A DNA stretch of 64,000 nt from Lactiplantibacillus paraplantarum (GTDB taxonomy: Bacteria > Bacillota > Bacilli > Lactobacillales > Lactobacillaceae), in the NCBI RefSeq assembly GCF_003641145.1, contig NZ_CP032744.1, forward strand, positions 1,426,001 to 1,490,000, given 5' to 3'. The translations under genes were made by a program, and so were the position numbers. Below the pieces are notes generated by a model. It saw only the letters and a list, made by a program, of their open reading frames with translations. It ran no database searches and was not told the DNA's origin. Below, piece by piece: positions 1 through 64,000 of the stretch. Numbering within the stretch: the stretch's first letter is position 1; every line of letters begins with the position of its first letter.

Positions 1-463
1 AATTGATATCCGAGGCCAGAAATTTGGTCGCCTGACGGTCATTAAACGTAGTGGGACCGCCACCAATGGTAATGCACTCTGGTTGTGTCAATGCAGTTGT
101 GGTAATACGACAAGCGTAGATTCATACGCATTAAGGCATGGTCGTGCGAAAAGTTGCGGCTGTTTAACACGAGAAAAACGCGCACGTTTAATTCGTCGTA
201 ATCCAAAAGCGGTTGCAAGTATGGGGCGATTAAGCAATCTAAAGATTCGTGATCATCACACCGACTTACCATCGAAAATCATGTCTAAGCGCAATAAAAG
301 CGGTGTTATCGGCGTTAGTTGGGACACTAATTCCCAAAGATGGGTGGCGACATTTTTCTACAAAGGCACCTACCTATTACACAAGCCATTTCTTCATTTT
401 GAAGACGCTGTTATTGCACGCCAGACGATGGAAAGGCGTTATTTAAATAAAGAAGTTAACTAA
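1..463 (+). CDS. Phage-type zinc-ribbon/AP2-like DNA-binding protein, 5' partial
   Basis: The frame is open from base 2 to the TAA at 461-463, so the gene starts outside the window; about 153 codons are visible. The first visible residues read GQKFGRLTVI. They are followed by a W-x-C-x-C-x-C-G cluster and then SCGCL, a Cys-rich zinc-ribbon pattern common in small phage and mobile-element proteins. The C-terminal part (SGVIGVSWDTNSQRW, then FEDAVIARQ) resembles the AP2-like DNA-binding module found on HNH homing endonucleases. No HNH catalytic motif is visible. The role is therefore DNA binding by inference, and a prophage or mobile origin is plausible. A strong terminator follows 14 bases after the stop. 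The TTG at 83 is not needed as a start, because homology-like sequence continues upstream of it. Confidence 0.6.
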   Translation, partial: IDIRGQKFGRLTVIKRSGTATNGNALWLCQCSCGNTTSVDSYALRHGRAKSCGCLTREKRARLIRRNPKAVASMGRLSNLKIRDHHTDLPSKIMSKRNKSGVIGVSWDTNSQRWVATFFYKGTYLLHKPFLHFEDAVIARQTMERRYLNKEVN

Positions 464-476
464 TTGGTGTTAAATT

Positions 477-525
477 AAAGTTCTTTCTCGATAAGAAATT
501 ATATCTTGTCAAGAAAGAACTTTTT
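477..525 (+). terminator. Rho-independent terminator
   Basis: A 12-bp stem (AAAGTTCTTTCT, 477-488, with its complement ending at 523) runs into a T run. It lies just after the partial phage-like gene. Confidence 0.8.
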
Positions 526-565
526 GATTAACGTGATGATGATTCAAAGTGTGTGCAGTGTTAAT

Positions 566-917
566 TCAGTGTGTCTGAGGAGCTGAGAAGTTTAAGCGCT
601 GCACTTGCCGAAGATGACAGGTAAAAAAGACTAAAATCAAAAGGTTGAAACTGATTAGGATGGTCGCAAAAATAAACGTTTCAGGCCAAATTGACTGGCC
701 AATCGAGAGGGTGCTGCGAAAAGCGTCAATAGAAATCGACATCGGCAGGTACGGATGAATTACTTTGAAAAATTGATTGGATAACTCAATGGGGTAAGTT
801 CCAGCCGAACCACCACGTTGAATGATCATAAAGAGCAACATGAGCCAGGCACCGGTTTTACCTAAAATAAGGTTGAAGGCTGATCCAGATACTTTTTCTC
901 TTAAACACATTGAACAT
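566..917 (-). pseudogene. Relic of a YhgE/Pip (phage infection protein) family membrane gene
   Basis: The 114-codon frame ending at 566 matches only the C-terminal end of the YhgE/Pip family (ABC-2-like membrane proteins of about 900 residues). The recognisable part reads GGSAGTYPIELSNQFF then HPYLPMSISIDAFR, followed by a hydrophobic segment. A separate start sits a few bases upstream in another frame: ATG at 917-915 with GGGGG eight bases before it, reading MFNVFKRK, a typical start for this family. The simplest reading is an internal deletion that removed most of the gene and left its ribosome binding site, about 8 codons and the last 110 codons out of frame. It diverges from the TetR-type gene at 1075, the usual neighbour arrangement for these transporters. 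Family assignment is by remembered motifs. Confidence 0.65.
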
Positions 918-1074
918 TTTTACTACCCCCTTTTTTATTCTATGGGTAGTTTATATTAATTTTGAAATTACAAACATGGTCAAATTAATATGATTTGTGG
1001 CTTAAGGCTACAAATGGCAGCAATATGGGCCATAAGGTTACAGAAGTGACAAAACTGGTAATGGGGGAAGCGCT

Positions 1075-1626
1075 ATGACGGATTTTAGAATAAAAAAAAC
1101 TGACGATGTGATCACCAAATCGTTTGTTGACCTAGTAATAGAGAATGGATTTGACAACGTGACTGTCAAGGACATTGCACTCAGATCTCTGATTAGTCGT
1201 AAAACGTTTTATTTACATTATGATGACAAATTTGCACTGACTGATGCGATATTACAAGATATTTTAACGTGGCTTGATGAGACATTGGAAAAAAGGCGTT
1301 TACTTATAAATCAGGGGGTGGTCTTAAGTAACGCCATTAGTAAACTAGAACCAGAACTTAGACAATTACTGACGTGTTGGCGCAGACCAATCAACGCGAT
1401 AATGACAATTCCACAAGCTAAGATGCGACTAATGGATGGTCTTAAAGATATTTTAGGTCGTCATTTACAGGCAGCTTTCAAACATCCAGAGTCAGATTTG
1501 GAAATCAATGTTATTGGCGGCATGATGTTAGGCATGACTGAGTATTATTTGCAAATAAATGACTTTCCATCTGGTGAAGAACTGAAACAATTATCAAGTA
1601 GCATTAGATTGATACTTGGAGAGTAA
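1075..1626 (+). CDS. TetR/AcrR family transcriptional regulator
   Basis: The protein has 183 residues. Residues about 10-55 form the N-terminal helix-turn-helix: VTVKDIALRSLISRKTFYLHYDDKFAL shows the usual TetR recognition-helix pattern ending in FYLHYDDK. The rest is a helical ligand domain with no recognisable specificity. ATG 1075 follows GGGGGAAG with good spacing. The gene diverges from the Pip relic at 566-917, so it probably once controlled that gene. An inverted repeat ACTACCC...GGGTAGT between them (about 922-951) is a possible operator. With its target decayed, it may now be an orphan regulator. Confidence 0.8.
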   Translation: MTDFRIKKTDDVITKSFVDLVIENGFDNVTVKDIALRSLISRKTFYLHYDDKFALTDAILQDILTWLDETLEKRRLLINQGVVLSNAISKLEPELRQLLTCWRRPINAIMTIPQAKMRLMDGLKDILGRHLQAAFKHPESDLEINVIGGMMLGMTEYYLQINDFPSGEELKQLSSSIRLILGE

Positions 1627-1760
1627 TATAGGCATCACGGTTACGGCTTTTAGAACGCGTAACGAATTCACTGCAATCAAAGAAGCGGTTTTTAGGGTGG
1701 TGTGCAGGCCCTAGTTAGTACTGTTAGAATCATGGCAGGAATCCAGATGATCAGTATAAG

Positions 1761-2348
1761 TTACCAGTTCACCTGAGCAAGCTTTGCCAAGTCGGCTGGA
1801 GTCAGTGTGCGACTTTGAATAAAAATGGTGTATGCCACGGCTGGTGTTGCTACGGTGGGTTGTGACAGCCAAAATTTTAAGATGGTTAAGAGATTGGTAA
1901 TCAGTAGTTCCTGTGCCAAGTGAGTTGTAACGTCACCAGCCAGTGGTGTAACTGCTGTTTGAAGAGTAGATTGACGGCCGATTTTGGTCATAATGAGCCG
2001 ATGGATTTTATGGGTGAGCTGGGAGGCAGCACATTGCAATAAAGTTAGGACGATTTGGCGCTGCTGATAGAGATAGTTGAGGACTTCATGGAAGGGTGCA
2101 GTATTATCGCCGTCATGTTGATGGGCTGTAAAAATAAAAGCAATCTGATTAATCAGTTGATCTTCAATGTGGTCGAGCAAGGCATATTTGTCAGAATAGT
2201 AATGATAAAAGGTCTCACGAGCAATCCCGGCTTGATTGAGAATCATTTTGATGGTTAATTGGTTGAAATTAGTCGTTTTAAGCAAGTGAATACAGGCGTG
2301 GTCAATTAGATTGGTTGTCTGTAATTGACGGGGCATTCTTTCGGACAT
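1761..2348 (-). CDS. TetR/AcrR family transcriptional regulator
   Basis: The protein has 195 residues from ATG 2348. AAGGAAGG stands eight bases before this ATG, so it is preferred over the longer open frame reaching 2507, whose extra 53 residues look non-coding. The HTH lies at residues about 20-60 of this start and ends in the typical TetR string FYHYYSDKYALLDHI. The C-terminal domain is helical and unassigned. The gene stands alone, with no adjacent transporter on its strand. Its target cannot be named from context. Confidence 0.75.
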   Translation of the reverse strand: MSERMPRQLQTTNLIDHACIHLLKTTNFNQLTIKMILNQAGIARETFYHYYSDKYALLDHIEDQLINQIAFIFTAHQHDGDNTAPFHEVLNYLYQQRQIVLTLLQCAASQLTHKIHRLIMTKIGRQSTLQTAVTPLAGDVTTHLAQELLITNLLTILKFWLSQPTVATPAVAYTIFIQSRTLTPADLAKLAQVNW

Positions 2349-2881
2349 TGGCAGATCCTTCCTTTCTGTTTGTTTCAGTTCAGATGGTATCATCGTAGCT
2401 AGCAAAATCGGATATAACGCACCTTGGAAAATGTCGCGACAGCAGATTAGCGATGATGGGGTACTGAAGCTACTGATGATAGAAGGGTAGCCTAAAAAAT
2501 CAATCAAATAAGCATGGTTGAATAAGTCACTGTTATCTTACGCAAGGTTAGCGGCCTTGACAAGTAGAATTAGGCAACGATGACCGCAAAGAAGTGAGCG
2601 GTCAGTTTTTAACGAATGGGACATATCTTAACTTACAATATTCGTTGGTGCGGGTAAATTTTAATAAGGCATGTTTTGCCAAAAGCTTGCGAACAATACT
2701 AAAACCGCTTCAACTCAATCTACGTCGATTGACGACGAGAAATTAGGTGCTGAGACTTTGCCCTAGAAGTTATTATTAACTGATGAACAATCGGGTCAGC
2801 TCGGCTAAAATCGTTAGTTTCTTGATGGAACTAGTCATTGATGACAGGTGTGTGAATCGATAGCAACCGAAACAATCCATT
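2349..2881. other. Intergenic stretch without a supported gene
   Basis: No frame in this stretch has a ribosome binding site and a family-like protein. It holds one hairpin followed by Ts on the plus strand at 2581-2610 (TGACCGC, 10-base loop, GCGGTCA, then GTTTTT). No plus-strand gene stands before that hairpin, so it may be left from a lost gene. Confidence 0.5.
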
Positions 2882-2910
2882 TTCGAGTTTTAGGATTCTT
2901 CCGGTATAAT
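2882..2910 (+). promoter_or_regulatory. Likely sigma-A promoter of the ABC transporter pair
   Basis: A perfect TATAAT (2905-2910) lies 17 bases after TTCGAG (2882-2887), about 30 bases before the start of the ATPase gene. Confidence 0.5.
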
Positions 2911-2942
2911 GAAGCATAACTGATGACAAGGGGGACGATCAC

Positions 2943-3707
2943 ATGATTGAAATTCACGAATTAACGAAGCGTTATGGGGAGAAGACGGCATTAGATCAGC
3001 TCACTTTAACGATTGCACCAGGCCAGATCTTCGGCTTCTTAGGCCATAATGGTGCCGGTAAATCAACGACAATCAAAAATTTAGTCAGCATTATTAAACC
3101 AACGAGTGGCACGATCACGGTCGATGGCCTAGACCTTGAACGGCAGCGGCAAGCCGTCAAAGAAAAGATCTCCTACGTGCCAGACACACCCGATATCTTT
3201 CTCCAACTTTCAGCGATGGAATATTGGGATTTGATAGCCGCGGCCTATCAACAATCAGAGACTGCGCTTGAAGCGCGACGGCAGCAGCTGGTAGCCTTGT
3301 TCGATATGGCCGACCACGCTGAAGAGCCGATGGCCAGCTATTCACATGGGATGCGTCAAAAAGCTATTTTGATTGGGGCGTTGCTGCCCGATCCCGATAT
3401 TTGGATCTTGGATGAACCGCTACAAGGGTTAGACCCACAAGCCGCGTTTGACTTGAAAAATCTGATGAAGGCTCATGCTGCCAAAGGCAAGACAGTCATT
3501 TTTTCAACCCATAACCTGGATACGGCCCAGCAACTATGCGACCGCTTAGCGATTTTGAAACAGGGCCAATTAATCTATACTGGTTCGGTTGAGCAATTAC
3601 TAGCCCAACATCCGCAACAATCACTTGAGGCGATTTATTTACAAATGGCCGGGCGTCGAACTGATGATCACTTAGTCGATGCGATTGAGGGTGAGCACGA
3701 TGCATAA
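2943..3707 (+). CDS. ABC transporter ATP-binding protein (EcsA-like)
   Basis: The protein has 254 residues and is the cytoplasmic ATPase of an ABC-2-type exporter. Walker A is GHNGAGKST (residues 34-42), the signature is SHGMRQK, Walker B is IWILDEP, and the H-loop is in STHNLDTAQQL. ATG 2943 follows AAGGGGGACG. The gene overlaps the next one, a large membrane protein, by eight bases, so the two are translationally coupled and form one transporter. The order ATPase then a roughly 530-residue permease resembles EcsA-EcsB, whose role in Gram-positives is linked to secretion and peptide handling. The substrate here is not shown. Confidence 0.85.
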   Translation: MIEIHELTKRYGEKTALDQLTLTIAPGQIFGFLGHNGAGKSTTIKNLVSIIKPTSGTITVDGLDLERQRQAVKEKISYVPDTPDIFLQLSAMEYWDLIAAAYQQSETALEARRQQLVALFDMADHAEEPMASYSHGMRQKAILIGALLPDPDIWILDEPLQGLDPQAAFDLKNLMKAHAAKGKTVIFSTHNLDTAQQLCDRLAILKQGQLIYTGSVEQLLAQHPQQSLEAIYLQMAGRRTDDHLVDAIEGEHDA

Positions 3708-5295
3708 AAGTCAGCTACGCGTTTTGTTAGCAGTTAATCTCAGGTTGTTAAATCCGCAACTAACGGATCGGTTGCGTAAAAAAGGCGCCTCGGGAACGGC
3801 CTTGAGTAAGAAGTTAATGCGGCAGTTTTACTTGAACGCCTTGATGTTCCTTGGTATCTACGGCTTGACGATGGTTGCTTTTGATTTCAGCAAGTTACCG
3901 GGTATGTTCACGTTCTACGTGGCGTTATTTATCTTATTGGGCATTTCACAGAGTATTTCGGGTATTTATAACGTCTTTTTTGCGGGGAATGACCTAGCCG
4001 AATATTTACCGTTACCTTTCCGCAATCAAGAGATTTTTATGAGTAAAATTTTGGTCGTTATCTTCAACACGGTGCCTTTTACCATTCCGTTACTGTTAAT
4101 TTTTATCATGACCGCGACTCGCGCAGGAATCTTTGTGCTGTTAGGATTCGTAATGGCAATCTTGATGTATGGGCTAATACTGAGCTTGCTATTATGTCTG
4201 TGCGCCTTAATTGTCTTTGGTTTGACGAAACTAAAGGTGTTTCGCACCCATCAAAAGATGGTGATGAACATCATGTTAGGGCTCAATGCCGTCTTAGTGT
4301 TAGTCGGACTCTACTTCATGAATCGCGGTTCATCATCGGACACTGGCACGCAGATTGACCGCACGGTGATACCCCCGTTATTACCGATTTTTAAAGTATT
4401 CACGACCCCGTTAACAATAGTAAGTCTACTGACTTGGGGTAGCTTGATCGTTGCTTTACTAATTTTGCTAGCGTTGACCAGCCGGTTTGTTTTGGCTCAC
4501 TTGGTTGACCAACTAACCCAAGTTAATACGGCGTTAGTGGCGACCTCGCAACGTCGGCATGTGCGGCAACATAACCTCAACCAGCTTTTGCGCACCTATC
4601 AGTTCCAGCTACTGAAAGACCCCAGTTTGGCTTTACAATTATTCACGAATTCGATCCTGTTGCCATTGATACTAGTCGGAACCGTTGTCTTTTCGGGAAC
4701 AGCACCGAATTTTAGCCGACTATCGCTGAATTGGATTGGCGTCTGGTTTGTCAGTGGCATGGCTGGTGCCATCGTCAATGTTAATCAAACCTCGTTAGTC
4801 GGTAACGTTATTTCGCTTGATAAAATGAACTTTGACTTTGTGAGCGCACTGCCAATCCCAATGTCTCGTTACTTACGGCAAAAATTTCACTTGGGTTATT
4901 GGTTTCAGGTCATGATTAATACAGTAATGGCCCTAGTAGTGGGTATCGCTGGGCGAGCGCCATTAGCCCTCGATTTAGCTCTAATACTAGGAGTTGCTTT
5001 GGGCACATACTTAGCTGCCCAGCATTACTTTAGGCGCGATTATCAGTTACGGATGACGAATTGGACCAACGTGACGCAACTGTTTAATCGGGGTGGCGGT
5101 AATCTTGGGTTAATGCTTAACCTATTGGTCTGCAGTATTGTGGGTGCACTGACAATTGTGATCTATAGTGTACTGATTAATCTGTTTGCAGTGGCAGCCA
5201 TGTTGATTAATATCATCGTATTGGTCGGTATCGGGCTCGTTTCTGGTGGCCTGATCTGGCATTACCGCAAGACTTTTTGGCAGCCATTGGACTAA
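3700..5295 (+). CDS. ABC transporter permease (EcsB-like membrane protein)
   Basis: The protein has 531 residues with many hydrophobic segments along its length, for example LNALMFLGIYGLTMVAF and LLTWGSLIVALLILLAL. ATG 3700 lies inside the end of the ATPase gene with GAGGGTGAG as its ribosome binding site; the GTG-like start at 3679 is less well placed. It is the membrane partner of the upstream ATPase. Family placement as EcsB-like rests on size, order and membrane profile, not on a diagnostic motif. No terminator was seen before the trp leader, 46 bases downstream. Confidence 0.7.
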   Translation: MHKSQLRVLLAVNLRLLNPQLTDRLRKKGASGTALSKKLMRQFYLNALMFLGIYGLTMVAFDFSKLPGMFTFYVALFILLGISQSISGIYNVFFAGNDLAEYLPLPFRNQEIFMSKILVVIFNTVPFTIPLLLIFIMTATRAGIFVLLGFVMAILMYGLILSLLLCLCALIVFGLTKLKVFRTHQKMVMNIMLGLNAVLVLVGLYFMNRGSSSDTGTQIDRTVIPPLLPIFKVFTTPLTIVSLLTWGSLIVALLILLALTSRFVLAHLVDQLTQVNTALVATSQRRHVRQHNLNQLLRTYQFQLLKDPSLALQLFTNSILLPLILVGTVVFSGTAPNFSRLSLNWIGVWFVSGMAGAIVNVNQTSLVGNVISLDKMNFDFVSALPIPMSRYLRQKFHLGYWFQVMINTVMALVVGIAGRAPLALDLALILGVALGTYLAAQHYFRRDYQLRMTNWTNVTQLFNRGGGNLGLMLNLLVCSIVGALTIVIYSVLINLFAVAAMLINIIVLVGIGLVSGGLIWHYRKTFWQPLD

Positions 5296-5341
5296 TAAGC
5301 ATTAATTTAATAATCTAAAACATTAAACTAAAATAAAACTA

Positions 5342-5684
5342 TTGACAAATCGCTCATCAAGTTTTAATGTTAATAACAACTTAATATTCGTCCATGAAAC
5401 CGATGAAGTGGAGATCAAGATAATGATGCCCGTAAAGAGAGTCGCCGTTGCTGAGAGTGCGATCGAACGCAAGTTATTAAATGGACCACTGAGGGCGCGA
5501 CTAACGAACAGCTTTGTTCTAATACCTCGCGACGATAGGGAGCCGTCAATTCCCGGGAATGTGTTTGCATTTCGCTAAGCTGGGACCCAAGTCTAACCTG
5601 AATGGGGTAATTTGGTGTCCAACCAAGGTGGTACCGCGGAAAAATCCGTCCTTGACTGTTATTAGTCATGGACGGATTTTTTTG
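5342..5684 (+). promoter_or_regulatory. T-box riboregulator (tRNA-Trp sensing) of the trp operon
   Basis: The conserved T-box core AAGGTGGTACCGCGG is at 5625-5639, directly followed by an intrinsic terminator. Upstream lies a stem I-like region with AGAGAGT, GCTGAGAGTGCG and a specifier stretch AAATGGACCACTG at 5479-5491, so the likely specifier codon is TGG (5482-5484), Trp. A TTGACA -35 box stands at 5342-5347 with a weaker -10 (TAATGT) 17 bases later. Uncharged tRNA-Trp is expected to pair with the core and let transcription run into trpE. That mechanism is established for T-boxes; the Trp assignment agrees with the genes behind it. Confidence 0.92.
5641..5684 (+). terminator. T-box attenuator terminator
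   Basis: The stem AAATCCGTCC...GGACGGATTT with a TTATTA-type loop ends in seven Ts. Its 5' side follows the T-box core directly, as expected for the alternative terminator/antiterminator fold. Confidence 0.9.
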
Positions 5685-5699
5685 ATAGGGGGCAGTTCA

Positions 5700-5747
5700 A
5701 TGCAGCAACGATGGCAACTAACCACAACTCAAATAAAAATATCTTAA
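5700..5747 (+). CDS. Possible 15-residue leader peptide MQQRWQLTTTQIKIS
   Basis: ATG 5700 has AGGGGG six bases upstream, as good as many real genes here, and the frame stops at TAA 5745-5747. It carries one Trp (codon 5) and sits between the T-box terminator and trpE. It could be a small upstream ORF affecting trpE translation or a chance frame; nothing else supports it. Confidence 0.3.
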   Translation: MQQRWQLTTTQIKIS

Positions 5748-5767
5748 TTAATGAGGAGTGGTTCAAT

Positions 5768-7204
5768 ATGAATCCAACATTACCAACCTTAATCCCTTAT
5801 CGAGATCATTATCCCTACGTGCCAGTGATGGTCAAACGGCCACTCACCGCTTTTGATCCACTCGCGGTAGCTAAAATTGTCCATCAGATGGGGAACGGTT
5901 TTGCACTAACGATTGATCGGCATCAGCGCTATAGTTATTTCAGTTTTGAACCGCAGCAAAGTCTCACGGGACAAGGGCTTGCCAAGGATGATCGCCCTGC
6001 TAATGAAACGCTACAAGCGATTCTAGACCAGTATCGAACGCCGCGAATTCAAGGTCTACCACCATTTACTGGTGGCTTGATAGGATACTTCGGTTATGAA
6101 TACGTTCAACAATTTGTATCCAAGTTGCAATTAAAATCAGCAGCGACAACTGGCCTTGATGACCTGGGCTTATTCTTAGTCACGAGTGTCCTGGTCTATG
6201 ACCACCGTCACCACGAGCTGGGGCTGACACAGCTGATCCCAACCGTTAATCTAACGGCCACTTACGCCGCAACACAAGCTAAGTTAACGCAAAAACTGAC
6301 TGCCATCATTCAACAATTACAACAACCGTTAGCTTTGCCGCCGTTCCGCTTACAACAGCCGCTACAGATGCAAGCGGACCAGGCTACTTATGCGCGGCGC
6401 GTTGACCACATTCGACAGCACATCTACGCGGGCGATATTTTTCAAATGATTTATGCTAATCCGTGTTTGGGGACCATGGAGGGGTCATTACTGGCAGTTT
6501 ATCAGCAACTTCAAAAAACGGTGGCACCATATAACTGTTATTTTAAACAAGCTGATTTTGAAATGACGGCAGCGTCACCAGAAACGTTAGTCACGAAAGA
6601 TGGTGAACAGGTCGCAACGTATCCATTGGCGGGAACAAGGCGTCGCGGTCGAACACCTGCCGAAGATCAGCAGTTGGCCCATGAATTGCAAACCAGTCCT
6701 AAAGAAGTTGCCGAGCACAATATGTTAGTTGATCTGGGACGTAACGATTTAGGGCAAGTTGCAAAGTTTAAAAGTGTCCGGGTGACTAATTTGCGACGAT
6801 TAATTCGTTATTCACAAGTCATGCACCTAGGGTCCCGCGTGGCCGCAGAAGTGGCGCCCACCACCACGGCACTCCAAGTACTTGCCGCTACTTTTCCAGC
6901 CGGGACGTTAGCCGGAGCGCCTAAGGTTGAAGCGATGACCCTGATTAATCATTATGAACAGGTCCCACGGGGCGTCTATGGTGGTTGTTTCGGCTACTTG
7001 GATTGTAACGGTAATTTGGACATGGCGATTGGTATCCGGCTGGCTTACCGAATGAATGAACGGTTGGTGATTCCAGCGGGTGCGGGGATTGTCGCTGACA
7101 GTATCGGCATCCAAGAATTTAAGGAGTGCCAGAACAAACAACGAGTGGTTGTTAAGGCAGTACAAGACGCAGAAAGGTTGGCCGACGATGGAATTATTAA
7201 TTGA
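5768..7204 (+). CDS. trpE: Anthranilate synthase component I
   Basis: The protein has 478 residues and makes anthranilate from chorismate with ammonia delivered by TrpG, the first step of tryptophan synthesis. Conserved chorismate-binding strings are YPLAGTRRRG, AEHNMLVDLGRND, TFPAGTLAGAPK and IPAGAGIVADS. ATG 5768 follows GAGGAGTGG, which decides it against the ATG at 5711. The usual tryptophan-binding LLES motif near the N-terminus is not present: the aligned place, just before RYSYFSFEP, reads FALTI (residues 45-49). Feedback inhibition may therefore differ. The gene overlaps trpG by 17 bases and is first in the T-box operon. Confidence 0.95.
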   Translation: MNPTLPTLIPYRDHYPYVPVMVKRPLTAFDPLAVAKIVHQMGNGFALTIDRHQRYSYFSFEPQQSLTGQGLAKDDRPANETLQAILDQYRTPRIQGLPPFTGGLIGYFGYEYVQQFVSKLQLKSAATTGLDDLGLFLVTSVLVYDHRHHELGLTQLIPTVNLTATYAATQAKLTQKLTAIIQQLQQPLALPPFRLQQPLQMQADQATYARRVDHIRQHIYAGDIFQMIYANPCLGTMEGSLLAVYQQLQKTVAPYNCYFKQADFEMTAASPETLVTKDGEQVATYPLAGTRRRGRTPAEDQQLAHELQTSPKEVAEHNMLVDLGRNDLGQVAKFKSVRVTNLRRLIRYSQVMHLGSRVAAEVAPTTTALQVLAATFPAGTLAGAPKVEAMTLINHYEQVPRGVYGGCFGYLDCNGNLDMAIGIRLAYRMNERLVIPAGAGIVADSIGIQEFKECQNKQRVVVKAVQDAERLADDGIIN

Positions 7205-7751
7205 TAACTATGACAGTTTTACTTATAACCTGTATCAACTGATTGGTCGGTTGGCACCCGATGTCCGGGTGATTAAAAATGACGACTTAACGGTCACGGC
7301 AATCAAAGCGCTACAACCTGCTCATATTATTTTGTCACCAGGACTGGGAACGCCAGCCCATACGGGGGTCAGCCCACAGGTGGTACAACAATTAGCCGGT
7401 CAGGTGCCAATACTCGGCGTTTGTATGGGCTTAGAAGTCATGGTCACGGCTTTTGGGGGTTCGTTGCGGGCAGCCCAGCACTTAGTTCACGGGCAGGCTA
7501 CGTTAATGCACGTGCAGCCGTCACCACTATTCAAAGATTGTCCGATGCAGTTCGTTGCGGCGCGCTATCACTCATTGGTAGCCGATTCTAACTGCTTACC
7601 CGCGAACTTTCGGATCATTGGGACAAGCGATGATCAGGAAATCATGGCGGTGGAAGATGTGGGTCGTCAACTGTATGGGGTTCAATTCCATCCCGAATCG
7701 GCCCACGCTGGAAATTGTTGGGACGGGCGGGGACCGGTCGAATTCGTTTAA
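7188..7751 (+). CDS. trpG: Anthranilate synthase glutamine amidotransferase, C-terminus altered
   Basis: The protein has 187 residues as read. It is the class-I glutamine amidotransferase that feeds ammonia to TrpE. The start MELLIDNYDSFTYNL, the nucleophile in GVCMGLE and the His/Glu pair in QFHPES are present, so all catalytic residues remain. After HPES (ending at 7700) the normal C-terminal helix is missing. The frame instead reads out-of-phase trpD sequence for 16 codons before TAA 7749-7751. ATG 7188 has GAAAGG about ten bases upstream and overlaps trpE. The truncation may weaken folding or TrpE contact, but activity is possible. Confidence 0.88.
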   Translation: MELLIDNYDSFTYNLYQLIGRLAPDVRVIKNDDLTVTAIKALQPAHIILSPGLGTPAHTGVSPQVVQQLAGQVPILGVCMGLEVMVTAFGGSLRAAQHLVHGQATLMHVQPSPLFKDCPMQFVAARYHSLVADSNCLPANFRIIGTSDDQEIMAVEDVGRQLYGVQFHPESAHAGNCWDGRGPVEFV

Positions 7752-8505
7752 CATTTCAACGACCACCGCACTAGTGGTTGCGGCGGCAGGGGTGCCAGTG
7801 ACCAAGCATGGTAACCGGGCGGCGTCGTCCAAGAGTGGGGCTGCGGATGTTTTGGAGGCGCTCGGTGTCAAAATTGATTTGACACCGGCTCAGAGTTCAG
7901 CACTGCTAGATCGGACGAACTTTGCCTTTATGTATGCGCGTGAATATCATCAGGCGATGCGGTTTGTTGCCCCGGCTCGACAACAAATCAAGATTCCAAC
8001 TATCTTTAATGTGTTAGGCCCCTTAGCTAATCCGGCCCACGCGGAGATGCAGCTATTAGGAGTGTATCGGCATTCCTTGATGGCTCCGTTAGCCGAAGTC
8101 TTGACGCGCTTAGGTGTTAAACATGCGATGGTCGTGCACAGCCAGGATGGGTTGGATGAAATTTCTGCAGCGGCTCCTACTGATGTGATCGTAATCAATC
8201 ATGGGCGTCAAGCAACGCTGACCCTAACACCAGAACAGTTCGGGTTGTCGCGCTGTGATCATGCTGACTTGATTGGCGGTAGCGCGCAAGTCAATGCTGC
8301 CATCACACGGTCAGTACTCGCTGGGGAACCAGGCGCACCACGTGCTGTGGTCTTAATGAATGCTGCAGCGGCATTACACATTGCCAAACCGCAGTTGGAC
8401 CTAGCGGCTGCTTTTGAACTGGCCCGTCAAACGATCGATCAAGGGGCTGCTGCAACCGAGCTAGAACGTTTAATTCAGGAAAGTCAGGCGGTGATGGCTT
8501 CATGA
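7702..8505 (+). pseudogene. trpD: Anthranilate phosphoribosyltransferase lacking its N-terminal domain
   Basis: The enzyme joins anthranilate to PRPP. Recognisable TrpD sequence begins at PTLEIVGTGGD (7702 on) and continues to the stop at 8505. The PRPP loop GTGGD, the KHGNRA and SKSGAADVLEALG strings and DGLDEIS are present. About 70 residues that normally precede the GTGGD loop, the N-terminal helical domain that forms the dimer contact and part of the anthranilate site, are missing. No ribosome binding site or ATG opens the remaining frame; the only in-frame start upstream is a TTG at 7618 inside trpG. The sequence just before 7702 is trpG in another frame. This fits one deletion of roughly 250-300 bases (size inferred from family lengths). 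Loss of function, hence Trp auxotrophy, is likely but not certain. A +1 frameshift at the junction would give a TrpG-TrpD fusion. Confidence 0.85.
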
Positions 8506-9284
8506 TACTAGATCAACTCGTTCAGGCAAGCCAACAACGGGTTCAGGCAGTGCCAGTTAGGGATCGTGCGAAGCGCATCCAACAAGCTCGAAAAATGACC
8601 ACACCCGTTTTATCATTTGAAGCAATGCTGGCCCAGCCGGGCTTACAGATAATTGGTGAAGTTAAGCGGGCGTCACCTTCTAAGGGGCTGATTGCGGCTG
8701 AGTTTGACTATTTACAGATTGCGCAAGACTATGTTGCTGCTGGGATCGATGCCATCTCGGTGTTGACCGAACCCCGGTATTTTAAAGGACAGTTGTCTTA
8801 CTTACAAACTATTGCGCAAACGGTCTCGGTACCCACACTACGTAAAGATTTCATTGTGGATGCAAGCCAGATTGCGAGTGCTCGTATTGCTGGTGCTAGT
8901 GCGGTTTTATTGATTGTTGCTATTTTAACACCGGTTCAACTGCAGACTTTCATTACGTTGGCTCATGAGCTGAATTTAAGTGCGTTAGTAGAAGTTCATA
9001 CAACGGCTGAGATTAAGCAAGCGGTGGCGGCTGGGGCCCGGATTATTGGCATTAACAATCGTAATTTGAAAGATTTTAGTGTCGATTTTGCAACGAGCTG
9101 CCAATTGCGGCAAGCAGTTCCGGCTGAGTGTTATGTGGTCGCCGAGTCTGGTATTCAAACGGCCACACAGGTTCAACAGTTGGCCGCTGCTGACTTTGAC
9201 GGCATGCTAGTTGGCGAAACGTTGATGCGTGCACCAGATAAAGGTCAAGCCGTCATGCAACTGCGGGCGGGGGTGCGTGGATGA
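8502..9284 (+). CDS. trpC: Indole-3-glycerol phosphate synthase
   Basis: The protein has 260 residues, a TIM barrel that closes the indole ring from the carboxyphenylamino-deoxyribulose phosphate. Family strings are IGEVKRASPSKG (catalytic Lys), LTEPRYFKG, LRKDFIVD, ALVEVHT, GINNRNL and VAESGI. The ATG overlaps the trpD stop as ATGA, so it is read by coupling in the trp operon. It is a monofunctional enzyme, separate from TrpF. All key residues seen are intact. Confidence 0.95.
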   Translation: MILDQLVQASQQRVQAVPVRDRAKRIQQARKMTTPVLSFEAMLAQPGLQIIGEVKRASPSKGLIAAEFDYLQIAQDYVAAGIDAISVLTEPRYFKGQLSYLQTIAQTVSVPTLRKDFIVDASQIASARIAGASAVLLIVAILTPVQLQTFITLAHELNLSALVEVHTTAEIKQAVAAGARIIGINNRNLKDFSVDFATSCQLRQAVPAECYVVAESGIQTATQVQQLAAADFDGMLVGETLMRAPDKGQAVMQLRAGVRG

Positions 9285-9913
9285 CTCAAATCAAAATTTG
9301 TGGCTTAATGCGACCAGCAGATGTCGTGATGGTTAATCGGGCACAACCGGATGCGATTGGAATGGTGTTTGCCCCTGGCCGGCGACGCCAAATCACAGTG
9401 GCGACTGCGCGCCAACTAGCCCAGCAGTTAGATTCGCGTATTCGGCGAGTCGGCGTGTTTACAACTAATCAATTATCGGAAATTTTAGCTCTCGTGCAAC
9501 AGCACATTATTCAGGTGGTCCAGCTACACGCTGCCGTCGATGATCCCCGGATTGCGTCCTTAATGGCCGCCCATGTGCCGGTGATTCAAGCGATGCCACC
9601 AGCGAATGCTACGCAATGTCAAGCGGATTACTTATTGTTGGATAATGCCCGTCCAGGTAGTGGACAGGTGTTGGATTGGAATCAATTACAATCACAGCGT
9701 CCCATCCGGCCGTTTATCTTGGCTGGTGGTTTAACACCGACGAATGTCGTAACGGCAATTAACAAGTTACACCCGGCAATGGTCGATGTGGCTAGTGGCG
9801 TCGAGACGGCCGGCAATAAGGACCGTGAAAAAATCGATCTGATGGTCCAACGGGCGCACCAAATGGGCGTATCAGCACCATTACTAACGAGAAATATGGA
9901 GGAATTAGCATGA
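9281..9913 (+). CDS. trpF: Phosphoribosylanthranilate isomerase
   Basis: The protein has 210 residues. It converts phosphoribosylanthranilate to the deoxyribulose form. It begins MTQIKICGL, with the catalytic Cys7 in KICGL, and shows [22 protein letters not shown] and [11 protein letters not shown], ending with the VDVASGVE phosphate-binding loop. The ATG overlaps the trpC stop (ATGA), and its own stop overlaps trpB. It looks complete. Confidence 0.94.
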
Positions 9914-11109
9914 TTAAAAATCAATCACAAGCAGGTCGTTACGGCGACTTTGGGGGTCAGTACGTTCCAGAAACCTTAATGACCGAGCTACAGCGTCTGG
10001 ACCGTGCCTTTCAACATTACCGGCAGGATGCGCAGTTTCAAGCAGAGTTGACTGACTTATTGAATAACTATGCGAACCGACCATCGTTGTTGTACCATGC
10101 ACAACGGTTATCAGATCAATTAGGTGGTGCCCAGATTTATTTTAAACGTGAGGACTTGAACCATACGGGCGCCCACAAGATTAATAATGTCTTGGGACAG
10201 GCACTACTGGCAAAAAAGATGGGCAAGAAACGGCTGATTGCTGAAACTGGGGCCGGTCAGCATGGGGTGGCAACTGCGACCATCGCGGCGCTGTTCGGGA
10301 TGGAATGTGAGGTCTTCATGGGTAAGGAAGATACGGATCGCCAAGCCCTGAATGTTTATCGGATGCAACTATTAGGGGCCAAGGTCCATCCGGTCACGAC
10401 TGGATCGATGGTACTGAAAGACGCGATTAACGCGGCCTTGCAAGAATGGACGCAACGTTGTGATGATACGGCTTATATTATGGGGTCGGCGACGGGGCCA
10501 CACCCATTTCCAATGATGGTGCATGAGTTCCAGAGTGTTATCAGTGTTGAGGCGCGACAGCAGATTCTTGACCAAACGGGCCATTTGCCGGATGCAGTCG
10601 TGGCTTGTGTTGGTGGTGGTAGCAACGCCATTGGCAGTTTTGCAGCGTTTCTTGATGACTCATCCGTTCAGTTGATTGGTTGCGAGGCAGCTGGCAAGGG
10701 CGTTCAAACGCCGTTGACGGCCGCGACGATCGAGCGTGGCCGAACTGGCATCTTCCATGGTATGAAATCACTATTTTTACAAGATGCGGCGGGACAAATT
10801 GCCCCGGTTTATTCGATCTCAGCCGGACTTGATTATCCGGGTGTCGGACCGGAGCACGCCTATCTAGCTATAAGTGGTCGGGCCCAATATGTGGGGATCA
10901 CCGATGATCAAGCAGTGCAGGCGTTTGAGCTGATCGCCAAAGTGGAAGGGGTAATCTGTGCGATTGAGAGTGCCCATGCGGTGGCCTACGTGCAACAATT
11001 AGCACCAACCATGCGTCGTGATCAAACCATTATTTGTACGCTGTCCGGTCGTGGTGATAAAGATGTGGCGGCCATTGCTAAGTATCGGGGGGTGACGATT
11101 GATGACTGA
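9910..11109 (+). CDS. trpB: Tryptophan synthase beta chain
   Basis: The protein has 399 residues. This PLP enzyme condenses indole with serine. The PLP lysine is K90 in [13 protein letters not shown]. The cofactor phosphate loop GGGSNAIG and the C-terminal [10 protein letters not shown] are present, as is the N-terminal [15 protein letters not shown]. The ATG overlaps the trpF stop, and a GGAGG lies about five bases before it (9899-9903). It pairs with TrpA, encoded directly behind it. Confidence 0.96.
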
Positions 11110-11896
11110 TCTAACAACAATTTTTCAAGATCATAAGGCGTTTATTGCCTTTGTTGTGGCTGGTGATCCTAATTTTGCAGCAACGGTCACCCAGGTAGTC
11201 GCGTTAGCGGAAGCGGGCTGTGACCTCGTTGAGATTGGCATTCCGTTTTCGGACCCCGTGGCTGATGGGCCCGAAATTCAGGCTGCTGACTTACGCGCTT
11301 TTGACCAACACATCACCCCCCAACGGGTTTTTGAATTGGTCGCGGCAATTCGAGAAAAAACGGCCGTTCCACTCGTGTTTTTAACTTATGCGAATATTGT
11401 TTATCAGTTCGGCTATGCCGACTTTGCGCAACGGTGCCAAAAGTTAAATGTGGCTGGCTTGATTATTCCCGATTTGCCACTAGAGGAGTCTGGTGAGCTC
11501 CGGCCAACTTTAGACCAGTATGGTATCGCTTTGATCCCGTTGATTGCGCCGACGAGTGATGACGCACGTATCGCCGCGATTGCCCACCAGGCACGAGGCT
11601 TTATCTACGTCGTGTCATCGTTAGGTGTAACTGGAACCCGTCAGCACATTACGACTGATTTAGCGACGTTGGTGGCGAAGATTCGTCATGCGACCACGTT
11701 ACCTGTCGCGATTGGTTTTGGTATCCATGAGCCAGCGCAAGCCCAAGCCATGGCACAAGTTGCTGATGGGGTCATCGTTGGTAGTGCGGTCGTGCATTTG
11801 ATTGCGACACATCAACCAGCGACGGCAGTGCTAACTGATTATACGCGACGGATGCGCCGCGCATTGGATGGTCATACCGCCGATACGGTTGATTGA
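11102..11896 (+). CDS. trpA: Tryptophan synthase alpha chain
   Basis: The protein has 264 residues and releases indole from indole-glycerol phosphate for TrpB. The catalytic Glu is in [15 protein letters not shown] and the catalytic Asp in IIPDLPLEE; the phosphate-binding strings [15 protein letters not shown] and IGFGI are present. ATG 11102 overlaps the trpB stop and is preferred to the TTG at 11099 that opens the frame. It is the last trp gene. No clear terminator follows, so transcription may continue into the hydrolase gene at 12060. Confidence 0.95.
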
Positions 11897-12059
11897 ACTT
11901 GAGTGCTATGATGTTGTTGTGATTTTTACCGGTGACTTCAATTAAACGCTGGGAAACGTTAGGATAATGTGCTAGGCTGAAAACAGTTTACTGAATTTTG
12001 AGGACGTTGATGATAACGGTTGACGCTAACTAAACCAGTTAATTTAAGGAGGCTTCCAC

Positions 12060-12560
12060 ATGGCTGATGTATTGATTATTATTGATATGCAAATTGGCGT
12101 CTGTTGCGGCCCGCAACCCGTTGCCAATCTGACGACTGTAATGTCGGGAATCCAACAGCGCATTGCAAAGTATCGGTCACAAAATAAGCCGATTGTGTTT
12201 GTTCAACATCACGATGCGGATTTGGTTACCGGTTCGACCGATTGGCAGATTATGCCAGCGCTGCCAATTGAAGCCACTGACATAGTAGTTCACAAAACGC
12301 ACGCTAATGCTTTTTATCAGACGGATTTACAAGCCCAATTAACGATGCTTGGGTGCCAATCGCTTGAAATCTGTGGTGCTCAAGTCGAATTTTGCGTTGA
12401 TACGACGATCAAGATGGCACACGGTTTGGGCTACCAACTTAAAATGGTGCGGGGACTGACTACGACGACGGCTAATCCGATGATGAGTGCCCAACAAACC
12501 ATTGATTTTTATCAGGACCGGATTTGGAACCACCGTTTTTTGACCTTGGTGACGGCGTAA
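12060..12560 (+). CDS. Isochorismatase-family cysteine hydrolase
   Basis: The protein has 166 residues. The triad typical of this family is visible: D9 (LIIIDMQ), K79 (VVHKTHANAF) and C112 (CGAQVEFCVD), with the cis-peptide region CGAQVE. AAGGAGG stands seven bases before the ATG. Members hydrolyse small amides such as nicotinamide; the substrate here is not indicated. It stands 160 bases after trpA and before a strong terminator, so it is alone or a late member of the trp transcript. Confidence 0.82.
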   Translation: MADVLIIIDMQIGVCCGPQPVANLTTVMSGIQQRIAKYRSQNKPIVFVQHHDADLVTGSTDWQIMPALPIEATDIVVHKTHANAFYQTDLQAQLTMLGCQSLEICGAQVEFCVDTTIKMAHGLGYQLKMVRGLTTTTANPMMSAQQTIDFYQDRIWNHRFLTLVTA

Positions 12561-12619
12561 AGGGCGACTGGTAATTTGCGAGATGGATAGGGTATGAAGT
12601 GATTTTTTAATCTAAGCAT

Positions 12620-12655
12620 CAAAAAGCAGCAGGCTTAACGACCTACTGCTTTTTG
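12620..12655 (+). terminator. Rho-independent terminator
   Basis: A stem-loop CAAAAAGCAG...CTGCTTTTTG with an internal AGG/CCT extension. It can serve the plus-strand hydrolase and, by symmetry, the minus-strand MerR gene. Confidence 0.75.
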
Positions 12656-12772
12656 AGTGCAAAGAGGTGTATTGAGTATTTAAAATGATTTAAATCATTT
12701 TAAATCATAAGTTGAAATTCAACATGATTTTATGCTAATGAATGCGGTTTCGATTCAATGATTAATCTGCAA

Positions 12773-13243
12773 CTAATCCGCTGTAAAATTATGTTGGGCT
12801 GCCAACTGATGCTTAACGCGCCGCATTTTCTCAGGCAACTCATCATCGGCCAACGTATCATGCACAGCACAAGTTCCTGCATCGTCAGCAACTTGGTAGT
12901 ACCAACATTTATAATCAACGACGTCTAGTGTCGCTTGCAATTCCGCCAATTGTTTTTGTAACGCGGTGCGTCGTTCTTGAAACATCGCCCGCCGTTTTGA
13001 GATGGTGGCGTCACCGGCCATAGTCCAGTCAACAAACGTTTTAATTTCTTTGATGGTTAGACCCGCATTTTTTAAACATTTAATGAGATAGATAAATTCT
13101 AAATCAGATTCCTTAAATAATCTTGTACCGATCTTATTGGAACTGCGCGTGACAAAATCAAAGAGCCCTTCCTTGGCGTAATAGCGCAATGTGTACGTGG
13201 TGAGGCCGGTTCGTTTGGCGACATCGTGAATGGTTAAATACAT
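12773..13243 (-). CDS. MerR-family regulator (AdhR/NmlR-like)
   Basis: The protein has 156 residues. The winged-helix domain reads YLTIHDVAKRTGLTTYTLRYYAKEGLF (residues 2-28), followed by the RLFKESDLEFIYLIKCLKNAG wing and a long coiled coil at about residues 80-120. It contains Cys residues in IKCLKNAG, YKCWYYQ and GTCAVH. Related AdhR/NmlR proteins sense aldehydes through Cys; that role is inferred. It diverges from an alcohol dehydrogenase gene, and a MerR-type promoter with a 19-base spacer lies between them. Confidence 0.85.
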   Translation of the reverse strand: MYLTIHDVAKRTGLTTYTLRYYAKEGLFDFVTRSSNKIGTRLFKESDLEFIYLIKCLKNAGLTIKEIKTFVDWTMAGDATISKRRAMFQERRTALQKQLAELQATLDVVDYKCWYYQVADDAGTCAVHDTLADDELPEKMRRVKHQLAAQHNFTAD

Positions 13244-13270
13244 CGGTAAGCTCCTTTTTCTAGAAAATTC

Positions 13271-13301
13271 TTGACTGATAGTTAACTATCAAGTCTAGAA
13301 T
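13271..13301 (+). promoter_or_regulatory. MerR-type promoter and operator of the alcohol dehydrogenase
   Basis: TTGACT (13271-13276) and TAGAAT (13296-13301) are separated by exactly 19 bases, the over-long spacing that MerR proteins correct by twisting DNA. The spacer holds a perfect 14-bp palindrome, GATAGTTAACTATC (13277-13290). It points toward the dehydrogenase. Confidence 0.8.
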
Positions 13302-13437
13302 TAAATATATGAGTGATCATATTATTTGTCAATGACCGGCTTGGCTGGTGCAATTACTAGTCGTGGTACGTATAACCTTGTTATAATTAAGGTGTGTTAT
13401 TGACTTTCAATATTATTATTTTAATTTATGAAGGGAA

Positions 13438-13470
13438 CGACCGCTGACGAGTTCGTCATTTTAGCGGCCA
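13438..13470 (+). other. Hairpin in the dehydrogenase 5' leader
   Basis: ACCGCT...AGCGG with an inner TGACGA/TCGTCA stem ends just before the AAAGGTG ribosome binding site of the dehydrogenase. It could affect translation; function is unknown. Confidence 0.45.
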
Positions 13471-13482
13471 AAGGTGATTAGT

Positions 13483-14526
13483 ATGAAATCAACAATTTTT
13501 GAAGAAGCTGGGCGCGTCTCTGTTCAGGAAGTTGCCAAACCAACGTTGCAAGCTGATGACGATGTCATTGTGCGGATTGTCCGGACCTGCGTTTGTGGCT
13601 CTGACTTGTGGGCCTACGCACATGGCGATAATAAAGATGCACACTCGACCAATGATGGTCACGAAGCCATCGGGATCGTTGAAGCAATTGGTTCCGAAAT
13701 TACGACGGTCAAACCAGGCGATTTTGTCATCACACCATTTACGCACGGTTGTGGTAAATGTGCAGCTTGTTTAGCTGGCTTTGATGGTACTTGTGATCGG
13801 CATCCAGGCCATACAAATTGGTCTAATGGTTTCCAAGCAGAATACATTCGCTTCACTTATGGCAACTGGGCACTAGTCAAAATTCCTGGCCAACCTGGTG
13901 ATTATACGGAAGGCATGCTCAAGTCACTGCTGACGTTGGCCGACGTGATGCCAACGGGTTATCACGCGGCACGGTGTGCGAATGTCCAAAAGGGTGACAA
14001 AGTGGTCGTTATCGGGGATGGCGCAGTTGGTCAATGTGCCGTGATTGCGGCTAAGTTGCGCGGGGCCTCCCAAATCGTTTTGATGAGCCGTCATGAGGAC
14101 CGCCAACAAATGGCACTTGAATCTGGCGCGACCGCGGTCGTTGCTGAACGTGGTGAAGAAGGCATCGCTAAAGTACGTGAAATTCTCGGTGGTGGCGCTG
14201 ACGCGGCGTTAGAATGTGTTGGGACCGAAGCAGCCATTGACCAAGCCTTAGGTGTTTTACACAATGGTGGCCGCGTGGGCTACGTTGGGGTACCGCATTA
14301 TAACAACCGGCCGCTTGGATCAACCTTTGCCCAAAATATTGCGGTTGCAGGTGGTTCGGCTTCCGTCACGACTTATGACAAACAGTTCTTACTCAAAGCC
14401 GTCTTAGATGGTAATATTAATCCGGGCCGGGTATTTACGCAAACCTACCCATTAGCCGACATTAATCAAGCTTACCAGGATATGCAAAATCGCAAGACCA
14501 TCAAAGCGATGGTTGTGATTGACTAA
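13483..14526 (+). CDS. Zinc-dependent alcohol dehydrogenase, MDR family
   Basis: The protein has 347 residues. The catalytic-zinc ligands are in CVCGSDLW and NDGHEAIG; the structural-zinc lobe is CGKCAACLAGFDGTC. The Rossmann motif is VVIGDGAVGQ near residue 170. ATG 13483, seven bases after AAAGGTG, is preferred to the GTG at 13474. It oxidises or reduces alcohols/aldehydes with NAD(P), substrate not known. Its placement behind a MerR-type promoter suggests induction by an aldehyde or electrophile. A terminator follows. Confidence 0.88.
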   Translation: MKSTIFEEAGRVSVQEVAKPTLQADDDVIVRIVRTCVCGSDLWAYAHGDNKDAHSTNDGHEAIGIVEAIGSEITTVKPGDFVITPFTHGCGKCAACLAGFDGTCDRHPGHTNWSNGFQAEYIRFTYGNWALVKIPGQPGDYTEGMLKSLLTLADVMPTGYHAARCANVQKGDKVVVIGDGAVGQCAVIAAKLRGASQIVLMSRHEDRQQMALESGATAVVAERGEEGIAKVREILGGGADAALECVGTEAAIDQALGVLHNGGRVGYVGVPHYNNRPLGSTFAQNIAVAGGSASVTTYDKQFLLKAVLDGNINPGRVFTQTYPLADINQAYQDMQNRKTIKAMVVID

Positions 14527-14571
14527 CTGCTAGTGTCAGTAGTTGCTTGAAGATTGAAATGCGAATAAATC

Positions 14572-14619
14572 AAAAAGTCGCCTCAGCGCAAATTAATTTG
14601 TGCTAAAGCGACTTTTTTA
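14572..14619 (+). terminator. Rho-independent terminator
   Basis: AAAAAGTCGC pairs with GCGACTTTTT around an inner imperfect stem and ends in six Ts, closing the dehydrogenase transcript. Confidence 0.85.
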
Positions 14620-14835
14620 GTTTGTAGCACCTAGTATTGGATTGCCGTGTTAGGTTAGCCGACATGTTTGTATTAGGCAGATGAGCGCCGTGAATAGATT
14701 TTAGCTCTGAAACTTTAAGATGTTTAATTCGTATTTGGGGGTGATTGCTTTGATAGGTAACCGTTCAAAAAAACGCACTTTACTATCTGTCACGCAGTCA
14801 ACTTGCTATACTGAATCAAAAATGAGGTGAGTGCA

Positions 14836-15192
14836 ATGCGCGTCTTTACTTGGATCGTGCGAGCAATTGCAGGTACTGCCGTTTTGATGTGTGTCATTAT
14901 GATTGGCTTGGCGCCCCAAACGGTCGTGACACATTTTAATCATGCGGGCTTGGCTGATTCGTTTGGTAGTGGCTGGTGGTTAGTGATGTTACCATTATTA
15001 GTTGTGGTCATGGGTGAAGTCATTATTAAACTGGCACGGCAAAAACGACGCAAATTAGGACTTTTGCAACTACCAACACTGACGGTCTTTGAAGGCCAAT
15101 GTTTAGGTGTCATGGTGAGTTTTAGCGTCCTATTGTGGCTATTAATGCAGTCAGAAGTCCAAGGTCGTTTAGTTAGTGGGATGGTTGGCTGA
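14836..15192 (+). CDS. Small membrane protein with DUF1648-like segment
   Basis: The protein has 118 residues with an N-terminal hydrophobic segment (residues about 4-28) and two more later (about 48-62 and 92-110). Between the first two, VVTHFNHAGLADSFGS resembles the DUF1648/SdpI-type string (HFN-x-x-G-x-x-D). ATG 14836 follows GAGGTGA by five bases; the GTG at 14827 overlaps that site and is rejected. No function is assigned; SdpI relatives act in immunity or signalling, but this is only a partial resemblance. It is monocistronic with its own terminator. Confidence 0.65.
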   Translation: MRVFTWIVRAIAGTAVLMCVIMIGLAPQTVVTHFNHAGLADSFGSGWWLVMLPLLVVVMGEVIIKLARQKRRKLGLLQLPTLTVFEGQCLGVMVSFSVLLWLLMQSEVQGRLVSGMVG

Positions 15193-15231
15193 TGGTTATT
15201 AGAGTGATAAATCGTCATTACTACAGTATAC

Positions 15232-15267
15232 GAATTCGCTTGAAGTTAATTTCAAGCGAATTCTTTT
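15232..15267 (+). terminator. Rho-independent terminator
   Basis: A perfect 13-bp stem GAATTCGCTTGAA/TTCAAGCGAATTC ends in TTTT. Confidence 0.85.
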
Positions 15268-15371
15268 GACTGCTATTTTTTCAATACTTGCCCCGTGACG
15301 TGTTTGTAGGCTGTTGGCGGCCGGATCATTAGCTACCTGAACTGATTTTACAATTGATCGCTAGTTGTCAA

Positions 15372-15405
15372 TCATCATAAAATATGGCACGTAATGTTAT
15401 GATGA
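15372..15405. repeat. Inverted repeat upstream of the SDR gene
   Basis: Nine-base arms TCATCATAA and TTATGATGA are separated by 16 bases, about 80 bases before the SDR start. This could be an operator, possibly for the AraC-type regulator encoded downstream. Confidence 0.4.
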
Positions 15406-15482
15406 TGACGTGATAAATCATTAAGCTGTTGCAACTTTCTATGTAAACTATTGGTATTGATAAAACATAGGAGGTCATTGAG

Positions 15483-16295
15483 ATGGCAGTTATTTTAATT
15501 ACGGGTGCAAGCAGCGGGATTGGGTTTCAGACGGCGAAGGACTTGGCTCAGCAAGATCATATTGTTTATGGTGCTGCACGCCGACTAGATAAACTTGAAG
15601 CGTTGGTACCATACGGCGTCAAACCATTGTCACTAGATATTACCAGTGAAGATTCAATTAGTCAGGCCGTAGCAACCTTAATTGCCAATGAAGGTCGCAT
15701 TGATATTTTGATCAACAATGCGGGTTATGGTTCATACGGTGCCGTGGAGGATGTTTCAATTGATGAAGCCAAGCAACAATTTGAGGTTAATTTATTTGGG
15801 ATGGCGCGGCTAACACAATTAGTTTTACCATACATGCGTGCGCAACATCATGGGCGCATTATCAATACGTCGTCGATGGGCGGTCGGCTGGTGAGTTACA
15901 TGGGCGCATGGTATCATGCTACTAAGTATGCGGTCGAAGCGTTTAGTGATGCATTACGAATGGAAACGAAGGATTTTGGTATCAAGGTTGCAATCATCGA
16001 ACCTGGTGGGATTAAAACCAACTGGGGATTTATTGCTGCAGACCATCTAGAAGACTCAGCACGTCATAGTGCGTATCAAACACAGGCGACAAAAGCTGCC
16101 ACTGGTATGCGCCAGCAATATTCGTCGCGAATGATGTCTGATCCTAAGATTATCGCTAAAGCAATCTCTAAGGCGGTCAATCAGCGGCGACCACGGGCAC
16201 GTTATCTTATCGGTTTTGGTGCAAAACCGCTAGTACTTGCCAAGCTGATTTTACCGACACGCGTTTTTGATTTTATCATGATGCATGTCAGTTAG
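15483..16295 (+). CDS. Short-chain dehydrogenase/reductase
   Basis: The protein has 270 residues. The nucleotide-binding motif TGASSGIG (residues 7-14), NNAGYGSYG, the catalytic Ser in INTSSMGG and the YHATK active-site motif are intact, so an NAD(P)-dependent classical SDR is clear. ATG 15483 follows AGGAGG. The substrate is unknown. An AraC-type regulator starts 14 bases after the stop, so the pair is one transcription unit. Confidence 0.88.
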   Translation: MAVILITGASSGIGFQTAKDLAQQDHIVYGAARRLDKLEALVPYGVKPLSLDITSEDSISQAVATLIANEGRIDILINNAGYGSYGAVEDVSIDEAKQQFEVNLFGMARLTQLVLPYMRAQHHGRIINTSSMGGRLVSYMGAWYHATKYAVEAFSDALRMETKDFGIKVAIIEPGGIKTNWGFIAADHLEDSARHSAYQTQATKAATGMRQQYSSRMMSDPKIIAKAISKAVNQRRPRARYLIGFGAKPLVLAKLILPTRVFDFIMMHVS

Positions 16296-16309
16296 TGGGA
16301 GTGATTAGT

Positions 16310-17296
16310 GTGAAAATTATGGTTTCTGAACAGTTTCAACGTTTTATGAAAAGTCTTGATGTTGATTTAAACAGCCTGCTTGAAGCTGCCGGCGTTAATA
16401 AGGTCGTTTGGCAAGAACAATTGACACTTTCTGATGTCGAGTATTGGCAATTAATGAACGAGTTTGATAATCAACTAACGGATGAAATGATTCTTGGCCT
16501 AGGCAATATTACTAATATTAATACGTTTATGCCGTCCTTTTTCGCGGCATTAGCTGCTAAGAATGGTGAACAAGCGATTGAACGCATGGCGACCTATAAA
16601 TCATTGATAGGTCCGGTTCATTTGAAAATAGTCACTAAGTCAGATGTTGTTAATATCCATATTGTGGGAAATAGTCTTGGCATCGAATTGCCGCGCTTCA
16701 CGGTTATGACGGAACAATTGTTGTTAATCAGTTTATTACGGGTGGGCACGGGAAAACCAATTAAACCGACTGCGATTGGTAGCAAATATCAATACGGCGC
16801 TCAGATTGATGACGTGATCGGCACTCGGTCCCAACGACTGACCGATAATTGTGTTCAGTTTCAAGTCGCGGATTTACAGCGGGCGTTTATCTCGGCTAAT
16901 AATTCAATGTGGACATTTTTACAACCGGGACTAGATCAACAGAAGCTGGTCATTGAACGCGACCAATCATTGCTTGGAACTGTCCAAGCGCTACTGTTGA
17001 AGAAAATCCCTAGTGGCTCCTTTTCAATTGATGAGGTGGCAGCAAGTTTGAATCTCAGTAAACGAACGCTACAACGAAATCTTGGGGCTTTAGGAACAAC
17101 CTTTAATGACGAGGTCCAAATTGCTCGCCAGACTTTGGTGGTGCCATTGATGAAAGATCAAGCGCTTAGTCTGATTGAAATCAGTTATTTATTAGGGTAT
17201 GCAGATCCAGAATCATTCTCACGGGCTTTCAAAAAATGGTTCCAGCAAAGTCCATCTATTTATCGGCAACAATTGTCGGGAAGGCTCAAAAACTAA
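16310..17296 (+). CDS. AraC-family transcriptional regulator
   Basis: The protein has 328 residues from GTG 16310, set by GGGAGTGA six bases upstream. The C-terminal 85 residues form two HTH units: IDEVAASLNLSKRTLQRNL and then LIEISYLLGYADPESFSRAF, with the family-typical FKKWFQQSP end. The N-terminal 200 residues match the general shape of the arabinose-binding-like domain of OruR/ArgR-type AraC proteins; no ligand can be named. It follows the SDR gene and may control it. Confidence 0.85.
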   Translation: MKIMVSEQFQRFMKSLDVDLNSLLEAAGVNKVVWQEQLTLSDVEYWQLMNEFDNQLTDEMILGLGNITNINTFMPSFFAALAAKNGEQAIERMATYKSLIGPVHLKIVTKSDVVNIHIVGNSLGIELPRFTVMTEQLLLISLLRVGTGKPIKPTAIGSKYQYGAQIDDVIGTRSQRLTDNCVQFQVADLQRAFISANNSMWTFLQPGLDQQKLVIERDQSLLGTVQALLLKKIPSGSFSIDEVAASLNLSKRTLQRNLGALGTTFNDEVQIARQTLVVPLMKDQALSLIEISYLLGYADPESFSRAFKKWFQQSPSIYRQQLSGRLKN

Positions 17297-17389
17297 CTGG
17301 TGGTGCCACCTAGATTGAAAATTAACGGGGATTAAAGCAGATGTACGCGATGAACTTAGGCTGAGAAGCGATTTGAAAATCAATCGGTA

Positions 17390-17439
17390 AAAAACAATTG
17401 TGTTTAAGAATGCATGTTCTTAGGCACAATTGTTTTTTT
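17390..17439 (+). terminator. Rho-independent terminator
   Basis: A long stem AAAACAATTGTG...CACAATTGTTTT with inner TTAAGAA/TTCTTA pairing and a T run closes the SDR-AraC unit. Confidence 0.85.
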
Positions 17440-17760
17440 GCATACTTCAAGTTTGTGCCAAGCGGGAATTAATGTATTTATCATTGCCAACTGAAATCAG
17501 AAATAGGAAAAAACTTGATTATAAACTTTATAGTCAAATCGCTAACCTGCGCGGGTTCGTCAGCGGATTACGGCTCCCAAAAATGACCAACAAGAAATTA
17601 TTCGCAAAAAAATAAAGGTGGGATAAGGCTTATTTTATCGGGATTTAAGAGGTTGAAAAAGTGACATACTATGAATTAATCTACTGAAATCAATTGACAA
17701 GGATTGGCCAGACGATTAACTTAATGCCATTCCCAAACGCCGTGAAAGGAGCGACTAATT
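17440..17760. other. Leader/promoter region of the fab operon
   Basis: No supported gene lies here. The 61-codon frame around 17430-17615 begins inside the terminator and has no ribosome binding site. A TTGACA at 17694-17699 with a weak TAACTT 17 bases later is the best promoter candidate for the fab operon. No FabT-like palindrome was recognised by eye. Confidence 0.45.
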
Positions 17761-18204
17761 ATGAGCGTGTTAGAAGCAAGTGAAATTATGCAATTAATTC
17801 CCAACCGGTACCCAATCTTATTCATGGACCGGGTGGACGAACTAAATCCGGGTGAGTCAATCGTGGTGACGAAAAATGTCACCATCAACGAGTCATTTTT
17901 CCAAGGACACTTTCCCGGTAACCCGGTTATGCCGGGCGTATTGATTATTGAAGCTTTGGCGCAGGCCGCGTCGATTCTGATTTTGAAATCTGAAAAGTTT
18001 GCTGGTAAGACGGCTTATCTTGGTGCTATCAAAGATGCTAAGTTCCGTAAGATTGTCCGTCCCGGAGATGTCTTAAAGTTGCATGTCCAGATGGTCAAGC
18101 AACGGTCGAATATGGGAACGGTCAGTTGTCAAGCAATGGTCAATGACAAGGCCGCCTGCACAACTGATTTAACTTTTATCGTTGGTGCAACGGATTCAAA
18201 ATAG
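17761..18204 (+). CDS. fabZ: 3-hydroxyacyl-ACP dehydratase FabZ
   Basis: The protein has 147 residues, a hotdog-fold dehydratase acting on 3-hydroxyacyl-ACP in fatty acid elongation. Catalytic His50 and Glu64 are both present in GHFPGNPVMPGVLIIEALAQ. ATG 17761 follows GAAAGGAGCG. It is the first gene of a 12-13 gene operon for fatty acid synthesis. A second FabZ-like protein in the same operon lacks the His, so this copy is expected to carry the dehydratase activity. Confidence 0.95.
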   Translation: MSVLEASEIMQLIPNRYPILFMDRVDELNPGESIVVTKNVTINESFFQGHFPGNPVMPGVLIIEALAQAASILILKSEKFAGKTAYLGAIKDAKFRKIVRPGDVLKLHVQMVKQRSNMGTVSCQAMVNDKAACTTDLTFIVGATDSK

Positions 18205-18214
18205 AAAGGTGGTA

Positions 18215-18253
18215 ATGGCAATTCGGCAATTGTCGTTTGGGAAGATTTTTTAA
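18215..18253 (+). CDS. Possible 12-residue ORF MAIRQLSFGKIF between fabZ and fabH
   Basis: ATG 18215 stands after AAAGGTGG with optimal spacing and runs to TAA 18251-18253. It overlaps a hairpin that reaches almost to the fabH start, and fabH has no visible ribosome binding site of its own. It may be a small coupling ORF. Evidence is the ribosome binding site only. Confidence 0.4.
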   Translation: MAIRQLSFGKIF

Positions 18254-18266
18254 ATATTGCCGATTG
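18219..18266 (+). other. Intercistronic hairpin before fabH
   Basis: CAATTCGGCAAT (18219-18230) pairs with ATTGCCGATTG (18256-18266) with one bulge; the 25-base loop holds the end of the 12-codon ORF. No T tract follows, so it is not a terminator. Confidence 0.5.
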
Positions 18267-18275
18267 TAACTAACC

Positions 18276-19262
18276 ATGACAACTAATTTTTCGATTTTAG
18301 CGAGTGCCAAAGCACTTCCTACCACTCAAGTCATGAATCAAGAACTCACGCAATTGATGCCGACTTCTGACAATTGGATCAAACAGCGGACGGGCATCCG
18401 TTCTCGCCACATCGCGACTACTGAAACCACTACTAGTTTGGCCGTTTCAGTGGCTCAACAGCTGTTACACCAAAGTCAGTTGGCGGCCACGGCGATTGAC
18501 TTGATTATCGTAGCGACCATGTCACCGGATTATTTGACGCCGGCGACGGCTCCCCAAGTGCAAGCAGCGATTGGGGCTGAACAAGCGATTGCTTTTGATA
18601 TCAATGTCGCCTGCGCGGGCTTTGTATATGGGATGCAGTTGGTTCACCAATACTTACAACCAGGCCAGACTGCTCTGTTAATCGGTAGTGAAACGTTAAG
18701 TCGGTTGGTGGATTGGCATGACCGCAGTACTGCTGTTCTATTTGGGGATGGCGCGGGTGGCATGTTGATCAGCGCTAACCCATCCCTGATGACTGGGCGC
18801 TGGCTTGGGAGTCATTATGCGACGTTTGGTACGGATGGACACTACTTGACAGCGGGACAGCAACCCCGGGTAAATCCATGGTCAGTAGCTACTGATGAGG
18901 CGGATGACAACCGTTGGGCCTTTCAAATGAACGGTCGGCGGGTTTACGATTTTGCCACCAAGCAAGTCCCACGTTCGATTGAGCAGGCGTTAATGCAAGC
19001 GGATCTCAAATCGAGTGATATTAAGGCATTTGTGCTTCATCAGGCCAATGCGCGGATTGTTGCTAGCGTCGGTCAAAAATTAAATTTGACCTCAGCACAA
19101 TTGCCCCTGAACATTGCCCAATACGGTAATACCGCAGCGGCCAGTGAACCGATTCTGTTTGCTGAGATGGTTGCCCAACAGCAAGTTCAGCGTGGCGACA
19201 AACTTGTCTTTACCGGTTTTGGCGGCGGATTATCCGTCGGTAGTGCTGTAATTGAGTATTAA
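18276..19262 (+). CDS. fabH: 3-oxoacyl-ACP synthase III (KAS III)
   Basis: The protein has 328 residues. It starts fatty acid synthesis by condensing an acyl-CoA with malonyl-ACP. The Cys-His-Asn triad is C113 (VACAGFVYG), H255 (LHQAN) and N285 (QYGNTAAAS); the end FTGFGGGLSVG is typical. The start is ATG 18276: a stop lies two codons upstream in frame, so no earlier start is possible. Unusually, no Shine-Dalgarno sequence precedes it. Coupling to an upstream short ORF is a possible explanation. Confidence 0.94.
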   Translation: MTTNFSILASAKALPTTQVMNQELTQLMPTSDNWIKQRTGIRSRHIATTETTTSLAVSVAQQLLHQSQLAATAIDLIIVATMSPDYLTPATAPQVQAAIGAEQAIAFDINVACAGFVYGMQLVHQYLQPGQTALLIGSETLSRLVDWHDRSTAVLFGDGAGGMLISANPSLMTGRWLGSHYATFGTDGHYLTAGQQPRVNPWSVATDEADDNRWAFQMNGRRVYDFATKQVPRSIEQALMQADLKSSDIKAFVLHQANARIVASVGQKLNLTSAQLPLNIAQYGNTAAASEPILFAEMVAQQQVQRGDKLVFTGFGGGLSVGSAVIEY

Positions 19263-19318
19263 TTGATAACTGAAATTAAGCATTTAAGATTAATCTAAAA
19301 ATTCTGGAGGAATGAACA

Positions 19319-19567
19319 ATGACTAAAACTGAAATTTTTGACCAAATTAAAAAAATGATCGTGGAACAACTAGATGTGGATGCTGACAAGATTACGATGA
19401 CGACGAACTTTACCGAGGATCTTGCGCTTGATAGTCTGGATGTTTTTGAAGTGATCGATAAGATCGAAGACGAGTATGATATCGAAATCGAAACGGATGA
19501 CGCCTTAGCCACGGTTGGTGATTTAGTTAATTATGTGGCGGCTCATCAAGAAGCTAGCGAGGATTAA
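19319..19567 (+). CDS. acpP: Acyl carrier protein
   Basis: The protein has 82 residues, acidic and small. The phosphopantetheine attachment Ser39 is in the DSLD motif (LALDSLDVFEVI). TGGAGGAATGA precedes the ATG. It carries the growing acyl chain for all Fab enzymes of the operon and would be activated by the transferase encoded at the operon end. Confidence 0.94.
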   Translation: MTKTEIFDQIKKMIVEQLDVDADKITMTTNFTEDLALDSLDVFEVIDKIEDEYDIEIETDDALATVGDLVNYVAAHQEASED

Positions 19568-19570
19568 GTC

Positions 19571-20503
19571 ATGAAAACGGCAATCTTATTCAGTGGTCAA
19601 GGACAACAGTTTGCCGATATGGGGACCGATCTTTATCAAACGTTACCAGCGTATCAAGCGACGATCGACGAAGCTAATCAAATATTGGACTGGGATCTGC
19701 GGGTAACGGCCGATTGGCTTGATGATGCTGAACGAATGCCAGTTGCCATTACAGCGATGAATATGGGACTGTATCGTGCATTAACAGCACTAACTGATAA
19801 TTGTCCGACTGTTTTAGCCGGTTTAAGTCTTGGGGAGTATGCGGCGTTAATGGCGGCTGGCGTTCTACCATTCACGGATGGCTTGAAGCTAGTGGCTGAT
19901 CGGGCGCGGTATATGCAACGAGCAGGACTACAGCATCCCGGAAAGATGGTGGCGGCGCTCAAAGTGACGCCGGCACTGGTTGCAGCTGCTTGTCAAAGTG
20001 CGCAAGCAGTGGGGATGGCGTATCCAGCTAATTACAATTTGGCTGATCAGATTGTTATTGGTGGCGATGCAGCTGGTATTCAAGCAGTGACGGCCTATTT
20101 AAAAGCGCAGGGCGTTAAACGCGTCGTGCCGTTAGACGTGGCGGTGGCATCACACACACCATTGATGGCGGCAGCCAGCGAAGCGCTAGCTCAGCGTTTA
20201 CGCTTTATCAACGTCGCAGCCCCTCAGATTCCGGTCATCAGTAATACAACCGTCGCGCCTTTTAGTCGGGCAACCGTCAAGGAGACGTTAGTAAAACAGT
20301 TAGTATCGCCGACGCACTTTGCGGCTTGCTTACAACGAATTGCGACGTATGAAGTCGATGAGATTATTCAAGTTGGCCCGGGACATAATTTGGCGACCTT
20401 TGCCAAACAAACCTTGCCTGGGGTGCGGGTTTGGTCCATTGAAGACGTGACGGATTGGCAGACCTATTGTCAGGATACGAAGGAGGTACGTGAACGTGGA
20501 TGA
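19571..20503 (+). CDS. fabD: Malonyl-CoA:ACP transacylase
   Basis: The protein has 310 residues. The nucleophile elbow GLSLGEYAAL holds Ser86; the catalytic His195 is in ASHTPLM; the N-terminal FSGQGQQ is typical. It moves malonyl from CoA to ACP. It starts three bases after the acpP stop and overlaps fabG. Confidence 0.94.
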   Translation: MKTAILFSGQGQQFADMGTDLYQTLPAYQATIDEANQILDWDLRVTADWLDDAERMPVAITAMNMGLYRALTALTDNCPTVLAGLSLGEYAALMAAGVLPFTDGLKLVADRARYMQRAGLQHPGKMVAALKVTPALVAAACQSAQAVGMAYPANYNLADQIVIGGDAAGIQAVTAYLKAQGVKRVVPLDVAVASHTPLMAAASEALAQRLRFINVAAPQIPVISNTTVAPFSRATVKETLVKQLVSPTHFAACLQRIATYEVDEIIQVGPGHNLATFAKQTLPGVRVWSIEDVTDWQTYCQDTKEVRERG

Positions 20504-21218
20504 AGTGATTTTAGTTACCGGAGCTGCCAAAGGTATCGGTTTAGCAACGGTTAAACGGCTATCCAGTCAAGGTGCCCGTGTTATTTTAAATGTTCATCAT
20601 GAAATTGAAGCAACGGATTGGCAAGCATTGACAGCTGAATATCCACGGTTGACGCAATTAGTTGGTGATGTCAGTGATGATCAATCAGCGGCCAATTTAA
20701 TTGATACCGTAATGACAAATTTTGGCCGTTTAGATGGGCTCGTGAATAATGCTGGTGTGACCCATGATCAGTTGTTAACGCGATTACACGCGGAAGATTT
20801 CATGAGTGTGATTCAAACAAATCTATTAGGCACATTCAATATGACCAAATACGCCTTAAAGGTCATGCAGCGACAACGGCAAGGCGCTATCGTTAACGTT
20901 GCGAGTGTGGTTGGGCTACATGGCAATGTTGGCCAGGCGAACTATGCGGCTAGTAAGGCTGGTATTATCGGATTAACCAAAACGACGGCAAAGGAAGCGG
21001 CTCGGCGGCAAGTGCGCTGTAATGCAGTGGCTCCAGGAATGATTACGACGGCAATGACCGCCCAATTGAATGACCGTGTCACGGCGGCCGCTTTAAGTGA
21101 TATTCCACTCAAACGCTTTGGGACGCCCGACGAAATTGCTCAAGCAATTGATTTCTTGTTGCACCAGCCGTACTTAACGGGACAAGTACTAACAGTCGAT
21201 GGTGGTATGACGATATAG
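20496..21218 (+). CDS. fabG: 3-oxoacyl-ACP reductase
   Basis: The protein has 240 residues, an SDR enzyme. TGAAKGIG, NNAGVTHDQLL, the catalytic Ser in VASVVG and YAASK are all present; the end LTGQVLTVDGGMTI is typical of FabG. AAGGAGG at 20480-20486 sets the start: GTG 20496 has good spacing, while the earlier GTG 20490 is only three bases from it. It reduces 3-oxoacyl-ACP with NADPH. Confidence 0.93.
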   Translation: MDEVILVTGAAKGIGLATVKRLSSQGARVILNVHHEIEATDWQALTAEYPRLTQLVGDVSDDQSAANLIDTVMTNFGRLDGLVNNAGVTHDQLLTRLHAEDFMSVIQTNLLGTFNMTKYALKVMQRQRQGAIVNVASVVGLHGNVGQANYAASKAGIIGLTKTTAKEAARRQVRCNAVAPGMITTAMTAQLNDRVTAAALSDIPLKRFGTPDEIAQAIDFLLHQPYLTGQVLTVDGGMTI

Positions 21219-21235
21219 ATATGGGAGGTTATCCA

Positions 21236-22468
21236 ATGACAGAACGAGTAGTTGTGACTGGAATGGGCGCGGTAACGCCCCTCGGTAATAGTGTTGATGA
21301 ATTTTTAACCGGGTTATTCGCGGGGCAAGTTGGGATTAAACCCATTACGAAGTTTGACGCGACGCCCACGGGGATTACAGTTGCCGGTGAGGTTAAGGAC
21401 TTTCGGCCAGAAGAACGAATTGAAAAGAAATTAGCGAAACGTTTAGATTTATTTTCTGTTTACGGCCTATACAGTGCGAGTGAAGCCATGGCGCAAGCCG
21501 GACTGAATGAAGCCAATGTTGACCCCGAACGGCTAGGCGTTATTTATGGCTCGGGTATCGGCGGGTTAACAACAATTGAAGCCCAAGTGATCAAGATGCA
21601 CGACAAGAGCCCCAAACGGGTTTCACCGTTGTTCGTGCCCAATTCAATTATTAATATGGTCGTTGGCAATATTGCGATGCAGTTTAACGCGCAAAATACC
21701 AGCCAAGCGATTGTGACTGCGTGTGCGTCAGCAACGAATGCCATCGGTGATGCGTTCGAATATTTGCGTCAGGGGAAAGCAGATGTCGTGATTACGGGTG
21801 GCTCGGAAGCTTCGGTCAACGAAATTGGTATTGCAGGGTTTGCATCCCTGACGGCGTTGTCCAAAGCAACCGATCCAGCGTTGGCATCGTTACCTTTCGA
21901 TCGCCAGCGCAATGGGTTTGTGATGGGTGAAGGGGGTGCGACGTTAGTCTTAGAAACGTTGGCCCATGCCCAAGCTCGGGGTGCTAAGATCCTTGGTGAA
22001 GTTGTCGGTTACGGGACAACTAGTGATGCTTATCATATGACAGCCCCCCGACCAGATGGTGCTGGTGCCAAACGTGCCATGAAACAAGCAGTCGCGGAAG
22101 CGGGTATCCAACCAGGAGATGTCGATTACATCAATGCTCACGGAACGGCTACCCATGCGAATGATAGTGCTGAAGCCCAAGCGATTGAAGCGTTATTTGG
22201 TCAAAATGTCGCGGTCAGCAGTACTAAGGGCATGACAGGTCACTTATTAGGCGCTGCGGGTGCGATTGAAGCCGTTGCAACAATCGGTGCGCTGCAGACG
22301 GGCCAGTTACCTGCCAATATTGGTTGTACGGATCAAGATCCGGAGTGCCCAGTCAATTTAGTAACACCTGCGACGCAACACCAAGCCCCAACTTATGCAC
22401 TGAGCAATTCGTTTGGTTTTGGGGGCCATAATGCGGTGGTCGCTTTTAAGAAGTGGGTGAACGCATGA
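21236..22468 (+). CDS. fabF: 3-oxoacyl-ACP synthase II
   Basis: The protein has 410 residues from ATG 21236, set by GGGAGGT just upstream; the in-frame ATG 21221 overlaps that site. It is the elongating condensing enzyme. Cys163 is in VTACASATNAIG, and the two His are in NAHGTATHANDS and TKGMTGHLLGAAG; the end NSFGFGGHNAVV is typical. It overlaps accB by four bases. Confidence 0.95.
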   Translation: MTERVVVTGMGAVTPLGNSVDEFLTGLFAGQVGIKPITKFDATPTGITVAGEVKDFRPEERIEKKLAKRLDLFSVYGLYSASEAMAQAGLNEANVDPERLGVIYGSGIGGLTTIEAQVIKMHDKSPKRVSPLFVPNSIINMVVGNIAMQFNAQNTSQAIVTACASATNAIGDAFEYLRQGKADVVITGGSEASVNEIGIAGFASLTALSKATDPALASLPFDRQRNGFVMGEGGATLVLETLAHAQARGAKILGEVVGYGTTSDAYHMTAPRPDGAGAKRAMKQAVAEAGIQPGDVDYINAHGTATHANDSAEAQAIEALFGQNVAVSSTKGMTGHLLGAAGAIEAVATIGALQTGQLPANIGCTDQDPECPVNLVTPATQHQAPTYALSNSFGFGGHNAVVAFKKWVNA

Positions 22469-22926
22469 GTATGACGGATACAGAAGCGATGACTACCCTA
22501 ATCAAGCAGTTTAATCAATCCAGTGCCCAAGTGATGGACATCAAGACGACCACGTTTGAGTTGCATTTGAATAAACAAGCTGAAACGGTCCAAACGACGT
22601 CAACGCAACCACACCAAACAGTGGTCAATACCCCAGTGTCAGCGCCCACACCAACGAGTGAAACGGCGGCCCAAGCGGGAGGGACAACGGTTACAGCACC
22701 CTTAGTTGGGGTCGCCTACTTAGCGGCTGATCCGCAACAAGCACCGTTTGTTCAAGTCGGTGATCACGTTAAAGCTGGGGAGACTTTGTGCGTGATTGAA
22801 GCGATGAAAATGATTAACGAGGTTCCCAGTCCTGTTAGTGGGACGGTCAAGGAAGTACTAATTAAGAATGCAACTATGGTTGAATTTGATGAACCATTGT
22901 TTGCCATTGAGGAGACGACCGCTTAA
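22465..22926 (+). CDS. accB: Biotin carboxyl carrier protein of acetyl-CoA carboxylase
   Basis: The protein has 153 residues. After an N-terminal segment and a Thr/Pro/Ala-rich linker (about 40-75) comes the biotinyl domain with Lys115 in CVIEAMKMINEV. It carries biotin between AccC and AccAD. ATG 22465 overlaps the fabF stop as ATGA; ATG 22471 is an alternative. The next gene starts at the base where its stop ends. Confidence 0.93.
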   Translation: MSMTDTEAMTTLIKQFNQSSAQVMDIKTTTFELHLNKQAETVQTTSTQPHQTVVNTPVSAPTPTSETAAQAGGTTVTAPLVGVAYLAADPQQAPFVQVGDHVKAGETLCVIEAMKMINEVPSPVSGTVKEVLIKNATMVEFDEPLFAIEETTA

Positions 22927-23339
22927 TGGAAGTAATGGATTTAATTCCCCAACGTTTTCCGTTGCAATTATTAGACCGTATCATGACGGTTCAACCAGGT
23001 GTTAGTGCGACAGCAGAAAAATTGGTAACCATTAATGAATGGTTTTTTCAGAGCCCAACACTGACCGGCCGGACTATGATCCGACCAGCATTATTAGAAA
23101 TTTTGGCACAAACGGGAGTCGTGGCTCTATTATCGATGCCAGAACATCACGGTAATAACGTCTTTTTTGGTGGGATTCGACAAGCTGATTTTAAGGCGGA
23201 TGTTCGGCCCGGCGACCGGCTAGAAGCAATGGTGACGTTAACTAAGTTGCGCCGGCAAATTGGAACGGGTCATGGGGTGATTACCTGTGCCGGTCACGAG
23301 GTCGTTAGTGCTGATTTAACTTTTGTAATCCAAGCCTAA
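22926..23339 (+). CDS. FabZ-like hotdog protein lacking the catalytic His
   Basis: The protein has 137 residues and aligns without gaps to FabZ at 17761: TINEWFFQ matches TINESFFQ, and LLEILAQ matches IIEALAQ. The catalytic Glu is kept (E58). The dehydratase His is replaced by Pro (P44), and the GHFPGNPVMPG loop reads SPTLTGRTMIR. The normal dehydration mechanism therefore cannot operate. It may be a non-catalytic partner of FabZ, an ACP-binding structural subunit, or something acting by other residues. It is translated within the operon by overlap with accB. Annotation tools would call it fabZ2. Confidence 0.85.
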   Translation: MEVMDLIPQRFPLQLLDRIMTVQPGVSATAEKLVTINEWFFQSPTLTGRTMIRPALLEILAQTGVVALLSMPEHHGNNVFFGGIRQADFKADVRPGDRLEAMVTLTKLRRQIGTGHGVITCAGHEVVSADLTFVIQA

Positions 23340-23353
23340 AGGAGGTATGGCGA

Positions 23354-24742
23354 TTGTTTAAAAAAGTCTTAGTGGCGAACCGTGGTGAAATTGCGGTCCA
23401 AATTATTCGTGCCCTGCATGAGATGGGTATTAAAGCGGTCGCTGTTTATTCGGTGGCTGATCAAGAGAGTTTATTTGTCCATTTGGCTGATGAAGCAGTT
23501 TGTATTGGGGCGGGTCCCGTCAACCAGTCATATTTGAATATGCAAGCAATTATTAGTGCTGCTAATTTGACCGGCTGCCAAGCGATTCATCCAGGCTACG
23601 GCTTTTTATCTGAAAATGCTGAATTCGCCCAAATGTGTGCGGATTGCCAGTTAACGTTTATTGGCCCACACCCTGAGGTGATTGATCAAATGGGTGATAA
23701 GGAAAATGCTCGCCAGACCATGCAACAATTAGGGGTACCAGTGATTCCTGGGAGTCCATCGGTGCTTAAGGATGTTGATGCGGCCCTGCAAGCTGCTCAT
23801 GATTTGGGTTACCCGGTCATGATTAAAGCCGCTGCTGGCGGTGGTGGCAAGGGAATTCGCGCGGTTAACAATGATCAAGATTTAGCTAAGGCGTTCCGGA
23901 CAGCTCAGCAGGAAGCACAAGCTTCATACGATGATCACCGATTGTACTTAGAAAAAATCATTGCCCCGGCGAAACACATTGAAGTACAGGTCTTAGCCGA
24001 TCAACAAGGGCACGTGATTTATTTGCCAGAACGTGATTGTTCGTTACAACGGAATCACCAAAAAGTATTAGAGGAAAGTCCGTGCGCGGCCATTACAACC
24101 ACTGAGCGGACCAAGTTGGGACGATTAGTGGCTAATGCAACCAAAAAGTTGGGCTATACAAATACGGGGACTTATGAGTTTTTAATGGATCAAGAGCATC
24201 AATTTTATTTTCTAGAAATGAATACACGGTTACAAGTTGAGCATACGGTTACTGAAATGGTAACGGGAATTGAATTGATCAAAGCACAAGTAAGGATTGC
24301 GGCCGGAATGCCATTAACCATCACCCAGGCAGACGTGCACATTCATGGTGTTGCGATGGAGTGTCGCCTGAATGCGGAGGATCCCTACCACGAGTTTCGA
24401 CCCCAGCCGGGTAAAATTACCCAGTTGATTTATCCAATGGGGACGCTCGGTGTTCGAATTGATGCTGGAGTAGTCACTGGTAGTGTGATTGCGCCGTTCT
24501 ACGACTCGATGATTGCTAAGATGATTGTTCATGGCACCGACCGGGAGACGGTGATTCGCAAGATGCACCGTTGTCTACTGGAACTGACGATTGAGGGGGT
24601 TCAAACAAATCAAACCTTCTTAGCAGGATTAGTAGCAGATACAACTGTTCGTCGGGGCACGTATACCACGGCCTATATCGAACAAGACTTTTTGAAAGGG
24701 TGGTTAAGTGATGCCCAAGCGCAAGTTTCAAGCGCCCACTGA
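23354..24742 (+). CDS. accC: Biotin carboxylase of acetyl-CoA carboxylase
   Basis: The protein has 462 residues. It carboxylates the biotin on AccB using ATP and bicarbonate. FKKVLVANRGEIAVQIIRA, HPGYGFLSENAEFA, the ATP-grasp glycine loop AAGGGGKGIR and FLEMNTRLQVEHTVTE are intact. The start is TTG 23354, eight bases after GGAGG; an ATG at 23347 reads only four codons. It overlaps accD. Confidence 0.94.
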   Translation: MFKKVLVANRGEIAVQIIRALHEMGIKAVAVYSVADQESLFVHLADEAVCIGAGPVNQSYLNMQAIISAANLTGCQAIHPGYGFLSENAEFAQMCADCQLTFIGPHPEVIDQMGDKENARQTMQQLGVPVIPGSPSVLKDVDAALQAAHDLGYPVMIKAAAGGGGKGIRAVNNDQDLAKAFRTAQQEAQASYDDHRLYLEKIIAPAKHIEVQVLADQQGHVIYLPERDCSLQRNHQKVLEESPCAAITTTERTKLGRLVANATKKLGYTNTGTYEFLMDQEHQFYFLEMNTRLQVEHTVTEMVTGIELIKAQVRIAAGMPLTITQADVHIHGVAMECRLNAEDPYHEFRPQPGKITQLIYPMGTLGVRIDAGVVTGSVIAPFYDSMIAKMIVHGTDRETVIRKMHRCLLELTIEGVQTNQTFLAGLVADTTVRRGTYTTAYIEQDFLKGWLSDAQAQVSSAH

Positions 24743-25553
24743 ACGGCAGTTAGCTGTTCGCCGGGACTACATTCCGGACGCGCTATTGACGCGATGTCCA
24801 GTTTGCCATGAAGATTGTTATACCCAAGATCTTGGTGAGTTCAAGGTATGTCCCCATTGTGATTATGGCTTTCGGTTACCTGCCTGGCAACGAGTTCAAC
24901 AATTGACGTCACACTTTGAAGAGCGGGATGCTGATCTGAGTGCGCCCATCAGCTTTGATGACCCGGCATACTTGGAAAAGTTGCAACGTGCCAAGTCGGC
25001 CACCCACCTGAACGAAAGTGTCCTAACTGGAATTGGAAGATTAGGCGTGCATCGGTTTGGTTTAGGTGTGATGGATACAAACTTTATGATGGGGAGCCTA
25101 GGTTCGGCGACGGGGGAAAAAATCACCCGGTTATTTGATGATTGTACGGCCCAACAATTACCAGTCATTATGGTTACAGCCTCGGGTGGTGCGCGGATGC
25201 AAGAAGGATCATTAGCATTGATGCAGATGGCTAAAGTGTCAACGGCAGTTGCTAATCATCGTGAAGCTGGATTATTGTATGTTACAATATTAACTGATCC
25301 AACGACGGGTGGGGTCACCGCTAGTTTTGCCATGCAAGGTGACATTATGCTAAGTGAACCGCGTGCTTTAATTGGGTTTGCGGGTCGGCGAGTGATCGAA
25401 CAAACCATTCAGCAGACACCACCAGCCGATTTTCAACGCGCGGAGAGGTTGTTAGCCAATGGTTGGTTGGATCAAATCGTGCCTCGACCGGCTTTACGAA
25501 AAACAATACAACGATTATTAACAATCACCCAGGGAGGTCATCAGAATGTCTAA
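24711..25553 (+). CDS. accD: Acetyl-CoA carboxylase carboxyltransferase beta subunit
   Basis: The protein has 280 residues. The N-terminal zinc ribbon uses C29, C32, C47 and C50 (CPVC and CPHC). The transferase fold shows VTASGGARMQEG and DPTTGGVTASFA. AAAGGGTGG precedes; ATG 24711 is better spaced than GTG 24708. It works with AccA to move the carboxyl group onto acetyl-CoA. It overlaps both neighbours. Confidence 0.94.
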   Translation: MPKRKFQAPTERQLAVRRDYIPDALLTRCPVCHEDCYTQDLGEFKVCPHCDYGFRLPAWQRVQQLTSHFEERDADLSAPISFDDPAYLEKLQRAKSATHLNESVLTGIGRLGVHRFGLGVMDTNFMMGSLGSATGEKITRLFDDCTAQQLPVIMVTASGGARMQEGSLALMQMAKVSTAVANHREAGLLYVTILTDPTTGGVTASFAMQGDIMLSEPRALIGFAGRRVIEQTIQQTPPADFQRAERLLANGWLDQIVPRPALRKTIQRLLTITQGGHQNV

Positions 25554-26316
25554 AACAACGGCCTATGAACAAGTTCAGGCGGCGCGTGCCGCTAATAAGA
25601 TTAGCATTCAAATGCTGATTGATGGCTTGACGGAAGACTTCTTTGACTGCCACGGTGACCGTCAACGGGCTGATGATCCAGCTGTGATCGCAGGTTTAGC
25701 AACGATTGCCGACCGACCCGTAACCATTATTGGCATTCAGAAGGGGCAAACTTTAGCTGAAAATCAAGCCCGGCACTTTGGCTGTGCGACGCCTAGCGGT
25801 TATCGGAAGGCGCTACGATTGATGCAGCAAGCAGAACAATTACGGCAGCCCGTTGTGACCTTAATTAACACTCCGGGTGCTTATCCGGGGGTTGATGCGG
25901 AATATCAAGGGCAAGGTCGAGCGATTGCTGACTGCTTATTAGCGGGATTGCAGTTAAAAGTACCATTTTTGAGTTTGATTGTTGGCGAAGGTGGTAGTGG
26001 TGGTGCGCTGGCCCTAGCGTGTGGCGATCAGGTTTGGATGCTAGCAAATAGCACTTATTCAGTGCTGTCGCCCGAAGGCTATGCCACAATTTTATGGAAG
26101 CAATCCCAACGTGCGGCTGAGGCTGCGGAAAAAATGCGCTTAACGCCCACAGAACTATTGGCGGACGGCGTTATTGATCGGATTATTCCAGAAGTGGCAA
26201 CTGCAGCTGATTGTCAGCCACTCAAAGCAGCCATTGACGAAGCTTTAACGGCTTTAACAGCCAAGCCGGTGACGGAACTAGTGGCGCAACGCCAAGCCCG
26301 TTATCGACAATTTTAA
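25546..26316 (+). CDS. accA: Acetyl-CoA carboxylase carboxyltransferase alpha subunit
   Basis: The protein has 256 residues. Typical strings are LTEDFFDCHGDR, GTP-like INTPGAYPGVDAEYQGQ and LIVGEGGSGGALALACGD. GGGAGG precedes the ATG, which lies inside accD. It completes the malonyl-CoA-forming carboxylase within the same operon as its consumers. Confidence 0.94.
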   Translation: MSKTTAYEQVQAARAANKISIQMLIDGLTEDFFDCHGDRQRADDPAVIAGLATIADRPVTIIGIQKGQTLAENQARHFGCATPSGYRKALRLMQQAEQLRQPVVTLINTPGAYPGVDAEYQGQGRAIADCLLAGLQLKVPFLSLIVGEGGSGGALALACGDQVWMLANSTYSVLSPEGYATILWKQSQRAAEAAEKMRLTPTELLADGVIDRIIPEVATAADCQPLKAAIDEALTALTAKPVTELVAQRQARYRQF

Positions 26317-26336
26317 ACAAGTGAGGAATGATAAGT

Positions 26337-27095
26337 ATGGACGGAATTTTAGCGGGTAAGACCATTGTTGTTATGGGAGTTGCCAATCAACGGAGTATTG
26401 CGTGGGGGTGTACCGAGGCACTAATGGCACAAGGGGCCCAAGTCATCTTGACTTACCAAAATGACCGTTTGAAACAAAGTTTGCAACGATTTGTGGCGCC
26501 GACTGTACCGTTGATTGCCTGTGATGTTGCCGATGATGACAACGTTGACCGGGCGTTTGCAAGTATCAAGCAGCAGTATGGTGCTATCGATGGCATTATT
26601 CATGCGATCGCCTATGCGGACAAAGCAACGTTAGAAGGCGAATTTGTGAATACAACGAAGGCCGGGTATGATCTGGCGCAAAATATTAGCGCGTATTCAT
26701 TGATTGCGGTTGCTCGAGCAGCTCGACCAATGCTCAAATCCGGAGCGAGTCTAGTGACGTTAACGTATTTTGGGTCAGAACGCGCCGTGCCAAATTATAA
26801 TATGATGGGTGTTGCTAAGGCAGCCCTAGAGGCGAATGTTCGTTACTTGGCCCGTGACCTTGGTCCACAACAAGTTCGAGTAAATGCGATTTCAGCCGGA
26901 GCGGTTAAAACGTTGGCAGTTACGGGAATTCATGAGCATCAGCAATTATTAAAACTATCTCGTAGTATGACTGTCGATGGTGAACCGGTAAAAACGCGTG
27001 AAATTGGCAACGTGGCCGCCTTTTTATTAAGTGATTTGTCGACTGGGATGACTGGTGATGTGGTATACGTGGATAAAGGGGTTCACTTAAGTTAA
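26337..27095 (+). CDS. fabI: Enoyl-ACP reductase (FabI type)
   Basis: The protein has 252 residues, an SDR-like reductase for the last step of each elongation cycle and the known target class of triclosan-type inhibitors. The active-site residues are Tyr144 (TLTYFGSERA), Tyr154 and Lys161 (NYNMMGVAK), in the FabI-specific Y-x6-K spacing. TGAGGA at 26322-26327 favours ATG 26337 over ATG 26328, which touches it. Confidence 0.94.
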   Translation: MDGILAGKTIVVMGVANQRSIAWGCTEALMAQGAQVILTYQNDRLKQSLQRFVAPTVPLIACDVADDDNVDRAFASIKQQYGAIDGIIHAIAYADKATLEGEFVNTTKAGYDLAQNISAYSLIAVARAARPMLKSGASLVTLTYFGSERAVPNYNMMGVAKAALEANVRYLARDLGPQQVRVNAISAGAVKTLAVTGIHEHQQLLKLSRSMTVDGEPVKTREIGNVAAFLLSDLSTGMTGDVVYVDKGVHLS

Positions 27096-27637
27096 TGTCA
27101 ATTAGGCAAGTTACTTTCAATTGGCAGTGGTTAGAATTACCGACCGATGTTACCAGAACAGCGCGTCGGGAAGCGCAGCGCACTGTGAGCCGACAATTGA
27201 TTCAACAATTATTACCGGTGCCATTGGCTTATCACCGACTGGGACAGCCGTATTTTCCGAGTCAGCCCCAATTAGGCGTCAGTGTTAGTCATACGTACCA
27301 GTTAGTGATGGTAGCATTGGGCCCAGGACCACTGGGAATTGATGTTGAACAGGTGCGCCCACATGATTTAGATGCCATTCGACGGGCCTTTACGCCCGCA
27401 GAATGGCATCTTTTACAAACCTTATCGGCGCAAGAACGACAGCGGCTGGGGTGGCAACTTTGGACGGCTAAAGAAGCTGTGTTAAAGCTAGTGGGCTGTG
27501 GTTTGACCCATGCACCACGTCAAGTTGAAGTACTCGATTTAAAGCATGGACGCGTGCGCTATCAATCTCAGTCATATCAGTTGACGCCCTTGGCATTGCC
27601 TGCGACATACGTGGGCTTTTTGGCACAACATGTTTAA
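27095..27637 (+). CDS. 4'-phosphopantetheinyl transferase, Sfp-like
   Basis: The protein has 180 residues. The two family motifs are present: GIDVEQVRP (Asp83 and Glu85 bind Mg) and WTAKEAVLK (residues 123-131). It moves phosphopantetheine from CoA to the ACP Ser39, so it probably activates the ACP of this operon. The ATG overlaps the fabI stop. It is the last operon gene, before a very strong terminator. Confidence 0.9.
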   Translation: MSIRQVTFNWQWLELPTDVTRTARREAQRTVSRQLIQQLLPVPLAYHRLGQPYFPSQPQLGVSVSHTYQLVMVALGPGPLGIDVEQVRPHDLDAIRRAFTPAEWHLLQTLSAQERQRLGWQLWTAKEAVLKLVGCGLTHAPRQVEVLDLKHGRVRYQSQSYQLTPLALPATYVGFLAQHV

Positions 27638-27638
27638 A

Positions 27639-27690
27639 TAGGCCTAGTCAAGGATAGCAAGTATCGATATCCTTGACTAGGCCTATTATT
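27639..27690 (+). terminator. Strong stem-loop terminating the fab operon
   Basis: A perfect 18-bp stem (TAGGCCTAGTCAAGGATA, 27639-27656, and its complement 27668-27685) is followed by TTATT. Confidence 0.85.
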
Positions 27691-27735
27691 GTGATGTTTG
27701 GTTAATCTTGGTAATATATTATTGAAATAATGTTG

Positions 27736-27784
27736 CATGATAGTCAAATATAATCGGTGAAGCAATTACATTTTGACTATCATG
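27736..27784. repeat. Inverted repeat flanking a TATAAT, upstream of the GNAT gene
   Basis: 13-base perfect arms CATGATAGTCAAA (27736-27748) and TTTGACTATCATG (27772-27784) enclose a TATAAT at 27749-27754. This is the geometry of a repressor operator around a promoter. Confidence 0.55.
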
Positions 27785-27812
27785 AAATTTACTTGATTGA
27801 AGGTAGCTTAAC

Positions 27813-28277
27813 ATGCAAATTCGCCGTTATCAGGCACATGATTTAAACGAGGTTCTTGCCTTGTTTCAACAAACTGTTAGACAGGTAAATATCCGAGACT
27901 ATTCGACGGCGCAGATTAAGGCTTGGCTGGGCACTGATTCCGTTACTATTCATCAGCATTGGCAACAACGATTATTGACAACAACGACGATGGTTATATT
28001 GGATGGACAGAAGTTAATTGCTTTTGGTAATATCCTAGCTACGGGATACTTAGATTGTCTTTATGTCCATACGGAATATCAGCGTCAAGGTCTGGCTAAG
28101 TGGTTGGTGACGACATTAGAAGCATCAGTATCAGTTACCCAATATACGGTTGCGGCTTCAATTACGGCCGTACCATTTTTTGTTGCTCAAGGGTATCATA
28201 TCATTCGTCGTCAAGAAGTTGTTCGTGCCGACCAAGTATTAACGAACTTTTTCATGATCAAAACTAGTTGTGAGTAG
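27813..28277 (+). CDS. GNAT-family N-acetyltransferase
   Basis: The protein has 154 residues. The acetyl-CoA site reads LYVHTEYQRQGLAKWLVTTLE (R/Q-x-x-G-x-A signature) near residue 90, and the C-terminal VPFFVAQGYHIIRRQEV is typical. It transfers acetyl from CoA to an unknown amine. No strong ribosome binding site is seen before ATG 27813 (AAGGTAG eight bases upstream). It stands alone behind the inverted repeat. Confidence 0.82.
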   Translation: MQIRRYQAHDLNEVLALFQQTVRQVNIRDYSTAQIKAWLGTDSVTIHQHWQQRLLTTTTMVILDGQKLIAFGNILATGYLDCLYVHTEYQRQGLAKWLVTTLEASVSVTQYTVAASITAVPFFVAQGYHIIRRQEVVRADQVLTNFFMIKTSCE

Positions 28278-28304
28278 CCAACAAGAAGTTGTAACCAAGC
28301 TGTA

Positions 28305-28354
28305 GACATTATTAGCTGATCTGTGTCAGTCAAATCAGATCTGCTAATAATGTC
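28305..28354. other. Long hairpin without a T tract
   Basis: Arms of 19 bases (GACATTATTAGCTGATCTG and the near-complement at 28336-28354) match at 18 of 19 positions around a 12-base loop. It lies 28 bases after the GNAT stop. No T run follows on either strand, so a standard terminator is unlikely. Confidence 0.6.
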
Positions 28355-28676
28355 GGAACGTGACTGCACAGGTTTGAGCCGGCACCCATATCTCGAATGC
28401 TGGCCTTCCAGTCGGATAGTCTTCGTATGGCAGACATGGATGTACGCAACTATTAGTGGACTAGGTACCGTTTCTCATGAACAGCAGTTTTTTAAATTAA
28501 CTGTCAGACTGATTATAATTGCGATAACTCAGCTAGTTTTGGGAATCGAACTAAGTGTACAATATTGCCGACGAACAGGATTCATCTAATTAGTGCGTTT
28601 TAATCAAATTCATGTCAATAAATATATGCATAATACAAAACCAGTCTAAAAATAATAAGGATGATGAGGTGTACCC
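28355..28676. other. Intergenic stretch without a supported gene
   Basis: The only long frame (to 28589) lacks a ribosome binding site and protein-like composition. No promoter stands out until the AAGGATGATGAGG ribosome binding site of the thioesterase gene. Confidence 0.4.
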
Positions 28677-29177
28677 ATGGAACCCATTCAAATTTCACAG
28701 ACTTTATCAATTAGCAATCACCGTGTGTTTTCCGCGGATCTGAATGAGCATGATACAGTTTTCGGCGGCAAAATCCTGGCGACCATTGATGATAATTCAT
28801 CAATTGCGGCATCGCGAGTAGCGCGGATTGAGACGGTGACCGTATCAATTGATCAAGTCAATTTTTTGTTGCCATTCCGGTTACAGGACTCAATGTGCGC
28901 GGAATCTTACGTTTCGGGCGTCGGTCATCGGTCAATCGAGGTGTTTACTAAAATTATTGGCGAACATTTGAAGACGGGGGAACGTTTTTTGGGCTTAACT
29001 TGTTTTTCAACGTTCGTGGTAACGGATCGCAATATTGAATTACCAGCGCTAGTGGCCGATAAGCCAGAATATGCATTTGTTGCACATGGTTATCAGGAAC
29101 GCCAGGTGACTCGGCTGACTAAGCTAAAACGCCAACAAGATTTCAATGCGCACATTAGCGTTGATTTGCCTTGGTGA
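28677..29177 (+). CDS. Acyl-CoA thioesterase, hotdog (YciA-like)
   Basis: The protein has 166 residues. It has the family signature LNEHDTVFGGKILATIDDNSSIAA, the counterpart of N-x-x-G-T-V-F-G-G with a following acidic residue, and the middle string VSIDQVNFLLPF. It probably hydrolyses acyl-CoA esters; chain length is not deducible. ATG 28677 follows GATGAGGTG. Confidence 0.82.
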   Translation: MEPIQISQTLSISNHRVFSADLNEHDTVFGGKILATIDDNSSIAASRVARIETVTVSIDQVNFLLPFRLQDSMCAESYVSGVGHRSIEVFTKIIGEHLKTGERFLGLTCFSTFVVTDRNIELPALVADKPEYAFVAHGYQERQVTRLTKLKRQQDFNAHISVDLPW

Positions 29178-29188
29178 ATGGATTTTGG

Positions 29189-29217
29189 TTGACAATGTTG
29201 GTAAGCCTTGTTAAATT
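29189..29217 (+). promoter_or_regulatory. Promoter of the leader/rsgA-paralogue unit
   Basis: A perfect TTGACA (29189-29194) and TAAATT (29212-29217) are 17 bases apart; transcription would begin around 29224, 23 bases before the five-codon ORF. Confidence 0.6.
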
Positions 29218-29223
29218 ATAACT

Positions 29224-29393
29224 ATCAAATATAGGAGGGGTGTTTTATGTCGGTCATTCGTTAGGGCGTTGTTGAACGAAAAAAGTGGGTCAGACCCGCT
29301 TGGTTTCGTGTACCCTAATGTGACGAATGACCACGGCATGTGAACACGCCGCACGGTTTTTGCGCACAGTGGGATAAACTGGGCGCATTTTTT
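29224..29393 (+). promoter_or_regulatory. Attenuator-like leader with upstream ORF and nested stems
   Basis: The leader contains a very strong ribosome binding site (GGAGGGG, 29234-29240) and the ORF MSVIR (29247-29264). P1 is a perfect 10-bp stem, GGTCATTCGT (29252-29261) with ACGAATGACC (29323-29332). P2 is TAGGG/CCCTA (29262-29266 with 29313-29317), and inner stems are ACGAAA/TTTCGT and GTGGGT/ACCCGC. A terminator with six Ts follows. Most of the small ORF lies in the 5' arm of P1, so a ribosome on it would open P1. An alternative pairing, CCAC (29331-29334) with GTGG (29369-29372) and TGTG (29339-29342) with CACA (29365-29368), would block the terminator stem. The arrangement resembles ribosome-mediated antibiotic-response attenuators; that role is inferred. 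Confidence 0.7.
29247..29264 (+). CDS. Leader ORF MSVIR
   Basis: ATG 29247 follows GGAGGGG by six bases and stops at TAG 29262-29264. Its last three sense codons and stop form the 5' arm of the leader stem P1. Confidence 0.6.
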   Translation: MSVIR

Positions 29394-29396
29394 ATT
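29361..29396 (+). terminator. Leader terminator upstream of the RsgA paralogue
   Basis: TGCGC-A-CAGT pairs with ACTG-G-GCGCA (one mismatch) and is followed by six Ts, 44 bases before the GTPase start. Confidence 0.85.
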
Positions 29397-29439
29397 CGCA
29401 GAGCATCAGGGTGAGTCACTTTGCGAAAGGATTATAAAA

Positions 29440-30498
29440 TTGACAATTAATTTAACTAAATATGGATTGACGACCGCAGTTGAAACAACCAGTCTTAAAG
29501 AAGACGGACAAATGCTCGGTCGCGTTATTAGCCAACACCGTGATTTATACCAAGTCATCACGGCCACTGGCGAACGGCAAGCTCGGGTTACCGGAAAACT
29601 AGCCCATGCCGCAACAAGTCCAACGGCGTTTCCGGCTGTTGGTGATTGGGTTCAGGTGTGTCCAACTGCTGATGATCAGGCTCAGATTGAAGCTATCCGA
29701 CCACGTCAAAGTGTCTTGGCACGGGGAGCAGTGAATCAGCATGATGGTCAAATCATTGCGACTAATATCAACACGATTTTTATTTGTATGTCACTGAATG
29801 CGGACTTTAATGTGCGACGCGTAGAGCGTTATCTGACGATTGCGTGGGATAGCGGTGCGTTACCGGTGATCATCTTAACAAAGGCAGATGTCTGTACGGA
29901 TTTAGCGGCTAAGTTACGGGCCGTGGCGGACGTGAGTGTTGGCGTGTCAACGATAACGTGTTCAGCCGAGACGGGCCAAGGATTGGATGACTTGCAACCA
30001 TACCTAACGACTGGTCAAACGGTGGCCTTTGTAGGCTCTTCGGGGGTTGGTAAGTCGACTTTAATTAACCGGTTACTCGGACAAGATGTCTTGACGACGA
30101 AAACGATTCGTGAAGATGATGATAAAGGACGGCACACAACGACGAGTCGGCAATTGATACCTCTACCTACAGGCGCCTGTGTGATTGATACGCCGGGAAT
30201 GCGTGAACTGCAAATCTTTGTGGGCGATTTAGATCAAACTTTTGCGGAAATTGCAACGTTATCAGCGCAGTGTAAGTTTAATGATTGTACCCATACCAGT
30301 GAACCTGGGTGTGCCGTACGAGCAGCCGTTGAAGCTGGCACGGTGACGGTAGAACGGTTACAGAGTTATCAAAAATTACAACGCGAGATGAGTTATCAGG
30401 GGCTTAATTCACGCCAGTTAGAACAGGCAAAAATTCAGCGGATGTTTGGCGGCAAACAGGCAATGAAACGTGTCAAGCAGCGCTATCATCGCGACTAA
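29440..30498 (+). CDS. Ribosome-associated circularly permuted GTPase (RsgA paralogue)
   Basis: The protein has 352 residues. The order is an N-terminal OB-fold (about 25-95), then a GTPase domain with permuted motifs: G4 TKAD (147-150), then P-loop GSSGVGKS (199-206), then DTPGMREL. A zinc site follows in CKFNDCTHTSEPGC. RsgA enzymes help mature the 30S subunit. This copy is not in the usual rsgA setting (no kinase/phosphatase or rpe neighbours) and has an extended N-terminus, so it is likely a paralogue. The start is TTG 29440, seven bases after GAAAGGAT. It is controlled by the attenuator-like leader. Confidence 0.88.
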   Translation: MTINLTKYGLTTAVETTSLKEDGQMLGRVISQHRDLYQVITATGERQARVTGKLAHAATSPTAFPAVGDWVQVCPTADDQAQIEAIRPRQSVLARGAVNQHDGQIIATNINTIFICMSLNADFNVRRVERYLTIAWDSGALPVIILTKADVCTDLAAKLRAVADVSVGVSTITCSAETGQGLDDLQPYLTTGQTVAFVGSSGVGKSTLINRLLGQDVLTTKTIREDDDKGRHTTTSRQLIPLPTGACVIDTPGMRELQIFVGDLDQTFAEIATLSAQCKFNDCTHTSEPGCAVRAAVEAGTVTVERLQSYQKLQREMSYQGLNSRQLEQAKIQRMFGGKQAMKRVKQRYHRD

Positions 30499-30541
30499 CC
30501 TGACTAGTAGAAATATAAAATAGTGTGAATTGAATGATAGG

Positions 30542-30590
30542 AGCGTGCGCCAAAAGGTGGTCTGTAGTAAGCCACCTTTTGGCGCACGCT
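30542..30590 (+). terminator. Long stem-loop after the RsgA paralogue
   Basis: A perfect 19-bp stem (AGCGTGCGCCAAAAGGTGG, 30542-30560, with 30572-30590) around an 11-base loop. No T run follows directly, but a second T-rich hairpin begins about 25 bases later. Confidence 0.6.
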
Positions 30591-30672
30591 TCGACAATAT
30601 TGGCAGAAAAATTGTGTTCGGTTTCTTGAGAAGAAGTCTTTTCTTAAGCGACTGAACACTTTTATTTTTGTC
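30590..30672 (+). repeat. Dispersed intergenic repeat, copy 1, with terminator-like hairpin
   Basis: The first 35 bases (30590-30624) match 34205-34239 at 31 positions. Inside, GTGTTCGGT (30613-30621) can pair with ACTGAACAC before a TTTTATTTTT tail, so it may act as a terminator. Confidence 0.6.
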
Positions 30673-30684
30673 CCCAATCTCTAT

Positions 30685-31236
30685 TCAGGTTGTACTTTCA
30701 TTGTGGCGTAATGTGAACTTGGTGACCTGTTGAGCGAGATAAGCGGGCGTTTCGACCATGCCATTTTGCTGCCAATGGACGAGTATGTTGACGACGGCGC
30801 CCGAAAAATAGGCAGTGTAGTACGGTTGGCGGAGCGCGGCATTGCTCGAACCGATAATGCGATCCTGCTTGATGAGCAACGCGAAGACGGCTTCAAAGCT
30901 TTGAATGAAAATCTGGCTTTTTCCGTTTTTGATCAATAATTGATTAGTCGCTGCCATTTGCTGCATGAGGGTGAAATATTGAGTCATCAATACCTGCAGT
31001 TTAACCTTCGATTGTCGTGGTAATTGGCGCAAATATTGGAGGATGGCTTGCTTTTGGTACGCTAAAATAATTTGATCAAAGCTCGTAAAATTGCGATAAA
31101 AATAAGTACGAGAAACTTGCGCATGCTGACAGAGTTCCGTAATTGAAATGCGACTTAGCGGTTTTTGTAACATGAGCTGTAGTAAGGCTTCATAGACTGC
31201 AGCTAAGTTCTGGCGTTTTCGTATTTGTGGGTTCAT
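30685..31236 (-). CDS. TetR/AcrR family regulator of the adjacent efflux pump
   Basis: The protein has 183 residues if started at ATG 31236 (MNPQIRKRQN); ATG 31254 and the frame start at 31305 are alternatives, and no start has a strong ribosome binding site (GGAG 12 bases before 31236). The HTH reads ISITELCQHAQVSRTYFYRNFTSFDQI, with the typical TetR end. It diverges from an MFS drug transporter, starting 92 bases away, the usual repressor-pump arrangement. Confidence 0.8.
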   Translation of the reverse strand: MNPQIRKRQNLAAVYEALLQLMLQKPLSRISITELCQHAQVSRTYFYRNFTSFDQIILAYQKQAILQYLRQLPRQSKVKLQVLMTQYFTLMQQMAATNQLLIKNGKSQIFIQSFEAVFALLIKQDRIIGSSNAALRQPYYTAYFSGAVVNILVHWQQNGMVETPAYLAQQVTKFTLRHNESTT

Positions 31237-31328
31237 CGGTAACAACATCTCCATTTTTGTAACGTAAGTATTTATTAATTTCCATTTTACCAGATATACT
31301 GCCATTAACTTAACGGGAGGCGGTTATT

Positions 31329-33026
31329 TTGAAAAAATCGATGAAAGTAATTGCGATGATGATGATTGGGATTTTTCTGTGTATGCTTGATACGACGGTC
31401 ATGAATATTGCATTGCCAGCAATTCAAACGGGGTTGAACACTGATTTGGCGCACCTGTCGTGGGCATTAAATATTTATACTGTTCTGTTTGCTAGTTTGG
31501 CGATTCCACTAGGTCGTTTGGCAGATGTCTGGGGCCGTGGGCGAATGTACTTAATTGGATTAGGGTTATTCGGTATTGGCTCACTAACCTCTGGATTGAG
31601 TCTCAGTGTGGGGTTACTGATTATTGGACGGGCCATTCAAAGTATTGGTGCAGCCATCGTTTTTCCGGCTAGTATGACGATTGGCATTCAGAGTGTCACA
31701 CTTAACAAGCGGACTAGTGTGATTGCAGGGCTGGGCGTGATGCAGGGATTAGCGGCAGCGTTAGGACCAACCATTGGTGGTGCAGTCACTCAGTTTTGGG
31801 GGTGGCGGGGCATTTTTCTGATCAACGTGCCATTAGTTGTGATTGCGTTTAGTGGCTGCTTGGTATGGTTATCGTGGCGTCATCCCAGTCATGGCCAAGC
31901 GAAACTAGATCTTGGTGGGAGTGCCTTAATCATGACGACCTTATTAGCATTGACCTTGGTACTAGTTAAGGGAAATGATTGGGGATGGACGAGTCGACTG
32001 ATTATTGGCCTGGGTGTCATTAGTGTGCTGGCACTGTTTGCTTTTATCTGGACGGAAGCCCACGTGGCAGCACCCATGGTTCCATTAGCGCTATTTAAAG
32101 ACCGGCAGTTTAACGGTGCAGCGTTAGCGACCGTGTTATCAGGGGTCTTTATGGTGGCATTGTTAGTCTTAATGCCGAGCTTCTTCACGAAAGTTCAAGG
32201 TAAGCCGGAACTGCTGGCTGCGATTATGATTACGCCAGCATCAATGATGATTTTTATCTTTTCACCAATCAGTGGGTTTTTATTAGCGAAACTTGGTGCG
32301 CGGCGCGTAATTTTCAGTGGTAGTCTGGCAATGGTTGCGGGCTATGGTGTGCTTAGTATGATGAATACAAGTCAGTACTGGCAATTTGCATTGGCGGCGT
32401 TGTTAATTGGCGCAGGCTACGGCACGATTATCGGACCAATTACGGTGTTAGCGGCTGGTGATTTTACCGGTGAGCTATTGACAGCGTCGCAAAGCGTGAT
32501 TGGTGTTTTCCGCCAAATTGGGACATCGTTAGCCGTTGCCATCTTCGTGTCAGCTTTGGCGGTGAATTTGACAACTGCTAAGTCACGAGTCAAGTCGTAT
32601 GCGGCGGTGTCTGTTGCTCAGTTATCGATTTCTAACCAGGCCAAACGCGATACACTGCAAGTAGTTGATCACCAATTGGCGGCCGAGCAAACGGCCCAAG
32701 TGGTACATGATCCAATCACAGCGACAAAGACCCGCCGATTGGTTGCAGATCAATATGTTCAGGTGTTAAAAGCACGGTCACTGCAAGCTGCCCCAGTTCG
32801 TGTTAAGGCTCAAGTTCATCAGCAGGTAGCGCGGCAAGTTCGAAGTCAGGTCAGGGTAACTAACCAGCGAATTAGAACTGCTGCGACGGCCATCAAGGCT
32901 AAAACCAAGATTGAGCTAACAGCCGCTTTTATGCGGCCATATCAAGTCGCCTGGCCATTTACGCTATTGCTGGTAATGACGACTTGGTGCTTTGCCGGTC
33001 GTACGCGAAAAAGTGAAAAAGTTTAA
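31329..33026 (+). CDS. MFS drug:H+ antiporter, DHA2 (EmrB/QacA-like)
   Basis: The protein has 565 residues. The N-terminus holds motif A (GRLADVWGRGRMYLIGL) and the LDTTVMNIALPAI string typical of 14-TM DHA2 pumps; motif C-like GPTIGG follows. Hydrophobic segments run to about residue 420, then a hydrophilic, Lys/Gln/Val-rich segment (about 425-535) precedes the last membrane helix. This long soluble insert is unusual. The start is TTG 31329 after GGGAGG. It probably exports toxic compounds, under the divergent TetR protein. Confidence 0.88.
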   Translation: MKKSMKVIAMMMIGIFLCMLDTTVMNIALPAIQTGLNTDLAHLSWALNIYTVLFASLAIPLGRLADVWGRGRMYLIGLGLFGIGSLTSGLSLSVGLLIIGRAIQSIGAAIVFPASMTIGIQSVTLNKRTSVIAGLGVMQGLAAALGPTIGGAVTQFWGWRGIFLINVPLVVIAFSGCLVWLSWRHPSHGQAKLDLGGSALIMTTLLALTLVLVKGNDWGWTSRLIIGLGVISVLALFAFIWTEAHVAAPMVPLALFKDRQFNGAALATVLSGVFMVALLVLMPSFFTKVQGKPELLAAIMITPASMMIFIFSPISGFLLAKLGARRVIFSGSLAMVAGYGVLSMMNTSQYWQFALAALLIGAGYGTIIGPITVLAAGDFTGELLTASQSVIGVFRQIGTSLAVAIFVSALAVNLTTAKSRVKSYAAVSVAQLSISNQAKRDTLQVVDHQLAAEQTAQVVHDPITATKTRRLVADQYVQVLKARSLQAAPVRVKAQVHQQVARQVRSQVRVTNQRIRTAATAIKAKTKIELTAAFMRPYQVAWPFTLLLVMTTWCFAGRTRKSEKV

Positions 33027-33162
33027 GTCACAGTTAGTTAGCTGAGGTGCCATCATAAGATAGCTTGTTGGCTAGATAAGAATAACGGAAGTGATTGTTA
33101 ATTGTCTATCAGGAGGATGGTTGCTGAAGGACTAGTTTTAATAGCGTGTTCGGCGCTTATGC

Positions 33163-33168
33163 TATAAT
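33163..33168 (+). promoter_or_regulatory. -10 box of the SPFH gene
   Basis: TATAAT preceded by GC, 22 bases before the start codon region; no clear -35 box was seen at 17 bases. Confidence 0.4.
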
Positions 33169-33189
33169 TAGGTCCAAAAGGGGGTAGTC

Positions 33190-34059
33190 ATGATGAAAGA
33201 AAAACAAGTGTTTCATATTAATGGCTATATTGGGCTAGTGCTCGCGATTGTGTTCGTATTGGTCGGTGGCTGGTTAGTTTGGGTCGGTGCGACGGGCGAC
33301 CACTTTGCTAGTATTTTTTTAGGGGCGTTACTAATTATTATTGCGGCGTTTGGCGCTAGTTCTTTAACAATCGTTGGACCTAATGAAGCCCGGGTGCTGA
33401 CATTTTTTGGTAAGTATATCGGGACAATTCGGGATTCGGGGCTGTTTATGACCGTTCCGTTGACCAGTAAGTTTTCAATTTCGTTGCGGGTTCGCAACTT
33501 TAACAGTGCCATCTTAAAAGTTAATGACCTCCGAGGAAATCCAGTGGAAATTGCGGCCGTTATCGTGTTCAAAGTTGTTGATACTAGTATGGCGCTCTTT
33601 GCGGTAGATGATTATGAACAATTTGTTGAAATTCAAAGTGAATCGGCAGTACGGCATGTCGCATCAGAGTATCCCTATGACACGTTTGATGACGATAAAA
33701 AGATTACGCTACGGAGCAATCCAACCGAAGTTTCTGACCGATTAATGGAGGAACTTCAGGAACGGCTGAATGTCGCGGGAGTTGAAATCGTGGAAACACG
33801 CTTAACGCACCTTGCTTACGCGACTGAAATTGCCAGCGCCATGTTGCAACGACAACAATCTTCAGCAATTTTGTCCGCCCGCAAAGTCATCGTGGAAGGT
33901 GCCGTTTCAATTACAGAAGATACGATTGCCCGTTTGGAAAAAGATACAGGGATGCAATTGTCGGATGATAAGAAGCTGCAATTGATCAATAATATGATGG
34001 TTACCATTATTTCGGAGCGGGGTACGCAGCCCATTGTGAATACTTCGGAAGTTAAGTAG
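33190..34059 (+). CDS. SPFH/Band 7 domain membrane protein
   Basis: The protein has 289 residues. Two adjacent hydrophobic segments (about 12-32 and 38-60) anchor it. The Band 7 domain follows, from VGPNEARVLTFFGKYIGTIRDSG to about residue 250, with an Ala/Arg/Gln-rich helix (ASAMLQRQQSSAILSARKVI). Relatives form large membrane-associated oligomers linked to membrane organisation and stress. AAAAGGGGG precedes ATG 33190 (ATG 33193 is also possible). It is monocistronic. Confidence 0.85.
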   Translation: MMKEKQVFHINGYIGLVLAIVFVLVGGWLVWVGATGDHFASIFLGALLIIIAAFGASSLTIVGPNEARVLTFFGKYIGTIRDSGLFMTVPLTSKFSISLRVRNFNSAILKVNDLRGNPVEIAAVIVFKVVDTSMALFAVDDYEQFVEIQSESAVRHVASEYPYDTFDDDKKITLRSNPTEVSDRLMEELQERLNVAGVEIVETRLTHLAYATEIASAMLQRQQSSAILSARKVIVEGAVSITEDTIARLEKDTGMQLSDDKKLQLINNMMVTIISERGTQPIVNTSEVK

Positions 34060-34091
34060 GAATATTGTTATAACACTATCTATAGGATGAT

Positions 34092-34121
34092 AAAAGGCTC
34101 TCAAGAATGAGAGCCTTTTAT
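34092..34121 (+). terminator. Rho-independent terminator
   Basis: AAAAGGCTCTC/GAGAGCCTTTT with a six-base loop closes the SPFH gene. Confidence 0.85.
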
Positions 34122-34442
34122 TGTGCTGTGAAGCGCGAACAATCGATAGTTCTAATTGATATCCTAGCTACCGAAAATCTTAAAGAGGGCGGAACAGGCA
34201 ACGTTTCGACAATATTGACATAAAAATTGTGCTCAGTTTTGCCCAGACTTTTTATGCTCTTTCAATAGTCAACTAGTTGATTAGCACAAGTCTAGTTGCT
34301 AATGTCACTCATGTAGATTAAGCCATACCAACATCGTGTAAGCATGAAGGCTGTTAATTTTGAAATCACTTTGTTTTGTTCAACAGAAAAATGGTATCAA
34401 AAGACATTATATTGCCTTAAAAATGATATTCGCAGGCAGTCT
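34122..34442. other. Intergenic stretch holding repeat copy 2
   Basis: Apart from the repeat at 34205, no gene or ribosome binding site was recognised. Confidence 0.4.
34205..34239 (+). repeat. Dispersed intergenic repeat, copy 2
   Basis: It matches 30590-30624 at 31 of 35 positions. The TTGTGCT in it can pair with an AGCACAA about 60 bases later, near 34288. Confidence 0.6.
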
Positions 34443-34571
34443 TTAGTGATGTAATTTTTTATATAATAGATAAGAAATGATGATGGCAATAATAACCACA
34501 GCAACTATGTCAACAGTCCAATCAACTGCAGATAGGCTTTGAAAGTAGTCGAACAAATTTTTATTAAACAT
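34443..34571 (-). CDS. 42-residue single-pass membrane peptide
   Basis: The frame encodes 42 residues: a short polar start (MFNKNLFDYFQSL), then Asp-containing VDWTVDIVAVVIIAIIIS, one membrane helix, then a basic tail YKKLHH. AAGGA stands seven to eight bases before the ATG. Size and layout resemble type I toxins or small regulatory membrane peptides; no family is recognised. It is not in an obvious operon with the small genes at 34683-35104, though it shares their strand. Confidence 0.6.
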   Translation of the reverse strand: MFNKNLFDYFQSLSAVDWTVDIVAVVIIAIIISYLLYKKLHH

Positions 34572-34682
34572 GATTTTTTCCTTAATATGTTAGCGAGAAG
34601 TCGATATAACCTTTCCAACTGTAATTTTAGATTATTGTATAATAAATCACATTGTTTCTTAATGGCCGATTTAATCTTGAAA

Positions 34683-34883
34683 TTAATTTAGTTGCCCGTT
34701 TAGATATGCTTTGCTAATGACAATGATTAATCCGATTATGATTAATAATAAACTAACATAATTGAGCGGACGACTTCTACTTTGATAATGGGTAAACCAG
34801 CCATATTTGACACGTGTATTAGCAACATTGATGATGATACCGATACCAGCGATAATACTGCCAATTACTATAATAAGATCCAT
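34683..34883 (-). CDS. Small two-helix membrane protein
   Basis: The protein has 66 residues with two hydrophobic helices (about 2-20 and 42-58) linked by a basic, aromatic loop (VKYGWFTHYQSRSRPLN). GGAGGTAACACAG immediately before the ATG is an excellent ribosome binding site. It overlaps the end of the gene at 34889, which supports co-translation. No family is recognised. Confidence 0.7.
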   Translation of the reverse strand: MDLIIVIGSIIAGIGIIINVANTRVKYGWFTHYQSRSRPLNYVSLLLIIIGLIIVISKAYLNGQLN

Positions 34884-34888
34884 CTGTG

Positions 34889-35104
34889 TTACCTCCGTTT
34901 AATTAAGTCGGTTAGCTCAAAGCTGTTAAGGTAAATGGCCTGGGGTGATTGAGCTAGGATGGGTTCATTAGAATATACTCGGAAGTTGTCATTTAAAGAA
35001 AAATGAATAGCATATTCTAAATTTATACAATATATTAAGATGGCAAATGTTGTCAATATAGATGCAATCCACATTTTATGATGTAAACATGAATTGTGAT
35101 ACAT
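34889..35104 (-). CDS. Small membrane-anchored protein, start uncertain
   Basis: From ATG 35104 it has 71 residues: an N-terminal hydrophobic helix (WIASILTTFAILIYCIN), then a polar part ending in LTDLIKRR. The last codons and stop contain the ribosome binding site of the gene at 34683, so the two are coupled. The frame is open to an ATG at 35179, and none of the possible starts has a clear ribosome binding site. No family is recognised. Confidence 0.45.
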   Translation of the reverse strand: MYHNSCLHHKMWIASILTTFAILIYCINLEYAIHFSLNDNFRVYSNEPILAQSPQAIYLNSFELTDLIKRR

Positions 35105-35403
35105 GATAATTATAAGTGATGAGAAATAAACACACTTGCTGATACGACTACTAAAACAACTTATTAAATGAACCATCAATCAGGAATTCACTGGAGGGCA
35201 TTAGCAGGAATGTCTGAAGCTATTGGTAAAGATACAAAGAGTCTTTGATGACGAGTAGTGAAATAATTTATTGATGGGAAAATGACTTAAGCGTTATTCA
35301 ATGCTAAGCCGTGATTGGCATACTTGAATTGAACTGATCTCTGTGCATCTTTGTGGCAAGTATTTTGGAGTGGCGTTATAGTGAAAATTGGGGAGGGGAT
35401 CTT

Positions 35404-36009
35404 ATGTTAAGCACCAAAAAAAATCGTATCTTACGGTACTTATTCGTTATAGTTGGTATGATGATTGCATTTTTAGGTTGTAGTGTGGTTCAAGCTTCAG
35501 CCCATGGATTTGTGACTAACCCAGGTGGACGAGCTTATCTGGGGAGTACTTGGTATCCGGGTGGACCGTTGAATACCAATATTGGATCGGTTATGTATGA
35601 ACCCCAAAGTATTGAGGCACCTAAAAATACATTCATTGATGGTAAAATTGCCAGTGCCGGTATTGCTAATTTCGCTCAATTGGATGAGCAAAATGCAAAT
35701 CGCTGGTATAAAACACCAGTAAGGGCAGGTAAGCTTAGTGTGACTTGGCAATTGACAGCTCGCCATAAAACCAGCACGTGGGATTACTATCTGACAAAGC
35801 CTGGCTGGAATCCGAACGCACCGCTCAAGTTTAGCGATTTCAAGAAGATTGCTAGCTATAATGATAATGGCGCTATGCCTAATGAATTTGTGACTCATCA
35901 GGTGAATATCCCAGCAGATGAAAAGGGTTACCAAATACTATTAAGTGTTTGGAACATAGCGGATACTGGTAATGCCTTTTATCAAGTTTCAGATCTTAAT
36001 GTCCAATAA
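35404..36009 (+). CDS. Secreted AA10 lytic polysaccharide monooxygenase / chitin-binding protein
   Basis: The protein has 201 residues. A signal peptide (basic start KKNR, hydrophobic core to about residue 28) ends at ASA, and cleavage would leave His34 as residue 1 of the mature protein: HGFVTNPGGRA. This N-terminal His with the internal His121 (LTARHKTSTW) forms the copper histidine brace of the family. The protein ends after the single AA10 domain, with no extra binding module. GGGAGGGG precedes ATG 35404, which rules out the longer frame from 35353. It should be exported and bind or oxidatively cut chitin-like polymers. Confidence 0.9.
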   Translation: MLSTKKNRILRYLFVIVGMMIAFLGCSVVQASAHGFVTNPGGRAYLGSTWYPGGPLNTNIGSVMYEPQSIEAPKNTFIDGKIASAGIANFAQLDEQNANRWYKTPVRAGKLSVTWQLTARHKTSTWDYYLTKPGWNPNAPLKFSDFKKIASYNDNGAMPNEFVTHQVNIPADEKGYQILLSVWNIADTGNAFYQVSDLNVQ

Positions 36010-36068
36010 TAGTCAGTGCGGGTTTAATTTATCTTTAATATAATATGCGTTTGACCAATAAAAATTAT

Positions 36069-36110
36069 GAAACAGTCTTGCTGGTTGTAGTTGGCCAGTA
36101 AGACTGTTTC
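36069..36110 (+). terminator. Stem-loop after the AA10 gene
   Basis: GAAACAGTCTTGCTGG pairs with CCAGTAAGACTGTTTC with one bulge. The T tail is short, so termination strength is uncertain. Confidence 0.6.
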
Positions 36111-36292
36111 GTCAGTTTAGGTTGAAGATGCATACATAAGTCAGCCGCTTTGACAATCAATGGACGCGACAGCTACGTTAACATCGTTGAGTAGATTGGA
36201 TTGTTAATGAAGTTATAATCTCTCTAGAATACAGGTCGATAGAATGATGTTGACAATTGACTGATTATTATCATGATTTCAGTTAATAACTA

Positions 36293-36363
36293 AGCGAGTG
36301 ACGGGAATCGAACTCGCGACTACAGCTTGGAAGGCTGTTGTTTTACCACTAAACTACACTCGC
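36293..36363 (-). tRNA. tRNA-Gly (anticodon TCC)
   Basis: Read on the minus strand it folds as a full cloverleaf: acceptor GCGAGTG/CACTCGC, D arm with AGTTTAGTGGTAAAAC, anticodon loop CTTCCAA (TCC) and T loop GTTCGAATCCC. Length is 71 bases with the discriminator. CCA is not encoded. Confidence 0.95.
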
Positions 36364-36733
36364 ATGAATTGAGCTCTCGGCTTGTGCGGGTTGCATCTTT
36401 GAACTGATATGACAGCAGTAACGGCGCACGTTACTAAGAGTAATGTTTTGCTATAAAAGAACTATATTCTTAATTATATCGCAAGTAGTTGATAACCGTA
36501 AAATAAAAAGCAGTATGCATTATTCAACAGTTTTCAATTAATTATTCACTGTCCAATAGCTAATCTATGCTAGTTAGTTAGAAGAATAATTATCGACATA
36601 TTGGTATCGTGAGTAGTTGTGATGACCATTAAATAAAATTAATTGTCACCATTAATATGTATATTTATGGATTTGTCATTCAAGACGCGGTATATTAACC
36701 ATGTTAATTACTAATTCTTGGGGGTGGACAATA
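36364..36733. other. AT-rich intergenic stretch
   Basis: No gene was recognised. The stretch is AT-rich and probably holds the tRNA promoter near its left end (minus strand). Confidence 0.4.
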
Positions 36734-36982
36734 ATGAGTAAGGTTTATACGGATGTATTCAACATCAAGCATACGGATTGTACCGTGGTGGATACGATCA
36801 ATGATTTTAGTCGAGTCTTTATTATTCAAGATAAATATGGGTCGCGGTTTACTTGTCTCAAAGATGATGCCCGCCCGGCTAAAAAGGGTAGTGGTCACTG
36901 GACGAGTGCCAGCCCGGAAGATGCACCGCAGGATTACGCTGTGCCTTATCGGTCAAGAAAACGGCAACGTAGAACATTATAG
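36734..36982 (+). CDS. Hypothetical protein, 82 residues
   Basis: ATG 36734 follows GGGGTGG by seven bases, so the longer frame from 36701 is not used. The N-terminal half looks like a beta-rich fold (VYTDVFNIKHTDCTVVD, RVFIIQDKYGSRF); the C-terminus is basic and disordered (YRSRKRQRRTL). The protein is soluble with two Cys. No family is recognised. It stands alone before a strong bidirectional terminator. Confidence 0.55.
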   Translation: MSKVYTDVFNIKHTDCTVVDTINDFSRVFIIQDKYGSRFTCLKDDARPAKKGSGHWTSASPEDAPQDYAVPYRSRKRQRRTL

Positions 36983-37078
36983 ACTTTGTTGGGTCACCAT
37001 GTTTTAAGCATCGTCGTTGTAATGCAAGTGTTATCCTGTAAAAGATACGGTCAAACCGTGTTAAGCTTTCAATAACAT

Positions 37079-37128
37079 CAAATAACAGCCCCCGCAGTTA
37101 TGATTTAACTGCGGGGGCTGTTATTTGA
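37079..37128. terminator. Bidirectional terminator
   Basis: A perfect 22-bp stem (starting CAAATAACAGCCCCCGCAG) with a short loop lies between two converging genes and ends in TTATTTG on each side. Confidence 0.85.
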
Positions 37129-37134
37129 CTAGTT

Positions 37135-37620
37135 CTAGTTCAATAGTGCGACGCCTAATGTCAAGTAAGTTGCAAAGCAAATCCAGACCATGTAAGGAAC
37201 CATCAAAATTGCAGCTAGTCGGCTGCTACGATAGAACTGTAAAATACAAAGTAGGACAACTAAATCCAGAATAAGGATAATGACTAGCCCCCACCAATAT
37301 GCGGATTGACTGAAGAAGATGATACTCCAGATAAAGTTTAACAACAATTGAATCCCAAACAACGCGGTATTCATAATACGGTCACGTCGGTTGATTGTCT
37401 GTTGGTAAACTAAGTAGCCGGCAATTGCGATGAGAGCATATAAGATGGGCCAAACGATGCCAAATAGGCCGTCTGGTGGCGAAAGCACTGGTAGGCTAAG
37501 CCCATTATAAATTGCCTTAATATCACCGGCTAACCAGGCTGATAAACTGCCGATGGCTTCAACCACGACAATAAAAATGAGCAGATGAAGCCAGTTGAAT
37601 TTAGGACGTTCTTTGATCAT
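37135..37620 (-). CDS. TspO/MBR family membrane protein
   Basis: The protein has 161 residues with five hydrophobic helices. Family strings are LSLPVLSPPDGLFGIVWPILYALIAIAGYLV and LLNFIWSIIFF. TspO proteins bind tetrapyrroles and other hydrophobic ligands and take part in stress signalling; the ligand here is unknown. GGAGGGAAAC precedes the ATG. It lies 26 bases after the UspA gene stop and may share its transcript. Confidence 0.88.
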   Translation of the reverse strand: MIKERPKFNWLHLLIFIVVVEAIGSLSAWLAGDIKAIYNGLSLPVLSPPDGLFGIVWPILYALIAIAGYLVYQQTINRRDRIMNTALFGIQLLLNFIWSIIFFSQSAYWWGLVIILILDLVVLLCILQFYRSSRLAAILMVPYMVWICFATYLTLGVALLN

Positions 37621-37646
37621 CTGTTTCCCTCCAGTCTAATGATTCG

Positions 37647-38108
37647 CTAATCAGTATCGTCTGGTGTATTAATTACCGCCACGTTGACTTCTGCTTTTTG
37701 CACCACGTACGCAGTGGTTGAGCCAAGCAAAATTCGAGAAACCGCATTAGTACCAGATTTACCCATGACAATTAAATCAATAGCATATTTTTTGGGGAGA
37801 TCTGTGGCAATACTTGCTTTGGGCGAGCTATTAACTTGGATCGGGAGAGCTTCTACTTGCGCATCGGTGGCTAGTTGTTGACCACGATCTAAAATATCCT
37901 GACTATTATCTTTCGCGACCTTTAATAGATTGGTATATAATGTGCCCCCATAAGCTGCTGGACTATACGCATTTAATCGTGTGATGTCAATGACATTAAC
38001 CAGAAATAATTTTGATTTGAACGTCTGCGCCAGTTTGACTGCGTGCTTTAGGGCCATATAGGAATTATCAGAACCGTCAAGTGGAACTAAAATATTTTGA
38101 TACATCAT
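37647..38108 (-). CDS. Universal stress protein, UspA family
   Basis: The protein has 153 residues. It starts YQNILVPLDGSDNS and ends with the ATP-binding motif GKSGTNAVSRILLGST (G-x2-G-x9-G-S/T), so it belongs to the ATP-binding class. AGGAGG precedes; ATG 38108 or ATG 38105 may be used. It is a cytoplasmic stress protein of uncertain mechanism. Confidence 0.88.
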   Translation of the reverse strand: MMYQNILVPLDGSDNSYMALKHAVKLAQTFKSKLFLVNVIDITRLNAYSPAAYGGTLYTNLLKVAKDNSQDILDRGQQLATDAQVEALPIQVNSSPKASIATDLPKKYAIDLIVMGKSGTNAVSRILLGSTTAYVVQKAEVNVAVINTPDDTD

Positions 38109-38195
38109 CAGGACCTCCTAGTTGAAATTATTTATTATGATAATGATAACATTTGATTAATTTTAACGTCTATTAATATGATTAAGGATTCAGTT

Positions 38196-38245
38196 ATAAA
38201 AGACGCAACATTCATTGACCGCGGTAGTCAACAAATGTTGCGTCT
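38196..38245 (-). terminator. Terminator of the DUF805 gene
   Basis: On the minus strand AGACGCAACATT pairs with AATGTTGCGTCT and is followed by TTTTAT. Confidence 0.8.
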
Positions 38246-38252
38246 AATTAAA

Positions 38253-38618
38253 TTACTGCCAACGATTTGGTCGTGATGGTAATACCATCAAAATAAAGAA
38301 CCAGATCGTCCCAATGAGTGGGACTAAGTCAATCAGAATCCACCATGCAGTGTGATCACTGTCATGTAATCGGCGGAATTTCAGTGAGAGTGTTCCTAAC
38401 CAAACAATTAACGCAATCAGTTTACTCATTGTGTTAACACTTAGATCACTCCAATTATAGATATCTTCAATGGGATGTCCCATAATCATCTGAATAATTG
38501 CAATGAGCAACCCACCAAGGATATAGTTGATGATAACGGGCCACCAGTACTCGGAGCGTGTTGCCGTGCCAGAAAAGTTTAAAAGATTGTCCCAAAATTT
38601 GCGATAAGCGTTTGCCAT
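38253..38618 (-). CDS. DUF805 membrane protein
   Basis: The protein has 121 residues with three to four membrane helices. The start (KFWDNLLNFSGTATRSEYWW), KFRRLHDSDHTAWW and the end VLPSRPNRW match DUF805, for which no function is established. GGGGGG precedes the ATG. It is monocistronic. Confidence 0.85.
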   Translation of the reverse strand: MANAYRKFWDNLLNFSGTATRSEYWWPVIINYILGGLLIAIIQMIMGHPIEDIYNWSDLSVNTMSKLIALIVWLGTLSLKFRRLHDSDHTAWWILIDLVPLIGTIWFFILMVLPSRPNRWQ

Positions 38619-38763
38619 CGTAATCCCCCCAATGAAGTGTGATATGTGAGTTACTATTAACTATGAGCTAATGGTGTTAATAAATAACTACATCTAACTA
38701 TAACTATAAAATTAATTTTGTGCAATTAAATTACTGATTGTTTGTGCTAGAAATGACTAATGA

Positions 38764-39657
38764 TTACGATGCCGCTGGTACAATCAATTCAAAACGATCG
38801 GCTAGATAGCTTAGTTCAATTGGGAGTTTGACCGCTGGATCGCCATCAATCCGAGTTGTGACGGCCTGACTGGTTGCGCTAGTAATGCGGGCACTGGTTG
38901 CCGTTAGTTGCGTAATCGCTTTGGAATGCTGCAAGTTACCCGTTAGTGCGAACCAAATATATGGAATGATTTGTCGCCACCCAATGTTATTAAGTAGACT
39001 GATGTGCATTTTACCAGGAGCGGATGCGCTATAGACGTGCCCGCCGACTGACTTGGTTGTAGTAATTAAGCAGAACCATGTTTTTAGCGTGTGGCTTGGT
39101 TCATGTTTGAATTGATAGCGAATCGGAAGTGACTTATTGTGACCGATATGGCGAATAGCTCGGTAAACGTAGCTTAGCTTTCCAAATCGTTGCTTCTCTG
39201 ATTGGCGAACTTCATTAGAAATATCAGCCAAATTACCGAATGTCAGTGAACTGACGACTGCCCGCCGTTGATTACAAACGAGCATTCCAACCGACTGAGT
39301 TGCAGGCTGGGTACAAATTAGCTCAATTGCTGCTTCTGGGTCAGTTGGTAACTGGTAACGGGTGGCAAAATTATTCACTGTTCCCATAGGAATAATCCCG
39401 ATGCGAATGTGTGCCTCGGCCTGGATCAAGGCAGTCATGGCAACATTTAATGTACCATCCCCGCCAATAATAATTAGTGCCGCTAGTTGAGGCAGGGTTT
39501 GTTTAATTAAGGCAATTGCGCGCGGAATCCCTGGTGTGGTAAGTAATTGCGTTTGAATGCCATGTTTCAATAACGCTTGTGCGGTTTGATGAGCGACGGT
39601 CGCTGCTTGGCCACTACCAGCTTGACCATTATAAAAAATACCGTAAGTTGTTGTCAT
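38764..39657 (-). CDS. Diacylglycerol kinase-like lipid kinase
   Basis: The protein has 297 residues from ATG 39657, set by AGAGGTG; the GTG at 39666 overlaps that site. The catalytic-domain motif IIGGDGTLN is at about residue 65, followed by GIIPMGTVNNFATRY and the C-terminal DGDPAV string. It is of the DagK/YegS type and phosphorylates a lipid such as diacylglycerol or undecaprenol; which one cannot be told. Confidence 0.85.
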   Translation of the reverse strand: MTTTYGIFYNGQAGSGQAATVAHQTAQALLKHGIQTQLLTTPGIPRAIALIKQTLPQLAALIIIGGDGTLNVAMTALIQAEAHIRIGIIPMGTVNNFATRYQLPTDPEAAIELICTQPATQSVGMLVCNQRRAVVSSLTFGNLADISNEVRQSEKQRFGKLSYVYRAIRHIGHNKSLPIRYQFKHEPSHTLKTWFCLITTTKSVGGHVYSASAPGKMHISLLNNIGWRQIIPYIWFALTGNLQHSKAITQLTATSARITSATSQAVTTRIDGDPAVKLPIELSYLADRFELIVPAAS

Positions 39658-39871
39658 GACGAACACCTCTGAAAGATATAGTTAAGTTTATTTATGATCT
39701 GACGATTAAGTCTTTAATGGTTCAAGTATAGCGTGAACGCTGGGTTACCCGGAAACGATATGCATACTTCAGCGTGCTGTCAGGTGGAATGAGCGTTTTG
39801 ATTGCCCATCATAAAAATTATAGTTATGATAATTTTAATTACAATAATGCTGGCAATCGGGAGTGGTCACA

Positions 39872-40120
39872 ATGGGATGGATCGGCGCTACTATACTTGG
39901 ATTAACCGTGGGGATTGCTGCAAATGCAGTGGGATCACATGGCCAACGGCAAACAATAATTAATTTAATCATAGGCCCATTGGGTGCGCTTGGTGGTCAG
40001 CTGGGATTTGGTTTTGCTGGACCAGCGATTGCTGGGATGACGCTATTGCCTGTAGTTAGTGGGGCGATTATTCTGATTGTGATTGGTACGCTTGTCTTTC
40101 AGACACTTCAACCACAGTAA
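39872..40120 (+). CDS. GlsB/YeaQ/YmgE family membrane protein
   Basis: The protein has 82 residues with three Gly/Ala-rich helices, as in the transglycosylase-associated (YeaQ) family: MGWIGATILGLTVGIAANAV then GPLGALGGQLGFG. ATG 39872 follows GGGAGTGG. A second, similar protein is encoded at 40294, with a 39-residue protein between them, in one unit. Family members are general-stress envelope proteins. Confidence 0.75.
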   Translation: MGWIGATILGLTVGIAANAVGSHGQRQTIINLIIGPLGALGGQLGFGFAGPAIAGMTLLPVVSGAIILIVIGTLVFQTLQPQ

Positions 40121-40155
40121 TTGTGATTGTTTATGAAAATAGGGAGGTGCCCAAA

Positions 40156-40275
40156 ATGGCTAAAATTAAACGACAGACCCCTGGTTTTTGGGGTAAATTA
40201 TCATTATTGATTGCGATTGGACAATTAGGCTTGACTATTTATCGTGAAGTTCGCCAGTTCAAAGAACGCCGTTAG
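40156..40275 (+). CDS. 39-residue basic membrane peptide between two GlsB-like genes
   Basis: ATG 40156 follows AGGGAGGTG by six bases and ends at TAG 40273-40275. The protein has a basic start (MAKIKRQ), a hydrophobic middle (LSLLIAIGQLGLTIY) and a basic end (REVRQFKERR). It is too short for routine gene calling but is well supported by its ribosome binding site and place in the unit. No function is known. Confidence 0.75.
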   Translation: MAKIKRQTPGFWGKLSLLIAIGQLGLTIYREVRQFKERR

Positions 40276-40293
40276 GATAAAGGGGATGATGAC

Positions 40294-40545
40294 ATGCATT
40301 GGTTATGGGTAATAATTGTAGGCTCCGCAGTTGGCGCGTTTGCGGGGGCGATTATGAGCCCTGGTCAATCACGTGGATGGCTTGGGCATATTATTGCCGG
40401 GGTGATTGGGGCTCTGCTTGGCGAAGTGCTGATTGGACCAATTGGCCCCGAATTAGCAGGGATGACCGTAATGCCAGCCGCAATTGGGGCCATTGCTGTC
40501 ACCTTAATCATGATGCTGTTGATCCAGTGGTCACGGGTCAGATAA
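40294..40545 (+). CDS. GlsB/YeaQ/YmgE family membrane protein
   Basis: The protein has 83 residues. MHWLWVIIVGSAVGAFAGAIMSPG and WLGHIIAGVIGALLGEVL fit the family better than the copy at 39872; both end with the AGMT-x-x-P motif region and a last helix. AAAGGGGATGATG precedes the ATG. It probably acts in the membrane under stress. Confidence 0.85.
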   Translation: MHWLWVIIVGSAVGAFAGAIMSPGQSRGWLGHIIAGVIGALLGEVLIGPIGPELAGMTVMPAAIGAIAVTLIMMLLIQWSRVR

Positions 40546-40584
40546 CCACTACCCTACAAATGCCTAGAGAATCATTAGTATCCA

Positions 40585-40626
40585 TAGACGGCTTCGAGAT
40601 GTGAGTAATATCGGAGCCGTCTTTTA
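40585..40626 (+). terminator. Rho-independent terminator
   Basis: AGACGGCT-CGA pairs with TCG-AGCCGTCT before TTTT, closing the GlsB-like unit. Confidence 0.8.
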
Positions 40627-40658
40627 GTTAGCAACCACGATTAGTCCATTCATCGTAC

Positions 40659-40696
40659 ACAAAATGGGTGGTAGTTTTGAACTACCACCCGTTTTC
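40659..40696 (-). terminator. Terminator of the CsbD gene
   Basis: On the minus strand GGGTGGTAGTT pairs with AACTACCACCC-type sequence around CAAA and ends ATTTTGT. Confidence 0.75.
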
Positions 40697-40715
40697 GCCG
40701 TGCCCACGACAAGTT

Positions 40716-40937
40716 TTAATCGTCTGATTGCTTCTTCAATTTATCCTTAGCTTCATCAACGACGCCCTTAACGGTTTCTTCAGCGTCAGCTAATTTGTCC
40801 TTAGCTTTACCCATTAAGGATTGGGTCTTGCCTTCTGCTTCACGTGCACGATCCCCGGTTACTTTGCCTTCAACTTCTTTGGCCTTACCGCTCAATTGAT
40901 CTTTTTTGCTATCGAATTTCTTGTTAACATCACTCAT
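40716..40937 (-). CDS. CsbD-like general stress protein
   Basis: The protein has 73 residues, highly charged: KKDQLSGKAKEVEGKVTGD is the CsbD signature, followed by repeats of a Lys/Glu/Ala helix (GKAKDKLADAEETVKG). TAGGAGGCG precedes the ATG. It is a soluble stress protein of unknown mechanism and lies opposite the GlsB-like stress genes. Confidence 0.88.
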   Translation of the reverse strand: MSDVNKKFDSKKDQLSGKAKEVEGKVTGDRAREAEGKTQSLMGKAKDKLADAEETVKGVVDEAKDKLKKQSDD

Positions 40938-41014
40938 AAAAAGCGCCTCCTAATATAAGAATTACCCTTAGTTTGCTATAAGTGATGTTAAAACGCAATC
41001 AATATGCATGAGCC

Positions 41015-41281
41015 TCACAGCCATTCCGTCAAAAACGCAATCAGAAGGGCTGCAAAGTTAAGTAACCAGACTTGTTGGCGTTGTGACAGGTTGATCTCGG
41101 GGTGATGAGTTAAAGTAATTGCGTTAATGAGTACTAGCAGAATAATCAATGAACTGAGTATATAATTTGTATTGATCAGCATATAGCTGTTAATAATACC
41201 AGCCCAATGAGTTAAGGCTAGAATTAAATTAAAGAAGCAACCAATTAAGATACTATTGCGTAAGCTTTTTAGTGCGAACAT
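41015..41281 (-). CDS. Small three-helix membrane protein
   Basis: The protein has 88 residues and three hydrophobic helices (about 14-32, 40-58, 70-86). AAGGAG ten bases before ATG 41281 sets the start; the ATG at 41305 precedes that site. Just upstream lies a 12-bp perfect palindrome whose downstream arm overlaps the AAGGAG. No family is recognised. Confidence 0.6.
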   Translation of the reverse strand: MFALKSLRNSILIGCFFNLILALTHWAGIINSYMLINTNYILSSLIILLVLINAITLTHHPEINLSQRQQVWLLNFAALLIAFLTEWL

Positions 41282-41295
41282 CGTGGCGAGTCTCC

Positions 41296-41324
41296 TTACT
41301 AACAATGGTAATCATTGTTAGTAA
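41296..41324. repeat. 29-bp palindrome at a ribosome binding site
   Basis: TTACTAACAATG (41296-41307) and CATTGTTAGTAA (41313-41324) flank five bases. On the minus strand its end adjoins the AAGGAG of the gene at 41281. It could be an operator or an RNA hairpin affecting translation. Confidence 0.6.
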
Positions 41325-41420
41325 GAAAAATACAGCAGTGGATAGTAAAAAACGTAGCGCAAGTTTTATTCGGACAGTGACAAAACTAATGTCCGTAATT
41401 ATTGTTGTCGGTAGTGCGGT

Positions 41421-41469
41421 AAAAAAGCCCACCAACGTCGACGCTAAATCGAAGTTGGTGGGCTTTAAA
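41421..41469 (-). terminator. Terminator of the dipeptidase gene
   Basis: On the minus strand AAAGCCCACCAAC pairs with GTTGGTGGGCTTT and is followed by further Ts. Confidence 0.8.
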
Positions 41470-41552
41470 AGTCAGACATTAATGTTAACAGCAGCTTAAC
41501 TGTCTTGAGCAAGTTAGTCAAAGATTCAGCAAATTAGTCGCTGGTTTAAAAA

Positions 41553-42992
41553 TTAAAGATTCAAATCAGTATCATAGTTTAAAGGTGACATATCGGTACT
41601 TTTAGTAATCAGATCGGCTGCCAAGGCTTGCATCGCGGCTAACGCTCGTTCTGCAGCTTCCTGATTAGCGGTCGTTAAGGCTGTCGCTAATTCGTCGCCA
41701 TGCAATTGGCTAACTTGCCGGTCAGTAGTTATGATATGGTGGCCAAGTTGAATCGCCAGTTCCTTTTGTACGGTTTGCAGGTCACCATGTAATTCGTGAT
41801 AGTGGGCATCTACCAAGATACCAACGTGTTTGAAAATCCAGTATGCCGAGGTGGCATCATACTTTTCAGTTGCCACCTGATACGCTGCGGGCGTGGTCGT
41901 CGCACCTGCATAGAACGGGACGTAAACACTTTCAGCGGTGACCCCCATCGCCAACCAGTGAATACCGCTCAGGGTGACTGGTACTTCAGGTCGTAATTGT
42001 AAGACGTGTGATTCTTGTGTCTTAGCAAGACTAATCGGGCGGTACTGGTGTTTTTCAGCCACGGATCCTTGACCTACGGGGTCGAACGGGGTCCCCTGAT
42101 AATGAGAAGCCAAATAACCTTGAATTTGATCAATATGGATCAGTCCATCGGCGCGTTGAATGAACGGTAAATTAAACGACTCAGGCGTTTGTGGCACGCT
42201 CGGTGTGAAGCATTTTTGACCATACCAGACACGCGGTGTGTTGTAATAACGATCGGCAAGGTCGGCCGTGCCAAACACTTCACGGAAATTTAACCCGTTA
42301 TCCATGGAGGCGAGCTGATTGTCTAAAACAAAGTTACGAATATTTTGTGCGTAGAGATAATTATCGTGATCGCTAAAATCAATTTCTTGAATGGCAAGTT
42401 GATTGGCAACGACCGCATAAGCGTCATCTGGAATTCGTTGTGCGACCCAATAGTGACCAGCACCCGTCTCCATGTACCAGACTTCGTTAACGTCGCTAAA
42501 GAGAATGCCGTTCGTTTCATACGTGCCGTGTTCTTCAATAATATGTCCGAGGCGTTCAACACCTTCACGGGCGGACTGAATATATGGTAAGGTGACCGTC
42601 ACCATGGCCTCTTCACCAATCCCGGTGCTGACATAGGGGTCGGCGGCCAATACTCGTGTGTTGCAATAAGCACTTTCAGTTGCACTCATAGCAACGCCGT
42701 ATTCGTTGATCCCGTCCTCCTCAAATAGGCCGTATTGATCTGTCCATTCAGGGGTGGCCGTGTATTTCGCTCGGATTTTCGGTAACGTCATCGTAAAAGG
42801 ATGGTCTTGATCTTGAGATTTGAATACCTGTGGTTCCTCAAATTCATGATGCGCGTGGATGACCATTTTTTTCGCCCAAGCGGCGCGTGAATCCTCATTA
42901 CGGCCAATCATGGTCGAACCATCCGCACTAGCATTTTTACCCACTAAGATACTGGTACAAGCGGAATAAGGGTTAAATTGATGGGACAACAT
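41553..42992 (-). CDS. pepD: C69-family dipeptidase (PepD-like)
   Basis: The protein has 479 residues, an Ntn-hydrolase type dipeptidase of lactic acid bacteria. The nucleophile is Cys12 in SACTSILVGKNAS, followed by DGSTMIGRNED; further typical strings are EDGINEYGVAMSATES and ETGAGHYWVAQRIPDD. AAGAAGG precedes ATG 42992. It hydrolyses dipeptides in the cytoplasm. Lactic acid bacteria usually have several such genes, so the copy number label is left open. Confidence 0.9.
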   Translation of the reverse strand: MLSHQFNPYSACTSILVGKNASADGSTMIGRNEDSRAAWAKKMVIHAHHEFEEPQVFKSQDQDHPFTMTLPKIRAKYTATPEWTDQYGLFEEDGINEYGVAMSATESAYCNTRVLAADPYVSTGIGEEAMVTVTLPYIQSAREGVERLGHIIEEHGTYETNGILFSDVNEVWYMETGAGHYWVAQRIPDDAYAVVANQLAIQEIDFSDHDNYLYAQNIRNFVLDNQLASMDNGLNFREVFGTADLADRYYNTPRVWYGQKCFTPSVPQTPESFNLPFIQRADGLIHIDQIQGYLASHYQGTPFDPVGQGSVAEKHQYRPISLAKTQESHVLQLRPEVPVTLSGIHWLAMGVTAESVYVPFYAGATTTPAAYQVATEKYDATSAYWIFKHVGILVDAHYHELHGDLQTVQKELAIQLGHHIITTDRQVSQLHGDELATALTTANQEAAERALAAMQALAADLITKSTDMSPLNYDTDLNL

Positions 42993-43263
42993 ATGGAACC
43001 TTCTTTCTCCACTTCACTGGAAATTAATCGCAACAAAGTAGCATAAGCATTTTTATTAAATTAATTTTAGCATGTTTATTGATAAATGGGGCTTTTAAGT
43101 TCTTTGGGTCGGATTGGCTTTAATGCAAGTGTTTAAGTCATGCATCGCTGTTTGCAATCGTTATCGAGGATTAATTTGGCGACATCCCGGCTTGCAAAAC
43201 GCGAAAGATTAAAGTAAGATTAAAACATTCGAAAATAGAGTCTCAAGATAGGAGCGTGGCCCC

Positions 43264-43458
43264 ATGCCAATCGTACACATTGATCTAATTGCTGGTCGTT
43301 CACAAGAACAACTTAAAAATTTAGTTAAGGACGTGACCGCTGCAGTTAGCAAGAATACCGGTGCACCAGCAGAACACATTCATGTGATTTTAAGTGAGAT
43401 GCAAAAAAATCGCTACAGTGTTGGTGGTGTTTTAAAGAGCGACGAGGAAGCAGAATAG
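43264..43458 (+). CDS. 4-oxalocrotonate tautomerase family protein
   Basis: The protein has 64 residues. Pro2 ([13 protein letters not shown]) becomes the catalytic N-terminal Pro after Met removal, and the length and beta-alpha-beta pattern fit 4-OT small tautomerases. Substrate unknown. ATAGGAGCG lies before the ATG. A short terminator separates it from lysA. Confidence 0.85.
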
Positions 43459-43466
43459 GTTTTTCA

Positions 43467-43504
43467 TTGCCGGACCGGTCAAATGACGTGGCCGGCTTTT
43501 TTTA
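43467..43504 (+). terminator. Rho-independent terminator
   Basis: GCCGG pairs with CCGGC around a long loop and ends in seven Ts. Confidence 0.6.
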
Positions 43505-43530
43505 AAGTCTGGTAGAAGGTAGGTTAAATT

Positions 43531-44856
43531 GTGAACGAACAAATTAAGACGGATGCTTTAAATGCAGCGCACCATTTAATGGTGGGTGGCGTTGATACAT
43601 TAGCACTTGCAGAGGCTTATCAGACGCCGTTATATGTTTATGATACTGGCGCGATTCGTGCTGAAATTGCGGCGTTCAAGCAAGTGTTTGAAACGAACCA
43701 CGTGGACTACCAAATTAGCTATGCTAGCAAGGCGTTTGCAACCGTAGCTATGTATCAGTTGATTGCCCAAGAGCATATTCATTGTGATGTGGTTTCCGGT
43801 GGTGAATTATATACGGCCCAACAGGCAGATTTTCCGATGGCTAACGTTTCGTTCCATGGTAATAATAAGTCATTGGCAGAATTAACAATGGCATTAGATG
43901 CCGGTGTTGGCAACATGGTTGTTGATAATTTCGATGAGTTGCAACAATTGATTGCGCTAACTAATCAGCGTCAGCAACTAACGACCATCATGTTGCGGAT
44001 TGCACCGGGCATTTCAGCACACACACACGACTACATCTCAACGGGTCAAGAAGATTCCAAGTTTGGCTTTGATTTGAATAGTGGTCAGGCAGATACGGCC
44101 GTTAAACAAGCGCAAGCCGCGCCGTTTTTGAACTTAGTTGGGATCCATTGTCATATCGGGTCACAAATTTTTGAATTGAACGGCTTTGAGATGATTGTCG
44201 ATAAACTCGTCGGGGTGTTTGCACGTTGGCAACGAGAACTTGATTTTTATCCGCAAATCATGAACGTTGGTGGTGGGTTTGGGGTGAAGTATACGGCAGA
44301 AGATCATCCGTTGCAGCCAACGGATTTTGTGGATGCCATTGTCAAGGAGACGATTGCTCAGACCAAGGCGCATCACGTGCCAATGCTAGAAATTTGGATT
44401 GAACCGGGGCGGTCATTGGTTGCCGCGGCTGGGCTGACACTATACACGATTGGTGACGCTAAGGAAATTCCTGGTATTCGGAAGTACTTAGCAGTTGATG
44501 GTGGTATGGGTGATAATATCCGACCAGCATTATATCAGGCCAAGTATGAAGCAGTCCTAGCTAAAGATCCAACATTACCAGCTGAACAGGTGGCATCAAT
44601 TGCTGGTAAGTACTGTGAATCTGGTGATATGTTGATTTGGAATCAACAGTTGCCGGCAACAAAATCTGGTGATGTGTTGGCCGTTCTTGATACTGGCGCG
44701 TATGGCTACGCGATGGCTAGTAATTATAATCGTAATCCCAGACCGGCCGTCGTCTTTTGCGAACAAGGGCACAGTCAGCTGGTTGTCCAACGCGAAAGCT
44801 ACGCTGATTTAACGCGACTAGATTTACCATTATCAGTGCCAGAAGAAACCAAATAA
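43531..44856 (+). CDS. lysA: Diaminopimelate decarboxylase
   Basis: The protein has 441 residues and makes lysine from meso-diaminopimelate, using PLP. The PLP Lys is K67 in YASKAF; CDVVSGGELYTA, GIHCHIGSQI, NVGGGFGVKY, EPGRSLVA and KYCESGDML are typical. The start is GTG 43531 after AGAAGGTAGG. No other lysine genes are adjacent. Confidence 0.95.
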   Translation: MNEQIKTDALNAAHHLMVGGVDTLALAEAYQTPLYVYDTGAIRAEIAAFKQVFETNHVDYQISYASKAFATVAMYQLIAQEHIHCDVVSGGELYTAQQADFPMANVSFHGNNKSLAELTMALDAGVGNMVVDNFDELQQLIALTNQRQQLTTIMLRIAPGISAHTHDYISTGQEDSKFGFDLNSGQADTAVKQAQAAPFLNLVGIHCHIGSQIFELNGFEMIVDKLVGVFARWQRELDFYPQIMNVGGGFGVKYTAEDHPLQPTDFVDAIVKETIAQTKAHHVPMLEIWIEPGRSLVAAAGLTLYTIGDAKEIPGIRKYLAVDGGMGDNIRPALYQAKYEAVLAKDPTLPAEQVASIAGKYCESGDMLIWNQQLPATKSGDVLAVLDTGAYGYAMASNYNRNPRPAVVFCEQGHSQLVVQRESYADLTRLDLPLSVPEETK

Positions 44857-44871
44857 AATTGTGATGATGAG

Positions 44872-44910
44872 GTGGCATTTCAAGATTGATAGTCTTGAAA
44901 TGCCATTTTG
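44872..44910 (+). terminator. Rho-independent terminator
   Basis: A 14-bp stem TGGCATTTCAAGA/TCTTGAAATGCCA ends in TTTTG after lysA. Confidence 0.85.
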
Positions 44911-45331
44911 CGTCTCTGTAAAATAAAAGCCTCTTTTTATACGTTGCAAACTATTCGGCATGCGAGGTAACTGTGGGCAAGGTTACATGTTAAAATGGGT
45001 CATGCTAGGTGATGAGCCGGGAAATATTGTTAGCAACGGGGCTTACTTAATCTTCGTCACCCGCTTGCGACAGTGTATGTCACATGGTTAGTAATATTTA
45101 ATTGGGCTTACGGCACGTTTAACAATGATGGTAGGTAATGTCGAACTTATTGTCAGCATAAATGGTAGATGTTCCAATCGGGCCTAATTTTTAGTTAAAT
45201 CTGGCTGCTTTACTTGCGTTAACCGTGAAGTTTGTTAAAATTTGATAGTTAAAGTGTTCGACGGTGACGATGGTCAAAAAGATTTCAGTAGCAAGTTAAT
45301 ACTTTAAATAACCGGTGGGGGAGTTGTTAAA
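44911..45331. other. Intergenic stretch, possibly a decayed gene
   Basis: No complete frame has a ribosome binding site. Short coding-like pieces with stops between them (for example around 44989-45090 and 45245-45306) suggest a decayed gene, but no family is recognised. Confidence 0.3.
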
Positions 45332-46249
45332 ATGTTCAAAAAATGGCTAACTTGGCCAGTGTTTTATGAACTGACAGAAATTTATACGGCGCCACTCAAC
45401 ATTATGTGGTTTGTTCTAGGAAGTGCGATTGCGCAGTATCACTTAGGTACGGTGAACTGGCTCAATGTCGCGCTTTGTTTAGTCAGTGTGTTTATTTTTG
45501 ACTTGGCCGTAAACGTTTCCGATAATTATTATGATTATCGGCATGCGCGTGATCGTGAAGGTTATGCGCAAAAGACTAATCCAATCGGACGATTAAAGCT
45601 GCCCGTTGCGGGTGTCGGGCGGTTAGCGTTAAGTTTATACTTAATTTCATTGATTCCTGGTATTTGGTTGGTTTTGCGAACTGGATGGTTAGTGTTGGTG
45701 TTAGGACTGGTTGGCTATACGATCGGTATTTTTTATACCGCGGGGCCTCACCCAATCAACGCGACACCACTATGTGAGACGGTCGTGGCGCTAGCCATTG
45801 CTTTTCTAATTGAATTAACTTGTGTGGTTGTATCAACGTATGGTCAACAGCCGTTGACTTGGTCGATAGTCGGGACAACGTTCTTGCTGTGCCTACCGTT
45901 GACGCTGATCTTTTTTTGCTTGCAGTTGGCTAATAATACGGCTGACCGTGATGAGGATATTTTAAACCATCGTTACACCTTAGCTTATTATCTTGGTAAA
46001 CGTGGTTCGGTGCGCCTGATTCAAGCTTTTTTGGTTATTGGTGGCGTTTGGCCATTAGTGAACGTCTTGCTTGGATTAGCACCAGTAGTGACGATTTGGG
46101 TCGTCTTGTTGCTCCCAATTATGTGGCAAGGTATGCGACCATTTTTTGCCGTTCAAGATAAGCAAAAGACGTTTATTACGACGGTTAAGAGTGCTTCGCT
46201 ATTCTTCATTTTATATCCAGTTCTATTCGTTTTGGGAACGTGGTTGTAA
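45332..46249 (+). CDS. menA: UbiA/MenA-type prenyltransferase
   Basis: The protein has 305 residues with eight to nine membrane helices. The first Asp-rich motif is in NVSDNYYDYRHARDREG (N-x3-D-x3-D), the second in NNTADRDEDILNHRYTL, both typical of MenA, which attaches a polyprenyl chain to dihydroxynaphthoate in menaquinone synthesis. Other UbiA roles cannot be excluded because no men genes are adjacent. GGTGGGGGAG precedes the ATG. Confidence 0.8.
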   Translation: MFKKWLTWPVFYELTEIYTAPLNIMWFVLGSAIAQYHLGTVNWLNVALCLVSVFIFDLAVNVSDNYYDYRHARDREGYAQKTNPIGRLKLPVAGVGRLALSLYLISLIPGIWLVLRTGWLVLVLGLVGYTIGIFYTAGPHPINATPLCETVVALAIAFLIELTCVVVSTYGQQPLTWSIVGTTFLLCLPLTLIFFCLQLANNTADRDEDILNHRYTLAYYLGKRGSVRLIQAFLVIGGVWPLVNVLLGLAPVVTIWVVLLLPIMWQGMRPFFAVQDKQKTFITTVKSASLFFILYPVLFVLGTWL

Positions 46250-46347
46250 CGAATTGGTAAAGCTGACTAAATTTTTGACGCTTATCATGGTTATTTTTAT
46301 GAAAGTGGATTATATTATTACCAGTTTATAAAATAGGGGTAAGCAGG

Positions 46348-47124
46348 ATGGAAGCAGAACAGCGACAGCAGCGGCGTATCGCATTTTATCACTTGATTAT
46401 CACGTTATTGACGCTCTGGTCGGCAGTCAATGTGGTCTTATTATCATTTCATATTGGCGATTGGCACGTTGAGACGCGTATCAGTAACGGTTTATTAGTT
46501 GTATTTGCCGTTGACTATTTTGTACGATTAGGTCGTTCACGTGATCGCAAGACTTTTTTAATTCATTCAGCATTTGACTTAATGGGTATTATTCCCATGC
46601 ACCCAGTATTTGCGTTGTTCCGACTAGGACGGTTAGCGCGAATGGTGCAGTACCATCATTTGTTTTGGAAATTGGGGTTAGATGGTAAGTGGTCCCATGA
46701 TTTTCACCGCTTTATTTACAGTACGGGCTTTATTTACCTATTTTCAATCAGTATTGCGATTATTGTTTTAAGTGCCTTACTCTTTTCTGTTTTCGAGCAT
46801 CAGAGTTTATCAGATTCCTTATGGTGGGCCATTACAACGGCGACGACCGTCGGATATGGCGATGATACTCCGCATACGGCGGTTGGAAAGGTGATTGCCG
46901 TTGGGCTGATGTTCGGTGGAATCGGCTTTATTGGTTTATTAACAAGTACGATCACTGACTTCTTCACTAATCAGGCTAGTCCCAACATGCCAGCTGAAGC
47001 GTCCCATGACGAAGACGAGTTACGACAATTGTTAGTCAAAATTGACACTTTGACGACCAAGGTCGACCATTTACAAAATCAGGTTAAACGGTTAGAAAAA
47101 TCAGGTTATCGAAAAAAACATTGA
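46348..47124 (+). CDS. Voltage-gated-type potassium channel
   Basis: The protein has 258 residues. The selectivity filter is TVGYGD (residues 167-172), between two helices. Upstream helices (about 12-35, 48-60, 72-80) and an arginine-containing segment (FRLGRLARMV) resemble a voltage-sensor module. The C-terminus (about 220-258) is a coiled coil. AGGGGTAAG precedes the ATG. Confidence 0.9.
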   Translation: MEAEQRQQRRIAFYHLIITLLTLWSAVNVVLLSFHIGDWHVETRISNGLLVVFAVDYFVRLGRSRDRKTFLIHSAFDLMGIIPMHPVFALFRLGRLARMVQYHHLFWKLGLDGKWSHDFHRFIYSTGFIYLFSISIAIIVLSALLFSVFEHQSLSDSLWWAITTATTVGYGDDTPHTAVGKVIAVGLMFGGIGFIGLLTSTITDFFTNQASPNMPAEASHDEDELRQLLVKIDTLTTKVDHLQNQVKRLEKSGYRKKH

Positions 47125-47219
47125 AGATTTGGGTCGTTGTGTTGCCATTTATGGTGCCGCAACGGCCCGTTTTGCTGTGCTATAATAACGTTAATAAATT
47201 CGAAACGGCGGTGGTTGAG

Positions 47220-47519
47220 ATGGGACAAGCAGTAACCTGGTGGGTGTGGTTACCGGCACCGGTTGTGACTCGTCAATCAACATTCAAAATTCATGCCGGC
47301 GATTTGCAACTTCATCCTGTACCGTTGCAAGCAGCTCAGTGGTATCGATTTGATCGGTCGCGACCAGGACGTGTGTGCGCCATGCCGATACCATCAGACC
47401 AGCATGCGGCTTTTATTTACTTAGCAGCCCAAGCAATTGGTAATGGACAAGTTGGCGTATTACCAGCACCCGAACGGCCAATAATGACGCGGGCAACGAT
47501 GATTTCTTTTACCCGGTAA
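47220..47519 (+). CDS. Hypothetical protein, 99 residues
   Basis: From ATG 47220 (GGTGG five bases before) it encodes a soluble protein rich in Trp, Pro and Arg (WWVWLPAPVVTRQ, WYRFDRSRPGRV). The frame also extends upstream to 47121, overlapping the channel gene, but that part looks like non-coding leader. No family is recognised. It is followed by a disrupted small membrane gene. Confidence 0.5.
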   Translation: MGQAVTWWVWLPAPVVTRQSTFKIHAGDLQLHPVPLQAAQWYRFDRSRPGRVCAMPIPSDQHAAFIYLAAQAIGNGQVGVLPAPERPIMTRATMISFTR

Positions 47520-47627
47520 AGGAATTTTGTGAATGAACCCTTAAGCTTGGTCCGGTGAGGTAAACTCACTATATTAAAGTTATCAGATCGTTGTGGTCAA
47601 ATTAATGGGGTGGGAGGTGACGTCGTG

Positions 47628-47883
47628 ATGAAAACACGGTACCAGTTATTATTCAGTGGTTATGGTGGATTTGGAAAGGCAAGGTGGTATCTGTTGATGA
47701 TGGTCATCACTAGTTTGAGCGGATGGTTGGCTGGCCAGCAGCTAGCACTTGACTACGATATCCGGCCACCATGGTTGGTCAGAACGTGAACTCAACCAAG
47801 CAAGTGCCCAGTTGTTGTTGGCGACGACCATTGTTGGCATAATTTGTTGGGGACTAGCGCGGTATTTGAAGTCACGGGCCTAA
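47628..47883 (+). pseudogene. Frameshifted small two-helix membrane protein
   Basis: ATG 47628 after GGGAGGTG starts a 53-codon frame (MKTRYQLLFSGYGG, membrane helix LLMMVITSLSGWLAG) that stops at TGA 47787-47789. Immediately after, the +1 frame continues with a matching second helix (ELNQASAQLLLATTIVGIIC...) and ends at TAA 47881-47883 with KSRA. The two halves look like one small membrane gene split by a frameshift near 47780. No family is recognised. Confidence 0.6.
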
Positions 47884-47897
47884 AGTGGATTAAAGCG

Positions 47898-47946
47898 TAA
47901 CGATTGTCACCTGATTCCTGAATTGGAATGAGGACAGTCGTTTTTT
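47898..47946 (+). terminator. Rho-independent terminator
   Basis: An imperfect stem ACGATTGTC...GACAGTCGT ends in six Ts. Confidence 0.7.
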
Positions 47947-48141
47947 GTGTGTCCTGATTGTCAGTCAATAAGTGCGGCGTTAATTAATCTTTCTCTTATT
48001 AATTAAAAATATAATTGGCTTAAAAAGTGCAGATTAGCGGGATAAAGTGGGTATTGTTAACTTTTTAATCTGAAAAATAGGCTTGCATATAAATTAAAAT
48101 ATGATTAAAATTAATTTTATTAAATTAATGGAGGCCTGTGA

Positions 48142-49492
48142 ATGATTAGTCATAACCATCGTTTAGATCAACAACTCATTGAACGTGAAGATCATTATTT
48201 AGCGACTGCTGCACGAATTAATTACTATGATTTAGTTATCGACCACGCCCACGGGGCACTGCTCACCGATGTCGATGGTAACCAGTATATTGATTTGTTG
48301 GCTAGTGCTTCAGCCATTAACGTGGGGCATACCCATCCGCGGGTTGTTCATGCGATTCAGGATCAGGCTACCAAATTGATCCATTATACGCCGGCTTACT
48401 TCCATCACCAGCCAGAGCAACAATTGGCCGAACGATTGGCAAAGTCAGCGCCCGGCACAGACAACGAAGTAATTTTTGGCAATTCTGGTTCGGATGCCAA
48501 TGACGCGATTATCAAATTTGCGCGAGCCTATACTAATCGCCAATACATAGTGGCTTATACGGATGCTTATCACGGCTCAACGTATGGTTCAATGTCGTTA
48601 TCAGGTGTGAGCTTAAACATGGTACGCAAGATGGGACCGTTGCTACCTGGCGTGGTACACGTGCCATATCCGGATTGTTACCGGACGTTACCTCATGAGA
48701 CGGAACATCAATTAGCACAACGCTATTTTGAAGCGTTCAAGGCACCATTTGAATCCTACTTGCCGGCTGAAGAAACAGCATGTGTCATTATTGAACCGAT
48801 TCAAGGTGATGGTGGAATTCGTAAGGCCCCGGCTGAATATGTCCAACTAGTCTACGATTTTTGTCAACAACATGGTATTTTATTCGCGGTCGATGAAGTC
48901 AATCAAGGCATGGGCCGGACCGGTAAATTGTGGAGTATTCAAAATTTTCCGGGTATTCGACCAGACTTGATGTCAGTCGGCAAGTCGCTTGCTTCCGGAC
49001 TGCCACTTAGTGCGGTGATTGGCCGCCGTGACGTGATGGAAAGTTTAGGGGCCCCGGCGCATGTCTTCACTACGGCCGCCAATCCGATCTGCTGTGCGGC
49101 AGCCTTAGCGACGCTAGACGGTCTTAGCCGATGAGCAGTTAGTCACACGTTCGGCCAATTATGGGCGCTATGCGCAAGAGCAGTTTTTACAGCTTCAGCA
49201 CCGCCATCCTAAAATTGGCCAGGTGCGGATGTACGGACTAAACGGCGGGATCGAATTAGTGACGGATCCGCAGACCAAACAACCAGATCCTGAGTTTGCA
49301 AGTGATGTCATCTACGCAGCTTTTGAACGCGGTGTCGTGATGATAACGCTTAAAGGAAATATTTTACGGTTTCAACCACCACTAGTGATTACGAAAACGC
49401 AGTTAGACACCGCGTTAACGGTGTTAGATGAGGCACTGACTGCCGCAGAACAGGGGCTAGTTAAACGGCCGCAAGGTAAGATCGGCTGGTAA
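48142..49492 (+). pseudogene. Class-III aminotransferase disrupted by a single-base insertion
   Basis: The first frame (48142-49134) has the family core: LDVDGNQYIDLLAS-like LTDVDGNQYIDLLAS, NSGSDANDAIIKFAR, DEVNQGMGRTGKLW and the PLP lysine in SVGKSLASGLPLSAV. It ends at TGA 49132-49134 inside TLDGLSR. The next frame (phase 2) continues LADEQLVTRSANYGRY and runs to 49492 with VVMITLKGNILRFQPPLVIT, the normal C-terminal end. An extra G at about 49120-49121 (GACGGTC for GACGTC) explains the break. As read, the enzyme lacks its last 120 residues. GGAGGCC precedes the ATG. An intact amino acid permease follows. Confidence 0.85.
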
Positions 49493-49508
49493 AACGAGGA
49501 GGATTTTG

Positions 49509-51008
49509 ATGCAACGGTTATTAAAACGATTAACTTTAAAAGAAGATCCGAGTATTTATGAAGACAAGGATTCACACTTAGCCCGGGTATTAACGGTCAA
49601 GGACTTTTTAGCCTTAGGTGTGGGGACGATTGTTTCAACGTCAATTTTTACATTGCCGGGAGTGGTAGCGGCGAACCATGCTGGCCCTGCGGTGGTCTTT
49701 TCGTTCATCGTGGCGGCGATCGTTGCCGGGTTAGTTGCGTTTGCGTACGCTGAAATGGCGGCCGCAATGCCGTTTGCTGGTTCGGCTTATTCGTGGATCA
49801 ACGTCATGTTCGGTGAGTTTTTTGGTTGGATTGCCGGGTGGGCACTACTTGCAGAGTATTTCATTGCGCTAGCGTTCGTTGGCTCCGGATTATCTGCTAA
49901 TTTACGTGGACTGCTATCACCATTGGGACTGACGCTTCCTAAGGCTTTATCAAATACGTTTGGGACCAACGGTGGTGTGGTCGACTTGATTGCCGTACTC
50001 GTAATTGCCCTAGTTTCGTTGCTGCTTTCACGAGGAATCAGTAAGGCTTCGCGGGTCGAAAACATTTTGGTTGTACTTAAAGTGTTAGCGGTACTGACAT
50101 TTATCGTGGTTGGCGCAACGGCGATTCACTTACAAAATTACGTGCCATTTATTCCGAAGTACCATCTGAATGCGGATGGGAGTGCTTTTGGGGGCTGGCA
50201 AGGAATTTATGCCGGGGTGTCAATGATTTTCTTAGCCTATATTGGCTTTGATTCGATTGCGGCGAACTCCGCAGAAGCTAAGAATCCTGGTAAAACGATG
50301 CCACGAGGAATTTTGGGCTCATTAGTGATTGCGGTGATCCTCTTTGTGGCTGTCGCCCTTGTCTTAGTTGGGATGTTTAAATATTCAGCATATGCGAATA
50401 ACGCCGAACCAGTCGGCTGGGCCTTGCGACAAGCTGGACATCCGATTGTTGCCAGTGTTATTCAAGCGATTGCCGTACTGGGGATGTTCACTGCCCTGAT
50501 TGGTATGACGTTAGCGGGTTCACGGTTAATTTACTCCTTTGGGCGTGATGGCATGCTGCCGAAGTGGCTTGGTAAGTTGCATCATAATCAGCCGAATAAT
50601 GCCTTACTCGTATTGACGATCGTCGCGATTATCATTGGTGCTTTCTGTCCGTTTGCCTTCCTAGCACAACTGATCTCAGCCGGAACGTTGATTGCTTTCA
50701 TGTTTGTCTCGTTGGGCATTTACGCTTTGCGGCGTCGAGAAGGTGTGGACATCGCAGTACCAGCTTTTAAAATGCCATTTTATCCAGTTTTGCCAGCTAT
50801 CGCTTTTCTCGGTGCTTTGTTCGTTTTCATGGGGTTGGATATTCAAGCTAAATTATATGCAGGAGTGTGGTTCCTGGTTGGTTTAGTCATCTACTTTAGT
50901 TATGGCATGCGCCATTCGTATTTAGCTGAAAAACGACAATCAGATACGGCCACTAACTTACAATCACCGTCTAAGACGGTTAATTCGGCCACTGAAGAAC
51001 GTGACTGA
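49509..51008 (+). CDS. Amino acid permease, APC family
   Basis: The protein has 499 residues with 12 hydrophobic helices. The first helix region LALGVGTIVSTSIFTLPG holds the G-x-G/I-x-G-like APC motif; IFLAYIGFDSIAANSAEAKNPGKTMPRGI is the conserved middle string. The charged C-terminus is typical. GAGGAGGA before ATG 49509 sets the start. It follows the broken aminotransferase with 16 bases between, so both probably formed one amino acid uptake/catabolism unit. Substrate unknown. Confidence 0.9.
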   Translation: MQRLLKRLTLKEDPSIYEDKDSHLARVLTVKDFLALGVGTIVSTSIFTLPGVVAANHAGPAVVFSFIVAAIVAGLVAFAYAEMAAAMPFAGSAYSWINVMFGEFFGWIAGWALLAEYFIALAFVGSGLSANLRGLLSPLGLTLPKALSNTFGTNGGVVDLIAVLVIALVSLLLSRGISKASRVENILVVLKVLAVLTFIVVGATAIHLQNYVPFIPKYHLNADGSAFGGWQGIYAGVSMIFLAYIGFDSIAANSAEAKNPGKTMPRGILGSLVIAVILFVAVALVLVGMFKYSAYANNAEPVGWALRQAGHPIVASVIQAIAVLGMFTALIGMTLAGSRLIYSFGRDGMLPKWLGKLHHNQPNNALLVLTIVAIIIGAFCPFAFLAQLISAGTLIAFMFVSLGIYALRRREGVDIAVPAFKMPFYPVLPAIAFLGALFVFMGLDIQAKLYAGVWFLVGLVIYFSYGMRHSYLAEKRQSDTATNLQSPSKTVNSATEERD

Positions 51009-51069
51009 TTACAAGGATACAATCATCAAAATAAAGTAATCAGCTTAACACAATATTGCTAAGTCTAAA

Positions 51070-51118
51070 TAAATCGGCACTTCCAGATGTAAGCTTGTTC
51101 TGGAGGTGCCGATTTTTA
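51070..51118 (+). terminator. Rho-independent terminator
   Basis: AAATCGGCAC-TCCAGA pairs with TCTGGA-GTGCCGATTT and ends in Ts. Confidence 0.85.
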
Positions 51119-51270
51119 TTGTTAATCAATATGATTAGCCACTAATTAAAAATGCGGGGTTAACTACGTATTATAGAGTAGTCGATAGCAGTACTTGCGG
51201 TCTGATGAATTAATGGCCCAACTAAAGGCCCAACTGACGTGTCTCAAATGATTGCTGGCGATAATGTTCT

Positions 51271-52080
51271 TTATTCCGCAATGTTAAAATAATCGTTCAG
51301 GTATCGGGCCACCCCATTTTGATCGTTATCATAAGCAGTTATATCATCGGCCGTGGCTTTGATTTTATCAGTACCATTAGTCATCGCTACGCCCAACCCC
51401 GCGTATGCCAACATTTCGAGGTCGTTATGTTCGTCACCAAAGGCAATCACATTACGGCGCGGAATTTGAAAATGATGTGCTAAGTAGGCGACGCCCTTAG
51501 CTTTGTGGACCCCTTTGGAGGTGATTTCTAAAATCGCGTTCGGGCCGCCCCAAACACCAACGTCGACTTGGTCACCAAAGCGTTCAGTGATCCAGTCAAT
51601 GATGGCTGCCCGTCGATCGAGTTGCACTAACAAGACTAAGGAATTCGGGTTACGGGTCAACGTGTTCGGCGTCAAGCGGGGACTATCAGCAATTTCTGGG
51701 AAAAACTTACCCGCAATCAAGTCTTGACCGGCCGTCATCGTGCTTGTTTTATTTTCGGCAATGATCTCGTTGATGCCCAACTGTTCACGATATTTAACGA
51801 GTGCTAAGACGATGGCCTTGTTAATGGTGAATTGGTATTCGGAGGACCACGTTTGGTGTGGCAGGTGTCCTAATGAGCCATTAAAGTTGATCATCGGGCT
51901 CTTAAGATGCAGCTGATCGTAAATCGCCTGTGAACCCTGATATGAGCGTCCGGTAATAATACTGACAATGTGACCCGCTGCTTGTAATCGTTGCATCGTT
52001 TGGATCGTCGCTGAATTGAGTTGGGATTCAGCATTCAAAGTGGTTCCATCTAAGTCTAACGCAATTAGTTTTCTTTCCAT
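51271..52080 (-). CDS. HAD-superfamily phosphatase, Cof type
   Basis: The protein has 269 residues. The catalytic Asp pair D9 and D11 is in ALDLDGTTL; the Thr of motif II is in SIITGRSYQ; the metal-site motif is AFGDEHNDLEML. It dephosphorylates sugar or cofactor phosphates; substrate unknown. The start is uncertain: GGGAGA is 12 bases before ATG 52080, and TTG 52086 or 52089 are possible starts nearer to it. Confidence 0.85.
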   Translation of the reverse strand: MERKLIALDLDGTTLNAESQLNSATIQTMQRLQAAGHIVSIITGRSYQGSQAIYDQLHLKSPMINFNGSLGHLPHQTWSSEYQFTINKAIVLALVKYREQLGINEIIAENKTSTMTAGQDLIAGKFFPEIADSPRLTPNTLTRNPNSLVLLVQLDRRAAIIDWITERFGDQVDVGVWGGPNAILEITSKGVHKAKGVAYLAHHFQIPRRNVIAFGDEHNDLEMLAYAGLGVAMTNGTDKIKATADDITAYDNDQNGVARYLNDYFNIAE

Positions 52081-52227
52081 ATTCAACAAACATCTCCCAT
52101 ATTTCTGGCAGTTAATCAGTTAAATTTAGCATAAATCCTGCCTAATTGCGAATCTTTGCTACCTTACAGTCGGGCCGAAATGTGGTAATCTAATTGAGGA
52201 TGCTTTTTAATTGAGGAGGAAATTTGG

Positions 52228-53595
52228 GTGCAATTACCAGCAGAATTTATTCAAAAATATCAACGACTACTAGGCGATCAAGCGCCCGCTTTTTTAGCAG
52301 CGTTCGATGGGCCAGTTGAAAAGGGCTTTCGGGTTAATCCGAACAAGACTGTGACGGCCACGATGCGCGCCAAGATGGCAGCACCCGTTCCGTATAGTCC
52401 GATTGGCTATTATGGCAAGGTGAACGGCAATGCGCTTGAGCACTTAGCTGGTGCCGTCTACAGTCAAGAACCAAGTGCCATGACCGTTGGCGAGTTTGCA
52501 AAACCAGAACCTGGTGAACGGGTATTAGACCTATGTGCGGCACCGGGTGGTAAAACGACACATCTGTTAAGCTATCTGCATCAGACCGGTCTACTCGTGA
52601 CTAATGAGATCAATCGGCAACGAGTGACGGCCCTTGGTGATAATGTGGAACGCTATGGCGCCCGCAATACCGTTATTACCAACGAAACGCCCGCGGCACT
52701 GGCTAAAGAATTACCCGGATTTTTTGACCGGATTTTAGTCGATGCGCCGTGTTCGGGTGAAGGTATGTTTCGCAAGGATCATGACGCAGTTCAGTATTGG
52801 ACGCCCGACTACCCAGCGGCGTGTGCTGAACGCCAACGGCAGATTTTGACGGAAGCGGTCAAGATGTTGCGTCCGGGCGGGCATCTGATCTATTCGACCT
52901 GTACTTTTGCGCCGGAAGAAGACGAACAAATGATGGCGTGGTTACTAACAACCTATCCCGAGTTTGAGTTGGAACCACTGGCAAAGACGGCTGGAATGGT
53001 TGACGCGAAGCCGGAGTGGGCAGATGGCAATCTTGAGTTGGCTAAGGCAGCCCGGTTATTTCCACACTTGATGCGTGGTGAGGGCCATTTTATTGCCAAA
53101 TTGGTCTATCATGGTACAACGGAAGTTAAGGATAAAAAGATGGTCCGAGAAGAGTTAAGCGCCACGCAACGGCAATTATGGACGGACTTTTTACAAAAAC
53201 AAGCAACGACTAGTTTGCCAGCGCTCGTATTGCAGGCGCATGGTGATCAGTTATATGGGGTACCAGCCATGATGCCGGTGACACGGAAGCTTAAGATTTT
53301 CCGTCCGGGCATTTTATTAGGAACTTTTAAAAAGAAACGGTTTGAACCGAGCTATGCGTTAGCCTTAGCGAGTGATGATTTGCTGTTACCTAAAGTTGAA
53401 ATAACGCGTGAACAGTGGGCGTTATATGTTCATGGTGAGACGTTTGAGCTGGCAAGTGCGCCTGTAGCTGGCTTTCACGTTTTAACTTGTGAGGGACTAC
53501 CAGTTGGTTTTGGAAAGGTTGTCGCTAAGACGGTCAAAAATTTCTTTCCTAAGGGATTGCGATTCTTGGCAACTCCAGAAAATACGATGCTATAA
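52228..53595 (+). CDS. rRNA cytosine-C5 methyltransferase, RsmF-like
   Basis: The protein has 455 residues. The SAM site is LDLCAAPGGKTTHLL; the two catalytic Cys are in VDAPCSGEGMFRKD and STCTFAPEEDE, as in the NOL1/NOP2/Sun enzymes. The extra C-terminal domain (about 300-455) fits RsmF/YebU rather than RsmB. It methylates 16S rRNA in E. coli relatives; the exact site here is not shown. The start is GTG 52228 after GAGGAGG. Confidence 0.9.
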   Translation: MQLPAEFIQKYQRLLGDQAPAFLAAFDGPVEKGFRVNPNKTVTATMRAKMAAPVPYSPIGYYGKVNGNALEHLAGAVYSQEPSAMTVGEFAKPEPGERVLDLCAAPGGKTTHLLSYLHQTGLLVTNEINRQRVTALGDNVERYGARNTVITNETPAALAKELPGFFDRILVDAPCSGEGMFRKDHDAVQYWTPDYPAACAERQRQILTEAVKMLRPGGHLIYSTCTFAPEEDEQMMAWLLTTYPEFELEPLAKTAGMVDAKPEWADGNLELAKAARLFPHLMRGEGHFIAKLVYHGTTEVKDKKMVREELSATQRQLWTDFLQKQATTSLPALVLQAHGDQLYGVPAMMPVTRKLKIFRPGILLGTFKKKRFEPSYALALASDDLLLPKVEITREQWALYVHGETFELASAPVAGFHVLTCEGLPVGFGKVVAKTVKNFFPKGLRFLATPENTML

Positions 53596-53771
53596 ATACG
53601 ACGTTGTATCAGGTAATGACTAAATGGCTAACAAGCGGGCGGTTGCGCCAAATCTAATCAGTTGAAGAGCAACAGTCGTCGTAACAAGATCGATCCATGA
53701 TAAAATAGTGGCACGATGAGTCCCTGATGGTAACGAATTGACTCAATCAATTGTGATATTGGAGGAAGATT

Positions 53772-54626
53772 ATGTATTGCCCAAATTGTGGGAAGAAGAA
53801 TGATATCGACGCGTTATTTTGTGAAAACTGTGGGGCCCGGTTAATCATACCAACGAGTTCAGCGCAACCAGCATCGGCATCAGCCGTAAGTACGGCTGCG
53901 CGTTCGACGTCGTCTGCGGCCGATTTCCAAGCACCAGCTGCGAGTGAAGCGACTGCGGCTGAACCCACCACGCGCTCAGCACAACACGCCCGTCAAAATG
54001 ACCAACCAAGCTCACAATCAAAGACGCCTTGGCTGATTTTGATTGTGATATTGGTCGTGATACTCGGCGGGGGCTACTATTGGTTAGGGCACCAACGTCA
54101 AAGTAATTCGATAACGACGACGGCCGAGTCCTCGTCTAGTGCTGCCGTTTCGACAAAAACCGAATCGTCATCATCGTCCAAAGCGTCTGCAAGCACAACC
54201 ACTCAGCCGGCACTGTGGTCGGCAACCAAGTCGAGTGAGTTAGCCTCATTTATGTCGTCATGGCAGGATACGATGAATCAATCTTACGAGGGCACTTATG
54301 ATGGTCAGTCGGTAACCGTGGGTACGTTGAGTTTGCCTGCGGACATTAAGCACAACCAGTATCAAGATAAAATCACGGTTAATGGTGATAAGGTCAAACT
54401 CAAGTGGACGGCGTCTGCCGATACGGCTGCGAAGTATCAAGTTGTGGCTGCTGCGACTGATCTCAATGCGTCCAGTGGTGTGATTACGTACTTGTACGTT
54501 TTCCATAATGGTTCACCAGACGTTCTTGTTTCGCAAGACGGTGCGGATACGACTACGTTTAACTTTACTAGTTCACAAAATACAGATCTGCAAGATGGAT
54601 TCGCAAAGATTGCAAATGCGGATTAA
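53772..54626 (+). CDS. Zinc-ribbon membrane protein with extracellular domain
   Basis: The protein has 284 residues. The N-terminal zinc ribbon is CPNCGKK and CENCGARL (residues 3-22). A Ser/Ala/Thr-rich linker follows, then one membrane helix (LILIVILVVILGGGYYW, about 88-105). The outer part begins with a Ser-rich spacer and carries a beta-rich domain of about 130 residues resembling DUF4767. GGAGGAAG precedes the ATG. Function is not known. Confidence 0.8.
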   Translation: MYCPNCGKKNDIDALFCENCGARLIIPTSSAQPASASAVSTAARSTSSAADFQAPAASEATAAEPTTRSAQHARQNDQPSSQSKTPWLILIVILVVILGGGYYWLGHQRQSNSITTTAESSSSAAVSTKTESSSSSKASASTTTQPALWSATKSSELASFMSSWQDTMNQSYEGTYDGQSVTVGTLSLPADIKHNQYQDKITVNGDKVKLKWTASADTAAKYQVVAAATDLNASSGVITYLYVFHNGSPDVLVSQDGADTTTFNFTSSQNTDLQDGFAKIANAD

Positions 54627-54641
54627 TAAATAATTTAAGCG

Positions 54642-54691
54642 TTTAAATCGCGTGTTTTTGCCATGTTGGCACGAACAGGCGATTTTTTTGT
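54642..54691 (+). terminator. Rho-independent terminator
   Basis: AATCGC pairs with GCGATT around an imperfect inner stem (GCC/GGC) and ends in seven Ts. Confidence 0.75.
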
Positions 54692-55094
54692 CGGCCAGGT
54701 CAATGCTCATCATGAGGCAAGCTAGGGTTTTTAGCAATCTGATGGCATGAATAATTGCTATTAACCGATGTAAATTGATAATCTCACTGGTGATTTTATT
54801 GAAAACACAGCCATTATTTTCAAAAATGAGTTGTTATTTGGAATTATGGCTACTGTGCAACACATTGCAATATAATGATTTTTTTGTGAATTATTTGTGA
54901 ACTTTTAACGATTTGGTGTATGGTGCTAAACGACTTCATGCCTTTATATCAGTGGATTTTAAACAATGGGTACCTCTGATAAATGATTAAAACGCTATCA
55001 TGCAACTTTACGCAACCGCTTGCATTATTTTGGAAGCGGTTTTACAATTTAACTTGTACTTAAGCAATCGACATTATTTTTGGGAGGCTTTATT
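54692..55094. promoter_or_regulatory. Regulatory region of the maltose operon with cre-like sites
   Basis: No gene lies here. A cre-like site is at 54987-55000 (TTAAAACGCTATCA, 13 of 14 to the CcpA consensus TGWAANCGNTNWCA). A second is at 55031-55044 (12 of 14). An inverted repeat AACCGCTT (55014-55021)/AAGCGGTT (55034-55041) overlaps the second. CcpA repression, and possibly a LacI-type regulator not encoded in this window, would control the operon. Confidence 0.65.
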
Positions 55095-56441
55095 GTGAAA
55101 GAAACATCTAAAACAACGGCCGGGTTACCGAAACTGTCATCCAATAAGATTTGGATGATGAGTCTAGGCTTCCTTGGTGTTCAAATGGCATTTACACTTC
55201 AGAGCTCACAGATGAGCCGGATCTTTCAAACCTTAGGCGCGGATCCGAATAACCTCGGCTGGTTCTTCATCTTGCCACCACTCGCGGGATTGATCGTGCA
55301 ACCAATCATTGGGAGTTTATCCGACCGTACGTGGGCCCCACGCTTAGGTGGGCGGCGGTTACCTTACCTAATCTTGGGGACCGTGGTTGCAGCGATTGTC
55401 ATGTTGTTGTTACCCAACTCTGGTTCGCTCGGATTTGGTTACGCTTCCATGGCGGCCTTGGTTTTTGGTGCGATTACGGTGGCATTTCTCGATTTGTCAT
55501 CCAACGTCGCAATGCAACCATTTAAGATGATGGTCGGGGATATGGTCAACGATGACCAAAAGAGTTATGCCTATGGGATTCAAAGCTTCTTGTTGAATAC
55601 CGGTGCCGTCATTGCAGCGATTTTCCCATTCCTGTTGACCTTGTTCGGAGTCGCCAATACGGCTAGTAAAGGGGTTATTCCCAATTCAGTGATTTGGTCA
55701 TTTTATATTGGAGCAGCAATCTTAGTCGTTTCAACAATTATCACGATTGCCCGGGTGCGGGAATATGATCCGGTCACTTACGCGCAGTATCACGGTATTG
55801 ATGAAAGCGCTAATAAATCTGGTGGTAACTGGTTGGCACTCTTGAAGAAAGCCCCAAAAGTCTTCTGGTTAGTAGCCTTAGTTCAATTCTTCTGCTGGAT
55901 GGCGTTCCAATACTTATGGACATATTCAACCGGTGCGATGGCCGCCAACGTTTGGCACACCACTAATGCCAGTTCTGCTGGCTACCAAGCCGCTGGTAAC
56001 TGGTACGGGATCTTATCTGCTGTTCAGTCCGTTGCCGCGGTTGTTTGGTCATATGTTTTAGCCAAGGTTCCGAATAATCGGCATAAACTTGGTTATGCTT
56101 TGAGTTTATTACTTGGTGCAATTGGCTTCTTCTCAATTTTCTTCATTCACAGTCAATCGGCATTGGTCGTCTCATTCATTCTGGTTGGGATGGCCTGGGC
56201 CGCAATGAATACGTATCCATTGACGATGGTAACCAACGCCTTATCTGGCGAACACATGGGGACTTACTTGGGTCTCTTTAACGGCTCGATCTGCTTACCA
56301 CAAATTGTTGCGTCCTTATTGAGCTTTGCATTATACCCACTATTTGGCAACTCACAAGCTAACATGTTCATCTTTGCCGGAATCGTTCTTGCAATTGGTG
56401 CGGGTGCAGTTAGTTTAATCAAAGAAACATACAAAAACTAG
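55095..56441 (+). CDS. MFS sugar transporter, probably for maltose
   Basis: The protein has 448 residues with 12 hydrophobic helices. The R-x-G-R-R string RLGGRRLPYLILG between helices 2 and 3, with preceding GSLSDRTW, is typical of the sucrose/maltose-type GPH-like carriers (SLC45-like). GTG 55095 follows GGGAGGC by six bases, so the frame from 55080 is too long. It is immediately followed by maltose phosphorylase, so maltose (or a related disaccharide) is the likely substrate. Confidence 0.85.
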   Translation: MKETSKTTAGLPKLSSNKIWMMSLGFLGVQMAFTLQSSQMSRIFQTLGADPNNLGWFFILPPLAGLIVQPIIGSLSDRTWAPRLGGRRLPYLILGTVVAAIVMLLLPNSGSLGFGYASMAALVFGAITVAFLDLSSNVAMQPFKMMVGDMVNDDQKSYAYGIQSFLLNTGAVIAAIFPFLLTLFGVANTASKGVIPNSVIWSFYIGAAILVVSTIITIARVREYDPVTYAQYHGIDESANKSGGNWLALLKKAPKVFWLVALVQFFCWMAFQYLWTYSTGAMAANVWHTTNASSAGYQAAGNWYGILSAVQSVAAVVWSYVLAKVPNNRHKLGYALSLLLGAIGFFSIFFIHSQSALVVSFILVGMAWAAMNTYPLTMVTNALSGEHMGTYLGLFNGSICLPQIVASLLSFALYPLFGNSQANMFIFAGIVLAIGAGAVSLIKETYKN

Positions 56442-56454
56442 GAGGAATTAACTT

Positions 56455-58701
56455 ATGAAACGAATTTTTGATGTTAATCCATGGCATGTTGTGACCACAG
56501 ATTTCAAACCAGAAAACAAACGGCTGCAAGAATCAATGACGAGTCTAGGAAATGGTTACATGGGCATGCGCGGCTTTTTTGAAGAAGATTATACTGGCGA
56601 TACGCTTCCCGGTATTTATCTTGGCGGGGTCTGGTATCCAGACAAGACCCGGGTCGGTTGGTGGAAGAATGGCTATCCAGAATACTTTGGTAAGGTCATC
56701 AATGCTGTCAACTTCATCAAGATCAATTTCAAACTCAATGGCACTAAGATTGACTTGGCGACTGCTGACTTCAGCGATTTTAAACTTGATTTGGATATGC
56801 AACACGGGACTTTGACGCGTTCATTTGTTGTTGATCAAGATGGTCAACGTGTTCGAGTGACCTTTGAGCGTTTCTTGAGTGTCGCGCAAAAGGAACTTTC
56901 AGTTCAGAAGGTGACGTTTGAAAACTTAAGTGACCAAGCAGTTGAATTAAAAGTTGCCTCCGCACTGGATGCTGACGTTAAGAACGAAGATGCGAACTAC
57001 GATGAACATTTCTGGAACGTTCACGAAGTCACCGATGATCGGTTAATTGCTCAGACGGTACCAAATGATTTTGGAACCCCACAGTTTACCTCTGGGATGC
57101 AAGTGAGTTATGTGACGAATTTAACCCATAAAGCGGCCGAAGTGACTGATACAGCCACGGTTGATCGCTACTTCGGTACGTTAGAAGCTGGGGCCAGCGT
57201 TAGTTTTGAAAAGCGGGTCGTCGTGGTTACGTCGCGGGATTATCCGACTGATGATGCTATCATGACTGCGCTCCAACGCTTGACAGATACGGTCAGTGCC
57301 CAATCCTTCGATGATTTATTGTCAGCCCATGAAGCCGGCTGGGCCGATCGGTGGCAACAATCAGATATTCAAATTGAAGGCGATACCGAGGCCCAACAAG
57401 GCATGCGTTTCAATTTATTTGAACTCTTTAGCACTTACTACGGCGATGATCCGCGGTTGAATATTGGGCCAAAGGGCTTTACTGGTGAAAAGTATGGTGG
57501 TGCGACTTATTGGGATACGGAAGCATTTGCCGTTCCAGTTTACCTGGGGATTACCAAACCAGAAGTTACTCGTAACTTATTGATGTATCGTTACAAACAG
57601 TTGGATGGTGCCTATCATAACGCTCGTCAACAGGGGCTTGATGGGGCATTGTTCCCAATGGTGACTTTTAACGGGATTGAATGCCACAATGAATGGGAAA
57701 TCACCTTTGAGGAAATTCATCGTAACGGTGACATTGCTTTCGCTATTTATAACTACACGCGTTATACCGGTGATACATCATACGTTTTACATGAAGGCAG
57801 TAAAGTGTTGACGGAGATTGCTCGTTTCTGGGCAGACCGGGTGCACTTCAGCAAACGCAATCAGCAGTATATGATTCATGGGGTCACTGGTCCAGATGAA
57901 TATGAAAACAACGTTGATAATAACTTTAATACCAATTATTTGGCGCAATGGACGTTGAAGTACACGCTTGAAATTTTAGATCAGGTCAGTGCTGACCAAG
58001 CAGCGGCCTTAAACGTGACTGCTGAAGAACGTGGCCACTGGCAAGATATCGTTGATCGGATGTATTTACCATATGACAAGGATCTGGATATCTTTGTTCA
58101 ACATGATGGTTATCTGGATAAGGACTTAGCGCCCGTTTCCGCAATTCCAGCTGACCAATTACCAATCAATCAGCATTGGTCATGGGATCACATCTTACGG
58201 TCACCTTACATTAAGCAGGGTGATGTGTTACAAGTGATGTATGACTTTATTGATGATTTTTCTAAGGATCAGTTAAAACATAACTTTGATTTTTACGAAC
58301 CAATGACGGTTCATGAATCTAGCTTGTCACCAGCCATTCATGCGGTGCTAGCGGCTGATTTACATTATGAAGACAAGGCCGTGGCTTTCTATAACCGGAC
58401 GGCTCGGTTGGATCTTGACAATTACAACAATGATACGGTTGATGGGTTGCATATTACATCAATGACCGGTGGTTGGATCGCGATGGTTCAAGGCTTTGCC
58501 GGTATGCGGGTTCATGATGGACAACTGAGTTACCGGCCGTTCTTACCAAAACAATGGACGAAGTACTCATTCCGACAAGTCTTCCGCGATCGGATTATTG
58601 AAGTGACGGTGGATCATAACGGGACGACTTTGAAACTGATTGCTGGAAATCCGATTGATGTTCAAGTGGACGGTACCACACAAACATTAACAAAAGACTA
58701 A
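56455..58701 (+). CDS. mapA: Maltose phosphorylase, GH65
   Basis: The protein has 748 residues, full length for GH65. It splits maltose with inorganic phosphate to beta-glucose-1-phosphate and glucose. The general acid is Glu482 in VTGPDEYENNVDNN; KYGGATYWDTEAFAVPVYL, LDGALFPMVTFNGIECHNEWEIT and PMTVHESSLSPAIHA complete the active site. TAGGAGG precedes the ATG 13 bases after the transporter gene. Other GH65 phosphorylases (trehalose, kojibiose) are alternatives; the neighbours favour maltose. Confidence 0.92.
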   Translation: MKRIFDVNPWHVVTTDFKPENKRLQESMTSLGNGYMGMRGFFEEDYTGDTLPGIYLGGVWYPDKTRVGWWKNGYPEYFGKVINAVNFIKINFKLNGTKIDLATADFSDFKLDLDMQHGTLTRSFVVDQDGQRVRVTFERFLSVAQKELSVQKVTFENLSDQAVELKVASALDADVKNEDANYDEHFWNVHEVTDDRLIAQTVPNDFGTPQFTSGMQVSYVTNLTHKAAEVTDTATVDRYFGTLEAGASVSFEKRVVVVTSRDYPTDDAIMTALQRLTDTVSAQSFDDLLSAHEAGWADRWQQSDIQIEGDTEAQQGMRFNLFELFSTYYGDDPRLNIGPKGFTGEKYGGATYWDTEAFAVPVYLGITKPEVTRNLLMYRYKQLDGAYHNARQQGLDGALFPMVTFNGIECHNEWEITFEEIHRNGDIAFAIYNYTRYTGDTSYVLHEGSKVLTEIARFWADRVHFSKRNQQYMIHGVTGPDEYENNVDNNFNTNYLAQWTLKYTLEILDQVSADQAAALNVTAEERGHWQDIVDRMYLPYDKDLDIFVQHDGYLDKDLAPVSAIPADQLPINQHWSWDHILRSPYIKQGDVLQVMYDFIDDFSKDQLKHNFDFYEPMTVHESSLSPAIHAVLAADLHYEDKAVAFYNRTARLDLDNYNNDTVDGLHITSMTGGWIAMVQGFAGMRVHDGQLSYRPFLPKQWTKYSFRQVFRDRIIEVTVDHNGTTLKLIAGNPIDVQVDGTTQTLTKD

Positions 58702-58725
58702 ACTAGTTTGTACCGGTTGAAGGGA

Positions 58726-59739
58726 ATGAGGCGTACGATTTCTGCAGTACCATTTGGAGTGTACCAAGACGAACCAGTCTTGTTATACACGATTGAAAAT
58801 AGTCATCATAGTAAATTGAAAGTATTGAGTTATGCGGCAACTTGGTATGACTTTGAAGTTCAAGTCAATCAGCGTCCCCAGTCGTTAGTGTATCATTTTG
58901 ACAACTTAGCAGCTTATATCAATACACCTTATCAAGTCGGTAAAACGGTGGGGCGAGTTGCTGGACGCATTGGTGGAGCGACGTTTACTTTAAACGGACA
59001 AGCTTATCATTTAAAAGCAAATAACGGGCATCAACTGCTACATGGTGGTGATCATGGCTTACAAACGCATAATTTCAAGGGTTGTTTTGATCCCCATGGT
59101 GACACCGTCACGTTGACGACAACACTATTAAGCGCTGACGATGGATTTCCGGGCGACTTGACGGTAACTGTAAGCTATACGTTAACAGCCGACGATGAGG
59201 TTCAAATCAGCTATCACGGGGTGACCACTGTTGATACGTTATTCAATTCGACCTGTCACGTTTACTTTAATCTTGATGGTCAGGCCGCACTGATCAACCC
59301 ACAGCAATTACGCATCAACTCGACCAAGCTGGTTCATACGGACCACGAGAAGGTCCCCACGGGCGTCTTCTACGTCCCGACACCAGCTTATGATTTTCGC
59401 AATCAGCCAGTGCTTCAAACGCAGCTCGACCGGTTGCTTCAAGCGACAGGCAAGACTGAATACGATGATTGTTATGTGCTTGACCACCAGGACGAACCAG
59501 CCGGTGTGTTGGCCACGGACCACGGCCAGTTACTCATTAATACGGATCGTAATGGCTTGGTTGTCTTTACGGCTAATCCTGACCGGACACAGTCGGATCA
59601 CTTAGGTGACTATCACGCACTTGCCGTGGAATTGCAAACGTTGCCGGATGCGATTAATCATCACGGTTTTGGGGATACTATTCTGCACGCTGGTAGACCG
59701 CAGACGTATGTGAATCGTTATCGGTACGTGGCGAAGTAA
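58726..59739 (+). CDS. galM: Aldose 1-epimerase
   Basis: The protein has 337 residues from ATG 58726; the frame is open from TTG 58708, and neither has a well-spaced ribosome binding site (GAAGGGA touches the ATG). NGHQLLHGGDHGLQTHNFK holds the first catalytic His and HVYFNLDG the second; the catalytic Glu is in LAVELQTLPDA. It interconverts alpha and beta glucose, needed because phosphorylase releases one anomer. It starts 24 bases after the phosphorylase stop. Confidence 0.88.
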   Translation: MRRTISAVPFGVYQDEPVLLYTIENSHHSKLKVLSYAATWYDFEVQVNQRPQSLVYHFDNLAAYINTPYQVGKTVGRVAGRIGGATFTLNGQAYHLKANNGHQLLHGGDHGLQTHNFKGCFDPHGDTVTLTTTLLSADDGFPGDLTVTVSYTLTADDEVQISYHGVTTVDTLFNSTCHVYFNLDGQAALINPQQLRINSTKLVHTDHEKVPTGVFYVPTPAYDFRNQPVLQTQLDRLLQATGKTEYDDCYVLDHQDEPAGVLATDHGQLLINTDRNGLVVFTANPDRTQSDHLGDYHALAVELQTLPDAINHHGFGDTILHAGRPQTYVNRYRYVAK

Positions 59740-59741
59740 TG

Positions 59742-59763
59742 ATTGATAGAAAATTGTGCTCAG
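59742..59763 (+). repeat. Dispersed intergenic repeat, partial copy 3
   Basis: ATTGATAGAAAATTGTGCTCAG resembles the core of the repeats at 30602 and 34214, allowing one gap. It begins two bases after the epimerase stop. Confidence 0.4.
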
Positions 59764-59892
59764 ACGTTTGACTGTTTGGTGGTATATTTGTTTTGACAAC
59801 CATCATAACATCTGTCAAGCAGTACCAGATTTCGTGAGACAACCAACTTTTTATTGATCTAGTAAGTTAACAATTGATAATTGTCTATAACA

Positions 59893-59948
59893 AAAACACG
59901 GTATCACAGTCACGGAATTCAATTCCATGACTTGTGATACCGTGTTTA
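59893..59948. terminator. Bidirectional terminator between epimerase and fni
   Basis: AAACACGGTATCACA pairs with TGTGATACCGTGTTT, with an inner GGAAT/ATTCC stem. It can serve both converging genes. Confidence 0.85.
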
Positions 59949-59951
59949 ATA

Positions 59952-60998
59952 TTAATCTCTAATGGACTGTTTGTAATTAACAAGTTCTGGTGATAACAAG
60001 ATTTTTTCTTGAATACGCTGATCCTTAAACTGGTCCATACTCGTTACCCCGATTAAGGCGAATAAACGTTTCAATTGTGATTGCCAAGCAGTTAGCATCG
60101 CGATCACTTCGTCGTCCGTATGATGAAGCAGGGCGTGAAGCACAGTGCCGGCCATGCCGACCGCGTCAGCACCGAGCATTAAAGCTTTTAAGACATCTAG
60201 AGGCTGCCGCACACCACCGGCAGCTAAAATCGTAAGATCATCTGGATGGTGTTGGACACTCAACAAGGATTCAACGGTCGTGAGACCAAAATCATGTAGG
60301 TAGGCCATGTCACGATCAGCCCGCCGGCGGTTCTCAATATCAACAAAGTTAGTGCCACCATGGCCACCTAAATCTAGATAACGCACACCTGCCTGATAGA
60401 GTTGGTGCATAGTTGGACGCGAGATACCAAAACCAACTTCCTTAACAATCACTGGTACCGATAAACTTTGAATTAATTGATGAATATTAGCCAACCAATG
60501 GAAGTCACGGTCACCTTCAGGCATGACGATTTCTTGAACGACATTAAGATGCACTTCTATCGCATCGGCTTTGAGCATTGTAATCGCCGTTTGAGCGGCG
60601 GTTAGTGGGTGACCAGCTCCGAGGTTGCCAAAGATCAGGCCACTTGGATTGTTGGCACGCATTGTCGCAAAGCTCGGTGCGACTTGTGGGTCTTTTATCG
60701 CGACGCTCTGAGACCCAGTCGCAATCGGTAAGCCACAGGCGGCGGCAATTCGGCCTAAGCGGGCATTCAATTCGCCTGTGCGCCTTGAACCCCCAGTCAT
60801 CGCTTCGATGTAGAGGGGACTGTTCCAGTGCCACTGACCGACTGTGGTGGCTAAATTAACATCCGCAACGGCCGTTTCTGGCAATGCGTCGTGACGAATC
60901 CGGACTTGATCAAAAGCATTAGCTTGTTCACCATGAAAATATTTTTCCGCTAACGAAACATGTTCATCTTTACGATGGGATTGTTGACTTTGTGGCAC
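59952..60998 (-). CDS. fni: Type-2 isopentenyl diphosphate isomerase
   Basis: The protein has 348 residues, an FMN-dependent enzyme that interconverts IPP and DMAPP. Typical strings are [56 protein letters not shown] and [17 protein letters not shown]. The start is GTG 60998 after GGAGGTGG. It is last in the minus-strand mevalonate operon, 71 bases after mvaK2. Confidence 0.94.
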
Positions 60999-61069
60999 GG
61001 TGCCACCTCCAATTAATTTAGAATCTGAAAACGAGTCCGGCAGGGGTGCCAGGCTCGTTAATAACTAGC

Positions 61070-62161
61070 TTAAGAATTTGGTGAAAGGCTGTCCTGAACC
61101 GTATGAACATTTAAGTTAAGTTGTTCGATACCATCGTGAGCCCACGCAGCTAATAGTGGCTGCGGGTCGATTGCTTGATTAATTAAGACGATACCACAAT
61201 CACCACCGCCAGCACCAGAAGTTTTTGCCGCTGCACCAGCAGTTTCAGCGAGTTGAATCATTTTCTGTAGTAAGGGGGTTTCAATCGTAACGTGACTAAA
61301 GCGACCTAAATTTTGCAGCAGCTGGCGGTTAGTTCGCAACTCAGTTTGAATGGCGCTTAGGTCACCGCGATGGAAACCAGTAATCATACGCTTGAGACAA
61401 GCCTTACTAGCCTGTAGAAAGGTCTGATATTCACCCCGTTGCTTGGCCTTAACCAAGGCGACTTTATCGACCAAGTGCGACGTGGAGGCTGGCGATCCAG
61501 TCCAACCAATCATTAATCGTAGTGCAGTGGGTGGGGTCAATAACTCAATTTTTAAATCTGGCCAAGTCATCGTCAATAATTCAGTCAGAGTCGATTGGGC
61601 CTGCTGCTGATGAAGCCACTGACGGTCGAATGAATGATAAGCGATCCAACCACCATACACGCTAGCTGCGATGTCTCCGAGCGACCCATTACCTTGAACG
61701 GATAGGTGCGCGATAGCTGCTAACTTGAAGAGTTTACTCTTGTCCATGGGTAAGTGATAAAACTGACATAATGCTTTAACGGTCGCTACGGTCACAGCTG
61801 CTGAGGAGCCCAGACCATATTTTTTACCATCTGCACTATCGAGTTCACTATTGATACCTAGATGATACACACCCAGTTCACGACCTAACTCGTGCGCATA
61901 GCTTTCCGTGAGGCTAATGGCCGCTAAAATATAATGGAAAGGGTTATCACGATTATCGAAGACCATTGTGTCCCCTTGACGCCGCCAGACGATTGAGTTT
62001 TCTTGATATTGCTCAGAAACGATACTCCCAATCGTTTCGCTAGGTGAAATCGTTGCCGTCACAAATTGATCGAGTGCAACGATAATTGCTGGATAACCAC
62101 TTTCCACTACGGCATATTCACCGGCAATGTAGAGTTTTCCAGGGGCTTTCACCGTTATCAT
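61070..62161 (-). CDS. mvaK2: Phosphomevalonate kinase
   Basis: The protein has 363 residues, a GHMP kinase: VKAPGKLYIAGEYAV, KYGLGSSAAVTVATVKAL (ATP loop) and the C-terminal TSGAGGGDCGI. AAAGGA nine bases before ATG 62161 sets the start; the ATG at 62185 is too early. It phosphorylates mevalonate 5-phosphate. Spacing to mvaD is 50 bases. Confidence 0.93.
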   Translation of the reverse strand: MITVKAPGKLYIAGEYAVVESGYPAIIVALDQFVTATISPSETIGSIVSEQYQENSIVWRRQGDTMVFDNRDNPFHYILAAISLTESYAHELGRELGVYHLGINSELDSADGKKYGLGSSAAVTVATVKALCQFYHLPMDKSKLFKLAAIAHLSVQGNGSLGDIAASVYGGWIAYHSFDRQWLHQQQAQSTLTELLTMTWPDLKIELLTPPTALRLMIGWTGSPASTSHLVDKVALVKAKQRGEYQTFLQASKACLKRMITGFHRGDLSAIQTELRTNRQLLQNLGRFSHVTIETPLLQKMIQLAETAGAAAKTSGAGGGDCGIVLINQAIDPQPLLAAWAHDGIEQLNLNVHTVQDSLSPNS

Positions 62162-62211
62162 GCCATCATGTCCTTTCATGACCATTACTGATCATTATAA
62201 ATTAAACTGAA

Positions 62212-63192
62212 CTATTTTTCCGTAATCGTGATGCCTGGCCCAGGTTTAGCAACAATTAATTGATCAGCGTCAAAATGCTGTTGTAACCTGGTCATAATCA
62301 CGTTAGTATCCTGACCCGCACAAATGATTTTAACGTTCGGGCCAGCGTCCAAAGTATAATAACAGTTTATCCCGTGTGAACGCAAGTCGCTAACTGCCTG
62401 AATGGCCGTCAACGTATCCGCGGTGAAGTAATTAAAGGCGGGGTCAGCGCTTAAATTAAGCGCGTGCATCCGCATGGCATTTGTTTCGGCAATCTGGCCA
62501 ACGGCGGTGAGGTCGCGGGCAATAATCGCCTGGCGCATCCGTTTTAAGTCGGTCTCAGCAGTTGTGACCCAGGCTGGGTAGTAAGGCGACGTGGCAACGA
62601 CTCTGGCCATTCCATCAGTTGAGCTGATTGGTTTTTGTGTGGCTTTTAAGACTACCGCAATCATTTGAATGTCCCAATTTACGGGATCCTGTAAGACTTC
62701 GGCGTACGAACTCTGGTCATCGTGACCAGCATGCCATTCAACAAAGCCACCGAAAATTGAGCGGGTTGCTGAACCGGACCCCCGGCGTGCTAAACGTGAC
62801 AAACCAGCTGCATCTAGGCGTAAGCCAGCAGCGCGGCTAGCAGCTCCCGCTAAGGCAGCAAATCCGGAGGCCGAAGATGCCAAACCGGCCGAAGTGGGGA
62901 CATGATTTTCAGTTTGAACCGTCGCAAAGGTAGCTTGGCCGCTGCGGTGACGGACAAGGTCAAGAAATCGGCTAATACGTGCTGCTTTGGCTGCTGGTAA
63001 TAATTGATGATTAAAGTAAACTTGATCAGCACTGAGATGGGCATCAAAGGTCACACTAGTTTGAGTGTAAAAGTGATCAAGTGTTAGTGAGATACTGCCG
63101 TTTTGCGGTATCATCAGAGCCGCATCCTTTTTACCCCAGTATTTAACTAGTGCGATGTTAGTGTGCGCCTTTGCCGTAACGGTTTTCGCCAT
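62212..63192 (-). CDS. mvaD: Diphosphomevalonate decarboxylase
   Basis: The protein has 326 residues. NIALVKYWGKKD, TSAGLASSASGFAALA (ATP/phosphate loop) and the GSGSATRSIFGGFVEW string are diagnostic. It makes isopentenyl diphosphate with loss of CO2. GGAGG nine to ten bases before ATG 63192 sets the start against the longer frame to 63225, which overlaps mvaK1. Confidence 0.95.
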   Translation of the reverse strand: MAKTVTAKAHTNIALVKYWGKKDAALMIPQNGSISLTLDHFYTQTSVTFDAHLSADQVYFNHQLLPAAKAARISRFLDLVRHRSGQATFATVQTENHVPTSAGLASSASGFAALAGAASRAAGLRLDAAGLSRLARRGSGSATRSIFGGFVEWHAGHDDQSSYAEVLQDPVNWDIQMIAVVLKATQKPISSTDGMARVVATSPYYPAWVTTAETDLKRMRQAIIARDLTAVGQIAETNAMRMHALNLSADPAFNYFTADTLTAIQAVSDLRSHGINCYYTLDAGPNVKIICAGQDTNVIMTRLQQHFDADQLIVAKPGPGITITEK

Positions 63193-63214
63193 GTTTTTTC
63201 CTCCAAAGTTAAAA

Positions 63215-64000
63215 TTAGTCATCATTTAATAGTGGTTCGACCCAAGTTGCAGTTGCACCAGCCGCGGCTAACTTTTGTGATAATTGGTTAGCGATACTGG
63301 CTTCTGGGGCAAGTGCAATTAGACAGCCACCTTGACCACTGCCGGTTAATTTGGCTGCGAGGGCACCGTTTTGGCGCGCTACTGCTAGTAATTGCTCAAG
63401 GGCCGGGTGACTGACCCCCATGGACCGCAGATCATCTTGGGCACCATTCAGAGCTGTTGCTAAGGTCCCCATATCACCATCTTCAAGGGCCGTGCGCGTC
63501 TGACGGGTCAAGCGGCCCAAGTCATCGATCCGAGCTTGAATCGTAGCCCCTTCAACCATCAGCAAGTTGCGAACGGTGGCGACTGCAATTTTAGTTTGGC
63601 TTTTAATACCGGTATCCGCAATCACCAAATAACCAGCTAGTTTGACGGGAATTGGAAAGTTTTCGCGTCCCTTAACAAACCAAACCGGGCTTTTGGCACT
63701 AGCGGTGGCGACATCTAAGCCACTGGGCTGGCCATGGGTGTAGCTTTCAGCGACATTAGCCGTGGCTAATAATTCCTGATGTGAGAGTGGTCGCTCAAAG
63801 AAATCATAAAAAGCGCGAGTCACGGCGACGGCTGCTGCCGCTGAAGAGCCCATTCCCCGTTCGGAAGGGATGTCGCTTGTGATATGAATATCGAATCCTT
63901 GTTCTGGCGCATCAAAGCGGGCTAAAAGTGTTTTGATGAGGGTTTGGATGCCCCCTAAGTTAGCAGACATCATTTTAAAATCACCATTGAAGTAACGACT
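63215..64000 (-). CDS. mvaK1: Mevalonate kinase, 5' partial
   Basis: The 261 visible residues run from the window end to the stop at 63215; the N-terminus is outside. The frame is open through base 64000 (upstream residues read SRYFNGDFK before MMSANLGG), so the internal ATG at 63973 is not the start. The GHMP ATP loop SERGMGSSAAAAVAVTRAF and the C-terminal KLTGSGQGGCLIAL are present. It phosphorylates mevalonate, the first of the three kinase-family steps in this operon. Confidence 0.93.
   Translation of the reverse strand, partial: SRYFNGDFKMMSANLGGIQTLIKTLLARFDAPEQGFDIHITSDIPSERGMGSSAAAAVAVTRAFYDFFERPLSHQELLATANVAESYTHGQPSGLDVATASAKSPVWFVKGRENFPIPVKLAGYLVIADTGIKSQTKIAVATVRNLLMVEGATIQARIDDLGRLTRQTRTALEDGDMGTLATALNGAQDDLRSMGVSHPALEQLLAVARQNGALAAKLTGSGQGGCLIALAPEASIANQLSQKLAAAGATATWVEPLLNDD

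Follow-up and report, generated by a model that had tools for sequence, protein, structure and literature searches.

The RsgA2 gene of the window (the whole 64,000-nt stretch of Lactiplantibacillus paraplantarum DNA that was analysed) is preceded by a leader RNA in which a five-codon mini-ORF (uORF) lies inside a long covarying rod, followed by an intrinsic terminator and by a hairpin next to the Shine-Dalgarno (SD) sequence of the gene. We are nearly certain that this leader is a real element, and comparison among relatives bore out the earlier proposal that an attenuator with a translated uORF precedes an RsgA paralogue. The leader is probably a dual attenuator of the vmlR layout, in which the RNA senses a ribosome on the uORF, and drugs or faulty ribosomes induce RsgA2. 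It appears to belong to a family of RNAs missing from Rfam, which combines vmlR-like logic with new target genes and with an occupancy-sized uORF whose own SD is sequestered.

All features of the leader are on the forward strand. The putative promoter consists of TTGACA (-35; nt 29189–29194) and TAAATT (-10; nt 29212–29217), with a 17-nt spacer and TG before the -10, matching the consensus at 10 of 12 positions. The hexamers of the strong promoter claimed in the earlier note were present as placed, and similar ones were seen by eye in relatives, but the site alone was not above chance (6 sites vs 4.0 expected). The SD of the uORF, AGGAGGGG (nt 29233–29240), is followed by ATG TCG GTC ATT CGT TAG (nt 29247–29264), encoding MSVIR. 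Stem P1, found in the fold and by covariation, has its 5′ arm GGTCATTCGT (nt 29252–29261) beginning at the last base of codon 2 and extending through codon 5, and all 10 positions pair with the 3′ arm ACGAATGACC (nt 29323–29332). Folding placed inside P1 the hairpin P2 (nt 29276–29309), built of ACGAAA/TTTCGT and AAGTGGGT/ACCCGCTT; next comes the switch segment S, GTACCCTAATG (nt 29310–29320), which is complementary to the loop of P5. The anti-SD side of the rod (nt 29334–29352) could instead form a hairpin P3 (CGGC/GCCG), an alternative noted by eye. Terminator P4 (nt 29361–29393) has its stem at nt 29361–29387 and six T residues at nt 29388–29393, while hairpin P5 (nt 29395–29427; 9 pairs), with the loop CATCAGGGTGAGTCA (nt 29404–29418), adjoins the RsgA2 SD GAAAGGATT (nt 29425–29433). 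The SD with MSVIR, the perfect 10-bp stem, the inner stems and the six-T terminator had all been described before, and each was found in its place. Two additions to that layout were made. The rod is longer, since in the minimum-energy fold nt 29235–29251 pair, with gaps, with nt 29335–29352 and take in the SD and start codon of the uORF itself; the other addition is P5 directly before the RsgA2 SD. An extension of the stem read by eye, TAGGG (nt 29262–29266) with CCCTA (nt 29313–29317), was rejected, being absent from the minimum-energy fold of the window, which pairs nt 29262–29263 with nt 29321–29322.

The folding energy of the leader was -77.5 kcal/mol versus -58.1 ± 4.3 kcal/mol in 200 shuffled sequences (z = -4.5), and no shuffle equalled it. 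A covariance model, R1, trained on 8 leaders (alignment A3) that all came from other genera by record title, found the leader of the window at nt 29233–29335 (E = 1.9e-6 over 75 sources; 46.3 bits); when 150 of the 230 first-look candidates in the 3.37-Mb genome to which the window belongs were scored, nothing else reached E ≤ 10. Model R2, built from 22 leaders including that of the window (alignment A5), matched 37 of 397 genomes of the family under strict filters, representing 8 of 40 genera, and 5 of 398 genomes of a phylum sample, own genome counted. Within the genus set of 21 genomes, 19 of which carry RsgA2, 17 were matched at E ≤ 0.01. The other four were G003 and G005, the two without RsgA2, and G002 and G014, where RsgA2 is present and the leaders, searched as loci (L092 and L100), gave E = 0.0042 and 0.077. 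A uORF with an SD was carried by all 19 RsgA2-bearing genomes when leaders were picked by RsgA2 rather than by the model, an SD-like stretch being a requirement of the scan that every one of the 19 satisfied; the two genomes without RsgA2 had no leader match in the R2 search, which also missed two of the 19. In line with the earlier statement that no known RNA family was recognised, Rfam 15 had no family at the leader site at the gathering score, and further comparison returned only a microRNA model (18 bits vs a cut-off of 80). Among the matches listed, the open-licence PMC literature contained no description of this leader, and the main text of a 2010 survey of premature terminators (PMC2965389) made no mention of GTPase, EngC, YjeQ or YloQ.

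Because RNAalifold on alignment A1 (13 mixed rows) gave no useful consensus, a single leader (L024) supplied the structure, which was then tested on the others. The two alignments used, A5 and A6, were fitted to this structure and so lean towards it. In A5, 87.3% of cells were paired versus 79.1% in shuffled controls, and 16 of 26 pairs had double changes versus 7.4, with none of 500 shuffles as high. A6 has 46 rows, comprising 43 distinct sense-strand leaders, two antisense self-matches and one repeat; 84.5% of its cells were paired (72.3% shuffled), 25 of the 26 rod pairs were changed on both sides, and the double-change cells numbered 144 versus 42.7 ± 5.4, again unmatched in 500 shuffles. 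The covariation score of A6 was 0.419 versus 0.214 in shuffles and fell to 0.066 or less when the partner was slid by one to three columns. Upper P2 (helix 6 of A6) had 96.1% of cells paired, with changes on both sides in five of five pairs. Thus, the covariation in related leaders on which the earlier note had made its reading depend was present in both alignments. Tests of own versus swapped partners, which use no alignment, were run on 28 representatives, among which L011 lacks the region after P1 and adds a constant. The P1 arms paired with their own partner at -17.3 kcal/mol per leader versus -12.5 ± 0.6 with swapped ones (p ≤ 5e-5), and for the uORF SD with the region after P1 the own partner was better by 1.9 ± 0.4 kcal/mol (p ≤ 5e-5).

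A short ORF was located at the same spot in all 43 distinct sense-strand leaders of A6 (38 of five codons and 5 of four), a count that is not independent of the search because the models include the ORF columns. As in a vmlR-type attenuator, a short uORF with an SD was thus found in the leader of the gene. Only TAA or TAG served as stops in the 43 leaders, and a stop occurred at codon 5 or 6 throughout; L093, L094 and L032 lack the one at codon 6 and have one at codon 5. The peptides varied (MSVIR, MSGIR, MSVVY, MSARN, MSAIV, MAVID in L009, MRVVD, MLFIG, MSDIQ, MSVIL, MSVI in L032, and others), and the conservation of codons 2 to 4 is due in part to stem pairing. The RLR motif of macrolide-arrest leaders of the hflXr kind was in none of the 43 peptides, RVR being present in L037. 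With its steady length and variable residues, the uORF would more likely serve to sense ribosome occupancy.

These data bear on three other readings. An ordinary terminator of the upstream gene, with hairpins arising by chance, might be supposed since a thioesterase-like gene (nt 28677–29177) ends just 5′ of the leader; with a promoter-like site in between, a fold z-score of -4.5 and a leader conserved across genera, which already refutes it, this reading has a negligible probability. It is very improbable that the RNA acts through structure only, binding a protein, an sRNA or a metabolite, with the short ORF incidental. The strong structural covariation would suit such an RNA, as would an ORF present in 43 of 43 leaders partly by construction of the models, but the stop at codon 5 or 6 was kept throughout, at codon 5 even in L093, L094 and L032, and Rfam gave no match. 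Slightly less probable still is an amino-acid attenuator in which the uORF senses the charging of one tRNA, as trp-type leaders do. Codon 4 was Ile or Val in 33 of 43 uORFs and codon 2 was Ser in 32 of 43 (counts in which L009 and L032 were misread); however, no run of one codon was observed, codons 3 and 5 varied, the stem, too, constrains the bases in codons 2–4, and no tie to amino-acid synthesis was seen for RsgA2 or for the RNHCP and methyltransferase genes found behind the same RNA (see below).

The strand that would carry the switch was traced by the same kind of test. By eye, S and the P5 loop change together, as in GTACCCTT/AAGGGTAC of L101, ACCCAAATAC/GTATTTGGGT of L015 and GTACCCAC/GTGGGTAC of L026. 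Pairing of S with P5 was -11.4 kcal/mol for own and -8.9 ± 0.5 for swapped partners (24 representatives; p ≤ 5e-5), and for S together with P1b, the 18 nt after S, it was -17.7 versus -13.6 (26 representatives), the own partner surpassing foreign ones in 15 of 16 clades (Wilcoxon p = 0.0007). When the leader was folded free, P1b was paired with the uORF side with a probability of 0.88 in the window and of at least 0.5 in 36 of 40 leaders, and S was paired upstream with a mean probability of 0.41 in the window (0.59 unpaired) and of at least 0.5 in 35 of 40. As the rod holds S only partly in the window, S:P5 might form there with the rod closed. P1 and S+P1b:P5 both covary and share the P1b strand, so that the leader has competing stems as in vmlR, together with an SD hairpin that the alternative pairing S:P5 would open; the methyltransferase leaders L146 and L156 had no S:P5 complementarity.

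The antiterminator suggested earlier, CCAC/GTGG plus TGTG/CACA, did not hold in the four relatives in which its conservation was looked at (L085–L088): CCAC and GTGG were lacking in L085, whose RsgA2 is 87% identical to that of the window, and in L088, and TGTG was lacking in L086 and L087. The alternative that covaries is, in its place, nt 29310–29320 with the post-terminator hairpin. A hairpin before at least 4 T residues was found in 27 of 27 representatives scored, the scan having taken a later hairpin for L136; L011, outside those 27, had no terminator T-run. For the stretch from the rod 3′ arm to the terminator, the own terminator arm was no better than foreign ones (p = 0.11; 27 representatives). 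S with the terminator arm gave p = 0.0009 by plain permutation and 0.12 at the clade level, S+P1b gave 0.009 and 0.03, respectively, and P1b alone 0.37. The P4 loop GGGTA with TACCC gave p = 0.17 for a wide segment, 0.005 and 0.0009 for exact arms, and 0.12 by clade. When the uORF was blocked, the minimum-energy fold kept the terminator hairpin in 33 of 39 leaders, versus 35 of 39 when it was free. The translational part of the switch is thus fairly supported, whereas the transcriptional part, the weakest link, is suggested by the presence of the terminator and by analogy.

In three leaders from two species by record title (L009 and L013, Lentilactobacillus senioris; L011, L. laojiaonis), the uORF SD region has the RsgA2 SD itself as its partner (probability 0.67–0.83), and the unpaired probability of the RsgA2 SD rose from 0.10–0.20 to 0.73–0.81 when the uORF was blocked. 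Such a gain was not uniform, which weighs against the preferred reading: of the 39 leaders scored (L026 left out), 24 had the RsgA2 SD more exposed with the uORF occupied. Because blocking the uORF frees the RsgA2 SD in these leaders, ribosomes on the uORF would turn RsgA2 on, the most likely polarity and one in which we have good confidence. The earlier note had proposed this polarity too, and its further idea of a self-monitoring ribosome circuit is conjectural. Under the opposite polarity, the gene would be off while the uORF is translated; with few active ribosomes, initiation would be lost, the rod would form and the gene would come on, S:P5 forming while the rod is closed. This is unlikely, yet several observations are compatible with it. 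The rod also hides the SD of the uORF, so that a state without ribosomes could reinforce itself; within the rod of the window, S is partly free; and the terminator hairpin was predicted in both states in most leaders. Against it, the rod of L009, L011 and L013 includes the RsgA2 SD and would repress RsgA2, upstream pairing of S reaches a probability of 0.5 or more in 35 of 40 free leaders, and vmlR, with the same layout, is described as induced by stalling (PMC9226507).

Under the preferred reading, that of occupancy turning the gene on, two pairings supported by comparison would alternate: the long rod pairs the uORF and its SD with strand P1b, and S together with P1b can pair instead with P5 near the start of RsgA2. 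Any ribosome held on the uORF would keep the rod open, because the SD and five codons amount to about one ribosome footprint, and slow initiation, an arrested short chain or slow release could each hold it. The freed S/P1b would disfavour the terminator and, in read-through RNA, pull P5 open so that RsgA2 is made; with no ribosome held, the rod would close, RNA polymerase would terminate and leaked transcripts would be poorly translated. The inducers are likely to be ribosome-targeting drugs or faulty ribosomes, and RsgA2 would then be an inducible RsgA relative working on ribosomes so affected. That ribosome-targeting drugs or defective ribosomes are the natural signal seems reasonably likely, and antibiotics would be expected to induce the gene.

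The gene at nt 29440–30498 has a TTG start and encodes a 352-aa paralogue of the ribosome small-subunit GTPase RsgA. The earlier assignment to this family was upheld: the protein passed the curated cut-off of 100 for TIGR00157 (RsgA) with 159.9 bits and scored 182 bits with PF03193, and its relatives in PDB were RsgA structures. It was designated RsgA2 because a canonical RsgA, 33% identical to it, is located elsewhere in the genome (G000:C1:1398222). From family membership, RsgA2 is predicted to be a GTPase acting on the small subunit. In L. plantarum WCFS1, rsgA2 is lp_1687, named once, as modulated by hydroxytyrosol, in PMC7278804. Directly 3′ of RsgA2, two perfectly matched 19-bp arms separated by 11 nt form an inverted repeat (nt 30542–30590) that is its likely terminator. 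Farther upstream (nt 24708–27637), ORFs with accD/accA-like, enoyl-ACP reductase-like and phosphopantetheinyl transferase-like translations were recognized by eye.

The same RNA was also found before other genes. Of 38 matches in the family search, 30 loci were opened and 28 leaders lay directly before RsgA2. The remaining two, L136 and L140 of one genus (from nt 1501 in both, on the reverse complement in L140), preceded an RNHCP-domain protein (PF12647, 135 bits for L136), with a second short uORF between leader and gene (MFNNLASAIVR* and MHKNYTSASVR*). A set of GGAGGG/CCTTCC/TTAGGAGGG was also observed between the leader and the RNHCP gene in both. Apart from the own genome, the phylum sample gave matches at L144 before RsgA2, at L146 (nt 1501–2432) and L147 before a SAM methyltransferase of PF08241 (Methyltransf_11), and at L145, which ends at a contig edge. 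A search with this methyltransferase found it in 22 of 398 phylum-sample genomes at E ≤ 1e-30, and R2 matched 5 of 23 methyltransferase loci at E ≤ 0.004, namely L152 (= L146), L154, L155 (= L147), L156 and L158; L153 and L157, with a methyltransferase 89% identical, had no R2 leader match. Among the RsgA2 loci of the phylum sample, one of 29 had the leader (L180, the same record place as L144). Some clostridial leaders (L016, L017 and L018) hardly differ in sequence although their records name different genera, which suggests that they were transferred or that assemblies are contaminated.

Within 3 kb or less on each side of 80 RsgA2 loci, genes were found for a CD3324-family protein (NF040785) in 9 loci, for an RNHCP protein in 6 and for a methyltransferase in 3. 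Compared over almost their full length, the methyltransferases at L016 and L032 share 35% and 36% identity, respectively, with that at L146. The kinds of genes behind this RNA thus also neighbour RsgA2, though at a minority of the loci. Most frequent among these neighbours, the small Mor-like CD3324-family protein was encoded downstream of RsgA2 in L016, L017, L018, L020, L021, L024, L032, L045 and L051, and in L130 its gene had, by eye, its own short ORF upstream.

Leaders of other types were observed before other Bacillota RsgA2 genes. Among 45 RsgA2 loci with at least 150 nt upstream, 29 had some short ORF with an SD, and 17 had a uORF of about 18–22 codons, chosen by eye (L027, L029, L030, L033, L041, L045, L046, L048, L051, L056, L058, L059, L061, L062, L068, L072 and L073). 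All 17 of these peptides contained EG or EV, and [ADEG]-I-[VA] was present in 14 of 17 versus 2.0 expected from shuffled residues (maximum 7 in 2000 shuffles). A loose anti-SD pattern (CCTC or CC[TC]CC) lay 41–80 nt before the match start in 15 of 17, and in L027 and L029, for example, three stretches could compete, namely GGAGGG at the EG codons, a CCCTCC and the gene SD. More distant leaders upstream of the methyltransferase (L162–L166) had TTG-started five-codon ORFs, noted by eye (MDIVL, MDIVR and MEIVL), with the I-V pattern common to the long uORFs before other RsgA2 genes. A third type, in Bacillus-like genomes (L075, L076, L077 and L084), had uORFs with NFI[SP]QPS upstream of RsgA2, and the DNA TTTCATA-CACAGCCCTC was common to L075–L077.

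One RNA before RsgA2, RNHCP and methyltransferase genes suggests a translation-stress gene set. The widest reading, in which one RNA family with an occupancy-reporting mini-ORF commands a portable, chromosomally clustered stress set, a second, unrelated uORF leader serves RsgA2 genes in other Bacillota and all three proteins are new ribosome-protection or repair factors, is put forward tentatively, its chances being close to even. Attenuators of this layout mark genes made when ribosomes are in trouble, and one RNA family before three adjoining gene kinds offers a way straight to the functions of RNHCP and this methyltransferase. The findings also suggest that the second RsgA is an inducible ribosome-stress factor, and the uORF offers a test of occupancy versus peptide sensing.

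Known systems share parts of this arrangement. In E. coli toiL-topAI, one uORF is described as reporting several classes of translation inhibitors by where ribosomes are held (PMC12121999), a likeness in sensing, although termination there is Rho-dependent and the target is a toxin-antitoxin system. The WblC/WhiB7 regulon of Streptomyces coelicolor provides a precedent for a stress-related RsgA paralogue, the RsgA/EngC pair SCO6149 and SCO5211 being named among paralogues that differ in WblC dependence (PMC7157823), but control there is by a transcription factor. Listeria rli80-hflXr (lmo0762) is reported as a uORF-dependent transcription attenuator of a ribosome-associated GTPase paralogue that gives drug resistance (PMC6310831); it resembles the present case in these respects and differs in its 14-residue uORF with the RLR motif, absent here, and in that HflXr is tied to ribosome splitting and recycling. 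In the vmlR leader of Bacillus subtilis, as described, a Met-Ile-Asn uORF lies in an anti-antiterminator followed by a terminator and an SD hairpin, and the opened strand competes with both (PMC9226507). The likeness to vmlR is one of layout as described: a very short uORF in a stem comes first, an intrinsic terminator follows, and the SD of the gene lies at a hairpin. The two differ in that the uORF has three codons there and five here, its own SD is single-stranded there and paired here, and the target is an ABC-F protein there and an RsgA paralogue, an RNHCP protein or a methyltransferase here.
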